From the NCBI GenBank assembly GCA_938017505.1, contig CALIKV010000012.1, forward strand, positions 1-45,358: DNA of 45,358 bases, written 5' to 3'. The position numbers and the translations under genes were made by a program. The DNA is from an uncultured Sulfolobales archaeon (GTDB lineage: Archaea > Thermoproteota > Thermoprotei_A > Sulfolobales > NBVN01). The notes under the pieces were generated by a model. That model saw only the letters and a list, made by a program, of their open reading frames with translations. It did not search any database and had not been told where the DNA came from. Below, in pieces: positions 1 through 45,358 of this stretch; the stretch's first letter is position 1, and every line of letters starts with the position of its first letter.

Positions 1-2
1 CT

Positions 3-803
3 TCTTCCGGCGCCACAGTCGTTGTGTGCCAGAAGGGGATTGACGACGTAGCACAGCACTTCCTAGCGAAGAAAGGAATACTAGCGGTGAGGAGGGTGAA
101 GAGATCAGACATGGAAAAACTAGAGAAAGCAACGGGAGGAAGGATAGTAACGAGTATCAGGGACTTAACCCCTAACGACCTAGGGTACGCGGAGCTTGTT
201 GAGGAGAGGAGGGTAGGTAACGAGAAGATGCTGTTCATTGAGGGGTGCAGGAACCCGAAGGCAGTGACCATACTTGTCAGGGGCTCAAGCGACATGATAC
301 TCGACGATATGGAGAGATCCTTCAACGACGCCCTACACTCACTACGCAACATACTCAGGGATCCCAAGATAGTTCCCGGCGGTGGCTCCATAGAAGTGGA
401 GTTAGCTCTGAGGCTGAGGAAGAAGGCTGAGGAAGTCAGCGGTAAGGAGCAACTGGCAGTCCAGGCGTTCGCAGATGCGATTGAGGAGATACCCTCTATA
501 CTGGCTCAATCAGCCGGTATGGATCCGCTACAGACGATAATGGAGTTAAGGAGGCTTCACAGCGAGGGCAAGACTAGCGCCGGTATTGAGGTGCTGGACG
601 GGAAGATAGTCGAGGACATGATGAACACGAGGGTGATCGACCCCGTCATAGTTAAGAAGCAGGTGATTAAGGCAGCCAGCGAGGCAGTGACTGCTGTACT
701 CAAGGTGGATGACGTGATAGCTGCCAGTCCTATGAAGAAGGAGGAGAAGGGTAAGGAAGGGTTTGAAGGACCTGAAGCAGGTAAGTTTGGGGGTTTAGAT
801 TAA
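3..803 (+). CDS. Thermosome subunit, C-terminal part (5' end outside window)
   Basis: Group II chaperonin (thermosome) subunit, an ATP-driven cytosolic protein-folding machine built from two stacked rings. The frame is open from base 3 to the window edge, so only about 266 C-terminal residues are present of the usual 540-560. The visible part begins in the apical domain ([18 protein letters not shown]), then shows the intermediate/equatorial return strand with [16 protein letters not shown] and the helix [19 protein letters not shown], and ends in the equatorial core ([18 protein letters not shown]). The C-terminal tail is short and charged, ending in [20 protein letters not shown] replaces the more common AENAGLDPID-type sequence but is conservative. 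The promoter and true start lie upstream of the window. The family call is certain; whether alpha, beta or gamma cannot be said. Confidence 0.96.
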
Positions 804-828
804 GGCGTTCTGGCTCTTAAGTTTAAAA

Positions 829-842
829 ATCTTAAATATACT
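829..842 (+). promoter_or_regulatory. TATA box for rpo6-protease transcript
   Basis: The AT-rich run around CTTAAATATAC lies in the 75-base gap after the thermosome gene, about 38 bases before the rpo6 start. This spacing leaves a short leader that carries the AGGTGG ribosome-binding site at 866-871. Confidence 0.45.
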
Positions 843-878
843 TTTTGAAGTGTTATTAAATCAGTAGGTGGTAGATGT

Positions 879-1199
879 TTGAGTGAGAGGATCGTGGATT
901 ATCTGAAGTCAGTGGGTCTGAAGACTAAACCCTATAGGTTGACGAGATATGAGAAAGCACGCATAGTGGCTGCCAGGGCGTTGCAGCTAAGCTTAGGTGC
1001 GGTACCCCTGATCAACGTGGGGGGCCTCCAGAAGAACCCTGTGATCATAAGCATGGAGGAGTTGAAGAGAGGCCTCCTACCGATAACCGTGGTTAGGAGA
1101 CTTCCCACAGGGGAAACTGAGTTAGTGCCCGTTAATAAATTGATTGAGGCTGAGCGCAGGTTGTTTGGTAGGCTCCACGGCCTGAACTTCTCTGGGTAA
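879..1199 (+). CDS. rpo6: DNA-directed RNA polymerase subunit Rpo6 (RpoK, omega/RPB6 homologue)
   Basis: Small structural subunit of archaeal RNA polymerase, equivalent to bacterial omega and eukaryotic RPB6, which clamps the largest subunit during assembly. The diagnostic block is TRYEKARIVAARALQLSLGA (residues about 22-41) followed by a hydrophobic VPLINVGG stretch. Length is 106 residues, within the family range. The start is TTG at 879, placed by the AGGTGG ribosome-binding site ending 7 bases upstream; an ATG at 874 reads into a stop after three codons. The next gene follows after 11 bases, so the two are probably cotranscribed. Confidence 0.9.
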   Translation: MSERIVDYLKSVGLKTKPYRLTRYEKARIVAARALQLSLGAVPLINVGGLQKNPVIISMEELKRGLLPITVVRRLPTGETELVPVNKLIEAERRLFGRLHGLNFSG

Positions 1200-1210
1200 G
1201 TGATGTCCTC

Positions 1211-2329
1211 ATGAGTAGGGAAGAGATAGAGTCCAATATCTCCAGGTACTTCACAGCCACCTTGACCCACGAGGATGAGAACGTAAGTGAATACCTCGTG
1301 GAGCCGCTACCGGGCCTCACGCCTAACGAGGCCTTCTCAGAGGTTTACAACGCTCTAGTCCCTAGAGGATATTCAGTCTTGTTCTTCAGGAGTAAGGACA
1401 TGAATTTTCTCAGGGTCACTAAGAGGGCCGTAGCGCCTAAGAACACCGCGAGGCAGTTTATAATCATGCTGGTTGCTACGCTGGCTTCAGTAGCTACCAC
1501 CGGATACGTTACGTTGCTTAATTACAATTCGGTAGTGCTGGCGCTGAACGAGAGCTTTAACACGAGCATCTCTGTTATTAATCCATTGCTAGGAACGTTA
1601 ATGTTCGTTGCAGGAGTCATGATACCTCTAATGGGTCACGAGTTAGGTCATTACGCGATCAGCAAGCGTGCCGGAGTTCCCGTGACCTACCCCCTGCCGA
1701 TACCTGCCCCCCTGATATCACCTGTAGGGACCTTTGGCGCGTTCATTAGGTCCTATCATCCGCCTAAGGACGTGAGAGGCTTGATGCTGGTGGGCATCTC
1801 AGGTCCTCTTACAGGAGTCTTGCTGTCCACGATCCTTTACGTGGTATCCTACGTCACCTCTCCTGTGTTGCCTGTCGACGTGGCTCAAGCCGCTTTAAGG
1901 GAGAACTTAATCACCGAGATCAATGTGGTGCCCTCGCTAACGCTACTCATAGACCAGCTGCTTAGCGTTCGGGGGGTGGTTCTACTGAGTCCTATGGCCA
2001 CGTGTGCGTGGTTCCTCCTGCTCATTCACTTCGCTAACTTATTACCTATAGGACAGCTGGACGGCGGTCACGTTCTCAGGTCGCTAACTAACGTTAGAGC
2101 GCACTCCCTCTTTTCGCTCTTCATAATTCTGACGAGCATCTTCATATCCATATTAACACCTAGTTTGATGTGGCTGGGAATCTTCGCATTAATTGCGTGG
2201 GTAATATCTGGGAGAGGGCCGCACTACGGCGCGGCTAATATGATGTCAAGACTCAGTATGAGGGATAAAGCATTCTTCAGCCTCTTATACATGATGTTAA
2301 TCCTCATCACATTCCCTATGGTAGCGTGA
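1211..2329 (+). CDS. Membrane-embedded zinc metalloprotease, M50 / site-2 protease family
   Basis: Predicted intramembrane zinc protease that cuts transmembrane substrates. The zinc site is visible: H143-E144-L145-G146-H147 (HExxH) inside a transmembrane segment, and the second metal-binding motif with D284 in QLDGGH. About 75 soluble N-terminal residues precede several hydrophobic helices (roughly 80-100, 125-145, 190-210, 255-275, 295-325, 355-370). No PDZ domain is apparent. Length of 372 residues fits the crenarchaeal group. It follows rpo6 closely and its stop overlaps a possible small gene (GTGA, 2326-2329). The substrate is unknown. Confidence 0.9.
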   Translation: MSREEIESNISRYFTATLTHEDENVSEYLVEPLPGLTPNEAFSEVYNALVPRGYSVLFFRSKDMNFLRVTKRAVAPKNTARQFIIMLVATLASVATTGYVTLLNYNSVVLALNESFNTSISVINPLLGTLMFVAGVMIPLMGHELGHYAISKRAGVPVTYPLPIPAPLISPVGTFGAFIRSYHPPKDVRGLMLVGISGPLTGVLLSTILYVVSYVTSPVLPVDVAQAALRENLITEINVVPSLTLLIDQLLSVRGVVLLSPMATCAWFLLLIHFANLLPIGQLDGGHVLRSLTNVRAHSLFSLFIILTSIFISILTPSLMWLGIFALIAWVISGRGPHYGAANMMSRLSMRDKAFFSLLYMMLILITFPMVA

Positions 2330-2463
2330 CGAGTCTAAGACCCGGCAGGATGGAATACAGCTTTATATACCGTCCATATCGATTCGGGCCTAGCATTAGT
2401 TGGGGTCTGTGCCCAGGATGCAGGGTTAGGCTAGACAGAAACGAATTCAAAGCCCATCCATAG
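2326..2463 (+). CDS. Possible 45-residue zinc-knuckle-like protein
   Basis: A frame opens with GTG overlapping the protease stop (GTGA) and runs 45 codons; an internal ATG at 2350 would give 37 residues. The C-terminal half, GPSISWGLCPGCRVRLDR, then a stretch ending in AHP, looks protein-like, with a CPGC pair and a distal histidine. The four-base overlap is the junction typical of translationally coupled archaeal genes. I recognise no family; it is not Rpo12 or a known ribosomal protein. Against it: only one Cys pair, no clear ribosome-binding site, and a TATA-like run (TTTATATAC) inside the frame, so the segment could instead be untranslated DNA before topA. Confidence 0.4.
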   Translation: MTSLRPGRMEYSFIYRPYRFGPSISWGLCPGCRVRLDRNEFKAHP

Positions 2464-2480
2464 AGCGGGGAGGAGGTCAA

Positions 2481-2490
2481 GTTATAAAAT
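2481..2490 (+). promoter_or_regulatory. TATA box of topoisomerase gene
   Basis: GTTATAAAAT is centred about 31 bases before the ATG at 2516, which predicts a leader of only a few bases. This supports choosing the first ATG rather than the one at 2522. Confidence 0.6.
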
Positions 2491-2515
2491 ACTCACGTAA
2501 TAGGATAATGTAAGG

Positions 2516-4570
2516 ATGGGGATGGAGGACTACGTCCTGGTAGTGGCGGAGAAACCTAAGGCTGCTGACAAGATAGCCGTGGCTCTGAACCTCAGTACTA
2601 AGAGATTGATTAACGGGGTCAGGATTTGGGAGGGGTTCTTCAACGGCCGTAAGGTGGTAGTAGCTCCGGCGGTTGGTCATCTATTCTCACTAGGTACTGA
2701 GGAATCAGGCTTCCCTGTTTTCAGTTACCAGTGGGTTCCTAGGTGGAGGGTTGAGAGGAGTAGCAGACACGCACGCAGGTATTACGACGTCTTGAGATCC
2801 CTTGCTCGAGGTGCTAGCGAGTACGTGAACGCCTGCGACTACGACATAGAGGGTTCCGTCATAGGATACCTCATAATCAAGAGCTTCGGGGATCTAAGCA
2901 GGGCTAAGAGAGCGAAGTTCTCTTCCTTAACCAGGGAGGAGCTGAGCAACTCCTTCAAAGACCTCCAGCCATTAGACCTAGAGATGGTTGAGGCTGGGTT
3001 ATGCAGGCATGAACTGGACTGGATATGGGGGATCAACGTCAGCAGGGCTCTCATGAACTTCTACAGGAAGGTGTTCGGGGAGTTCAAGATTTTAAGTGCC
3101 GGTAGGGTGCAGACGCCAACCCTGATAGAGGTGCTAAGCAGGCATGTCGAGAGGGAGACGTTTGTCCCGGAGGTTAAGTTCGTTATTTCGGTGGATGTGG
3201 AGGTCAACGGTCGTAAGTTGACTCTCCTGAGCGATTTCGACAAGGACTTAAGCGTGAGTGAGGCGGAGGACATAGCGTCGGCTATTGAGAACGCGGGTAA
3301 GTTGAGGGTGAGTGACGTAAGGTCTAGGGTTGAGGACCTGAGGCCCTTCCCTCCATTCAATCTACCAGACCTCCAGTACGAGGCCTATAGGGCGGCGAGA
3401 ATATCGCCTGCCGAGACCTTACGCATTGCTGAGTCACTCTACCTCGACCAACTCATCAGCTACCCGAGGACTAACTCCCAGAAGCTACCCAGGAAGCTTA
3501 ATCACAGACAGATCTTGAGAGGACTCAGCTCGATACCCACATACAAGGATCACGTCCTCTGTATCATGAGGAAAAAATACTTAACGCCTGTAGAGGGGGT
3601 TAAGGACGACCCAGCTCACCCGGCGATTCATCCGACGGGCTACATCCCAAAGAAGCCGTTAAAAGGTAGGGAGGGTCTAATATACGACTTAATCGTCAAG
3701 CGTTATTTAGCCTCGTTAAGCGAGACTGCCGTGCTCAGAACCACGACGTACGTGATGAGGGTCTTAAGTTACGACTTCACCCTGATTGCCCAGGACTTAT
3801 TGGAAGAGGGATGGCTGAAGATATATGACTACAGGAAGGTTGACTCTCTTAGGAGGTTTGATTTAAAGCTCGGGGACGAGATACCTGTCAGCGACGTCAG
3901 GGTTACGAAGACCTACAGCAAGCCACCGTCTAGATACACGAAGTCAACACTCCTTGAGTGGATGGAGAGATTAGGCATAGGGACTGAGGCAACCAGGGCA
4001 GAGATCATCGAAACCCTAGTCAGGAGGGGCTACGTGAGGCAGACTGCCTCAGGCGTGGAGGTCACGAATTTAGGGATAATTGTCTCGTCCACCCTAAGCA
4101 ATCTATTCTCAGAGCTCTCAAGTGCCCAGCTGACTCGGGATATTGAGGAGATGCTCAACAAGATAGTAGAAGGTAGATTCAGCCGGACCGAGGTTATAAG
4201 CGAAGTGATCTCGATGTTGAAGCCCAGGCTACTTAATGTCAAGCAACTCCTAAGCAATAATGAGTTGCTAGACGATCTAAGGGAGCTTGCCGGCTTGAGC
4301 GTGGCCAGGAGGGGTTCGTGTATGTTATGTTGGAGGTTGTGTGAGTTCGCGTACGGGAGGCTAAGGCTGTGTAGATTGCATGGAGAGGCGTACACAAACC
4401 TGCTAGAGACTTTTAAAAACTGGAGGAGGAAGAACAACATCTCATTCAGAGAGTATTTAAGTGAGATCATCTCGCTTAAGACAAGCGGTAAATATGTTAA
4501 GGAGGTTGCTCAGTTACTGCTTAATGAGCCTGCCCTCGAACCTGCTGAACTCGGCAACAACGCACCTTAA
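2516..4570 (+). CDS. topA: Type IA DNA topoisomerase (archaeal topo I/III)
   Basis: Relaxes negatively supercoiled DNA or decatenates single strands through a transient 5'-phosphotyrosyl break. The N-terminal Toprim fold starts at VLVVAEKPKAADKIA and holds the acidic metal site D108-Y-D110-I-E112. The catalytic tyrosine is Y316 in LISYPRTNSQ. The gate-forming arch domains follow, including GIGTEATRAEIIETL, characteristic of the family. The C-terminus carries a small metal-binding site, with C-x2-C-x3-C and later Cys/His residues in CMLCWRLCEF and CRLHGEAY. At 684 residues it is a stand-alone topoisomerase, not reverse gyrase, because no helicase half is present. Confidence 0.94.
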   Translation: MGMEDYVLVVAEKPKAADKIAVALNLSTKRLINGVRIWEGFFNGRKVVVAPAVGHLFSLGTEESGFPVFSYQWVPRWRVERSSRHARRYYDVLRSLARGASEYVNACDYDIEGSVIGYLIIKSFGDLSRAKRAKFSSLTREELSNSFKDLQPLDLEMVEAGLCRHELDWIWGINVSRALMNFYRKVFGEFKILSAGRVQTPTLIEVLSRHVERETFVPEVKFVISVDVEVNGRKLTLLSDFDKDLSVSEAEDIASAIENAGKLRVSDVRSRVEDLRPFPPFNLPDLQYEAYRAARISPAETLRIAESLYLDQLISYPRTNSQKLPRKLNHRQILRGLSSIPTYKDHVLCIMRKKYLTPVEGVKDDPAHPAIHPTGYIPKKPLKGREGLIYDLIVKRYLASLSETAVLRTTTYVMRVLSYDFTLIAQDLLEEGWLKIYDYRKVDSLRRFDLKLGDEIPVSDVRVTKTYSKPPSRYTKSTLLEWMERLGIGTEATRAEIIETLVRRGYVRQTASGVEVTNLGIIVSSTLSNLFSELSSAQLTRDIEEMLNKIVEGRFSRTEVISEVISMLKPRLLNVKQLLSNNELLDDLRELAGLSVARRGSCMLCWRLCEFAYGRLRLCRLHGEAYTNLLETFKNWRRKNNISFREYLSEIISLKTSGKYVKEVAQLLLNEPALEPAELGNNAP

Positions 4571-4607
4571 CGAGGATTTCCCATAGACCTAACTCAGATC
4601 AGCAACG

Positions 4608-5246
4608 TCATCTGGAAGGAATTTTGTACGGACACATCACTGAGTAGATGCAGTATTTACATTCCCATTCATATCTAGGAATCTTCCTACTGATCACCCT
4701 CTCCACAACTTCCTCGTTAGATGCGCTGTCTTCAATAACGTATTGAGTCACGCGATCTGGTGACACGTAAATAAGTATAGTGCGTTTTAAGTTGAAAAGC
4801 CAGTTGTACATCCTTGCTTGGTCGACGTGATGTTGCTTAGGTAACCCCAAGTCAGACCTCGAGGTCTTGATCTCGACCCCCACTAACTCTTCACCGACCT
4901 TAATCAGTATGTCGGCCCTTCCACTAACGCACACTACCTCCCCATTAGGCAGGACGATCTCGCGTTCTCTCTCAACTTCCGTCGATATATCGTTAGGCAT
5001 CACCTCCCTCAATAACCCCTGCAACCCTCTGTGAACTAACGTCCCGACGATGAAGAAGGGCATGAACACCTCGCTCTCGCTTAACTCAGGGTATCTGAGT
5101 TCATAGTCCCTCTTAAGCGTGCACCTCAGGAGGTCTGTGATCCAGTATGTGCTTGGGCTTCGCTTGTGTTTCTCCCTCTCCTCCTTGCTAACCCTATACA
5201 GTAGATCAACGAGATCTATTGAAACCTCAACACACACCGTCAACAC
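4608..5246 (-). CDS. Cas4-like RecB-family Fe-S nuclease (no CRISPR context)
   Basis: PD-(D/E)XK nuclease of the Cas4/RecB type, expected to cut single-stranded DNA ends. Nuclease motifs are the Asp in GRADILIKV, GVEIKTS with its catalytic Glu and Lys, and the helix motif QARMYNW. The four cysteines that ligate a [4Fe-4S] cluster in Cas4 are all present: C42, then C196-x2-C199-x5-C205 close to the C-terminus. Length is 212 residues. No cas1, cas2 or repeat array lies nearby, so a stand-alone DNA-repair or recombination role is as likely as CRISPR adaptation. Start is GTG, about 25-30 bases after a TATA-like run (TTAATAAATACTT on the minus strand, near 5269-5281), consistent with a leaderless mRNA. 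Confidence 0.82.
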   Translation of the reverse strand: MLTVCVEVSIDLVDLLYRVSKEEREKHKRSPSTYWITDLLRCTLKRDYELRYPELSESEVFMPFFIVGTLVHRGLQGLLREVMPNDISTEVEREREIVLPNGEVVCVSGRADILIKVGEELVGVEIKTSRSDLGLPKQHHVDQARMYNWLFNLKRTILIYVSPDRVTQYVIEDSASNEEVVERVISRKIPRYEWECKYCIYSVMCPYKIPSR

Positions 5247-5315
5247 CGACTAAGAATCACTTAATGCAAGTATTTATTAAGGTACCGTCTAGAACATTCA
5301 TCTTGGCGGACTAGC

Positions 5316-6497
5316 TTGGAGAGGAAGTTGCTAGTGGTGTTTGTTCTCTTGGGGTTAGTCTCCTTATTTGCTGACATGACTTATGAGGGAGCTAGAGGAG
5401 TTTCAGGCGCATACCTGAAGATCCTTGAAGGAACGGCGATCGTGGCCGGCGCGCTCACCGTGGGCGAGTTCCTCGGCTACGCTGTCAGGTTCTTCAGCGG
5501 ATACGCGGCAGATAAGATGAGGAGTAGCGAAGCTTTATGGGGCTTGACCATAGCAGGTTACGTGATCAATCTCCTCGCCGTCCCGACGCTTGCGTTGAGT
5601 GGTAAGTGGGAGATAGCTATCCTGCTTTTCTTCGCTGAGAGAATCGGTAAAGGTTTGAGAGCGCCTGTGAGGGACGTCATACTGGCTGAAGTCGTTGAGG
5701 GTGTCGGTCGTGGAAAGGGTTTCGGGCTCCACGAGGTTATGGATCAGGTGGGCGCGTTCCTAGGCCCGTTGCTGGTCATGACAGTTCTGATTTCCTCAGG
5801 GAATAACTACGGGTTAGCGTTCGCTTCGTTAGCTATACCTGCTGCAGTGTCTATAGCGTGCTTGTTAATGGCATTTCGCATCTACCCAAGCGTGAGGGCT
5901 GCAAGCGTTAAGAAGCCTGAAGTCGGGCTACATCTGGGCAGGAGGTATGGCATCTTCACGATCTCGTTATGTCTGATGACGGCAGGATATCTGGCGTGGT
6001 CTCTCATCTCCTATCACGTGAAGGAACGTGGGATTTTAAGCGATCCTGAAATATCCTTGATGTATGCGTTGGCCATGGGGGTTGACGCACTGGTTGCTCT
6101 ACCAGTTGGGATTCTCTACGACAAAGCAGGTCTTAAATCCCTAGTTTTAACACCTCTCCTCGCTTCACTCATACCGGCATTGTTGGTCCTGAATACGAGG
6201 ACTTCCACGTACTTAGTGTCTATACTGTGGGGGGCTGTCATGGCTCTTTACGAAACAAACATGAGAGCAGCCATTCCCGACTTAGTGGACTCCTCTAAGA
6301 GGGCTTTAGCCTACGGGACATATGGCATTGTGTACGGTGCCGCGTGGATGCTTGGCGGGATCGCCGCAGGGTTAGTGTACTCGATCAGCCTAACATGTCT
6401 CATACCGTACAGTGTAACCATGGAGATGTCCTCATTAGTTGTGATGAGCCTGTTGTTCAGACAGCCCCGCACCACAGCTGATGAAATTCCTCGATGA
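5316..6497 (+). CDS. Major facilitator superfamily transporter
   Basis: Twelve-helix secondary transporter of 393 residues. The N-terminal signature LFADMTYEGARG at the end of helix 1, GEFLGYAVRFFSGYAADK (helix 2 and the 2-3 loop) and RIGKGLRAPVRD mark an archaeal/bacterial MFS subgroup whose substrate is usually unassigned. It starts with TTG at 5316 and is divergent from the Cas4-like gene. Its end lies 58 bases before the MrpF start, which has its own TATA box, so it is probably not part of the hydrogenase operon. The substrate cannot be inferred. Confidence 0.85.
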   Translation: MERKLLVVFVLLGLVSLFADMTYEGARGVSGAYLKILEGTAIVAGALTVGEFLGYAVRFFSGYAADKMRSSEALWGLTIAGYVINLLAVPTLALSGKWEIAILLFFAERIGKGLRAPVRDVILAEVVEGVGRGKGFGLHEVMDQVGAFLGPLLVMTVLISSGNNYGLAFASLAIPAAVSIACLLMAFRIYPSVRAASVKKPEVGLHLGRRYGIFTISLCLMTAGYLAWSLISYHVKERGILSDPEISLMYALAMGVDALVALPVGILYDKAGLKSLVLTPLLASLIPALLVLNTRTSTYLVSILWGAVMALYETNMRAAIPDLVDSSKRALAYGTYGIVYGAAWMLGGIAAGLVYSISLTCLIPYSVTMEMSSLVVMSLLFRQPRTTADEIPR

Positions 6498-6528
6498 ACT
6501 AGCAGGTACCTCACTACATGCCTCAAAC

Positions 6529-6538
6529 CTTATAAAGG
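6529..6538 (+). promoter_or_regulatory. Promoter of the Mrp-hydrogenase operon
   Basis: CTTATAAAGG lies about 23 bases before the ATG at 6556. The spacing predicts transcription starting at or next to that ATG (leaderless), and rules against the longer frame starting at 6481, which would place the TATA box inside the gene. This is the first of two promoters recognised in the 12-kb block; the second is at 10901-10987. Confidence 0.65.
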
Positions 6539-6555
6539 CAATCGTTCTTAGAATT

Positions 6556-6858
6556 ATGGGTTGGAGTCTCATGATCGATTTAGAGTCGTGGGTCCTAACA
6601 TACCTTACGTTGTTGATGATCCCCTACTTCATCGCTTTCCTGCTCTACCTTGTTAGAATACTCAAAGGCCCTACGCTCTCCGACAGGGTGCTGGCGGTTG
6701 ACGCCCTAGGTTATGACCTAGCGGCATTCATGACCATGCTCACAATACTTGTTAGGTCGCCGATCATTATTGTGTGCAGCGTTGTTTTGATCCTATGGAT
6801 ATTCTCACTCGATATATACGTGGCGAAATACTTAGAGGCTAAAGAGCTGGGTGGTTAA
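6556..6858 (+). CDS. mrpF: Mrp antiporter subunit MrpF / MbhB homologue
   Basis: Small three-helix subunit of the multisubunit Na+/H+ antiporter module that also forms the cation-translocating half of Mbh-type hydrogenases. The hallmark is RILKGPTLSDRVLAVDALGY after the first helix, followed by two hydrophobic helices. With the ATG at 6556 the protein has 100 residues, matching the family; the ATG at 6481 would add 25 residues that are not hydrophobic, do not fit the family and overlap the MFS gene. Its end overlaps the MrpG frame by 8 bases, indicating translational coupling. Confidence 0.88.
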   Translation: MGWSLMIDLESWVLTYLTLLMIPYFIAFLLYLVRILKGPTLSDRVLAVDALGYDLAAFMTMLTILVRSPIIIVCSVVLILWIFSLDIYVAKYLEAKELGG

Positions 6859-7243
6859 CGTGGCTTCACTGCTTGAGTGGACGCTGGTCCTGGTTGGTCA
6901 GGCCCTAATAACAGTAGGTGTTTTCTGCGATTTAGTCGCCTCGATATCCATGCTGAGGTTCCCTAACTTCTACACGAGGTTACATGCAGCCACTGTCGGG
7001 AGTATAGGAGGTGCTTTCGTGCCTATAGTGGGCGTGGCTCTCGTTGCCGCTGGCTCAGAGTTCCTAGGGGTTTACAGGTGGTTCTTAAGCGGTGCCTCGC
7101 TGGTGATAGCGTTCGTGGAGTTGTTGCTCGCTGGCGCGGGGAGTCACGCGCTAGCGAGAGCTACCCACAGATCCAGAGCAGCACCCGTGCAGCCGGTCAT
7201 AGTTGATCAACTCGAGGAGGATAGAGGTAAGGGTGAGGTATGA
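6851..7243 (+). CDS. mrpG: Mrp antiporter subunit MrpG / MbhC homologue
   Basis: Three-helix antiporter subunit of 130 residues. The signature is GVFCDLVASISMLRFPNFYTRLHAAT, listed here in two parts: a helix ending at SISMLRFPNF and the motif YTRLHAATVGSIGGAFVPI, both standard for MrpG/PhaG. A hydrophilic tail rich in Arg and Glu ends the protein. The start is GTG at 6851 or the in-frame GTG at 6860. The next gene starts at an ATGA overlap. The protein works only as part of the assembled membrane complex. Confidence 0.88.
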   Translation: MVNVASLLEWTLVLVGQALITVGVFCDLVASISMLRFPNFYTRLHAATVGSIGGAFVPIVGVALVAAGSEFLGVYRWFLSGASLVIAFVELLLAGAGSHALARATHRSRAAPVQPVIVDQLEEDRGKGEV

Positions 7244-7506
7244 TGGATTACGTAGACCTGGTATTCCTGATGATGGGGATTACGGCCGTCATTTCAGTCT
7301 CATTCACATTCCTAGCGGTTAAGACTAAGGATTTAATGCACGCCGTGATCTTTTCATCCGTTCAGAGCATAGCCTATGCGTTAGTCTACTTCCTATTGAT
7401 GGCTCCTGATATAGTGCTGGTATACGTGGCTGTCTCAGTAGGCATATACCCACTGATCCTCATACTCGTTGTAAAGAGGGTGGGCAGGTTCGAGGTGACG
7501 GCCTAG
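7240..7506 (+). CDS. DUF4040 antiporter subunit (MbhD-like / MrpA C-terminal segment)
   Basis: Eighty-eight residues with three hydrophobic helices and the conserved FTFLAVKTKDLMHAVIFSS and YVAVSVGIYPLILILVV stretches of the DUF4040/MbhD family. In canonical Mrp complexes this segment is the C-terminal part of MrpA; here, as in Mbh hydrogenases, it is a separate gene and no full-length MrpA is present. Starts with ATGATG overlapping the MrpG stop, with GGTGAGG as ribosome-binding site. Confidence 0.85.
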   Translation: MMDYVDLVFLMMGITAVISVSFTFLAVKTKDLMHAVIFSSVQSIAYALVYFLLMAPDIVLVYVAVSVGIYPLILILVVKRVGRFEVTA

Positions 7507-8318
7507 TGTTGAGGGATATAATCTTCGTGACCCTGCTGATCATCATCGCCCTAGCCCTCTCCTACCTAACATACCTAGGTGGGCTTGGCGACCTGCCGCC
7601 GCAGGATATCAGGCTGATAGCTAGGAGCTACCTCAACCTGACGTATAACCAAGGTGTTAATTGGTTATGGGCGGCCTCACCGGAGGCTGTGACGGCGATC
7701 GTCTGGGACTACAGAGGCCTTGACACCCTCTTCGAGACCGTTGTGTTTTACGGAGCAATACTCGCCGCTCTAACGGTCTTCAGAGGGGTTTCGAAGCTGC
7801 CGGATCGTATTGTGAGCGTCGGGCTGAGCGTAGTTGTCAAGAGAACAATGGCGATCGTCACACTGGCGATACTGACGGTCGCTGCGTCAACGGCTCTCCA
7901 CGGCCACTTAACACCAGGAGGGGGATTCCAAGGCGGTGCCATAGCTTCAGTGGCGCCTTTACTCCTGATAGTGGTGTTTGGCAAGCAGCTCTTTGTCGAG
8001 AAGAAGGTATCCTACAACAAGCTTCTAACCCTCAGGAACGCGTCTCTGGGACTACTAAGCCTGTCCACAGTAGCCCTCCTGATTTATGGTCTAGCAACTA
8101 ACGAAATCGGGTACATCTTTCAGAACCAAGCTAAGGCGCTATCCACGCTGTCTTACCCATCACACATGCTCGACGTCCCTCTAGGAGGGACCCTCTTCTT
8201 CCTTAACGTATTCGAGTTCCTGGCCGTTACGAGCGGATTCACGCTGGTCTTCACACTGCTGCTCAGCAGCGAAGAGGTGATACTTAAGGAGTTCGAGGGT
8301 GAGGAGTATGGATATTGA
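7506..8318 (+). CDS. MbhE/MrpB-like fusion subunit of antiporter module
   Basis: A 270-residue membrane protein that combines an MbhE-like N-terminal part (about 1-95; includes a conserved-type DYRGLDTLFETVVFY segment) with an MrpB/MbhF domain (about 100-265). The MrpB hallmark HGHLTPGGGFQGGAI is present near residue 140. In Mbh from Thermococcales these are two proteins, MbhE and MbhF; a fused arrangement is also common in MrpB-containing operons of archaea. The start GTG shares its G with the preceding TAG stop. About eight hydrophobic helices are seen. Confidence 0.85.
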   Translation: MLRDIIFVTLLIIIALALSYLTYLGGLGDLPPQDIRLIARSYLNLTYNQGVNWLWAASPEAVTAIVWDYRGLDTLFETVVFYGAILAALTVFRGVSKLPDRIVSVGLSVVVKRTMAIVTLAILTVAASTALHGHLTPGGGFQGGAIASVAPLLLIVVFGKQLFVEKKVSYNKLLTLRNASLGLLSLSTVALLIYGLATNEIGYIFQNQAKALSTLSYPSHMLDVPLGGTLFFLNVFEFLAVTSGFTLVFTLLLSSEEVILKEFEGEEYGY

Positions 8319-8739
8319 GTTGGTTAAGTTCATGTTCATCCTTACGGTGATGTCGCTCTACCTTAACTTCGCTATCACGCTCTATGGGGTCGTGGCCAAG
8401 GTGAATCTAGTGAAGAAGTTGATAGCGCTGACGATACTTCAAGACACCGTTAACGTGTTCACAGTGCTCATCGGCTATAGGCTATGGAGACCTGGGCTAA
8501 TCCTTCAACCACCTGCGCTGACTGACATGAACCCGACGCCCGAGATCATTAAGGACTTCGTAGAGAGGTCCGTGGACCCGTTACCGCAGGCATTCGTCTT
8601 AACAGCCATAGTCATAGGCCTCGCCGTGACGCTCTTCTTAACGACTATCGTGCTGCACGTGAATTACCACTTCAAAACAGTTAATGTGGACGAGATAGGC
8701 GGGATGAAGAGGAGGTACATCCATGAAGAGGCTGTTTAA
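8308..8739 (+). CDS. mrpC: Mrp antiporter subunit MrpC / MbhG homologue (NuoK-like)
   Basis: NuoK-like three-helix subunit that forms part of the ion path between antiporter subunits. Helices lie near residues 8-28, 35-55 and 95-118; ALTDMNPTPEIIKDF and DPLPQAFVLTAIVIG are the MrpC/NuoK-type segments before the third helix, the latter containing the typical DPLPQALVLTAIVI motif. The longest frame starts at GTG 8299, but that GTG is part of the GGTGAGG ribosome-binding site; the ATG at 8308 is the probable start, giving 143 residues. It overlaps the preceding gene by 11 bases. Confidence 0.88.
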   Translation: MDIELVKFMFILTVMSLYLNFAITLYGVVAKVNLVKKLIALTILQDTVNVFTVLIGYRLWRPGLILQPPALTDMNPTPEIIKDFVERSVDPLPQAFVLTAIVIGLAVTLFLTTIVLHVNYHFKTVNVDEIGGMKRRYIHEEAV

Positions 8740-9229
8740 GTCTTTAATCCCAACGCTACTCTCGTTCCTCATATACGTGATATACACGGGCTCGCTTAGG
8801 GTATACGATATAGTTACTGGTCTAGTGGTTGCAGCCGTCGTCGGGGCTCTCACTTCCAGCTTAATCATAGAGGATTGGAGGAAGTCCCTGGATGTGAGGA
8901 GGTTGGCGCACCTACTCAAGTTCGCAGTGCGGTATTTCCTGATCGATGAAGTCAGGGCCCACATGCTCGTCATAAAGCTGGGCCTGAGTCCTAAGCTAGG
9001 CCTGAGACCTGCTATCGTTAAGATGCCTATAAAGACGAGGAACGACTACGGCATAACACTCGTCTCGCTCTCGATAACGAACACGCCGGGGACCGTCGTC
9101 GTCGATCTAAATAAGGAGAAGGGCAACATATACGTTCACTGGATATACGCCACGACCACAGTGCCTGAGGAATCTTATAGAGAGGTGAGTGAGGTCTTCG
9201 ACGAATACGCGCTGAGGATCTTCGAGTAG
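8723..9229 (+). CDS. mrpE: Mrp antiporter subunit MrpE / MbhA homologue
   Basis: A 168-residue membrane-anchored subunit with two or three N-terminal helices and a soluble C-terminal domain. The family hallmark SLSITNTPGTVVVDL is at about residues 115-130, followed by YVHWIYA. It overlaps MrpC by 17 bases and is followed at once by MrpD. In canonical Mrp operons MrpE is next to MrpD, as here. Confidence 0.88.
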   Translation: MKRLFKSLIPTLLSFLIYVIYTGSLRVYDIVTGLVVAAVVGALTSSLIIEDWRKSLDVRRLAHLLKFAVRYFLIDEVRAHMLVIKLGLSPKLGLRPAIVKMPIKTRNDYGITLVSLSITNTPGTVVVDLNKEKGNIYVHWIYATTTVPEESYREVSEVFDEYALRIFE

Positions 9230-9238
9230 GTGATAGGG

Positions 9239-10900
9239 ATGAACGACCTGTCTGTCGGCTTAACAACAGTGTTACCGACGGTGGTTGCCTTCCTGCTACC
9301 CCTCCTTACCCTGAGGTTTAAGTCCCGTGCGCTCTACGCCTCGATAACCACGGCAACTACTCTTGCCGTATGGCTTCTGACGCTCGTTAACTTCATGAAA
9401 GTCTTTAAGGGCGAAGTGCTCACGTACGCTTTCGGCGGGTGGCCACCACCCTTAGGCATAGTTTACGTCGTGGACATGCTTAACGGTGTGTTGGGATTTC
9501 TCGCGGCGACTCTCTTCCTCCTTGCCTCCGTCTACACGTTCTGGTATTTCGGCAGGATAGAGTCAGGACACGAGTGGCTCTCAACCCTGACCCTAGTGCT
9601 GCTTAGCGGGGTGTTGGGATGCCTCTACACAGGCGACCTCTTCAACTTCTTCGTGATGCTTGAGGTTCTGAGCATCTCGTCCTACGCTTTAGTCGCCTTC
9701 TTCAGGAGGAGGAAGTGGGCTATCGAGGCCTCCATGGCGTACAGCTTTATAGGCGCTTTAGCAACCATGCTGTTCTTCTTCGGCGTTATCTTCATCTACG
9801 CGTCCTTTGGGACCGTGAATATGGCTGACTTAATAACCAAGGCTCACGCGATTCCTGAACTGGGCTCAAACCCGCTGGAGAGGTGGTCAGGCACGTGTCC
9901 GGGGAGTTGGTGCTATGGGAACGTGTTCATAAGCTCAGCCCTCGCCATCGCTTTCATGCTCTGGGCTCTGAACTTCGAGGCCGGGATCTTCCCCAACAAC
10001 TACTGGATGCCCAGCGCGTACGCTGAATCACCAACCCCTGCCTCAGCCCTTTTCGCCGGCATAGTGGATAAGGTGGGTACTTACGGTGTTTTAAGGCTCT
10101 TCATAACAGTCTTCACGGCATACGGCTCGACGCTCATGTTCTCCGTGGGCGGCTTCCCCTTCAGGGACTTTGTCTTGATAGTCCTCAGCACCCTCGGTTT
10201 AGTGACAGGATACCTAGGTGCTCTGCTGATGTTCCCTCAACGGAACGTGAAGAGGTTGCTAACTTACTCGACAATAAGTCATATAGGCATAATTTTCACT
10301 GCCTTCAGCGCTTTCCTCTCACACGTGAGTCCTGAGGCCTCTGCGGAGGCGCTCGCCGGGGTCATGCTTCACATGGTGACTCACGCTTTCGGGGAGTTTC
10401 TCTTATTCGTAGGCCTTGGCACTCTGTCAGTGGTTGTGGGGTCGACTAACCTGGCAAGGATGTCGGGTTTAAGGGGTAGATACCCTCTCCTCATAGCGTC
10501 CATAATCCTCGGCTTCCTGAGTCTCCTCGGGGTAATCCCTCTGGCAGGTTTCTTCAGCAAATACGTGATATTTACAGCGCTGATTAACGCAGGCTTACCC
10601 GTGCACGGCATCTCCATAGTACTTATCTCAGGCATCTCAGCCCTTGGCTACTTTAAGGTTATCTACACATTAATGGTCAGCGAGGGATCCGGGGTCACAC
10701 CGAGGGAAACCCGCCTATACATCCCGACGGGGATAACAGTTCTCCTAGCCGCGCTCTTAATCATATTGGGGGTTCTACTTACTCAGAGCAGCTTCATCAA
10801 CCCACTAATGGAGCACTCGAGAGAGTTAATGAGCGTTAACGGACTTCTTAAGTACGTAGATGCCGTGAATAATTTAAGCACACTTCTAGGGGGTGCTTAA
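9239..10900 (+). CDS. mrpD: Mrp antiporter subunit MrpD / MbhH homologue (NuoL/M/N family)
   Basis: Large ion-translocating subunit (about 14 helices, 553 residues) related to complex I subunits NuoL/M/N. Recognisable parts are GDLFNFFVMLEVLSISSYAL with the conserved membrane Glu, SAYAESPTPASALFAGIVDK in the discontinuous helix region, and NVKRLLTYSTISHIG with its channel Lys. GTG 9230 begins the longest frame but belongs to the GGTGATAGGG ribosome-binding site; the ATG at 9239 is the likely start. An insertion rich in Gly, Ser and Trp with two Cys (near residues 215-225) sits in a loop and is unusual. A promoter follows this gene, so it ends the first half of the cluster. Confidence 0.9.
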   Translation: MNDLSVGLTTVLPTVVAFLLPLLTLRFKSRALYASITTATTLAVWLLTLVNFMKVFKGEVLTYAFGGWPPPLGIVYVVDMLNGVLGFLAATLFLLASVYTFWYFGRIESGHEWLSTLTLVLLSGVLGCLYTGDLFNFFVMLEVLSISSYALVAFFRRRKWAIEASMAYSFIGALATMLFFFGVIFIYASFGTVNMADLITKAHAIPELGSNPLERWSGTCPGSWCYGNVFISSALAIAFMLWALNFEAGIFPNNYWMPSAYAESPTPASALFAGIVDKVGTYGVLRLFITVFTAYGSTLMFSVGGFPFRDFVLIVLSTLGLVTGYLGALLMFPQRNVKRLLTYSTISHIGIIFTAFSAFLSHVSPEASAEALAGVMLHMVTHAFGEFLLFVGLGTLSVVVGSTNLARMSGLRGRYPLLIASIILGFLSLLGVIPLAGFFSKYVIFTALINAGLPVHGISIVLISGISALGYFKVIYTLMVSEGSGVTPRETRLYIPTGITVLLAALLIILGVLLTQSSFINPLMEHSRELMSVNGLLKYVDAVNNLSTLLGGA

Positions 10901-10987
10901 ACATATTTAAGCATATAGATATATTCTTATATATAGATCATCTAAGTTTAAACACTTTTAAACCTAGTAACTACAATATCATAGGGG
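10901..10987 (+). promoter_or_regulatory. Internal promoter between antiporter and hydrogenase genes
   Basis: Eighty-seven bases, almost all A and T, separate MrpD from the hydrogenase genes although most other junctions in the block overlap or nearly abut. The stretch holds interleaved TATA-like and dyad sequences (ATATAGATATATTC and TATATATAGATC near 10912-10938) and a TTTAAACACTTTTAAACC run near 10946-10964 that fits a TATA box about 30 bases before the next start. A regulator operator is possible, but I can only see the symmetry. Confidence 0.55.
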
Positions 10988-12532
10988 GTGTCGTGTAGGG
11001 TGATCTGGCTTGAAGGGTGGTTGACCACTTACTTCGTGGCGTTCGTGTCCTTTATGTTCTTCTTAGCGGGGAGTTTACTCAGGGGAAGACTTCCCACGGC
11101 GTCTACAGTATTGAGAGAGGCTTCATCCATACTGTTGCTGATTTACTCCCTATTCGTCATGAGCAACGCCACTGACCTCGTTAGGGGATCGTTCGCGCTG
11201 CTCACGTCTTTGATAGCGTTGTTTTTAGTTCCCTATACAAGTAGCTATGAACGTCGTAAGTATCCCGACATGAACTTGTCCATTGTAATAGACGTGTTCA
11301 TTTTGAGCGTCTACATGGTTTTCGTTTCTGAAAACCTATTCTCGTTCATCATGTTCTGGCTATTCGCGGAGATCGCGGGCTTCTTCACAATAGTCTTTGA
11401 GGTTGAGAGAAGAACTCTAATAGCTGGTTTGAGGTATTTACTCATATCCATGGTTCCGGCGGACGTAGCGCTGCTATCCATCCTCGGCATCTCGGCAATC
11501 AAGCACGGGTTTGCTCAAGCTCTGCTGATACCGCTTAGTGGGGTGAGTGCTGTGTTAAGCGACTTAAACCCTATATTGTACTTAATAATTGCAATAGGTT
11601 TCATGGCGAAAGCTGCTGTGGCACCCCTGCACTTCTGGCTGCCCGACGCTCACTCGCTGGCACCTGCACCCGGATCGGCAGTCCTCTCAGGAGTTATGGT
11701 CAAGATGGGCATCTACGGGCTCTTCCTAACAGTCCCCACTACAACGTCGCCCTACGTATACTACACGCTCATAGCCTTTGCATCGCTAACGGTGATCTAC
11801 GGAGGCGTTCAAGCTTTAATACAGTCAGATATAAAGAGAGTCTTAGCCTACAGCACTATCGAGAACACGAGCTTAATAACCATAGCGTTAATCTCCTACA
11901 AGCTCTTCAACATAAACACGTTGCTTACAGCCGCCGTTATTTATTCACTGGCCCACGGGATCTTTAAAGCGTCTCTATTCATGAACTCAGGCACAGTCGA
12001 GATAATCACACATACAAGGGACATAAACAGACTCGGGTACCTAGCCAGGATAGCTGACAAACCAACCCTCACCGCGATACTTTCAGTTCTCTCACTCATC
12101 GGCGCTCCACCAACGCTTGGGTTCCTGAGCAAGATCCTACTCCTCGCAGGGCTTGTGTCGCTATACCAAGTGTCAGTGACGGCAGCTATCACGCTACTGG
12201 TTGTGGCAGCCTTAGGCGCCGCGTTAGCCGTAGCCTACGGTCTTAGATACATAACCGTCTATTGGGGTGCCACGACCAATAAGGAGTTTGAAGGGTTGAA
12301 GCTTAACCCAGGCACGGAGAGTCCTGAATTAGGACTTTCACTCCTCAACATCACGGCATCACTCCCTATCTACGCTGCCTTAGTAATGTTCGGGTTCCTA
12401 ACACTAGACCTACTGTATATAGTGCCTATAGGTCTGGCCACAGTCATGATGTTAGCACTTATATACTACACCTACTCATATGTTAGGAGGAGTGCCAGGG
12501 AGGAGTCCTGGCTTGGAGGAGCCCTGCCTTGA
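10988..12532 (+). CDS. Hydrogenase membrane subunit, HycC/HyfB-type (NuoL/M/N family)
   Basis: Second proton/cation-pumping-type antiporter subunit of the cluster, 514 residues and about 14 helices. The diagnostic block includes K208 in FMAKAAVAPLHFWLPDAH and the following APAPGSAVLSGVMVKMG, then DIKRVLAYSTIENTSLI with the second conserved Lys. The LAYSTIENTS form (rather than STISH) resembles HyfB/HycC and related group 4 hydrogenase subunits more than MrpD. Start is GTG 10988; GTG 11000 is an alternative that cannot be excluded. Its stop overlaps the next start (TTGA). Confidence 0.87.
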   Translation: MSCRVIWLEGWLTTYFVAFVSFMFFLAGSLLRGRLPTASTVLREASSILLLIYSLFVMSNATDLVRGSFALLTSLIALFLVPYTSSYERRKYPDMNLSIVIDVFILSVYMVFVSENLFSFIMFWLFAEIAGFFTIVFEVERRTLIAGLRYLLISMVPADVALLSILGISAIKHGFAQALLIPLSGVSAVLSDLNPILYLIIAIGFMAKAAVAPLHFWLPDAHSLAPAPGSAVLSGVMVKMGIYGLFLTVPTTTSPYVYYTLIAFASLTVIYGGVQALIQSDIKRVLAYSTIENTSLITIALISYKLFNINTLLTAAVIYSLAHGIFKASLFMNSGTVEIITHTRDINRLGYLARIADKPTLTAILSVLSLIGAPPTLGFLSKILLLAGLVSLYQVSVTAAITLLVVAALGAALAVAYGLRYITVYWGATTNKEFEGLKLNPGTESPELGLSLLNITASLPIYAALVMFGFLTLDLLYIVPIGLATVMMLALIYYTYSYVRRSAREESWLGGALP

Positions 12533-12876
12533 GCTCTGAATCAGCCTCAGTTATGGGTAGGTTTGGAGATTTGTTGCGTAAGTATTTAAGGAGACTGCCC
12601 TCAGTGACTAAGTTGGTTCTTTATTACGACGTAGGCCAGAGCTTCGAGAGAGGCGAGAAAAGCTTTGCTTCATACGTACTTGAGTTAGCAAGTCGTCTGA
12701 ACAAAACGTTCACCACTAGTGAGGGCGATCTCTATAAATACTATAAGTCCTTCGCTAAGGATCTCTTAGACCTCACGTCCGCGGTGGAGGATGCCCTCTC
12801 CTTCACCTCGCTCTACATGAACCTCCTCGTGATCTTCGCTTTACTACTTATGGTGTTCTGGGCATGGACGCTTTAA
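12529..12876 (+). CDS. Orphan one-helix protein in hydrogenase operon
   Basis: A 115-residue protein I cannot assign to a family. About 85 N-terminal residues are soluble, charged and probably helical; residues 91-112 form a single hydrophobic helix ending in Trp-rich VFWAWTL, so the protein is anchored by its C-terminus. It begins at TTG 12529 overlapping the stop of the previous gene and overlaps the next gene by 13 bases, so it is clearly part of the operon. Its position, between the antiporter-like and the NuoH-like subunit, resembles that of small linker subunits such as MbhI in Mbh, which bridge the two membrane modules; this is inference from position and topology only. Confidence 0.6.
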   Translation: MSSESASVMGRFGDLLRKYLRRLPSVTKLVLYYDVGQSFERGEKSFASYVLELASRLNKTFTTSEGDLYKYYKSFAKDLLDLTSAVEDALSFTSLYMNLLVIFALLLMVFWAWTL

Positions 12877-13772
12877 TGGTTTCTTTAACATCGTTACTGG
12901 TCACTGTATCGTTCGCCCTTCTACCTCCTCTCCTCGACGGCGTGGAGAGGAAAGTGAAGGCAAAGATTCAGACTAGATACGGTCCTCCTACAATCCTCCA
13001 GACCTGGTACGACTTAATGAAGTTATGGATTAAGGAATTGAAGATCCCGACAAGCAGCGAATCCTCGTTCCTGCTGGTTTCTTTATCCTTCTTAACGGCT
13101 ATCACCGCTCTCTATCCCCTTGCATACATGATCGTCACGCTACACACACAATTTGAGCCACTTCTCCTAGCACTCCCTCTAACTCTCGTTGCCTCCTCAC
13201 ATGGCTTAATGCTCATAACCTCAACATCCACTTCTAACCCATTCGCGATAATAGGTAGCTATAGAAGCGTGATTTTAACATTGCTTAACGAGTTCGGGCT
13301 TATCTCAGGGAGCGTCATAGCCATATACACAGGGTTGAGGCTACTCACCAACCACACGTTGTCAACAACCATGATTTACTTGCTGAGCTTAGTAATCCTC
13401 TTGTTCTCCACATACGTCGGCGGCGGTAGACTGCCTTTCGACATACATGAGGCTGAGCCAGAGTTAGCTTCAGGGATCCTGATAGAGTTAAGCGGCAAGT
13501 TGCTCGCCCTCTACATCTACACACACCTGCTAATAAGGTACGTCCTAACATTACTAATGTCAGTAGCACTCATAGCTCCCCTCACCCTCGTAATAGCCAC
13601 GCCTACAGCGCTTCCTTTAACTTTGCTGATCTCGTTCATTCTCTACATCGCGTACGGCATGATCGCAGTGGCGCTTGGGAGAACGCGTGTTGATATAGGT
13701 GTTAAAACATTGTTTATCTACTACCTAATTGCTTTAATTGTTTTGGTGATTTTTACTTGCTTGAGCATTTAA
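12864..13772 (+). CDS. Hydrogenase membrane anchor, HycD/MbhM-type (NuoH homologue)
   Basis: Membrane subunit that docks the [NiFe] hydrogenase arm to the antiporter module, homologous to NuoH. GVERKVKAKIQTRYGPPTIL (residues about 26-45) is the conserved first cytoplasmic loop and RLPFDIHEAEPELASG (about 187-202) is the acidic quinone-cavity equivalent. Length is 302 residues with about 8 helices, typical for HycD-type proteins. The start is ATG at 12864. A 33-base gap then leads to the large subunit. Confidence 0.9.
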   Translation: MDALMVSLTSLLVTVSFALLPPLLDGVERKVKAKIQTRYGPPTILQTWYDLMKLWIKELKIPTSSESSFLLVSLSFLTAITALYPLAYMIVTLHTQFEPLLLALPLTLVASSHGLMLITSTSTSNPFAIIGSYRSVILTLLNEFGLISGSVIAIYTGLRLLTNHTLSTTMIYLLSLVILLFSTYVGGGRLPFDIHEAEPELASGILIELSGKLLALYIYTHLLIRYVLTLLMSVALIAPLTLVIATPTALPLTLLISFILYIAYGMIAVALGRTRVDIGVKTLFIYYLIALIVLVIFTCLSI

Positions 13773-13805
13773 CCATAAATAACATAGTGATAAAGGGTGA
13801 AGAGG

Positions 13806-15515
13806 ATGAGCAGGGGTTTCAGTCACGTTGAGGACTTGAAGGGGGTTCCAAGAGGCCCTAGAAGCGACGCCGTGTTGAGTAGGGTGTTAAGCGCGTGCGG
13901 TGACTCCATACTCAACGTGTCCAGGAGAGGCACTACTATCAGGGTGGCTCTTAAGGCTGAGTGCTTCCGAAAAGCAGTTGAGTCCATATACAGCGAGCAT
14001 GACCTCTACTTCAGGACCATGGCAGCCTCTGACGAGAGGCTTAAGGATGGTGTCTACAAGCTCTACTACGTCCTAGGTATTGACGGCGAGGGTACCAACG
14101 TAGTTCTTGAGGTGCCGGCGCCTGAGGGCGTTGAGATCTCTACAGTTAGCGACCTCTTTAGAGCTTCTGACTGGTACGAGTTGGAGGCCAAGGACTTGTT
14201 CGGAATCAACTTCAGCGGGAGGTCTTTAAGGAGACTTGTCTTGCCGGAGGATTGGCCGGAGAACCTCTACCCGCTGAGGAAGGATATTAGTGCCGACGAG
14301 ATTAAGAGCCTGTATCAACCGCAGATGATCTCCCAGATAGCCGAGCTCGGCGTCGAGGAAGTCGTCAGGGTTCCTATAGGTCCCTACCACCCAGCACTAC
14401 ATGAACCAGAGTATTTCGAGCTATACGTGAGGGGGGAGAAAGTAGTTGACGCCAGGTACGTCGGCTTCATGGTTCACAGAGGGATTGAGAAGCTCGCGGA
14501 GAGCATGAAGTACGATCAAGTCCCCTTCCTAGCGGAACGTATCTGCGGCATATGTGGCTTCGTCCACTCAACCAGCTACGTTCAAGCCGTTGAGGAAGCC
14601 CTCGGCATAGAGGTTCCTGAGAGAGCTCAATTCGTGAGGTCAATAGTGCTTGAGGTTGAGAGACTTCATAGCCACCTCTTATGGATCGGAGTGGCTCTCC
14701 ACCTCCTGGGCTACGACACAGGCTTCATGCACGCCTGGAGGATTAGGGAGAAGATCATGGTGCTCGCTGAGTTACTGACTGGCAGCAGGAAGACGTACGG
14801 CATAAACCTCGTGGGCGGCGTTAAGAAGGACGTAAATCAAGACAAAGTGCCTAAGGTCAGGGAGGTGCTTGAACAGCTGAAGAAGGAGTTCAGCGAATTC
14901 GTAGGAATCGCGATCAGCGTTCCTCAGGTCATGGCTAGGCTAAGGGGCACTGGCCTGCTGCCGAGGGGTGAGGCAAGGGCCTACGCTCTCGTCGGGCCTA
15001 CAGTTCGCGGGTCAGGCCTGGCAAGAGACGTCAGGAAGGATTACACCTACGCGGCGTACCATTACGTCAGCTTTAAGGTCCCTGTCTACAGCGAGGGCGA
15101 TAACCTGGCTAGGACGCTGGTGAGGGTGGACGAGGTCTTCGAGAGCATAAGCATAATCGAGCAGCTCCTGGACATGTTACCTGGGGGTTCTGTGATGGCT
15201 GAAGGGTGGGAGACGCAACCTATGAAGCTCGGTATAGGTGCTGTTGAAGCCCCTAGGGGGGAGGTAATTCACGTGGTTGTGACAGGGGACTACAGTCCCT
15301 ACAGGTGGAGGGTTAGGGCTCCGACGTACCAGAACCTACAGGCAGTGCCAACCATGTTGAGGGGGGTGGACTTAGCTGACGCCCCGTTAACTATAGCTAG
15401 TATCGACCCTTGCTTCTCGTGCACGGATAGAGCTTTAATAATTAACCTCAGATCGGGGAGCGTCAAGGCAGTCCCAATCGAGGTTATTTCCAGGAGAGGT
15501 GTTAGGAGTGGTTAA
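13806..15515 (+). CDS. [NiFe] hydrogenase large subunit, HycE-type (NuoC-NuoD fusion, group 4)
   Basis: Catalytic subunit with an N-terminal NuoC-like domain (about 1-165, including WYELEAKDLFGINF) fused to a NuoD-like [NiFe] domain. Both nickel-binding cysteine pairs are intact: C247 and C250 in ERICGICGF, and C536 and C539 in DPCFSCTDR. It is therefore a true group 4 hydrogenase, not an Mbx-type relative that lacks nickel ligands. After DPCFSCTDR 27 residues remain, as in E. coli HycE, where HycI removes the tail after the equivalent Arg (here R542). The start is ATG 13806; GTG 13797 belongs to the GGGTGAAGAGG ribosome-binding site. Length 569 residues. Confidence 0.93.
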   Translation: MSRGFSHVEDLKGVPRGPRSDAVLSRVLSACGDSILNVSRRGTTIRVALKAECFRKAVESIYSEHDLYFRTMAASDERLKDGVYKLYYVLGIDGEGTNVVLEVPAPEGVEISTVSDLFRASDWYELEAKDLFGINFSGRSLRRLVLPEDWPENLYPLRKDISADEIKSLYQPQMISQIAELGVEEVVRVPIGPYHPALHEPEYFELYVRGEKVVDARYVGFMVHRGIEKLAESMKYDQVPFLAERICGICGFVHSTSYVQAVEEALGIEVPERAQFVRSIVLEVERLHSHLLWIGVALHLLGYDTGFMHAWRIREKIMVLAELLTGSRKTYGINLVGGVKKDVNQDKVPKVREVLEQLKKEFSEFVGIAISVPQVMARLRGTGLLPRGEARAYALVGPTVRGSGLARDVRKDYTYAAYHYVSFKVPVYSEGDNLARTLVRVDEVFESISIIEQLLDMLPGGSVMAEGWETQPMKLGIGAVEAPRGEVIHVVVTGDYSPYRWRVRAPTYQNLQAVPTMLRGVDLADAPLTIASIDPCFSCTDRALIINLRSGSVKAVPIEVISRRGVRSG

Positions 15516-16026
15516 GTTCCTGAAGATCTTCTCGGTCTCAGCCCGTGAAGGAACTGTCACAAGGAAATACCCGTTTGAGTCGCCTCTAGTCACGCCGGAG
15601 TTCAGAGGCAGGATAGACATAGACCCAGTTAAGTGCGTTGGTTGTGGGGCCTGCACCAGGATATGCCCCACCAAGACCCTCACGCTCTCGTATGAGGGGG
15701 ATGAAGCAGTTCTCAAGTACTTCATCGGCCGCTGCATCTTCTGCGGCATGTGCGCGTACGTATGTCCCCAGAACGCGATAACGATAACGAAGGACTTTGA
15801 GCTAGCCTCCTATAACTTAAGCGACCTGTACGATGAAGTAGTCCATAGAACCGTTAGATGTAGCATTTGCGGCAAGCCCTTCACGACCGCTAAGCTAGTC
15901 AGGGAAGTTGAAACGAGGATTAACGGAGGGGATGTGGAGGAGCTGCTTAACATATGTCCTGAGTGCAGGAGGAGGTTAACCGTTCGTCGTATAGGGAGTA
16001 GGGTCGTCGGCACGGGCGGTGAGTAG
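15508..16026 (+). CDS. Hydrogenase ferredoxin subunit, HycF-type (NuoI homologue with C-terminal metal knuckle)
   Basis: Electron-transfer subunit with two [4Fe-4S] clusters: CVGCGACTRICP and CIFCGMCAYVCP, the NuoI/HycF arrangement. After residue 105 comes a second metal site, CSICGKPF and then CPECRRR, which matches the CRVCNRPF/CPECKR tail of E. coli HycF. That tail is a specific sign of formate-hydrogenlyase-type complexes. GTG 15508 is nine bases after the GTG inside GAGAGGTG and has the better spacing; the longer frame starts at 15499. It overlaps the large-subunit gene by a few bases. Confidence 0.9.
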   Translation: MVKFLKIFSVSAREGTVTRKYPFESPLVTPEFRGRIDIDPVKCVGCGACTRICPTKTLTLSYEGDEAVLKYFIGRCIFCGMCAYVCPQNAITITKDFELASYNLSDLYDEVVHRTVRCSICGKPFTTAKLVREVETRINGGDVEELLNICPECRRRLTVRRIGSRVVGTGGE

Positions 16027-16027
16027 C

Positions 16028-16543
16028 GTGGATCTAGATAACGCGTTTAACGGGTCTTTGGAAGAGGTCTTCAGCAAGTTGAAGAGGAGTGTGTGGGTCT
16101 TCCACCTGAATACTGGCAGTTGTAACGGTTGTGATATAGAGGTTCTTGACGTGTTAACCCCTTACTTCGACGTCGAGAGGTTCGGCATCAAGTTGGTGGG
16201 GTCGCCTAGACACGCTGACTTAATGCTCCTCACAGGACCCGTGACTCTGAAGACGCTTAGTAAGGTGTTGAAGGCTATTAAAGCAATGCCCAGGCCCAGG
16301 CTAGTTCTAGTCCTCGGCTCGTGTGGGGTCGGTGGCGGGATATGGTTCAACACGTACTCAACTTTAGGTGGGTACTCAGGCCTAGAGGAGGTTCTTAAGG
16401 AAGCCGGTGTTGAGGTTGACAAGGTGGTTTACGTCCCGGGATGCCCTGTCAGGCCTGAAGCCATAATCTACGGTGTAGCGGTCCTGCTGGGCCTCCTCCA
16501 GCCTAAGGTGAGGCATAGGAGGGTGATGGCTGTTGAGGGTTAA
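16028..16543 (+). CDS. [NiFe] hydrogenase small subunit, HycG/MbhJ-type (NuoB homologue)
   Basis: Carries the [4Fe-4S] cluster nearest the nickel site. The four ligands are visible: C32 and C35 in GSCNGCDIE, C99 in GSCGVGGG and C139 in PGCPVRPE. The protein is short (171 residues) with no Tat signal or extra clusters, as expected for group 4 small subunits. GTG 16019 starts the longest frame but is within the GGTGAG ribosome-binding site; GTG 16028 is the likely start. Its end overlaps the next gene by 11 bases. Confidence 0.9.
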   Translation: MDLDNAFNGSLEEVFSKLKRSVWVFHLNTGSCNGCDIEVLDVLTPYFDVERFGIKLVGSPRHADLMLLTGPVTLKTLSKVLKAIKAMPRPRLVLVLGSCGVGGGIWFNTYSTLGGYSGLEEVLKEAGVEVDKVVYVPGCPVRPEAIIYGVAVLLGLLQPKVRHRRVMAVEG

Positions 16544-16802
16544 GATCTACCTGTGCGTCGAGCACGGATCCAGCGCCATAGTTCACAGACATCACGTCCC
16601 ATCCTACTCCGTGTGCGAGGAGGTTGAGGAGACTGACTTGGGAGAGCTGCAAAGCACTCTCCCCAACGATGCAGTGGAATCCCTCATCAGGAAGGGAGAG
16701 TCCAGGATTAGCGACTTAAACTTGGTTGAGAAAGTTACTGGGAAGCGGATTGAGAACTCATACGTTAAAATTCTTGTTTCAAGTGTCTTGAGGGGTGATT
16801 GA
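16533..16802 (+). CDS. Orphan 89-residue Cys/His protein in hydrogenase operon
   Basis: Unrecognised soluble protein between the hydrogenase small subunit and the flavoprotein. Its first third has a cluster of possible metal ligands: C8, H11, H18, H20, H21 and C28, in CVEHGSSAIVHRHHVPSYSV followed by C28; the rest is charged and Cys-free. Start is TTG 16533 overlapping the previous gene; its stop overlaps the ribosome-binding region of the next. Overlaps on both sides argue that it is translated with the complex. A chaperone, a nickel- or iron-handling factor or a small linking subunit are all possible; no function is assigned. Confidence 0.6.
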   Translation: MRVKIYLCVEHGSSAIVHRHHVPSYSVCEEVEETDLGELQSTLPNDAVESLIRKGESRISDLNLVEKVTGKRIENSYVKILVSSVLRGD

Positions 16803-16803
16803 G

Positions 16804-17862
16804 ATGAAGTTCACCTTCATGTGTAAGGGCGATGGAAAGGGTGGCAGAGGTAGGGTGGCCGTCGTCGGCGGGGGTCCTGCCGGCTTAGCCGCCACAGGCT
16901 ACCTAGTGTGTCAGGAGTACGAGGTAGATGTGTTTGACAAACTGCCGTTCGCTGGTGGTATGATGATGTTCGCTATACCTCCCTACAGAGTGCCTAAGGA
17001 GAGCATCATAGAGGGTGTGGAGGATCTTGAAAAGAACTACGGGGCTAAGTTTAATTACAGGACTAAGGTCTTCTGCGGTAGTGAGGTGAGGCATGATGAA
17101 GGCGACGAGTACGTGGAGAAGTCGTTAGACCTAACCAAGATAATTCAGGAGTACGAGGCTACGTTGTTGACGACCGGGATATGGCTATCCAGGAAGTTAG
17201 GGGTTCCGGGAGATGATGCCAGGAACGTGTACTCAGCCCTCGAGTACCTCTACAGTTGGAGTGTGTACGACTTAGGGTTGTCTACGCATAAGCCGCCTGT
17301 AGGCGAGAGGGTAGTTGTTGTGGGCGGGGGTTACAGCGCTATAGATGCTGCTGAAACTGCATTAGTGAAGGGCGCGAAGGAGGTGTACCTGACTTACAGG
17401 AGAACTATCAAGGAAGCTCCCGCGGGAGAGTATGAAGTGCGTAGGATAATGTCCGAGGGCGTTAGGTGGGTGGAGTTAGTCCAGCCTACGAAGGTGATTG
17501 TGGAGAACGGCAGAGTCACTGGCGTGGAGTTCGTTAAGATGAAGCTGGGAGAACCCGATGAGTCAGGCAGGCCTAGACCAATCCCCATTCCTGGGTCGGA
17601 ACATGTCATCGAGGCCAATATAGTTCTAGCTGCGGTAGGCGAGGTGCCTACACCACCTTTGGATATTGTGTGCGATGGAATCAAAGCCGACCCTAAGAGG
17701 AGGACGATAATCGTTAATAACAGAATGCAGACCGGAGTTGAGAACGTCTTTGCCGCAGGCGACTTGATCACCGGAGCCTCAATGATCGGTAAAGCCGTGG
17801 GCAGTGGGTTGAGAGCTGCTGCGTTCATCGATTCTTTCTTAAGATCCAGGAGGGTTGTATAA
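16804..17862 (+). CDS. GltD-like FAD/NAD(P)-dependent oxidoreductase
   Basis: Flavoprotein of the glutamate-synthase beta / NfnB / SudA type, 352 residues. FAD site: VAVVGGGPAGLAATGYLV near the N-terminus, PFAGGMMMFAIPPYRVP (the loop typical of this family), and NVFAAGDLITGASMIGKAVG at the C-terminus. Nucleotide site: VVVVGGGYSAIDAAETAL followed by YLTYRRTIKEAPAG, where the Arg pair is typical of NADP(H) binders. The N-terminal Fe-S domain of GltD is absent. The ATG at 16804 follows GGGGTGATT. Placement between the hydrogenase and a four-cluster ferredoxin suggests it passes electrons between NAD(P)H and the complex; that link is inference. Confidence 0.85.
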   Translation: MKFTFMCKGDGKGGRGRVAVVGGGPAGLAATGYLVCQEYEVDVFDKLPFAGGMMMFAIPPYRVPKESIIEGVEDLEKNYGAKFNYRTKVFCGSEVRHDEGDEYVEKSLDLTKIIQEYEATLLTTGIWLSRKLGVPGDDARNVYSALEYLYSWSVYDLGLSTHKPPVGERVVVVGGGYSAIDAAETALVKGAKEVYLTYRRTIKEAPAGEYEVRRIMSEGVRWVELVQPTKVIVENGRVTGVEFVKMKLGEPDESGRPRPIPIPGSEHVIEANIVLAAVGEVPTPPLDIVCDGIKADPKRRTIIVNNRMQTGVENVFAAGDLITGASMIGKAVGSGLRAAAFIDSFLRSRRVV

Positions 17863-18353
17863 TGAACGAGGAAGTATTAAGTAAGTACGGCGGGCTAACG
17901 AGAGTAATAAACTACGACGTATGTATAGGCTGTTATACTTGCGAGGAAGTGTGTAAGTTCATTCACGAGGGTATGGCGTTCATAGTACTTTACGAGATAG
18001 GAGGGGGACTTAACAAGCCCATTTCATGCTTCCACTGTGTTAAGGCTCCGTGCGTGACAGCGTGCCCGACCAAGGCAATGCACAAGGATAAGGATGGAGC
18101 AATCCTGGTAGACCTATCTAAATGCATAGGCTGCTCGGCCTGCGTAGCCGCCTGCCCCTTTGGCATTCCAGAGATCGTGCCGCCTGGATATGCATCTAAA
18201 TGCGACTTATGCAACCCATTGAGAAAAGAGGGATTGACGCCTGGATGTGTGTCTATGTGTCCTACTAAGGCCATAGTTTGGGGCGATACAGCACAGGTAG
18301 CTAAGGAACTAAGAGTTAGAGCGCTGAAGAAGCTAGTGTATAAGCCGGTATGA
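17862..18353 (+). CDS. Four-cluster [4Fe-4S] ferredoxin subunit, HycB/CooF-like
   Basis: Electron-transfer protein of 163 residues with 16 Cys in the pattern of HycB, CooF and DmsB: CIGCYTCEEVC, CFHCVKAPCVTACP, CIGCSACVAACP and CDLC with a distal CVSMCP. In E. coli the HycB protein connects formate dehydrogenase H to the hydrogenase; CooF does this for CO dehydrogenase. Neither partner enzyme is encoded in the block; the adjacent flavoprotein is the only candidate donor or acceptor seen. Start ATG 17862 has GGAGG seven bases upstream and its A is the last base of the preceding stop codon. It is the last gene of the operon and is convergent with the phosphatase gene. Confidence 0.88.
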   Translation: MNEEVLSKYGGLTRVINYDVCIGCYTCEEVCKFIHEGMAFIVLYEIGGGLNKPISCFHCVKAPCVTACPTKAMHKDKDGAILVDLSKCIGCSACVAACPFGIPEIVPPGYASKCDLCNPLRKEGLTPGCVSMCPTKAIVWGDTAQVAKELRVRALKKLVYKPV

Positions 18354-18360
18354 GAGTCTC

Positions 18361-19191
18361 TCACTTACCCGCTCTACTAGCTCTTTCATGGGCTCTGGTA
18401 AGCCGCTCCAAGTAAGATTCGTCATACCCTACCAGAAGGCATTCAACCCTCCTGATATCCTCCAGACGTAGGGAGTTCACGTCAGACTCGCTGCAGACCC
18501 TGGCTCTAGCGCCGAGCGCTGTTGCTATCCTCAACGCAGCCGCGACGTCGACGTTCCTCAGTTTAGCCCTAGTGTCAATGAAGGCCTCGGCGTTACCTAA
18601 GCCCACGTAAACTATGTCGAGCGCGGCGCTGCCTAGCGACCTTAGACTAGCTCGTGAGCCTCTCTCGTTCCAATACTCAGGAACTATCCTGTAGGACTCG
18701 GGGACCTCGAAATAACCTAGGACCACGCTCGGGGGTCTGGGGCTCCGAAGGACTGAAGCACCAGCCGCAGTTACCCCTTCATCGATGTCAAAGCTGTAGT
18801 CAACGTCTCGAAAGAAGTCGTAGACCGTGGCGTACAATACGTCGTCGAGAACGACGTCCTCTTTAAAGGGAGCCATTGCAAGCGAGATTGAAACCCAAGG
18901 TATGGTAGCTTCGTAGTTGATCGAGCCGTCAACGGGATCCACCACGACAACCCACCTTGGGTCTTTGCAGAAGTTACGCACGCCGGACTCCTCGCTAACG
19001 AAGAGAAAACAATCCTTAATCCCTCTCCTTAACTCTGTGAAAATTATCTCCTCCGACTCAACATCGAATCTCTTTGAGACCTCTCCAGAAGCGTTAACCC
19101 CTACGACAGCCGTGGAACGGCGGGACTCCCTCAGGTAGTTACCAGCTCTCCTGGCAACAGCTTTCAAAACGTCTAGCGTCTCAAACACCAA
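18361..19191 (-). CDS. Inositol-monophosphatase / archaeal FBPase family enzyme
   Basis: Mg2+-dependent sugar-phosphate phosphatase of the IMPase superfamily, 276 residues. Metal site: SEESG (residues 66-70) and DPVDGSINYE (85-94), the family signature. The C-terminal metal-binding Asp, usually in WDxAAG, appears here as NVDVAAAL. In archaea such enzymes act on inositol-1-phosphate (for ether lipids or di-myo-inositol phosphate) or on fructose-1,6-bisphosphate; the sequence does not decide. A TATA-like CTTATATTA (minus strand, about 19211-19219) lies 20-25 bases before the TTG/GTG start, consistent with a leaderless transcript. Confidence 0.82.
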   Translation of the reverse strand: MVFETLDVLKAVARRAGNYLRESRRSTAVVGVNASGEVSKRFDVESEEIIFTELRRGIKDCFLFVSEESGVRNFCKDPRWVVVVDPVDGSINYEATIPWVSISLAMAPFKEDVVLDDVLYATVYDFFRDVDYSFDIDEGVTAAGASVLRSPRPPSVVLGYFEVPESYRIVPEYWNERGSRASLRSLGSAALDIVYVGLGNAEAFIDTRAKLRNVDVAAALRIATALGARARVCSESDVNSLRLEDIRRVECLLVGYDESYLERLTRAHERASRAGK

Positions 19192-19225
19192 TTCTAAAGA
19201 GTTCGGATCTAATATAAGTAAGTCA

Positions 19226-19588
19226 GTGACATCGTCCCTTCAGTTCTCAAGGGATTCAGTCCTTTATTGGTTCATCGCCTCATTTCTCTTCCCCTGTGTT
19301 AGTCTTAGAGTTAGGGAGACTTACTTCTCGTCTTGGATTTGAGTATACTTCGATTCCTCTAACGTTCCACACAACGCTTTACTTACTAAGTGGCTCAGCA
19401 TTATATCACCTGTCTTTAATCTAGTAGGACTCACATACTATTTTTCAGTCAAGATATACATGCTCCCTCCCCTGAGGTTCGTGGCCGCAGTTCTGGCTAT
19501 GCTTTACCTCTATGGAGGTGTCGTGCTGACCTCAAGTAGATATGTGATAGGCGAGAAGATTAGAGGGCTAACTAAGCCATTACCCTAG
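19226..19588 (+). pseudogene. Decayed membrane-protein gene with in-frame stop
   Basis: A 120-codon frame from GTG 19226 to TAG 19586 is interrupted only by TGA at 19340 (codon 39). Both halves read as membrane protein: VLYWFIASFLFPCVSLRV before the stop and FVAAVLAMLYLYGGVVL after it. Downstream, a different frame (about 19666-19742) also reads as protein, FTDFLSALKRRDLVIAF, and ends with TAA just before the 19744 gene. I read the 19.2-19.74 kb stretch as a decaying membrane gene or gene pair. A frameshift that once joined the last part to the 19744 gene is possible. The family was not recognised. Confidence 0.4.
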
Positions 19589-19743
19589 CAACGGTCCTGA
19601 TCTTCCACTCTTAATTGTGTTAAGCGAGTTCATAGTATTCAGCTAGAGCGTTCTTATATAGGGGTTCACCGACTTCCTCTCAGCCCTGAAGAGGAGGGAT
19701 CTAGTTATAGCGTTCTCGCACTTATTAACCTCCTCACCCTAAT

Positions 19744-20073
19744 TTGATAGGTGATGCCTCTATTGAGGTAAATAAGACTCCTTTCCTAACCGGGATAGCT
19801 ATACTTCTAGCAGGCGTCTTGATAGTTGTTTTCGGCGCTTTTCTAGCTTTTGACGCGTACCTTAATTACAGACCTCTACTACCTGCTGGAGGAGATCTGC
19901 AGTCTTCCATTACTAATACGGTGTATGAACTACTAAACCTGGTTATTAAGTTAGGTTTTCTTGGAGCCATGATATGGGCTGGCTCGATACTTTTAGGGAA
20001 GGGTGTTGATCTCTTTAAAGCTCTTTACGTTAAGGAGAGGAAACCTAAAGAGTCTGAGGAGGCTAAGAAGTGA
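19744..20073 (+). CDS. Small membrane protein, two helices
   Basis: Unrecognised 109-residue protein with two hydrophobic segments (about 13-37 and 62-85) and a Lys/Glu-rich C-terminal tail. It is the first of three small membrane-associated genes with 4-base and 1-base overlaps, so the three very probably act together. The TTG at 19744 is the only start near the left end; GGTGAT follows rather than precedes it, so the true start is uncertain. Upstream DNA looks like broken coding sequence in another frame, and this gene may have lost its original beginning. A TATA-like TTCTTATATAGG is near 19653-19664. Confidence 0.6.
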   Translation: MIGDASIEVNKTPFLTGIAILLAGVLIVVFGAFLAFDAYLNYRPLLPAGGDLQSSITNTVYELLNLVIKLGFLGAMIWAGSILLGKGVDLFKALYVKERKPKESEEAKK

Positions 20074-20450
20074 ATACTCTCCTTAAGCTAGGCATAGGCC
20101 TAGTAGCTTTTCTAGTGTTGAGCGGCTTAGCAACTCCAGCCGCGATCTTCGTTTACGAGCTAGTGAGTAAGCCTAACTTAATAGATCTTAAGACCTCATA
20201 CGAGCAACTTAACGAAACCCATATTAAGTTAGCGTTCAGCGTAACTTACAGGGGCACCATACCATTAAATGATGTCAAGCTTGAGATACTCAATAAAACA
20301 CTGTATTTTGGTGATTTACCTAAAAATACTACACTCACTAAATACGTGGTGTTTAACGTTAGCTCGCTTCCTGAACACCCAGAAGTCTTGATGAGTTTGA
20401 AGATTGCCAGGATTTATCATCTTGAGTTAAGGATCAGGGGTGCTGAGTAG
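20070..20450 (+). CDS. Membrane-anchored protein with Ig/LEA14-like domain
   Basis: One N-terminal hydrophobic segment (about 5-27) is followed by about 95 residues of alternating beta-type sequence on the outer side: KLAFSVTYRGTIPLNDVKLE and later NTTLTKYVVFNVSSLP. The GTIPL-DVKLEI pattern is like LEA14/Ig-fold domains that face the cell exterior in archaea. Several NxT/NxS sites (NET, NKT, NTT, NVS) could be glycosylated. The start is GTG overlapping the preceding TGA. The function is unknown. Confidence 0.62.
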   Translation: MNTLLKLGIGLVAFLVLSGLATPAAIFVYELVSKPNLIDLKTSYEQLNETHIKLAFSVTYRGTIPLNDVKLEILNKTLYFGDLPKNTTLTKYVVFNVSSLPEHPEVLMSLKIARIYHLELRIRGAE

Positions 20451-20848
20451 TGAGTGAAAAAACCAGCGTTAAGAGCGTGGTAAGCTCTATTGTGATCGGG
20501 GTTCTCACAGGGGTCTTCTACTACTTCATCTATATAGTGTTGTTCCCAGCACTATTTTCTAAAATCTTTCCAGACACCGAGATTCTTGAGGTACCTATTC
20601 TTTGGTTGCTAGCTCTCACGCTTTTCACCGGTTTAGGCTTGGCAAATTCTCTGCTTAGAAAACACCCGATCTCACTACCTCTCAGACTCTTGTCCAAGAT
20701 TTTAGGGGCCCTCATAGTGCTCACCCTACTGAATTTCGGTGTGATTAGAGGTGAGGTTGTTATTGAGGGGGCCGTGATCGGATACAGCATAGATATCTCA
20801 TTGCTACTCTATACAGTAATACTCTTCAGCATGTTGATGTTTCCTTGA
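20450..20848 (+). CDS. Small membrane protein, four helices
   Basis: A 132-residue hydrophobic protein with about four transmembrane helices (roughly 12-35, 45-62, 78-95 and 108-130) and short loops. The GTG start shares a base with the preceding stop, placing it third in the three-gene set. No motif points to a family or activity. Confidence 0.62.
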   Translation: MSEKTSVKSVVSSIVIGVLTGVFYYFIYIVLFPALFSKIFPDTEILEVPILWLLALTLFTGLGLANSLLRKHPISLPLRLLSKILGALIVLTLLNFGVIRGEVVIEGAVIGYSIDISLLLYTVILFSMLMFP

Positions 20849-21208
20849 TTGCTAGAACTCTGACTGTGAGAAACGATAAAGACGATTGTATATGTTTCCA
20901 TTGAGTGAGGCTAGATGTATTATTAACGAATTACCAACTGTTATGAACAGATATGTTCGGAAACGAGGGAGAGCGAGTTTTCAGCGACCTGCACGTGAAT
21001 AGGTTGTGGGAGCTTTCAGGAGACGGCACGTTATTTAGTGGGTCGCCGGATTATTAAGGAGTCTTAGGAAGACCTTATTAAGGGATTCCCTCAAACTTAC
21101 GCAGGACTCAGCAATTTTGCTTCCTGAAACAGTTACTAAGACCCTAACGCATTTAAAATACATTTAAGGATAGAGGACTACAGGACTTAATGGGTTAGGG
21201 GGACGGGA
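20849..21208. other. Intergenic region with promoter of P-type ATPase, no convincing gene
   Basis: These 360 bases hold no frame I would call a gene; the best, a 34-codon ATG frame at about 20951, has no ribosome-binding site. Two near-copies of ATTATTAAGG / CTTATTAAGG lie about 25 bases apart near 21050-21086. A TATA-like GCATTTAAAATACATTTAAGG stretch (split here: GCATTTAAAA then TACATTTAAGG, 21149-21169) sits about 45-55 bases before the ATPase start and is its probable promoter. Confidence 0.5.
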
Positions 21209-23881
21209 GTGAGTGGGTGGCATTCGAGGGGCGTCGACGATGTCTTGAAGGAGTTAAACACGAGTTATGAGGGCTTAACGTCAGCGGAGGCGCGGAGGAG
21301 GCTCACCGTCTACGGACCTAACGAGCTTGTCAGCAAGCCTAGATCACCTCTCTTCATCCTATTGAAGCAGTTCACTAATTTCCTTGTAGTGATCCTACTG
21401 GCAGCCACTCTGGTTTCAGGGTTGCTCGGTGAGTTAGTGGATGCAGCGGCTATATCAATCATAGTCGTGATAATGGGAATCTCTGGCTTCCTTCAGGAAT
21501 TCAGGGCTGAGAAGGCTGTCGAGGCTTTGAAGAGGATGATCGTCTCCGAGGTGAAGGTAGTCAGGGACGGCGAAGTGGTAATCGTCCCGTCCGCAGATCT
21601 AGTGCCGGGGGACGTTGTTCTTCTGGGTGAGGGGGATAGGGTGCCTGCCGACATCAAGCTGATTGAGTCCGTGGATCTGAGGGTTGATGAATCGCCCTTG
21701 ACAGGGGAGTCAGAGGCTGTCTCGAAAGATCATTCAGTAGTCCTGCCCGAGGATACAGAAATACAATTGATGAGGAACATGCTGTTCATGGGCACTTACA
21801 TATACTCAGGTAAGTGTAGGGGGGTTGTTGTAGCTACAGGCGCTGGGACTGAGTTAGGCAAGATAGCTAAGAAGTTGGGTGAGATTAAGGAGAAGAAAAC
21901 GCTGCTTGAGGAAGAGCTTGACAGGCTTGGAAGGAAGCTCGGGGCCGTGATCCTATGTGTGAGTTTCTTGGTCTTCGTCGTCTCACTCGTCATGGTTAAG
22001 GAGTCCGTGATCAATTCGCTTCTCCTAGCCGTCGCCTTAGCTGTTGCGGCAATACCTGAAGGCCTGCCGGCCATAACGACCTCGGTCCTCGCGTTAGGTG
22101 CTTACAGGATGTCCGGAAGAAACGTCATAGTGAGGGAGTTAGGGGCTATAGAGACTATTGGGGCCTGCGATGTCATCGCGTCGGACAAAACAGGGACCAT
22201 CACTAAAGGGGAGATGACCGTTAAGAAGGTTTGGTTAAGCGAGTTAGAGCTCGACGTGAGCGGTCAGGGCTTCGAGCCTAAAGGCGAGATACTCCTGCCT
22301 GATGACGTAAGGGAATCAGTCTTCAACGAGGTTAGAGTCCTGGCGGAGTATCTCGTCATGCACGTGGGGGAGGACGCAAGTCTTTACCGCGACAGCAACA
22401 CGTGGAGGGTTAAGGGGTCGCCGACAGAGGGAGCGGCTCTAGTCTTCGCTCACAAGGTCCTGGGCGAGGAAGTTATCAACGAGGTTAAGAAGGGTTCAGG
22501 CCTAGTTAAGACCATCCCTTTCGACAGGTTCAGGAAGAGAAAGACGACTATACATAGGCTAGGTGGCAACAAGTACCTCGTTATATCATCAGGAGCCCCC
22601 GAGACCCTCTTAAGCCTGTCGAGGAGGCTGAGGATTAATGGCGATGTCATCGAGCTTGACACGAGAGTTAAGGAAGAGGTGATCAACTACATTGATCGTA
22701 TAGCTTCTCATGGCTTCAGAACCTACGGCATTGCCTATAAGGTAATCAACAGTGAGTTGACGGAGAGCGTTGAAGAGGTTGAGAGGGATCTCGTCTTCTT
22801 CGCCATAACTGGGATCATGGACCCCCCTAGAGAGGGTGTTGAGAGAGCTGTTGAGGAGTTGCGTAAGGCCGGCATAAAGACCATGATGATTACTGGGGAT
22901 CATAAACTCACGGCTAAGGCCGTCGCTCAGTTAATAGGACTTAACGAGGGTCTCCTGCTCGAGGGTAAAGACCTCGACTCCATGAGCGACGAGGACCTCA
23001 TAAAGGTGATAGACGATGTTACGATCCTCGCTAGGGTGACTCCTGAACATAAGAGGAGGGTTGTCAAGGCGCTTCAAGCAAGGGGCCACGTCGTCGCGAT
23101 GACCGGAGATGGCGTGAACGACGCTCTAGCGCTCAAGGAAGCGAATCTAGGCATAGCTATGGGAATTAGGGGGACTGACGTCGCCAAGGAGGTTTCCAAG
23201 CTAATCATTAAGGACGATAATTTCGTCACGATAGCCACGGCGGTTAAGGAGGGAAGGATGATCTTCGAGAACCTTAAGAAACCCATAAACTATCTACTCC
23301 CGGCGAACCTTGGTGAGATAGCCACAATCCTAGCGGCTGAGTTGTCTACCCTACCCTCACCGTTAACCCCGGCTCAACTGCTCTGGATAAACGTGACCAC
23401 GGATGCGTTGCCGGCACTAGCGCTCAGCGCTGAACCTCCTGAGCCAGATATAATGAGCAGACCGCCTAGAAAGAGGCATGAGTCTTTCCTAAACAACAGG
23501 AAGATAGGGTACTTCGCTGTTTTAGGCAGTATTATGGGGCTCGCGAACTTGTTAATATATAGCTACGCTCTTGACCATTACCCGGACATAATGGTTGCTA
23601 GAACGCTAGTGTATCTGGCAATAGGGATGAGCGAGTTCGGGCGGGCGTTGGCCTCTAGATCTGAGACAAGGCACTTCTGGTTCAGACCACACAACAAATG
23701 GCTACTACCATCGATAGCGTTGTCGCTGGCTTTACTTGCAGCAACAGTGTATGTACCAACACTCTCCTCAGTCTTCGGAACAACGGGCCTGCCAGCCGAG
23801 CTACTCCTCCTAGCAACAGTGACATCAGTACCGATCCTCCTTGTGGAGGAGGTGAGGAAGACCCTCAACATAAGGACCTGA
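21209..23881 (+). CDS. P-type cation ATPase, SERCA/SPCA (Ca2+) type
   Basis: ATP-driven cation exporter of 890 residues. Order of parts: N-terminal cation-ATPase domain (about 1-70), actuator domain with SPLTGES near 165, membrane helix 4 with IPEGLPA (the Ca2+-binding PEGLP motif), phosphorylation site D326 in SDKTGT, nucleotide domain with KGSPTEGAAL, hinge motif TGDGVND, then helices 5-10. Helix 6 reads INVTTDALPALALSAEPP, which keeps the Asn and Asp that bind Ca2+ in SPCA/SERCA pumps. Ca2+ or Mn2+ is the expected substrate. The GTG start follows a purine-rich GGGGGACGGGA site. It stands alone in its transcript. Confidence 0.9.
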   Translation: MSGWHSRGVDDVLKELNTSYEGLTSAEARRRLTVYGPNELVSKPRSPLFILLKQFTNFLVVILLAATLVSGLLGELVDAAAISIIVVIMGISGFLQEFRAEKAVEALKRMIVSEVKVVRDGEVVIVPSADLVPGDVVLLGEGDRVPADIKLIESVDLRVDESPLTGESEAVSKDHSVVLPEDTEIQLMRNMLFMGTYIYSGKCRGVVVATGAGTELGKIAKKLGEIKEKKTLLEEELDRLGRKLGAVILCVSFLVFVVSLVMVKESVINSLLLAVALAVAAIPEGLPAITTSVLALGAYRMSGRNVIVRELGAIETIGACDVIASDKTGTITKGEMTVKKVWLSELELDVSGQGFEPKGEILLPDDVRESVFNEVRVLAEYLVMHVGEDASLYRDSNTWRVKGSPTEGAALVFAHKVLGEEVINEVKKGSGLVKTIPFDRFRKRKTTIHRLGGNKYLVISSGAPETLLSLSRRLRINGDVIELDTRVKEEVINYIDRIASHGFRTYGIAYKVINSELTESVEEVERDLVFFAITGIMDPPREGVERAVEELRKAGIKTMMITGDHKLTAKAVAQLIGLNEGLLLEGKDLDSMSDEDLIKVIDDVTILARVTPEHKRRVVKALQARGHVVAMTGDGVNDALALKEANLGIAMGIRGTDVAKEVSKLIIKDDNFVTIATAVKEGRMIFENLKKPINYLLPANLGEIATILAAELSTLPSPLTPAQLLWINVTTDALPALALSAEPPEPDIMSRPPRKRHESFLNNRKIGYFAVLGSIMGLANLLIYSYALDHYPDIMVARTLVYLAIGMSEFGRALASRSETRHFWFRPHNKWLLPSIALSLALLAATVYVPTLSSVFGTTGLPAELLLLATVTSVPILLVEEVRKTLNIRT

Positions 23882-23966
23882 ACATGCCTAGGTGTTAGCC
23901 CGCATTGATGACTCGTAATCCACATTAACTCTAACCTAAGTTGCTTAAGTGCTGGAGAGTATAGTA

Positions 23967-23976
23967 TTATATAAGA
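23967..23976 (+). promoter_or_regulatory. TATA box of OadG-like gene
   Basis: TTATATAAG is centred about 35 bases before the ATG at 24007. It predicts a start of transcription near 23995 and so argues against the longer frame that would begin at TTG 23995 with no leader; GGTGG at 23997-24001 is then the ribosome-binding site. Confidence 0.55.
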
Positions 23977-24006
23977 ATCGCTGTATGGTATTAATTGGTG
24001 GTTCGG

Positions 24007-24399
24007 ATGAACGGCTTGTCTGAGGCTCTCTTGCCCGCGCTCCTAGGGTTGCTTAACGCGTTCATGATCATGGGCATTATCATAGGTATTCTATACCTGT
24101 ACAGGAGATTCGCTATTGAGAGAGCTGGACCTCACGTGGAGGAGTCTATGGAGGAGGCTTCTAAGGAGGTTGTTATCAAGCCTAAGGAGATCGTTGCCAG
24201 GAGCCCTCCCGACGAGGAGGTGGCAGCGGCTGTAGCCGCTGTGAAGCATCATATGAGAGTTACGACACTTACTAAGTCCGCAGTTACTAAGGCACAGCCG
24301 CCCGCCTCAGCCTGGCTAGCCAACTGGCTGGGTGAGGTAATGCAGTACTGGGACTACAACCCGTACGTCACGGAGAGGCGTGCTTCACAGCGTAGCTGA
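24007..24399 (+). CDS. OadG-like (decarboxylase sodium-pump gamma/delta) membrane protein
   Basis: A 130-residue protein with one N-terminal transmembrane helix (about 8-32, LLGLLNAFMIMGIIIGILYL), a charged linker, and a short helical motif DEEVAAAVAAVKHHMR (about residue 75-90). This order, helix, charged linker, then an Ala-rich EEVAAAVAA motif, is that of the OadG/MmdD small subunit of biotin-dependent, Na+-pumping decarboxylases. The remaining decarboxylase subunits are not in the window. The C-terminus is unusual, with Trp-rich AWLANWLGEVMQYWDYNP. Resemblance rests on the pattern only, so the call is moderate. The gene ends 15 bases inside the convergent thiDN gene. Confidence 0.5.
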   Translation: MNGLSEALLPALLGLLNAFMIMGIIIGILYLYRRFAIERAGPHVEESMEEASKEVVIKPKEIVARSPPDEEVAAAVAAVKHHMRVTTLTKSAVTKAQPPASAWLANWLGEVMQYWDYNPYVTERRASQRS

Positions 24400-25773
24400 C
24401 CTAGACTCTGCGATGTTAATCAGTTTCCTCACAACTTCCAGGGCGTCTCTACCAAGGATTCTTATCATGGCTTCCTTACCGAGGCAACCTTTATCGTATA
24501 TGATGTCAGGGGTCCTCCCCGCCATCTTGAACGCCTCGTCGACCACCCACTTCAAGCTACTGCCTTCCACTCTCCTCACCTCCTCAGGCTCCTTCAGTCT
24601 ATCAACGAAGACCACGGAGTAGCCAAGCTCAACAGCCCTCTTAATGAATCCCTCGTCGAACTTGATGTTCAACGCTGCTCTGACTTCAGGGTCTCTCCTT
24701 AACGTTTCGATGATCAGTCTAGCTAAGTGTGACGACGCGCCGAACCTCACGGGACCCACTACCTTAACCCCATTCTCAAACTTGACGATCCTGCCCGAAA
24801 CGCCAGCTACATCTTCGATGCCTCTCACGTATTGCGGCGGCACCGACATCACTAAGTTCATACCTACTTCAGGGACGATCTCAGCAACCTTGCTTGAATT
24901 CCTGAGTAACTCTCTTAATGCCTCCTCAACGCTGCTTAGCACGTGGTACTTATGTGCGGGGACGTCTAACCAGGCGACCGGGTTGACGGGGCAGTGCCCC
25001 CTACCCACTCTAACCCCTAGCTCTATTGCTTTGGTGACGAACTCCTTAGCCCTCCTAACGGATTCGTAGATATCCAGACCCTTAGCTATCTCAGCAGCTA
25101 TAGCTGCTGAGAAGATGCACCCGGTCCCATGAGTACAACCAACGATCCTCGACCCGCTTAAGACGTAGTGCCTATCCCCCCAGTAAAGGACGTCGACGGA
25201 CTCCTCACCGCTTAGGTGACCGCCCTTAACGACGGCGGCCTCACATCCAAAGTCTTCAACGATCCTCTTAGCCGCCAGCTTGGAGTCCTCGACATTCCTG
25301 ATCCTAACCCCTGTAAGGTTCTCAGCCTCCGGGGTGTTAGGTGTTACCACCCTAGCCAGAGGCAATAACTCCTTCGTCAAGGCATTCACGGCATCCTCCC
25401 TAAGTAATCTAGCCCCGCTCTTAGCGATCATAACTGGGTCGACAACCAGAGGGAACGAGAACTCCCTAACCGCGTCAGCCACCACGTGAATTATGTCGCT
25501 GTTGCTCAGCATCCCGGTCTTGCCCGCATCAATCCCCATGTCCTCAGCGACGGCCTTGATCTGTTTGTAAACGACTTCAGGAGGGATATCATGGATAGCC
25601 GTTACCTCATACGTGTTCTGAGCCGTAACGCTGGTCAACGCGACGGCTCCGTGAACGCCTAGAGCAGCGAACGTCTTCAAGTCCGCCTCGATACCGGCGC
25701 CCCCGCCTGAGTCGCTGCCCGCTATAGTTATCGCAACTCTCCAAAACTTATCACCGCTCAAGAGGCTCACCAC
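24385..25773 (-). CDS. thiDN: Bifunctional ThiD-ThiN: HMP(-P) kinase and thiamine phosphate synthase
   Basis: Thiamine pathway enzyme of 462 residues. The N-terminal ThiD domain (about 1-270) phosphorylates hydroxymethylpyrimidine; it shows [20 protein letters not shown] and [17 protein letters not shown] with the catalytic GTGC loop. The C-terminal ThiN domain (about 280-462) joins the pyrimidine and thiazole halves, replacing ThiE in many archaea; it starts near VEEALRELL and includes [15 protein letters not shown]. It is divergent from thi4-tenA and shares the AT-rich gap. A TATA box centred near 25795 is about 25 bases before the GTG start, predicting a leaderless mRNA. Confidence 0.92.
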
Positions 25774-25833
25774 TATAGAGAAATATTACCAAAATATAAA
25801 AATCTTAATAACTAAGTTTTATGTGGTGGCATC
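25774..25833. promoter_or_regulatory. Shared divergent promoter of thiamine genes
   Basis: Sixty AT-rich bases between the divergent thiDN and thi4 starts. AAAATATAAAAA (25791-25802) can serve as TATA element for either direction, about 25 bases before the thiDN GTG and about 35 before the thi4 ATG. A GGTGG site (25825-25829) precedes thi4. No TPP-riboswitch core is visible; a protein repressor binding here is the simpler model. Confidence 0.55.
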
Positions 25834-26619
25834 ATGACCTCCCTCGAGTCTAGGATTGCTAAGGCTATTTGGAGGGCGACGGCTGATGACTGGCTTAAGT
25901 TAACCGACTCAGACGTAGTGATAGTTGGCGCGGGGCCCTCAGGCCTTACAGCCGCTAAGTACTTAGCGCAATCAGGGCTTCACACGTTAGTGCTTGAGAA
26001 GAGGCTGAGCTTCGGCGGAGGCATCGGCGGCGGCGGGATGCTGCTCCACAAGATAGTCGTAGATGATAGAGCGTTACCAATACTCAAGGAATTCGGCATC
26101 AAGCACACGTACGCGCCTGAGTACGGATTATACACTCTTGACTCATCAGAGCTCATGGCTAAACTAGCTGCTGGAGCGATAGACGCTGGAGCTAAGGTGA
26201 TCCACGGTGTTACTGTGGAGGATCTTGTGATTCGTGAGAACCCCTTTAGGGTTGAGGGCGTCGTCGTGCAGTGGAGTGCTGTCCACATCTCAAGCCTTCA
26301 TGTGGACCCGCTCTTCATAAGTTCTAAAGCCGTAGTAGACGCGACAGGACACGACGCGGAGGTACTCAAGGTCCTTGAGAGGAAGAACCCCTCCCTAGGG
26401 ATTAAGATCCCCGGAGAGAGGTCGGCTTATTCCGAAGCAGGTGAGAGGGCGGTGGTCGAGATGAGCGGTAAGGTCCTCAACGGTCTTTACGTGGCCGGCA
26501 TGGCTGTCGCCTCCCTGAACCAGCTCTACAGAATGGGACCCATATTCAGCGGCATGCTTGCCTCAGGTAGGAAGGTTGCTGAAGAGATAATTAAAGATCT
26601 TAGAGGGGTTCACGCATGA
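25834..26619 (+). CDS. thi4: Thiamine thiazole synthase Thi4 (His-type, sulfide-using)
   Basis: Makes the thiazole half of thiamine from NAD and glycine. The FAD-like site is [18 protein letters not shown] near residue 30 and the [10 protein letters not shown] segment follows. The residue that is a sulfur-donating Cys in yeast Thi4 is H156 here ([10 protein letters not shown]), as in methanogen homologues that use free sulfide with iron and act catalytically rather than once only. The C-terminus ([20 protein letters not shown]) is standard. Length 261 residues. The tenA start overlaps its stop (ATGA). Ribose-1,5-bisphosphate isomerases share this fold, but the thiamine neighbours favour Thi4. 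Confidence 0.9.
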
Positions 26620-27287
26620 GGGCCTCAGAGGTATTGTGGGGTGATGCTGAGGAAGTATACGAAGCGATAATAACGCATCCCTTCATAGATGGGTTGAGTA
26701 GAGGGACTCTCGATAAAGAGGTCTTCAAGTTCTACGTAATTCAGGACGCACTATACCTTGAGGAATACGCACGTGTCTTAGCAGCGCTTGCGAGTAAAGC
26801 GCCCAAGGAGGAGTGGGTTAAGATACTCTCCGAGGACTCGATAGGCGTCGTGGAATTTGAGAAATCCCTTCACAGAGAGTACTTCACTGACTGGGGTCTG
26901 ACCCCTGACACGTTGAGGCATATCCCAGCGACGCCCGCGAATATCGCGTACGTAAATCATCTCTGGAGATCCACGCTTCTTGAGGAGTTCCCGGTTGGCT
27001 TGGCCGCGGTGACTCCCTGCTACTGGATCTACATGAAAGTGGGTCAGTACTTAGAGGGTAGGAAGTCCCCTGACGAGTCCTACAGTAAATGGATCTCCAT
27101 GTACTCATCCAAGGAATACGCTAAATACGTTGATAGGATCCTCCGCATGGTTGACGAGGTCTTAGGCGATATCGGTAAGCACATATGGCTTAAGGCCTTA
27201 AGAGCCTTTAAACTGAGCACTATTTATGAGTACTTGTTCTGGGATTCTGCTTACAGAAAGGAGGTATTCCCGTTCAAAACTACTTAA
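26616..27287 (+). CDS. tenA: Thiaminase II family protein TenA
   Basis: Salvages or cleaves pyrimidine precursors of thiamine. The active-site Cys is C135 in [14 protein letters not shown], at the same number as in Bacillus Ten[21 protein letters not shown] (residues about 30-49) carries the substrate-binding acidic and Tyr residues, and the C-terminus ends [13 protein letters not shown] as in TenA_E/TenA_C families. Length 223 residues. It is translationally coupled to thi4 (ATGA overlap). Confidence 0.9.
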
Positions 27288-27348
27288 CCCTAACGAATGG
27301 ACTTTTCCCTCGCTAAATGTAAAACGTTTTAGGTACCCTCTTCACGAC

Positions 27349-27792
27349 CTACCTCCTGACTAGTGCTAAGAGTATCCCGACTATGAAGCCCACTGCCACA
27401 GGACCTATTACAATTAAACTTAGGATCTCTAGCGCTTTCGATATGTAGGGTAGAGCACTTATCGCCTCGGGGAACAACTTACGTAATATATCTCCCAAAG
27501 CATCGCCTAAACTCCAGACGGATAGGTATGAGCCTATCGCAAGAACTATTATCAGGGCTATGACGTACTTAATCACCTTGAAGAAGACGTACCCCAGCAT
27601 GAGTCCGAGTACGAATTGGATAATGAGTGACACATAGAACTTAGGGTTCGTCATTAACATTGAGATTACGTCAGACATTGCATCTTGGGCGCTCTGAGGA
27701 GGCGTCTGTGAGTAAGTGATTTGGGAAGTGATTAGCAGAAGCGTTAAGAGCGAGATCGTCGCAAACTTAATTAAACGAGTGTATATATTCAT
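27349..27792 (-). CDS. Membrane protein, possibly FUN14-like
   Basis: A 147-residue membrane protein. It begins with a signal-like helix (about 8-26), then a short polar stretch and three hydrophobic segments (about 50-72, 74-90 and 120-145). LGLMLGYVFFKVIKYVIALI recalls archaeal FUN14-domain proteins, but I rate that match as weak. The ATG at 27792 has GGAGG seven bases upstream; a TTG two codons earlier starts the longest frame but is too close to that site. The gene is convergent with tenA and appears to be transcribed alone. Confidence 0.6.
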   Translation of the reverse strand: MNIYTRLIKFATISLLTLLLITSQITYSQTPPQSAQDAMSDVISMLMTNPKFYVSLIIQFVLGLMLGYVFFKVIKYVIALIIVLAIGSYLSVWSLGDALGDILRKLFPEAISALPYISKALEILSLIVIGPVAVGFIVGILLALVRR

Positions 27793-27901
27793 TAACAACC
27801 TCCACTATAATGTCGCTAGATACAATTTAAACCTTAACCCGAGAGATCGGGGTCTTTCAAACCTTATTAGTTCACGTCACGAATAATGCCTAGGGGTCCT
27901 G

Positions 27902-28087
27902 ATGAGGTTAAGGAGCTTAAAGAGGCACTACCTCAAGCTAAGCATAGTTGTGGTTCTCACGTTCTACTTGATCCCCTACACGTTGCTTAAGAACCCCCTA
28001 GGTCTTGAGTTACTGTTTTTCTGGGTTGGCGTGACGTTTGCTTGGTTAGTGCTTACTAACGCGTTGCTGATTGGTGACCTCATGTGA
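27902..28087 (+). CDS. DUF3311-type small partner of SSS symporter
   Basis: Sixty-one residues with two helices (about 14-32 and 36-57). YLIPYTLLKNPLGLELLFFW between them is typical of DUF3311 proteins, which are encoded directly before sodium:solute symporters. It ends at an overlap with the symporter start (ATGTGAGTG). In this family the small protein is thought to assist the symporter, but its exact role is not established. Confidence 0.75.
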   Translation: MRLRSLKRHYLKLSIVVVLTFYLIPYTLLKNPLGLELLFFWVGVTFAWLVLTNALLIGDLM

Positions 28088-29607
28088 GTGAATATCTCGG
28101 CATCTTCATCACGTTACTTACGGCTTACGTCCTTGCCGGTTCTTTAATAGCGTATCTCTCCAGGCGTTACGGTGTTAAGTCTAGTAAGGATTACTTCGTG
28201 TCTAGCTATAGGCTGGGGTGGTTCCCCACTGCGATGACTTATGCCGCGACTACGTACAGTGCCTTCATGATGGTCGGACTCGTCGGGCTTACGTACTCAA
28301 GTGGTGCTGGGGCCCTGGGTTTCGAGCTTGTTTACCTGCTAGTTACGGTGGTGATCCTAGCCTCCATAGGACCTGACGTGTGGGCTATGGCTAGGGAAAG
28401 AGGGTGGGTTAGTCCGTCTGAGATGCTCTCAGACCTGTATGACTCTCGAGCCCTCGGATACCTGACGGTGGGCGTGTACTTAATCGCGATGATACCTTAC
28501 GTCTCAGCACAGATAATCGGCGCTGCCACGATCTTCGAGGGTATTGGGTTGGGTTACGAGGCAGGCGTCGTGGTTATCACCCTCCTAATCCTCGTTTGGA
28601 TAGTGTTGGCTGGTATGTGGAGCATTGCGACAACTGACGCTTATCAGGGGGTCTGGATGTTAAGCGCTGCAGCACTCCTCGTCTTCCTGCTCACGTACTA
28701 CCTCCTCCCTGCATCCGGCACTACCCTAACTCAATTGACTGAAGCCTTGAGCGTGAAAGGCTTACTCGGTCTAACTGACTTCTGGACCCCACAGACATTC
28801 CTAGCCTACACGTTACCCTGGATATTCTTCGCAGTAACTAACCCCCAGGTAGTCGTAAGGCTGTACGTAGCTAAGGATAGGACGTCCTACAAGAGGTCGG
28901 TGCTTCTCTTCTCAATCTTCGGCCTCGCATACACGCTGGCAGTCGTTTACGTAGGCCTCGTGGTCAGGGGCCTCACAGAGCTAAACCTCTTTGAGAGCGT
29001 AACTAAGGCCGATCTAGTGACGTCTAAGTTACTCTCAGGTTTTAACCCAACACTCTCATCCTTCATATACATCTCAATAATCGCTGCGGCCGTATCCACG
29101 GCTAACTCGATAGTCTTGGCAGTGGCGTCGTCCTTCGTCAGGGACTTGATAGAGAAGCGCAGACGGCTTAACGTGAATATATCTCATGCATCGAACTCGA
29201 TAGTCACGTTGCTGACCATGGTCTCGTCAGCCATCGCGTTCATGAGGGCTGGATTCGTCGTCGATCTCTCAGTCCTCACGTCAGTTCTACTACTACCTCT
29301 AGCCCCAGTGACAGTGGTCGCGTGGGTTGCGCCACATACGATCAAGGGGAAACCTCAAAGGATAGCGGCTTTGACAGCAGTGGCAGTGGGGTTTACCATG
29401 TCCTTCGCGCTTGCTATTATCCTAGGACCCAGGAAGACATTCCTGACCACGTATTACGGGTTGCCGGTTTCAGCGTTGGTTCTCATAACGTCAACCACGG
29501 TGTTTCTGGCGGGGATCCTCGCGTCAAGACGTGGGAAGGTTAAAGAAAGTCGTGAGCGGGTGGAGGAGACGGGGTCAACGTCGTCTACGCGTGATGACAT
29601 ACGCTAG
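28084..29607 (+). CDS. Sodium:solute symporter (SSS family)
   Basis: Thirteen-helix Na+-coupled importer, 507 residues. Typical SSS sequence is seen at SSKDYFVSSYRLGWFPTAMT (after helix 1), AQIIGAATIFEGIGLGYEAG, and WSIATTDAYQGVWM, the last being the conserved unwound region. The C-terminal tail is hydrophilic, with many Glu, Arg, Ser and Thr. Substrate is unknown; pairing with DUF3311 is common for organic-acid and amino-acid symporters. The last 33 bases overlap the convergent thioredoxin-like gene. Reliance on Na+ fits a cell with an Mrp-type antiporter. Confidence 0.88.
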   Translation: MSEYLGIFITLLTAYVLAGSLIAYLSRRYGVKSSKDYFVSSYRLGWFPTAMTYAATTYSAFMMVGLVGLTYSSGAGALGFELVYLLVTVVILASIGPDVWAMARERGWVSPSEMLSDLYDSRALGYLTVGVYLIAMIPYVSAQIIGAATIFEGIGLGYEAGVVVITLLILVWIVLAGMWSIATTDAYQGVWMLSAAALLVFLLTYYLLPASGTTLTQLTEALSVKGLLGLTDFWTPQTFLAYTLPWIFFAVTNPQVVVRLYVAKDRTSYKRSVLLFSIFGLAYTLAVVYVGLVVRGLTELNLFESVTKADLVTSKLLSGFNPTLSSFIYISIIAAAVSTANSIVLAVASSFVRDLIEKRRRLNVNISHASNSIVTLLTMVSSAIAFMRAGFVVDLSVLTSVLLLPLAPVTVVAWVAPHTIKGKPQRIAALTAVAVGFTMSFALAIILGPRKTFLTTYYGLPVSALVLITSTTVFLAGILASRRGKVKESRERVEETGSTSSTRDDIR

Positions 29608-30204
29608 AAGCACCAACACCCCAGCGAATATAAAGAGAACCCCGACCATCACAGATGCGTTGCTTAAATCACTGACATTAGCTCCTGTCGTTGTGGGTCG
29701 CGGCGTCGACGCCGTGTTCAGCGTGGCCTCTAGCTTAGTCATGAAGCCTGATAAAGCGTTACGCGGGATCCTTATCTGGACGCTATCACCTAGGTAAACC
29801 GGGACGAGGTCCGTGGCGCCCGACTTCAATAGTTCGTCCCAGAACACCTTACTTTCCACAGCCCCTATAACTATAGCGACTAAAGTGCCGTTGTTAAACA
29901 CAAAGGTATGAGGAGTTGCGCTGGCGTAGGACTTACTGAGGCCGTAGATAATCTCAACACGCGCGATCTCGTAAAATAGATCCGTTCCGATGTCCTCCAG
30001 CCAGAGGAATAAGCAAACTCCCCGATAGTTAGACTCAAGAAAACTGTGGAGAGACAGGCAGTGCGGGCATGACCGGGATCCCAGGACTATTAAGTCATAG
30101 TTCACGGTGTCGCCAACGACTAAGGTCAGCGGCTGAGCGACCATTATCAATAGGGCTACTAAGACGACGTGACGCGTTAAGTTCTTCTGGGAGGCATCGG
30201 ACAT
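29575..30204 (-). CDS. Membrane-anchored extracytoplasmic thioredoxin-like protein (CPHC)
   Basis: A 209-residue protein with an N-terminal signal/anchor helix (about 13-31), a thioredoxin-fold domain with C46-P-H-C49, and a C-terminal helix (about 183-203) followed by RRRR. The topology places the redox domain outside the cell with both ends anchored. CPHC is the DsbA-type active site, so disulfide exchange is expected. It is divergent from the CcdA-like gene 75 bases away, which would supply electrons across the membrane; the pair looks like one thiol-redox system. Confidence 0.75.
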   Translation of the reverse strand: MSDASQKNLTRHVVLVALLIMVAQPLTLVVGDTVNYDLIVLGSRSCPHCLSLHSFLESNYRGVCLFLWLEDIGTDLFYEIARVEIIYGLSKSYASATPHTFVFNNGTLVAIVIGAVESKVFWDELLKSGATDLVPVYLGDSVQIRIPRNALSGFMTKLEATLNTASTPRPTTTGANVSDLSNASVMVGVLFIFAGVLVLLAYVITRRRR

Positions 30205-30233
30205 GTTCCCACTTACGTGTTATTTAGTTCCAA

Positions 30234-30245
30234 TAATTATATTTG
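30234..30245 (+). promoter_or_regulatory. TATA box of CcdA-like gene
   Basis: AATTATATTT lies 35-45 bases before TTG 30279 and overlaps the TTG at 30243 that begins the longest frame. A TATA box inside the coding start is not credible, so the start was moved to 30279, which has GGGGGA six bases upstream. Confidence 0.55.
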
Positions 30246-30278
30246 TTTCGCACGATAAAGCCATCCGGGGGAATTAGG

Positions 30279-30959
30279 TTGAGCGAATTCCTAGGTCTAA
30301 TGAGTCTACTGGTCTCCTGGGCTTTGGCCGATTCCGTTGACCCATGCATCTTCGCACTATTCGTCTCGATCCTCACTTCGGCTTCGCTGATAAACATTGG
30401 ATCGGTCGTCAGGGTCGGCGTCTCGTTTATAGCGTCAACGTTCGTTGGTTACATGCTCTTTGGTTTCGTGATTAGGATTTTAGCTGGGGGGTTACCCAGG
30501 TGGGTGATGTCACTTGTGATGCTGGTCTACGGCGTTACGTCGCTGTTAAGCGCGATCAGGGGTGATGTAGGGAAGCAAGCCACATTCGTCTGTAGGGAGG
30601 ATGAGTTACCCTGCAGGGTGGTGAATGCCTTGAGGCTTGTCGAGATGTCCAGAGCTGAGGTAATACCTACGATAATTATCGGAGTGATAGCGTCATTCAC
30701 GCTCCTCCCCTGCAGTGCAGGGCTCTACATTCTCTACAACACGATTATGTCTCAATACGGGTTCCTTGTCTGGCTACCCCTAACGACCCTGTACGTGATT
30801 ATATTCGAGCTGCCTCTCATACTGATACTCCTTGTTTTCATAGGGGTGTCTAAAGTGAGACGCGTGAGTAACGTATTGTCGAGCAGTCAGAGGTTAGTGA
30901 AAATATTGGGGGCGACAATAATGATTTCAGCATCACTTTACCTACTCCTGACTTCTTGA
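30279..30959 (+). CDS. CcdA/DsbD-like transmembrane thiol transporter
   Basis: Six-helix membrane protein of 226 residues that is expected to carry reducing equivalents across the membrane. The two membrane-embedded cysteines of the family are C23 in DSVDPCIFAL (helix 1) and C145 in LLPCSAGLYI (helix 4). A second pair lies in the loop FVCREDELPCRVV (about residues 107 and 114) and is not a usual feature of CcdA. Divergent from the CPHC thioredoxin-like gene, its probable partner. A cytochrome c maturation role is unlikely without other ccm genes nearby. Confidence 0.78.
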   Translation: MSEFLGLMSLLVSWALADSVDPCIFALFVSILTSASLINIGSVVRVGVSFIASTFVGYMLFGFVIRILAGGLPRWVMSLVMLVYGVTSLLSAIRGDVGKQATFVCREDELPCRVVNALRLVEMSRAEVIPTIIIGVIASFTLLPCSAGLYILYNTIMSQYGFLVWLPLTTLYVIIFELPLILILLVFIGVSKVRRVSNVLSSSQRLVKILGATIMISASLYLLLTS

Positions 30960-31009
30960 AGGGACGATAAATACAAAATATCTCCATATCTTTAGTATTC
31001 AGCGATATC

Positions 31010-31150
31010 CGTGAACGCCTGTGTCCCCGTTAGCGGGGAAACGCAAAGTTATGTGCTACCAGCATCATCGTCTGGAGGGCGTCGGTTGTTTGTTGCATAT
31101 GTCTCGTTACTCGAGGACGTCCCTGGGGTTCGTGAGCAACGAACCTCGTA
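31010..31150. ncRNA. Structured intergenic element, possible non-coding RNA (A)
   Basis: The gap after the CcdA-like gene holds two strong hairpins. TCCCCG (31024-31029) pairs with CGGGGA (31034-31039) around a TTAG loop. GGTTCGT (31127-31133) pairs with ACGAACC (31139-31145) around GAGCA and can be extended to about 10 pairs with wobble. No frame of note runs through the segment. It may be a small RNA, or the first hairpin may be part of termination for the CcdA-like gene. Strand is not determined. Confidence 0.35.
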
Positions 31151-31183
31151 ACCGTTAGAGATAGCGAAGCATTGATTATTAAA

Positions 31184-31200
31184 CTATAAAAACTATATAT
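31184..31200 (+). promoter_or_regulatory. TATA box region of DUF4870-like gene
   Basis: CTATAAAAACTATATAT is centred 40-45 bases before the ATG at 31235; a second AT run (31206-31222) follows. The first is the better TATA candidate, giving a leader of about 15 bases. Confidence 0.45.
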
Positions 31201-31234
31201 ACTAGGCTATTATATGAATATATGGTGTTAGTCT

Positions 31235-31585
31235 ATGGCTGGCTCAGCTCCTGAGATAAGCGATGATGAGAGGACGTGGGGATTCATAGCTTGGTTGGTC
31301 TCTATAGTGGGTGCGATACTGGCTTTAGTCCTAAGACCCACCTACAGGTATGCTAAGTACTGGGCCTACCTCTCAATATCATTCTTCATAGCAGTTGTTG
31401 TCAGCTCCGTGATAACGACCATCCTAGGCTTCATACCTCTGATCGGCTGGATCATAAGCGCGTTGATATGGTTGGCTTTGTTGATCCTGTGGATCATAGG
31501 TATTATTAAGTCCTTGTCTAGGGAGTACTGGAGGCCTCCTGTAATTTACGAGCTGGCTAAAGCACTGGGCATTGAGAGGATCTAA
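31235..31585 (+). CDS. DUF4870-like membrane protein
   Basis: A 116-residue protein common in archaea, with an acidic N-terminus (ISDDERTWGFIAWLVSIVG) and three helices (about 15-33, 43-66 and 70-95). RYAKYWAYLSISFFIAVVV is the conserved centre of this family. Function is not known. It is transcribed alone from its own promoter and is convergent with the glycogen synthase gene, whose stop lies 34 bases away. Confidence 0.72.
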   Translation: MAGSAPEISDDERTWGFIAWLVSIVGAILALVLRPTYRYAKYWAYLSISFFIAVVVSSVITTILGFIPLIGWIISALIWLALLILWIIGIIKSLSREYWRPPVIYELAKALGIERI

Positions 31586-31619
31586 CGACCTAAACGTTTT
31601 AAAGTTAAATTATTTTGCA

Positions 31620-33194
31620 TTACTGAGTTATAGCTCTGTAGTAAGCCATCCTCCTGCTCATCTCGTAACACTCAGCAGCCTGCCTAGCCGTGTTGGTTGC
31701 TCTGAACGCCTCATCCACGCGTTTAACACAGTTACCCCTCATCCTGTTGCCTGCCGAAGGCTCTCTCTCGAGAACGTCCCTGAGCTGCTGGTAAGTCACA
31801 TGCTCAAACCCTCTGCCAGTCTCGCTGAATAGAGTTACGTACGCGATGTTCTGCACGGCCTCGCCTAACCCCATCTCATCATTTGGCTCGACCTTGAGAC
31901 CGCATCCGTCCTCCTGATACCTCACATCCTCAACTATCTCGCTTAAACCACCTACATCCCTCACTACAGGAGGCGTCCCGACGGCCATTGCCTCAAGCGT
32001 CACTATCCCGAAAGGTTCGTAGACGGATGGGACGACGAACGCGTTAGCCACGTAATGCATTAACTTGTACGTCCGGGGCTCCACCTTTTCAGTGATTAGA
32101 ACAGCGTTGCCGTCCAGCCCCTCGATCAACCGACTCAGGAGGTCCTCATAACTGAAGTCCCCTACAGACATCCCCAGTAAAACCAGCTTAAGGCCTTCGG
32201 GAAGGTTTCTAAAGCATTTGAGGAGGTGTTCAAACCCCTTCTGCGGCGTCAACCTACCCGCCGTAAGGACCAACGCATCACCCTCCTCAAGCCAGCCCAC
32301 ATGCCTATACCTGTTGAGAACCTCTCTAACTAAAGTCCACCTCAGCCCAGCCCTATCCCCCGTCCCGTACATAGTTAATGCATCGTTCACGACCTCGCTA
32401 AGGCTCCAACTAGTTGAGTTGTAGATGACGCAGACCTTTCCTCTAAGCCACTCGCCATACCTGCTCAGTAGATCTTTAATCATGCTACGGCTGACCAAGG
32501 CAATCCCGTCAGCCTCGATGACGCTGAACGCCTCTAGGCTACCTTTGGCTGAACACCATAAATCGTAAGCGCTTTCTAGCTGATGATGGGTGACTCTCCA
32601 GACCCTATGTAACTCCGTTGGAACACCGCACCACTCAGGAGAGGCATAATGCCATGGGAAGCTGGGGGATCCAGGTAAGTGTATTTGATGGAGGTGTGGG
32701 ATGGCAAACCCCTTGAGCTCCGCGTTTATCTTGAACGATATGGCTGCAAGCGCTGAATGCCAGTCATTACTGTGTATTAAATCTGGGAGGCCAAGTACCT
32801 CTGCGAGGCATGGGAGAGCCCTGCTCAGCAGGCAGGCTTTCTCCTCAGCTCTCCCGTAGACGTACGGATCCTCTAAGATGGCTGATGTCCTGGGATCCCC
32901 GCCCCTAACCAGGACCACCCTGAGGTTATGCTTGGCATCTAGGATCCTGTATCTTATGTTGTAGTGATGGAATTGCCCGTCAACCCCTACACGTACACCA
33001 CTGCAGATAACGCCCTCCAGTTCAGTGCCTAGCTCGACGTCGTGTGATGGCATGACTACCGTGACCTCGTAGCCGAGACTACTAAGCCCTTCAGACAAGT
33101 TCTTGACAGCCTCACCCAAGCCCCCGAGCTTCTTAACCCCGGCGTACTCGAAGGTGAGTATCCACACTCTCCTAACCTCTGACGGCGTGACCAT
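31620..33194 (-). CDS. glgA: Glycogen/starch synthase, GT5 family
   Basis: Transfers glucose from a nucleotide sugar to the end of an alpha-1,4-glucan. The N-terminal domain begins with KKLGGLGEAVKNLSEGL (the KxGGL motif that binds the sugar nucleotide) near residue 22; LIHSNDWHSALAA is the conserved acceptor region. The C-terminal domain has AGRLTPQKGFEHLL and the EPFGIVTLEAMAVGTPPVV motif. Length 524 residues fits the archaeal enzymes. ATG 33194 is preferred over TTG 33197 because GGTGA is about nine bases upstream. It lies 13 bases after the nucleotidyltransferase gene and is cotranscribed with it. Confidence 0.9.
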   Translation of the reverse strand: MVTPSEVRRVWILTFEYAGVKKLGGLGEAVKNLSEGLSSLGYEVTVVMPSHDVELGTELEGVICSGVRVGVDGQFHHYNIRYRILDAKHNLRVVLVRGGDPRTSAILEDPYVYGRAEEKACLLSRALPCLAEVLGLPDLIHSNDWHSALAAISFKINAELKGFAIPHLHQIHLPGSPSFPWHYASPEWCGVPTELHRVWRVTHHQLESAYDLWCSAKGSLEAFSVIEADGIALVSRSMIKDLLSRYGEWLRGKVCVIYNSTSWSLSEVVNDALTMYGTGDRAGLRWTLVREVLNRYRHVGWLEEGDALVLTAGRLTPQKGFEHLLKCFRNLPEGLKLVLLGMSVGDFSYEDLLSRLIEGLDGNAVLITEKVEPRTYKLMHYVANAFVVPSVYEPFGIVTLEAMAVGTPPVVRDVGGLSEIVEDVRYQEDGCGLKVEPNDEMGLGEAVQNIAYVTLFSETGRGFEHVTYQQLRDVLEREPSAGNRMRGNCVKRVDEAFRATNTARQAAECYEMSRRMAYYRAITQ

Positions 33195-33207
33195 CAAAGC
33201 ACGTCAC

Positions 33208-34458
33208 CTAATACGTCTGGTAGTAATGCGGCTTAACGACGTAGTTCTCTATGGTCGCGTTACTGGAGACCTGCTCATGAGGCCACACCCTAACATTCAT
33301 TAACTTGACGTTATCGCCTATAGTTGCGTCATCGCCTATAACGCTGTTTATTAGCGTGCAGTTATCGCCGATGAGGGCGTGCCTACCCACTATAGTATCA
33401 ACAACCCTGACTCTGTCCCCCGTACGCGTTCTATCCATTAAGGCGGATCTGACTATCTCGCACCTATTACCAACCACAACGTAGTTATCTATAGTGGAGT
33501 CTTCTATAAGACATCTACTCCCTAAATTCACGTGCCTCCCTATAAGGGCTCTTCCGGACACTATTAAGTCGCCCTCGCTGATCCTCCTGTTTATGTCTGT
33601 GTGGAGTTTCATGGAAGTCTGGGATTTACCCATGCCGAGAACGCCTTTCGAGATCTCCTTCGCCTCGAGATCCTCTGGTCTCAGGCTGTATAGAAGGTAT
33701 ATCATCGCTCTCAAGTACCTCTCAGGAGTCCCCACATCGAACCAGTACCCATTCATTAAATACCCGTAAACAGGGTAGCCGAGCTCTATCAACCTAGGTA
33801 TTACGTCGTTGCCGAAATCCATCCGCCCACCCTCAAGCAGCTTGCGTCCCTCCCCAACCCTGAAGAAGTCCGTTATCTCCGGGTTCACTATGTAGATTCC
33901 CGTGTTAGCCAGCCTGCTCGGGGCTTCCTTAGGCCTCGGCTTCTCGACAAACCTCCTCAACCTCAGCCCACTATTGACGTCCGCCACACCGAACTCTCGA
34001 ACGTCCTCAACTTCCTTGAGGACTATTGTCATGAACGCCTTGTTCGTCAGGTGATTCTTGAAAACTTCCTGAACGTCCAGGTCGAATAGGTTATCTCCTT
34101 GAATTACGACCACGGGCTCCCTGATCCCGTAGTACTCCATGACTATCCTGACGGCGTCGGCGTTGCCTAGAGTGTCATACCTAGGCATATATCGAATCCT
34201 TAGATCCTCTCTCAAGCCGTACCTCTCCCTAAACCAATACCCCTCTCTAAAGTAGTCGAAAAGATCCCTGTAGTTGTAGTACCCTCTAACACCTAGGTAA
34301 ACCTCCTTAACACCGGACTTAGCCAGCCTGAGAAGAGATAGCTCCAGGACGGGTTTGTTAAGGAACCTAACGAAGCTCTTCGAGGTCTCTATCGTGAGAG
34401 GCCTCAATCTAACGGCCTCACCGCCTATGGGCACTACTGCAACTCGTAACTCAGACAA
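33208..34458 (-). CDS. Sugar nucleotidyltransferase (GlgC-like), glycogen pathway
   Basis: NTP-transferase expected to make ADP- or UDP-glucose for the adjacent synthase. The N-terminal nucleotidyl domain has GGEAVRLRPLTIETSKSF (a variant of GGxGTRLxPLT...PK) and VIQGDNLFDL with the metal-binding Asp. Residues about 290-400 form a left-handed beta-helix with hexapeptide repeats (RHVNLGSRCLIEDSTI, VGRHALIGDNCTLINSVI). At 416 residues it has the GlgC-type length. In the glycine-rich loop GEA replaces GGxGT, so the GxGTRL motif is imperfect. Start is TTG 34458 with GGGGG upstream and a TATA-like AGTTTAAGTAA element about 20 bases away. Confidence 0.82.
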   Translation of the reverse strand: MSELRVAVVPIGGEAVRLRPLTIETSKSFVRFLNKPVLELSLLRLAKSGVKEVYLGVRGYYNYRDLFDYFREGYWFRERYGLREDLRIRYMPRYDTLGNADAVRIVMEYYGIREPVVVIQGDNLFDLDVQEVFKNHLTNKAFMTIVLKEVEDVREFGVADVNSGLRLRRFVEKPRPKEAPSRLANTGIYIVNPEITDFFRVGEGRKLLEGGRMDFGNDVIPRLIELGYPVYGYLMNGYWFDVGTPERYLRAMIYLLYSLRPEDLEAKEISKGVLGMGKSQTSMKLHTDINRRISEGDLIVSGRALIGRHVNLGSRCLIEDSTIDNYVVVGNRCEIVRSALMDRTRTGDRVRVVDTIVGRHALIGDNCTLINSVIGDDATIGDNVKLMNVRVWPHEQVSSNATIENYVVKPHYYQTY

Positions 34459-34495
34459 TCAAGCCCCCAAGAATATTACTTAAACAACGTTAAAA

Positions 34496-34650
34496 GAGCT
34501 GTTCCCCGAGCCGCTCGGGGAACGATCTCCCTACCCTAGATGAGGGCTCATTCCGTTGAGCTCAACAACCACCTACGACCCCGCGGAAGCAACGAAATCT
34601 CTGCGAGCGAGGTGGAGATCCCTGGACATGTTAATGAATATCCAGGAATA
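34496..34650. ncRNA. Highly structured intergenic element, possible non-coding RNA (B)
   Basis: Between the divergent nucleotidyltransferase and AAA genes. A near-perfect inverted repeat, GTTCCCCGAGC (34501-34511) and GCTCGGGGAAC (34513-34523), is followed by GATCTCC (34524-34530), which pairs with GGAGATC (34614-34620) to enclose 83 bases, and then by CCTGGA (34621-34626) with TCCAGG (34641-34646). Three consecutive stems back to back are strong evidence for a folded RNA or a DNA cruciform. Each neighbouring gene has its own TATA box closer to its start, so the element is probably not a leader. Strand and function are unknown. Confidence 0.45.
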
Positions 34651-34690
34651 AAAGGTCTCACGAGTCACTAACACGCTGCCAGCGAGTTAT

Positions 34691-34700
34691 GTTTATATGC
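34691..34700 (+). promoter_or_regulatory. TATA box of AAA ATPase gene
   Basis: GTTTATATGC is centred about 34 bases before the ATG at 34730. It implies a short leader of about 10 bases and separates this gene's promoter from the structured element to its left. Confidence 0.55.
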
Positions 34701-34729
34701 GTTGTTTTGTATCCTAGATTGGGTTAAAG

Positions 34730-36160
34730 ATGACCAGGAGGCTTAGAGACGCTAAAGTGCTTTGGAGTAACCTGTATAGGGACGTCAAGAACCTCTTCAT
34801 CGCCTACGTCCCCTGCCGGGAGTCTTACGTATCGTATAAGTTGCTCGCGACTCTTAGCAAACATTACAACTACCTCGAGAACATAGATAACCTGGACTTC
34901 GCCTCCTACTTGAAGATCAGGTCTAGAGTGCCCGTGAGGGACGGCGACATCTCATTCTCTCTAGTCCCCCTCTCACTCAACGTCTTCTCGAAAGTCGTGT
35001 CCAAGAAGAAGTACTACGGTATCCTAGGGCTTGTTCTAAACGGCTTTAAGAAGGCTGAGTTGCTTTCAGCATCGATAACGACGACAGAGGGCAAGGACCT
35101 AGAAGGCTTAAGACCGGTAGTGGTTTTAGTAGGTCCCGACGAGGATGATGAGAGAATTAAGAGTAGGATTACTGAGATGGCCACTGGCTTCTGGATAAGG
35201 TTGGTGGAGGATCTGAAGAGACAGAGGATCGACATAACCCCGTATGAGGTGCTTCCCCCGCTTTCAGTGGTTTCTTTAAGGTTTGTTGAGCACAATGAGT
35301 TGAGGGTCATCGTCAGCGACGGCAATGAATACAGGGATATCAGGATACCCATCAGGAAGCCGTCCTGGTCTTTAAGCGACCTGCCTCAGAAGCTCATCGA
35401 GGAGATAAGGGTTGTCTTAGTTAACCCGATCCTTAAGGGGCTCTCATTCTCTGTGAGAGGCGCCTTCGTGACAGGGCCTCCAGGAGTCGGTAAGACGGTG
35501 ATGACTGAGGCCCTAGCCTCGGCGCTGAACCTCAACGTCATTGAGTTAAGGCCTCAGAACTACAGGTCCATGTGGTATGGGGCTACGGAGAAGGCGCTTA
35601 ACGCGATCTTCCAGCAGATCTTCAAGCAGAGGAGCAAGGTCGCCCTAGTTATAGATGACGCGGAATTCATCTCCTCAAGGAAATACACAATCCATGAGGC
35701 GCACATAAGCGAGATCTCAACAATCCTGTATCACTTACAGAAACCCGAGAGACCTTTCACTGTGCTTACAGCCAACAACCCCGATCTAATAGACCCAGCC
35801 CTCCTCAGACCCGGCAGGATAGACATCGCAATCCTCCTGGGCTACCCGGATAAGGAGATGAGGAGGAAGGCGCTCCTGAACAACTTAAGGAGGTACTCAA
35901 TAAGCTTCTCAGACAACTCGATAATCGACAGAGTGATTGAGCTAAGTAAGTGGTTTTCACTAGCAGAGCTCGACGCCTTCTTAAGACTGGCCGCGAGCAA
36001 GGGTGATGGCATCATAGGCATTGAGGAGGTTGAGTGGGCTAAGAAGAAGTTCACTGTGAGCGTTGATGAAAGGAGGTCTATTCAGGAGTACTTAAGGTGG
36101 TGGGCTAGGAAATTCCAGGGTATAGTGATAACCTACCTACCCATGGATAACGAGATTTAA
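34730..36160 (+). CDS. AAA ATPase of unknown role
   Basis: A 476-residue AAA protein. The N-terminal half (about 1-235) is unfamiliar and lacks obvious motifs. The ATPase core starts with Walker A GPPGVGKT (residues 249-256, K255), then Walker B ALVIDDAEF with D309-D310, sensor 1 TANNPD, and LLRPGRID with the arginine finger. The usual Walker B Glu is replaced by D310, with Glu at 312. The lid domain and a basic C-terminus (YLRWWARKFQ) follow. The core is closest to Cdc48/Vps4-type AAA modules. The gene ends 4 bases inside the convergent DUF429 gene. Confidence 0.85.
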   Translation: MTRRLRDAKVLWSNLYRDVKNLFIAYVPCRESYVSYKLLATLSKHYNYLENIDNLDFASYLKIRSRVPVRDGDISFSLVPLSLNVFSKVVSKKKYYGILGLVLNGFKKAELLSASITTTEGKDLEGLRPVVVLVGPDEDDERIKSRITEMATGFWIRLVEDLKRQRIDITPYEVLPPLSVVSLRFVEHNELRVIVSDGNEYRDIRIPIRKPSWSLSDLPQKLIEEIRVVLVNPILKGLSFSVRGAFVTGPPGVGKTVMTEALASALNLNVIELRPQNYRSMWYGATEKALNAIFQQIFKQRSKVALVIDDAEFISSRKYTIHEAHISEISTILYHLQKPERPFTVLTANNPDLIDPALLRPGRIDIAILLGYPDKEMRRKALLNNLRRYSISFSDNSIIDRVIELSKWFSLAELDAFLRLAASKGDGIIGIEEVEWAKKKFTVSVDERRSIQEYLRWWARKFQGIVITYLPMDNEI

Positions 36161-36723
36161 CGAGGACTCTTCACGAGGTAGATCACCCCGTCATGAGAGC
36201 TCACTGAAGCCGCGCACCCGGTTACGTAACAGTAAGCCACCGCAGCCGCTGTTAAAGCGTCCTTAAGATGCACGTTCAGTGAGGGGGATTCACCCAGCTT
36301 CACGCCTAGTAATGCCAGCAACTCCCTGAAGCCCCCAACCCCGACGTACTTCAAGACACTTCTTGGATGTGTCTCAATTACCGTATAACCTAAGTCACTA
36401 AGCCTCACCGCTAGTTCATAGCCCCGGAGGGTGAGTTGCCTCATCCACCTAAAGCTAGGTGGGAGGATCCTAAACCCGGACTTGAGCATAAGTCTATCTA
36501 CGTCTCTCATCCGTGGTTGATCAGTGAGCGGCGCGTCAATCGCCACCACAGAGTCTCTAAACCTTTCCAGGAAGGCGATGATGTCCTCGTCACTGCTCAA
36601 ACACCTCAATGAGGCGACCTCCCCACGCAGTACGTCAATCACCGCGGCCCCTGAACACCTCCACGGCTTAGCAGCTAAATCCAAACCTACCGCGTAGTTT
36701 GCTGAAGGCTCATCGGGTTTCAA
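36157..36723 (-). CDS. DUF429 family protein (RNase H-like fold)
   Basis: A 188-residue protein of the DUF429 family. Typical features are VGLDLAAKPWRCSGAAVID at the N-terminus, VVAIDAPLT with a conserved Asp, RMRDVDRLML, and GYTVIETHPRSVLKYV. These Asp/Glu residues are placed as in RNase H-like nucleases, but no activity is established for the family. Starts at TTG 36723 overlapping the PadR stop (TTGA). The pair, regulator followed by DUF429, is probably one transcript. Confidence 0.82.
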   Translation of the reverse strand: MKPDEPSANYAVGLDLAAKPWRCSGAAVIDVLRGEVASLRCLSSDEDIIAFLERFRDSVVAIDAPLTDQPRMRDVDRLMLKSGFRILPPSFRWMRQLTLRGYELAVRLSDLGYTVIETHPRSVLKYVGVGGFRELLALLGVKLGESPSLNVHLKDALTAAAVAYCYVTGCAASVSSHDGVIYLVKSPR

Positions 36724-37067
36724 GCCTGCTTAGCCTCGGAGCTCGTGACTTTCTTAAGGCGATTAACTAGTTCATCCATAAACGCTATCGCGTCCTTCAA
36801 TTCCTTGATACCCTCCTCAGTGGGCCTGTAGATCTTCTCACCTGAGGAGATCTCCTCCCTAATCAACCCGCTTCTCTTAAGCCTGTATACCACTGAATAG
36901 AGAGTTATGGTCGTCGGGTTGAAGCCGAAGAGCTCGTTGATCAACTTCTTCACGTTGTAAGCGTAGGTTGGCTTAACCATTAAAGACGCGACAACGTAGA
37001 CCCACAGATTCTCGATAGTTAACTTGCTCTTTAGTCGATACAATGGTTTCGGCAACCTCAACGTCAC
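36720..37067 (-). CDS. PadR family transcriptional regulator
   Basis: A 115-residue winged-helix protein. Residues 17-90 form the PadR domain: LWVYVVASLMVKPTYAYNV, then NPTTITLYSVVYRLKRSGL as recognition helix and IYRPTEEGIKELKDAI at the wing end. A C-terminal helix rich in Lys/Glu probably drives dimer formation. Starts at GTG 37067, which is in the GGTGA site; TTG 37061 or 37055 are alternatives. A TATA-like AATATTTATAAC is about 25-35 bases upstream on the minus strand. Likely represses its own transcript with DUF429. Confidence 0.84.
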   Translation of the reverse strand: MTLRLPKPLYRLKSKLTIENLWVYVVASLMVKPTYAYNVKKLINELFGFNPTTITLYSVVYRLKRSGLIREEISSGEKIYRPTEEGIKELKDAIAFMDELVNRLKKVTSSEAKQA

Positions 37068-37145
37068 CTTACATTACTAGCTTGCGCGTTATAAATATTG
37101 TTTACGAGTGCCTCAGGAATACCTATGTGCTGTGGAAACCTGGCC

Positions 37146-38096
37146 TCAAACGCCGGTGTTGTGCGTGTTCTTTGAATGACAGATGTGCTCCATCACCCTA
37201 TCCACACACCAATCGGCGTAGAGCCTCCTCAACCCGATTAAGTACGTAATTCTCCTGATGAGGTCCGGCCTCAACCAGGCTCCTGCCGCTCTTGGGTGAC
37301 CCCCGCCGCCCATGGCTGCAGCTACCTCCCTCACGTCCACGCCTCTTGATCTAAGGCTTACAGAGCCTCTACGGCATATAACCGCTACGTCAGCCTCGTA
37401 CCTGGCGATGAGCGCGTTAGCTACGTACGAGGTCAGGTGTTCCTCGTTGTCCTTGAGGTAGTAGACCACCTTAATTCCGTTACACTCCCTCAATCGCGCC
37501 TTCTTAATGGCCTTACTGTATACCGACAGCTCTTTAGTGATCGCTTTCTCAACAACCTCAGCTATTTCAGCATCAATAACGCCGTTAAATCTCGCCAGTT
37601 TCTTAAGAACTCTCTCCTTCCAGGCGCTGCCCCCGGCATATCCGACGTACCTTGAGAGGTAATTCCCTCTCCAGTCGTCCATCACCCACAGGTCGACGGA
37701 ACAGGCCACCCTGGCGAGGTCGTCAGGCTCGTCCCATCCAAGATACTTGTAGACGATCCAGGCAGTACACACATCCCTATTCACATGTAGGTTAACACCC
37801 AGCTTGACGAAATCCTCGATCCATGGATACTCCCACACGTGATGATCAAACCAGTAAACCTCGCCCCCGGACTCTAGAACCCTCCTAACCTGCTCCTTAA
37901 CCTTGCTTAAAGTAGTTCTGTTGATCCCTAAATCCGTTATGTAGACTGTGCTACCGTTAGGCACTCCAGCTAACCTGCTGTGAAGGTGTTGAGGCTGTGC
38001 GAAGAACACCCTATCTAGGCTACCGAATCTCCTCAACAGCAACGCGCCTGAAGCCAGGCCGTCAAGATCTGTGTGCGTTATCAGTACTCTCCGCAC
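37146..38096 (-). CDS. DHH-family phosphoesterase
   Basis: Manganese-dependent phosphoesterase of the DHH/RecJ superfamily, 316 residues. Motifs: THTDLDGLASGALLL (motif I), DLGINRTTL (motif II), YWFDHHVWEY (DHH itself), VNRDVCTAWIVYKYL, and the DHHA1-type ending AAAMGGGGHPRAAGAW. Members cleave oligonucleotides (nano-RNA) or cyclic di-AMP; the size and DHH/DHHA1 order fit oligonucleotide or c-di-AMP hydrolases in archaea. GTG start with GAGGTAAGC upstream. Confidence 0.85.
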   Translation of the reverse strand: MRRVLITHTDLDGLASGALLLRRFGSLDRVFFAQPQHLHSRLAGVPNGSTVYITDLGINRTTLSKVKEQVRRVLESGGEVYWFDHHVWEYPWIEDFVKLGVNLHVNRDVCTAWIVYKYLGWDEPDDLARVACSVDLWVMDDWRGNYLSRYVGYAGGSAWKERVLKKLARFNGVIDAEIAEVVEKAITKELSVYSKAIKKARLRECNGIKVVYYLKDNEEHLTSYVANALIARYEADVAVICRRGSVSLRSRGVDVREVAAAMGGGGHPRAAGAWLRPDLIRRITYLIGLRRLYADWCVDRVMEHICHSKNTHNTGV

Positions 38097-38619
38097 TTCA
38101 GCTTACCTCAAAATAGGTATTCGAGGTTTATAAACACTCTTGACAACGGATTAAGTATAGCCTCCTAGAATGGGTCTCTCGTGAAAGAACTTCAATTATT
38201 AAAACCAAGCGTTAAGGGTTCTAAGCTATACGGTCCTCATACCAACTCTTCAATGATCTCTAAACGAAAATATCAGAGTTATGAAGCTCTAGAGATCCTT
38301 CCCTCTTTACCTCGCTTTCAGGGATCCCCTACGTTTCGAAACTGCTGACGAATGCGAACAGAGAATGTCGAAAGCCATAATCCTTGATCCAGGTACGTGT
38401 CAGGATTTAACGGATACCTCACGACATGTGGTTTAGTGGGAGGGATATTACTTACACAAGTCCTTAGGGCCTATATCGGATTGGAAGTGGTGGTCAATAC
38501 GGGAGGTTCCCAATACGTACTAGGTTAAATCCCGGTTACTAGTCGTCGTAGCATAGGCCTTGAACTTAAGAACGAGGCTGGACTTCACCGCGTCGCATTC
38601 TAAGCTTCCGTAAACAGTG
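38097..38619. other. Intergenic region, possibly decayed coding DNA
   Basis: These 523 bases contain no intact gene I can support. One frame from ATG 38365 reads MSKAIILDPGTC, meets TAG at 38434, and continues in phase to TAG 38521 with Trp-rich sequence (SDWKWWSIREVPNTY), which is unusual for random DNA. A palindrome GTTTCGAAAC lies at 38333-38342. I suggest decayed coding sequence, with low certainty. No tRNA or repeat array was seen. Confidence 0.3.
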
Positions 38620-39828
38620 TTAGCCCATGGCTCTAGACGTTATGTGCTCTATGGTTCTCTTTATGATTTCCCTGATTTGCAGCGGTAGTTTGGGCTCCTC
38701 TATATTTAGGAAGCCTTTTATTATTGCCGCGCGTGCTTCATCTTCTGAGAAACCCTTGCTTAGGAGGTAGTTAATTAACTCCTCGCTTATCTTCCCTATG
38801 GCGGCTTCGTGTGTAAGGACCGCTTCAGGGGTTAGCGAGCTTAACTCAGGCAGTGATTCTATTAAAGCGTTGTCGCTCTCGAGAAGTCCTAAGCACTCTA
38901 TATGTCCTCTCGAGGGTCCTGCATTGCCTTCTATCCTCGACCTAGCATATATGAGCGAGTTATCCCTGCCCAGGTTCCTTGAGAGTACCTCCCCTGAGGC
39001 GCCTCTACCGCTTAACACTATAGCCGAGCCTACGTCATAGATGCCTTTACCCCCTCCAGTTACCACCGAGTTTAAAGTAGCCCTGGCGTTATCACGTAGG
39101 GAAACCCTTGGGTAGGTCTGCAGAGACTCCACAGCCGAATAAATGACGTAATAACTGATATACTCGCCGCCCTCTAGAACCTCGACAGCGGTCCTCGGCC
39201 TGACCACCATGCCAGGCGCCCACGCGTGAATCATGGCAAAAGACAGCTTACTACCCCTCCCTACGTAGAATTCTGAGACTCCAATGTGGAGCGAGTTCAT
39301 GGGTTGGTCGGGGACTCCGCAACCGGTAATTAAACTCAGCTCCGCGCCGTCATCCACTATAACTATGTTATGTAGTAATTGAGCGTAGTCCCTCCTAGTT
39401 ATGAAGAGGCATGCGTATATCGGGTCTTTAATCTTAATACCTGGAGGCACGTAGATGAAGTACCCTAGCTCGCCACCGTGTAGATAAGTGGCAGCGGTGT
39501 ACTTATCCCTATCCGGACTTATGAGCCTCCAGGAGTACTTACTGACCCAGTCAAGCTTCTTCAGGGCCTCATTAGTTGGCAGGATAACGGCGCCGTGCTG
39601 CACGAGCTTCTCGCCCATAGCTCTAAAGGCAATGGACTCGTTGACTTGAAGGTATCCACCCTTCCTGAGGCTCTCTCTACTGATACCTAACCTGCTTGAA
39701 GCCTTCTCAAGATCCGACTCGCTAAAGCCCTCCTCCCTCGCCGGACCTATGTTAAACCTCCCTAGATCCACATCCGGCCCGTACTGAGAGGGTTTATTAA
39801 GTGCCTTCACCAATTCCTCCCGACTCAC
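38620..39828 (-). CDS. sufB: SufB-type Fe-S cluster scaffold (SmsB-like)
   Basis: Scaffold on which Fe-S clusters are assembled together with SufC. The protein has 402 residues: an N-terminal helical part (about 1-60), then the SufBD beta-helix (about 120-330) and the conserved end LTHEAAIGKISEELINYLLS, then GFSEDEARAAIIKGFL. It lacks about 70 residues relative to bacterial SufB. Only one SufB/SufD paralogue is present, so it probably pairs with itself, as in the SmsCB systems of archaea. GTG start follows the sufC stop directly; GGAGGTGAG in the end of sufC is the ribosome-binding site. Confidence 0.88.
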   Translation of the reverse strand: MSREELVKALNKPSQYGPDVDLGRFNIGPAREEGFSESDLEKASSRLGISRESLRKGGYLQVNESIAFRAMGEKLVQHGAVILPTNEALKKLDWVSKYSWRLISPDRDKYTAATYLHGGELGYFIYVPPGIKIKDPIYACLFITRRDYAQLLHNIVIVDDGAELSLITGCGVPDQPMNSLHIGVSEFYVGRGSKLSFAMIHAWAPGMVVRPRTAVEVLEGGEYISYYVIYSAVESLQTYPRVSLRDNARATLNSVVTGGGKGIYDVGSAIVLSGRGASGEVLSRNLGRDNSLIYARSRIEGNAGPSRGHIECLGLLESDNALIESLPELSSLTPEAVLTHEAAIGKISEELINYLLSKGFSEDEARAAIIKGFLNIEEPKLPLQIREIIKRTIEHITSRAMG

Positions 39829-40560
39829 TTAACTCACCTCCCTGAGTCGCATTAAGGCGCCTGAGAAGCCATACCTTTCTATGAGGGGCACGACCTCCTC
39901 GTATAGCCCTGAGTATATTAGAGTCCCGCCATATATCATGTGAACACCGTTCACGTATTCCCTCATTAACTTGAGCATGTGTAGTGAGTGGGTGACTAGG
40001 AGTAGCGACGTTCCCCTACCTAGAACCGCTTTCAAGGCCTCCGCTATCTTGCTCAGGCTCTCTATATCCACACCGCTGTCAGGCTCGTCCAGCATGGCTA
40101 CCTTAGGCCTGGTGAGCAAGGCCAGGAACGTCTCCAGTCTTTTCCTCTCACCACCACTCATTCCATCGAACAAGTACCTCCCGAAAAGGCTTCTAACGTC
40201 GAGGATCTCTGACAAGACCTCCACGTATCGACCATCAACGTTGAACCTCTTAATTAACTCGTCGACGAACATCTTAGTTTGCAAGCCCTTGATGGCTGGG
40301 GGGAACTGGTAAGCAAGCACAAGACCTTTCCCGGCCTTAACGTATGGGGGTTCCTGAGTCACGTCTAAGCCCATGAACAGCACTCGACCCCTCGTAACGC
40401 TGAAGGGTTTAAGGCCTGCCACCGCGTTGAGGAGCGAGGTCTTGCCGGAACCGTTAGGCCCTATCACCACGTGTAGCTCTTTCAAGCCAACCCTTAAGTC
40501 AACGTTTGAGAGGATCCTGCGCTCGCCTATAGAGACATCAACGCCTCTCAACTCGAGCAA
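39829..40560 (-). CDS. sufC: SufC-type Fe-S assembly ATPase (SmsC-like)
   Basis: ABC-type ATPase that drives SufB during Fe-S cluster assembly. Walker A GPNGSGKT at residues 34-41, signature MSGGERKRLE at 134-143, Walker B VAMLDEPDSGVD at 154-165 and the H-loop in LLVTHSLHML. The Q-loop reads LAYQFPPAIKG, typical of SufC. Length 243 residues. TTG start with AGGTG upstream on the minus strand. It is first in the sufC-sufB pair, with no desulfurase, SufD or SufE/SufU beside it. Confidence 0.93.
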   Translation of the reverse strand: MLELRGVDVSIGERRILSNVDLRVGLKELHVVIGPNGSGKTSLLNAVAGLKPFSVTRGRVLFMGLDVTQEPPYVKAGKGLVLAYQFPPAIKGLQTKMFVDELIKRFNVDGRYVEVLSEILDVRSLFGRYLFDGMSGGERKRLETFLALLTRPKVAMLDEPDSGVDIESLSKIAEALKAVLGRGTSLLLVTHSLHMLKLMREYVNGVHMIYGGTLIYSGLYEEVVPLIERYGFSGALMRLREVS

Positions 40561-40850
40561 CTCATTACACCTATTGAATTTGGGTTCTCAGACTTATTAG
40601 CTTGTAAGTTACAGCAGTTTCGCACTCCCTATAGCGGATGATTGAGCATCTAGCTGGGGGGTTCTCGAGGATTGTCTCAGCCCACGCTCCCTGAAGTGAT
40701 GATGGTGGGTCCACAGCCCGAACCCGGTAGGTTCTCAGCAGTTACTGAAAACTTCCATACACTCGTTCGCTGTTCGAGGAGTCGGTTCCAGCCGTGTAAA
40801 GTAAAAAAAGTTAAAACTGAGGTAGTGCCTGAATTTATTAGGTGTCTTAA
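40561..40850. other. Divergent intergenic region, sufC / deacetylase
   Basis: The 290-base gap between two divergent genes holds no gene I can support. Open frames exist on both strands (40672-40950 forward, 40677-40877 reverse) but lack ribosome-binding sites and family features. The region carries a possible box C/D RNA (described separately), an AT-rich promoter side for sufC, and AGGTG (40839-40843) before the deacetylase start. Confidence 0.4.
40690..40757 (+). ncRNA. Possible box C/D guide RNA
   Basis: GTGATGA at 40696-40702 matches box C (RUGAUGA), and CTGA at 40745-40748 matches box D, 42 bases apart, which suits archaeal sRNAs of 50-60 bases. A weak D' (CCGA, 40718-40721) lies between. 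GAAG (93-96 of the 40600s) and CTTC (40752-40755) could form a short terminal stem. The C' box is not clear and the guide targets were not identified, so this is only a candidate. Confidence 0.27.
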
Positions 40851-41900
40851 TTGCTGGTTGTCTACGATTCGAGACACAGACTACATTCAGACCCCCGTGG
40901 GAGGCATCCCGAGAGTCCGTCTAGGGCTGTTAAGGTCCTCGAGTCGCTGACGAAGTCGGAGTTCTCTAATCAACTGAGCTTCACAGGTACGCGTGACCCT
41001 GAGTTAGACGTCCTTCTGTTAATCCACGACGCAGAGTATGTAGAGTTCATACGTAGGGAGTCTTCCAAGGGGTTTCACTACCTGGATCCAGACACGTACG
41101 TTACTGAGTACACGTACACGCTGTCCGCGTCGTACGTGACCACGACGTACTACGAAGCGCTGAAATCCCTTGAGGACAGGGAGCCGGTGTTGATAATTCC
41201 TAGGCCCGGTGGTCATCACGCCGGCAGGTCTGGAAGGGCCTTAGGAGCACCGACTCTCGGGTTCTGCGTATTCAACTACGCGGCTATTGCAGCCGTAGCG
41301 TATTTAAAACGCGTTAAGAGCGTCTTGATAATCGACTTCGACGCCCATCACGGCAACGGCACTCAGGAGATATTCTGGGATGACGGGAGGGTTGTACATG
41401 TTGACATCCATCAGGAGGGGATATATCCAGGGACCGGGGATGTCGTCGACGTCGGTTCCGGGGCTGGTGTAGGGAAGATGATTAACATCCCCCTCCTGGC
41501 AGGAGCTGGTGATGAGACATACATGTGGGTTCTCGACGAGATAGTGTCAAGGTTGGTGGAAGTGTTTAAGCCAGACGCCGTGGTGGTCTCGGCGGGGTTC
41601 GACGCGCATGTCGGTGACCCACTGACTTCGCTGGCAGCCACGAAAATTACGTACAGGAGTATCGGCGCTTATTTAGGGGGACTCTTGGAGAGAGGAAGTG
41701 TAGGCAGTGTGTCAACGATTGTTGAGGGGGGTTATGGCGATGGACTGGTGGCGGGTCTGATAAACTACGTTGGCGGTTTACTAACGCGTTGCAGCCATCC
41801 TGATAACGTGAAGGCCGCCCCAGCGGGCTTGAGTAAGAGGGTCAGGGAAGCCCTGAAGTCCCGCCTAAGTAAGTATTGGGGGATTGAGATCAAGGTATGA
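40851..41900 (+). CDS. Histone deacetylase / AcuC-family Zn deacetylase
   Basis: Zinc-dependent deacetylase of the arginase-fold HDAC superfamily, 349 residues. Catalytic features are RPGGHHAGRSG with the HH pair, IDFDAHHGNGTQEIFWDD with zinc ligands D164 and H166, and VVVSAGFDAHVGDPL, whose D is the third ligand. The family includes acetoin-utilisation, polyamine and protein-lysine deacetylases; in Thermoproteota, Alba and other chromatin proteins are possible substrates but none is shown. TTG 40851 follows AGGTG with seven bases of spacing. Confidence 0.88.
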   Translation: MLVVYDSRHRLHSDPRGRHPESPSRAVKVLESLTKSEFSNQLSFTGTRDPELDVLLLIHDAEYVEFIRRESSKGFHYLDPDTYVTEYTYTLSASYVTTTYYEALKSLEDREPVLIIPRPGGHHAGRSGRALGAPTLGFCVFNYAAIAAVAYLKRVKSVLIIDFDAHHGNGTQEIFWDDGRVVHVDIHQEGIYPGTGDVVDVGSGAGVGKMINIPLLAGAGDETYMWVLDEIVSRLVEVFKPDAVVVSAGFDAHVGDPLTSLAATKITYRSIGAYLGGLLERGSVGSVSTIVEGGYGDGLVAGLINYVGGLLTRCSHPDNVKAAPAGLSKRVREALKSRLSKYWGIEIKV

Positions 41901-41949
41901 AGCGCTGGGGGATGTTTGTCTTAGCTTGTTGTTTCAGGTTTCATGAACG

Positions 41950-42115
41950 CTTAAGGAGGAGCCTCTCGGCAGGCTTTCCGACTCCAAAACATATACGGGT
42001 ATCGAATGCTTAGAGGGTGCCCAGAATCACCCTGAACACCTCTAAGCCCTGATGAAAGCCCGAGCGGGCTGAACCCATTAGACACAGACCTTCCAAGGTT
42101 GGCCTAAGTGTCAAG
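41950..42115. ncRNA. Multi-hairpin intergenic element, possible non-coding RNA (C)
   Basis: Four stems in 160 bases. AGCCT/AGGCT (41960-41964 with 41971-41975, enclosed by GGAG/CTCC), GCTTAGAGG/CCTCTAAGC (42008-42016 with 42039-42047), AGCCC/GGGCT around GAGC (42057-42070), and GACAC/GTGTC (42081-42085 with 42108-42112) around ACCTT/AAGGT. No coding frame crosses it. The chain of perfect stems points to a folded RNA, or to the remains of a mobile-element end. Strand unknown. Confidence 0.42.
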
Positions 42116-42119
42116 CGTT

Positions 42120-42600
42120 TTCGTAAGCACTAGCGGGTGGTTTTATAACTGGTAATGTAGGCGGGTCTCTAGAGTGGTACGTCAGGAAGTCAGGCCTCAA
42201 CGCTGTGGAGCTTAACGTCAGCTTTTACAGGCCCCCCTTTGAACCCAAATCATGGGTTAGTGCAGGAGAGGGAGGGACCTTAGATGCGTAAGCTTAGTGA
42301 GGAAGCCCCCAGCACGTGGCTTGAGTTCAGCAAGCTCTTCGAGCCTTTAGATGAGAGCGTCGATTTCTACCTCTTCCAGCTCCCGCCTAACTTAACGTGT
42401 CATGAGAGACAGACACCCACTGCTTCACAGACGAAGCAATTAAGTGGGGTAGTAGGCTAGGGTTGACTCTGATCTTCACAGACTCCCCGACGATATCCTG
42501 GATTGTTAAGTCACACAGGAATATCTGCCTAAGACTACACGGCCGTGAAGGGCGGTACAGCTATGAGTATAACGTAAGCGAGTTCGAGAAGCTGGCCTAG
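42120..42600 (+). pseudogene. Broken DUF72 gene
   Basis: Three frames each carry consecutive parts of one DUF72 (TIM-barrel) protein: TSGWFYNW then a stop; a shifted frame with GSLEWYVRKSGLNAVELNVS and FYRPPFEPKSW; another with STWLEFSKLFEPLDESVDFY and LFQLPPNL; finally FTDEAIKWGSRLGL, ICLRLHGREGRYSYEYNVSE and EFEKLA before TAG at 42598. The order is that of the family, but frameshifts and a deletion (the middle part of the protein is missing between about 42230 and 42290) destroy the gene. It is about 160 codons long against the usual 240-260, so it is inactive. Confidence 0.85.
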
Positions 42601-42656
42601 AGTGATGCTGAGTATCTTGACATCGTGGGGGCTTGACACAGCCCTTAACGCGCCCA

Positions 42657-42670
42657 AGAGATTATATTGG
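42657..42670 (+). promoter_or_regulatory. TATA box of YdjM-like gene
   Basis: GAGATTATATTGG is centred about 37 bases before the ATG at 42701. It lies inside the longer frame that would start at 42602, which supports the later start. Confidence 0.5.
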
Positions 42671-42700
42671 TTTGATTTTTATGATTCAAACCGCACATTA

Positions 42701-43222
42701 ATGAGGAAGGCCGGGTTGCCATTCACTCCCATACATCTAGGAGTTGCTCTAGGGATTGGACTGCCGTTCAGAAGGTCTATCCACCTACCTACGTTCATCT
42801 TAACAAGCGTGCTCTTAGATCTTGAGCCGCTGGTAGTCTTAGTGTTGGATCTCGAGTACCCTCACCACGGATATCTCCACACGTTCATGGCGGCATTACT
42901 ACTAGGGACTGGGACAGGTTACGTGCTATACAACATGAGAGGGTTCCTAAAGAGTTCCTGGAGAACTCTACTCCTAGAGGTTGAGGGGGATGTTGGAATG
43001 GGTTCATATATGGTCTCCGGGTTCTCGGGGTACGCACTGCACGTCATGCTTGACTCCCCACTGTACACGGACATAAAGCCCTTTTATCCGCTGGCTGTGA
43101 ACCCGCTCCTTGAACCGGATATCGCAATACCTATATACGCGATAAGCTCCTTCATAGGGGTCTACGGCGTAACCTACTATATCTACCTACTCGTACGCAA
43201 TACTACAAAGACCTGGCATTAA
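42701..43222 (+). CDS. YdjM/DUF457-like membrane protein
   Basis: A 173-residue membrane protein. It opens with LPFTPIHLGVALGIGLPF and continues with TSVLLDLEPLVVLVLDLEY and PHHGYLHTFMAALLLG, the His/Asp-rich membrane motifs of the YdjM/DUF457 family (membrane-bound metal-dependent hydrolases). GYALHVMLDSPLYTDIKPFY is the C-terminal conserved region. The longest frame starts 99 bases earlier but would overlap the TATA box, and homologues begin at about FTPxH, so ATG 42701 was chosen. Substrate unknown. Confidence 0.68.
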   Translation: MRKAGLPFTPIHLGVALGIGLPFRRSIHLPTFILTSVLLDLEPLVVLVLDLEYPHHGYLHTFMAALLLGTGTGYVLYNMRGFLKSSWRTLLLEVEGDVGMGSYMVSGFSGYALHVMLDSPLYTDIKPFYPLAVNPLLEPDIAIPIYAISSFIGVYGVTYYIYLLVRNTTKTWH

Positions 43223-43624
43223 TTAAGTCGGGGCGTCCGTGAACGTGACGGACTTTATAGCGACTCCTAAAACAGCCACCACCTAATCATACTAAGGTCC
43301 CGATGCGAGGAGAGTCTTTTATCACCTATAAGATGTTCGTGGACTTGTCGAACGTTGCTAGGGAGGTAGCTCGTCAAGCACTCAAACTATCATGCCTCTA
43401 AACGCATCGACGGTACTTACCTAATAACCTAGTTTAAGCGTTCAATACTTCCAGGTAAAACTCAGATGTCTTGACCCCCTCTTCAGAAAGCAGAGATTCT
43501 TTGCATGGATTAAAACACTTTCAATTAAGAACATGTTCAAATCTGAAGACTCACATGACAACTTTTATTTGCTCTGTTACGAACATTTATTTGCTCTGTT
43601 ACGAACATCTTGTGGAGTTTGGTG
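43223..43624. other. Intergenic region with terminator hairpin and promoter repeat
   Basis: About 400 bases with no convincing gene. GTCCGT (43235-43240) and ACGGAC (43248-43253) form a hairpin directly after the YdjM-like gene, followed by TTTATAG, and may terminate it. A 32-residue ATG frame at 43303-43401 has no ribosome-binding site and is not called. The right end holds the 22-base tandem repeat described separately. Confidence 0.45.
43564..43607 (+). repeat. Two tandem copies of a 22-base TATA-containing unit
   Basis: TTTATTTGCTCTGTTACGAACA at 43564-43585 (split as TTTATTTGCTC and TGTTACGAACA) is repeated exactly at 43586-43607, ending 17 bases before the regulator start codon. Each unit holds a TATA-like TTTATTT. 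The copies duplicate the promoter or an operator site of the HTH gene. Identity of all 22 bases suggests a recent duplication. Confidence 0.8.
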
Positions 43625-44344
43625 ATGGCCAGACACCCTCTATTACCAGGCGATACTGATGTTACGTATGTTGAGATTAGGAGGTCTAGTAGGAGTTTCT
43701 TCGGTAAATTAAGTGAGTATAGGAAGACTAGGATAAATCTTGAGGTTATTAAGGTGAGTGATTCACCTATCTACTTAGTTTTCGGTTACTTATCTAGCAG
43801 TGATTTAAGTGGTAAGAACCTTAGGAAATACCGTTATTTACTTAGGAAATCGGCTAATCATATTAAGAAACTTAGATGGTGGAATGATGGCGGAATGACT
43901 TATATATTAGCATACAAGAATAAATGTGATTTCATAAGTATAGCGGAGGAAAGTAAGGTTAGTGTGCTTTCCCCATACATTTTCGATAAAGGTATCAGGA
44001 AGTACGTAGTGGTTGGTAGGAGGGAGAACCTCAGCAAGTACATCAAGTATTTAATGAAGCTGTATGGTTCTGAGCATATCTACTATAAGTCTATTAATAG
44101 TCTAGAACATTTGTGTTCGGTGTTGGTAGGTAGAGCAGTGCCGTCCATCATAACAGATAAGCTGACTGTGAGCGAGTTAAGCGTGTTGAGGAGTGCATAC
44201 GACGCAGGATTCTTCGAATGTCCTAGAAAAACTAATCTCAACGACCTAAGTGAGTTGCTAGGACTCTCAAAGGTCACTGTAGACATACACATAAGGAAGG
44301 CTGTGAAGAAGATAATTGATGATGTGTTTAAATTTCTACCTTAA
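43625..44344 (+). CDS. Bat-type HTH_10 transcription regulator
   Basis: A 239-residue regulator. The C-terminal HTH_10 (bacterioopsin-activator) domain is clear: LTVSELSVLRSAYDAGFFEC, then PRKTNLNDLSELLGLSKVTV with the recognition helix, and IHIRKAVKKI. The N-terminal 170 residues have no recognised sensor domain. ATG 43625 has GGAG seven bases upstream; TTG 43610 begins the longest frame but falls within the duplicated promoter repeat end. Codon use is richer in A and T than in the hydrogenase block. It may control the adjacent aldolase gene. Confidence 0.8.
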   Translation: MARHPLLPGDTDVTYVEIRRSSRSFFGKLSEYRKTRINLEVIKVSDSPIYLVFGYLSSSDLSGKNLRKYRYLLRKSANHIKKLRWWNDGGMTYILAYKNKCDFISIAEESKVSVLSPYIFDKGIRKYVVVGRRENLSKYIKYLMKLYGSEHIYYKSINSLEHLCSVLVGRAVPSIITDKLTVSELSVLRSAYDAGFFECPRKTNLNDLSELLGLSKVTVDIHIRKAVKKIIDDVFKFLP

Positions 44345-44366
44345 TAAGTTTTTTAATAAAACATTT
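44340..44366 (+). terminator. T-rich stretch after HTH regulator
   Basis: AGTTTTTTAATAAAACATTTTC follows the regulator stop; the T6 run at 44347-44352 is of the kind that ends archaeal transcripts. The sequence is split here as AGTTTTTTAATAA and AACATTTTC. Confidence 0.4.
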
Positions 44367-44415
44367 TCTATTTAACATTAATAAGAGACTCGTCACCCTC
44401 TTACTAGGGGTCTCA

Positions 44416-45358
44416 ATGGATAGCCTACAGAACTTTGAAGGAGGGATAATAACAGCGGCTCTCACCCCATTAACTCCAAGCGGTGATATTAAGGAGGATT
44501 CCCTAGCCGACTTCATAGACTTTCAAATTAAGAACGGTGTTAAGGGTTTCTTTCTTCTTGGTACATACGGTGAGGGCTTAGCAATACACCCAAGAAAACG
44601 CATGTACTTCCTGGAGAAGTTCCTGAACCAAGTACGTAGTAAAACCTTGATTATAGTTAACGTATCGAGTACAGCTCCCGAGCTCTCGCTGGAGCTAGCT
44701 AAGCACGCTGCTAGTCTCGGGGTGAGCGCTATCTCTTCACTTCCACCTATATACTACGCTCAAGATTTAGGAGGCTTAGTAAAGTATTTCTCCTTATTCT
44801 CTAAGATTGACTTGCCAGTACTCATATACAACAACCCTCAAAGACAAAACTACGATATAACTCCGTCAATCTTCGAACATATAATTCGTGAAGTACCTAA
44901 CTTAAAAGGAATGAAAGACTCTAGCGGATCTATTGAGAGGGTACATAAACTGCTAAGTATTAACCGAAACAAGAATTACTTCGTTGCTATAGCTAACGAT
45001 GTCATGATCCTGCACACCTTTTTGCTGGAAGGTAGTGCGCATATCTGTGGCTTATCTAATCTATTCCCTGAAATAGCCCACAAGATATACACCTCTGTAT
45101 TAAGTAATGACTTGAAACCGGCCATAGAACTACAAAACATAGTTAACAACGTTCGAGAAGCTGTGAAGGAAATACCCGTGGACAGCTCAGTAGTCGTGAA
45201 GGAATTAATAAAGCTACGTGGTATTGACTTAGGTTATCCATCACTAATAAACCGTGAACTAACACAGAGTGAGAAGACTAAGGTATCAAATAAGGTCAAG
45301 TCTATAATACGTAAGTCTCTCACCATACTTGAGAAAGCAGGTATTAATATAGATTTGA
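44416..45358 (+). CDS. Dihydrodipicolinate synthase / N-acetylneuraminate lyase family aldolase (3' end outside window)
   Basis: Schiff-base aldolase with a TIM barrel. The frame is open from ATG 44416 to the last base, so the C-terminus is just beyond the window (314 complete codons here, against 290-310 typical, so it is nearly complete). Key residues are Y138 in VLIYNNP and the Schiff-base Lys K167 in LKGMKDSSG; FFLLGTYGEGLAI is the GTTGE-type loop. The GTYGE form and SLPPIYYAQD differ from true DapA, so substrates could be 2-keto-3-deoxygluconate or another 2-keto acid. TATA-like CTATTTAACA lies about 45 bases upstream. Confidence 0.82.
   Translation, partial: MDSLQNFEGGIITAALTPLTPSGDIKEDSLADFIDFQIKNGVKGFFLLGTYGEGLAIHPRKRMYFLEKFLNQVRSKTLIIVNVSSTAPELSLELAKHAASLGVSAISSLPPIYYAQDLGGLVKYFSLFSKIDLPVLIYNNPQRQNYDITPSIFEHIIREVPNLKGMKDSSGSIERVHKLLSINRNKNYFVAIANDVMILHTFLLEGSAHICGLSNLFPEIAHKIYTSVLSNDLKPAIELQNIVNNVREAVKEIPVDSSVVVKELIKLRGIDLGYPSLINRELTQSEKTKVSNKVKSIIRKSLTILEKAGINIDL

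Follow-up and report, generated by a model that had tools for sequence, protein, structure and literature searches.

Introduction

IS607 elements recombine at GG, and their reRNA extends past the element boundary, according to the account of ISXfa1 in PMC10711439; the reRNA principle itself is introduced in PMC8612924. Bacterial IS607 reRNAs of the RAGATH-18 kind, among them that of ISFba1, are described in PMC11061315, an archaeal IS605-type reRNA with other ends in PMC11043419, and circular forms of such RNAs in archaea in PMC12558985. In Haloquadratum, transposase-free PATEs outnumber transposons in the data summarised in PMC3119063.

IS607 TnpB guide RNAs and ORF-less transposon derivatives of the TnpB type are already known kinds. 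ORF-less elements with guide RNAs have reportedly been described in Geobacillus, and for that reason we do not claim the principle of gene-less guide-RNA elements as new. The archaeal IS607 RNA family described below, or its gene-less amplification, was not found in print within the open-licence literature searched.

We analysed a stretch of 45,358 nucleotides, referred to throughout as the window, from a genome (G000) of 1.46 Mb in 46 contigs that is 82% complete. With considerable confidence, we interpret positions 34495–34655 as the right end, present as a solo copy, of a transposon of the IS607 family from hyperthermophilic archaea; in the window it is most likely an immobile remnant. Like the reRNAs of ISXfa1 (PMC10711439) and ISFba1/RAGATH-18 (PMC11061315), the family has a structured right-end RNA associated with a serine-recombinase TnpA and TnpB, a scaffold of about 150–190 nt, a right end in GG and the flank directly next to it. 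Unlike the IS607 reRNA of ISFba1, which PMC11061315 presents as independent of coding sequence, the RNA here overlaps the tnpB frame. The family also differs from both in being archaeal and in lacking a match to RAGATH-18 in 10 family loci (E<=1); RAGATH-18 was likewise unmatched in the window and in 34400–34760 (E<=10). With the IS605-type TnpB reRNA of Sulfolobus islandicus, from a related archaeal group, it shares a TnpB guide RNA that covers the tnpB terminus together with the right end; the right end reported for that element in PMC11043419 is TTCAC and its predicted insertion TTTAA, whereas the family here ends in AAACGG and goes with a TnpA of IS607 type, and we therefore rejected an IS605-type reRNA. 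The gene-less copies found in relatives resemble PATEs as characterised in PMC3119063, that is, short ORF-less TnpB-type derivatives with palindromes near their ends; PATEs are IS605-related there, whereas these copies are IS607-type and keep the guide-RNA scaffold. The window copy, compared with PATEs, consists of a right end only and lies between two host genes.

Results and Discussion

Stems and fold of the window copy

The first-pass annotation had pointed to three back-to-back stems in a divergent intergenic region, and our analysis confirmed them, directly adjoining and without spacers. These are an 11-bp inverted repeat (GTTCCCCGAGC at 34501–34511 and GCTCGGGGAAC at 34513–34523, with 34512 as the single middle base), a 7-pair stem (GATCTCC at 34524–34530 with GGAGATC at 34614–34620, 83 bases inside) and a 6-pair stem (CCTGGA at 34621–34626 with TCCAGG at 34641–34646). 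The features of the region are as follows.

33208–34458, minus strand: sugar-phosphate nucleotidyltransferase, rmlA/glgC-like (NCBIfam matches shown all below cut-offs)
34495–34655, plus strand: copy of the IS607-type TnpB reRNA/omegaRNA scaffold (transposon right end), with covariance-model boundaries, positions 1–194 of 194
34501–34523, plus strand: 11-bp hairpin, in the model alignment helix 1 with apical helix 2 deleted
34524–34620, plus strand: 7-pair stem GATCTCC/GGAGATC, outside the family consensus folds
34544–34563, plus strand: family helix 3 (GGGCT with AGCTC) and conserved loop with CCGTTG, from the model alignment
34569–34615, plus strand: family helix 4 (CCACC with GGTGG) with helix 5 inside, from the model alignment
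34621–34646, plus strand: family helix 6, a near-terminal hairpin, from the model alignment
34647–34655, plus strand: right-end terminal motif AATAAAAGG (family consensus GACAAACGG), from alignments
34656–34675, plus strand: flanking DNA, a putative guide if the RNA is made and read through (role proposed from what PMC8612924 and PMC10711439 describe)
34730–36160, plus strand: AAA ATPase (NCBIfam matches below cut-offs)

Perfect inverted repeats with arms of at least 11 and a loop of at most 8 were expected 0.25 times per 45 kb in 20 first-order Markov resamples, versus two in the window, at 34501–34523 and 25089–25112. Because the window has this second one, the palindrome at 34501–34523 is not decisive by itself. 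The stem region folded better than all 200 shuffles on both strands (z −4.3 on the plus strand, −3.2 on the minus strand), and the fold of 34495–34655 gave a z of −4.8. At the level of sequence, homology detected through a covariance model is what we take as the decisive test of the element's reality, above the palindrome. The other inverted repeat, at 25089–25112, is a perfect 12-bp palindrome, TCTCAGCAGCTATAGCTGCTGAGA.

A dispersed family with strong covariation

A DNA search with 34460–34729 revealed two more copies in the window's genome, 76% and 66% identical over the matched parts; several relatives have copies too, genome G011 at least seven. A covariance model constructed from 15 aligned copies from other genomes, with no sequence of the window's genome included, matched the window once, at 34495–34655 on the plus strand (69.4 bits, E=3e-21), and matched the window's genome three times strongly (98.9, 72.1 and 69.4 bits) and twice weakly (20.0 and 15.1 bits). 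Under stricter filters and with the candidates per genome capped, at least 60 of the 98 genomes searched, the window's own counted, had a match at E<=0.001, and family copies were located at unrelated places across many genomes. The covariance search for homologues in related genomes proposed in the first-pass annotation thus yielded homologues with compensatory changes. The annotation had expected such changes in homologous intergenic regions; four genus mates hold no copy there, and it is the homologues elsewhere that covary. A test limited to homologous intergenic regions would therefore mislead, since the homologues are located elsewhere.

Rfam 15 did not recognise the family in 10 of its loci at E<=1, the four matches given falling outside the copies used. 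The whole window had no Rfam match at gathering thresholds, and 34400–34760 gave, at E<=10, two matches far under their gathering scores, neither over the stems. No tRNA or tmRNA was found. The analysis also supplies a covariance model with which this archaeal IS607 omegaRNA family, unrecognised in the Rfam search, can be found.

Among the 15 model sequences, both-side changes occurred in 20 of 43 pairs versus 10.2 in shuffles; the both-side-changed cells numbered 50, compared with 16.1 in shuffled and 6–14 in slid controls, and the covariation score was 0.251 versus 0.126 shuffled. Thirty matches outside the model set, 10 of them closely alike sequences from one genome, gave 27 of 43 pairs and 127 cells versus 30.5 in an alignment fitted to the model. 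Helix 5 was the weakest helix, with 62% of its cells paired, and helix 2 had no both-side changes in the 15-sequence set and two such pairs in the 30-match set. Alignments fitted to the model for the three copies of the window's genome had 85.8% of the model pairs formed, 100% of the helix 4 cells paired, and 11 both-side-changed pairs, a number reached by 19 of 500 shuffles of these three sequences. We conclude that the family is a structured RNA with strong covariation.

The perfect 11-bp palindrome could in principle point to DNA itself as the functional form, either a cruciform, a protein-binding palindrome or an intrinsic terminator, and on the minus strand AGCTCTTTTA comes directly after the palindrome, which there has a terminator-like score. 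We regard this as highly improbable. One terminator-like site was found versus 0.5 expected in shuffles of the same stretch, the palindrome admits a reading as family helix 1, and across the family as a whole all six helices show covariation at their RNA pairs, helix 2 least. No promoter-like site of the bacterial kind was found.

Not every stem of the window copy belongs to the family structure. The 7-pair stem around 83 bases is not among the consensus pairs, the consensus having CCACC/GGTGG just inside it, and the register of 34501–34523 is uncertain, a plain sequence alignment placing the hairpin otherwise than the covariance model does. The copy is 161 nt long versus about 195 in the family, ends in AAAAGG, an altered terminal motif, and is 65–73% identical to 11 other copies.

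Association with TnpB and IS607-type TnpA

In nine relatives we compared 65 TnpB C-terminal domain hits over the cut-off, from eight of the nine genomes, with 150 listed of 177 RNA matches. For 16 of the 65 hits, versus 0.08 expected, an RNA of the same orientation lay −17 to +78 nt from the domain, and seven of these 16 RNAs start at +6; the other 49 hits had no adjoining RNA among the 150 matches listed of 177. The tnpB frame runs through the RNA in G014, and 19 of the 30 loci listed from the genome survey have a TnpB match of at least 150 aa reaching into the RNA, with a short C-terminal TnpB stretch only at 10 and none at one. The TnpB of the family scores 66 bits with TIGR01766 (cut-off 32), 46 bits with PF07282 (cut-off 26.3) and 77.7 with NF040570 (guided_TnpB), the last below its cut-off of 100.

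Directly upstream, 12 of the 16 loci with TnpB and RNA have a full-length IS607-type TnpA frame (210–218 aa), two a truncated TnpA and two none that was recognised. Two of the 12 frames were profile-tested, the other 10 being recognised by sequence; PF00239 gave 97 bits on two proteins, and NF033518 (IS607 transposase) gave 239.7 bits (cut-off 110) on one. From the TnpB adjacency, the tnpB frames running into the RNA and the IS607-type TnpA upstream, we assign the RNA family to an archaeal IS607 family as its reRNA/omegaRNA, for which TnpB binding and guided cleavage are predicted.

Upstream of the RNA, a complete element would encode the serine recombinase TnpA and the RNA-guided nuclease TnpB. 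The terminal portion of tnpB would, with the right end, give a structured RNA of about 195 nt, and the flanking DNA next to it would be the guide. In this picture gene order, overlap and structure were observed here, and how the RNA is transcribed, bound and used as a guide is taken from published IS605/IS607 work. In the window's own genus, G002:C2:342594–342953 (L036) has a diverged TnpB, an IS607-like TnpA frame upstream (by eye) and a right-end RNA of only 56.8 bits, and represents a second IS607-like branch within the genus.

Gene-less copies in relatives

G011 has 51 RNA-model matches (E<=0.001) versus seven TnpB domain hits over the cut-off; in this genome guide-RNA elements have multiplied greatly apart from TnpB genes. 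We sampled 40 copies, 20 each from G011 and G018, chosen as not beside a TnpB domain hit, and found a TnpA or TnpB match within 600 bp upstream of one (39 of 40 without). In 27 of the 40 (18 of 20 and 9 of 20), the RNA is preceded within 125 nt by a left-end pattern, GG[GA][CT]TG followed by TT or AAA. A similar left end, GGGCTGTTT, precedes TnpA in four of 10 left regions viewed by eye, the others differing. Short gene-less copies, with left end and RNA, are common in relatives; the 10 viewed have, by eye, a TATA-like stretch separating the left end from the RNA. Their right flanks vary from copy to copy.

Gene-less derivatives that keep left end, TATA-like stretch and RNA would need TnpA in trans, and TnpB as well if the RNA is used. 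Such RNAs can be numerous far from a nuclease gene, which makes the use of TnpB guides in trans testable. We put forward, as a rather doubtful extension, that in some hyperthermophilic archaea gene-less IS607 elements, each with left end, promoter and complete omegaRNA and at about 50 copies per genome, use their own flanks as guides and are served in trans by a few TnpA and TnpB proteins. If this were true, one nuclease would police dozens of sites, and the copy in the window would belong to such a set as one that still folds, with a guide spanning the site into which it inserted.

The intergenic region and its neighbours

The AAA ATPase is 80–81% identical to proteins of MAGs titled Sulfolobales or Desulfurococcaceae archaeon and 63% identical to that of the named relative Zestosphaera tikiterensis. 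Its orthologues are 80–86% identical and in four of four genus mates have the same neighbour gene beside them, and in the homologous intergenic region of all four, with both flanking genes present, the covariance model finds no copy. An exact empty site was not recovered, the intergenic regions of the genus mates being too diverged for placing boundaries. The first-pass annotation had given each flanking gene its own TATA box; that of the plus-strand gene, GTTTATATG at 34691–34699, is common to all five genus members compared, and that of the minus-strand gene was judged by eye.

From this arrangement the annotation had proposed an independent RNA or a DNA structure, a reading that was right in placing a structured RNA outside both flanking genes and that does not fit the evidence in making it an independent RNA of the region. 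The position between two divergent promoters and the stable fold would suit an independent small-RNA gene or a riboregulator of the flanking genes. Between the two conserved genes, nevertheless, four of four genus mates yielded no copy of the element, and its homologues occur scattered and in association with TnpB and IS607 TnpA, so that we judge a resident RNA gene extremely improbable. The evidence points instead to the guide-RNA segment of an IS607 right end, found at unrelated genomic places, whose position between these two divergent genes would be specific to the window's lineage. In this way, the guide RNA of a mobile element accounts for a structured intergenic region.

The same intergenic region of one genus mate, L105:2970–3320 on the minus strand (G004:C9:7328–7678), holds a different repeated element that is unmatched by the RNA model and has six matches in G004 and 20 in G003. 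Four of its matches (G004:C14, G003:C7, G003:C12 and G002:C3) lie 13–14 nt after TnpB domains; in that genus mate the region has apparently received, in a separate event, a right end belonging to a different TnpB family.

The solo state of the window copy

None of the three RNA loci of the window's genome has a TnpB match. In this 82%-complete genome, no TnpB family hit over the cut-off and no match to the family TnpB was found, and no IS607 TnpA at E<=10; at that completeness either gene may lie outside the assembled part. Two sub-threshold TnpB hits are presumably reverse gyrase and a TiaS-like protein. Before the window copy the left-end search gave only GCTGTT, at chance level (251 of 500 shuffles score as well). 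By its sequence, the window copy is thus a probable solo right end of an IS607 element. Since no left end is recognisable, the apical part of the first hairpin is gone and neither TnpB nor IS607 TnpA was found, the copy is most likely a non-autonomous, immobile remnant without present function, the last of these steps being inferred.

We rejected the low model score as a sign of decay, since TnpB-linked copies of the same genus score 53.6–72 bits, and one of these, in G002, has an IS607-like TnpA frame upstream (by eye). The fold that is kept and the score normal for the genus both speak against simple decay. They would also fit a working, trans-acting guide RNA made from a nearby TATA-like sequence, with TnpB supplied by the unsampled part of the genome or by another element, and cleaving the empty site or acting on guide-matching DNA. 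Its score within the 53.6–72 bit range, the retained fold (z −4.8, and 85.8% of pairs across the three genomic copies), a genome only 82% complete, and gene-less copies in relatives that have a TATA-like stretch (by eye) and outnumber TnpB genes (51 versus 7 in G011) are consistent with such a role. Weighing against it are the TnpB not found in the window's genome, the candidate guide at 34656–34675 that has no second match in the genome at up to three mismatches, the missing left end, the altered terminal motif and the length of 161 rather than about 195 nt, and we consider a working guide distinctly unlikely. A TldR-like domesticated regulator was rejected, no TnpB-like gene and no second guide match having been found in the genome. 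The immobile remnant of an IS607 right end is the interpretation that we prefer.

Additional loci

Two further observations concern other loci. At G018:C11:180153–180332, in a different genus, a weak family copy (42.6 bits) lies about 300 bp before an orthologue of the AAA ATPase. That locus has no nucleotidyltransferase match, and the position of the copy upstream of the orthologous ATPase is possibly a coincidence. At L133, two HgcC matches score below the gathering threshold of 50, with 29.3 bits at 2385–2512 on the minus strand and 29.9 bits at 2739–2869 on the plus strand. The former shares part of its length with a weak hit of the omegaRNA model at 2491–2681 on the minus strand (37.6 bits), and there may be a link between HgcC-like RNAs and the guide RNAs of transposons.
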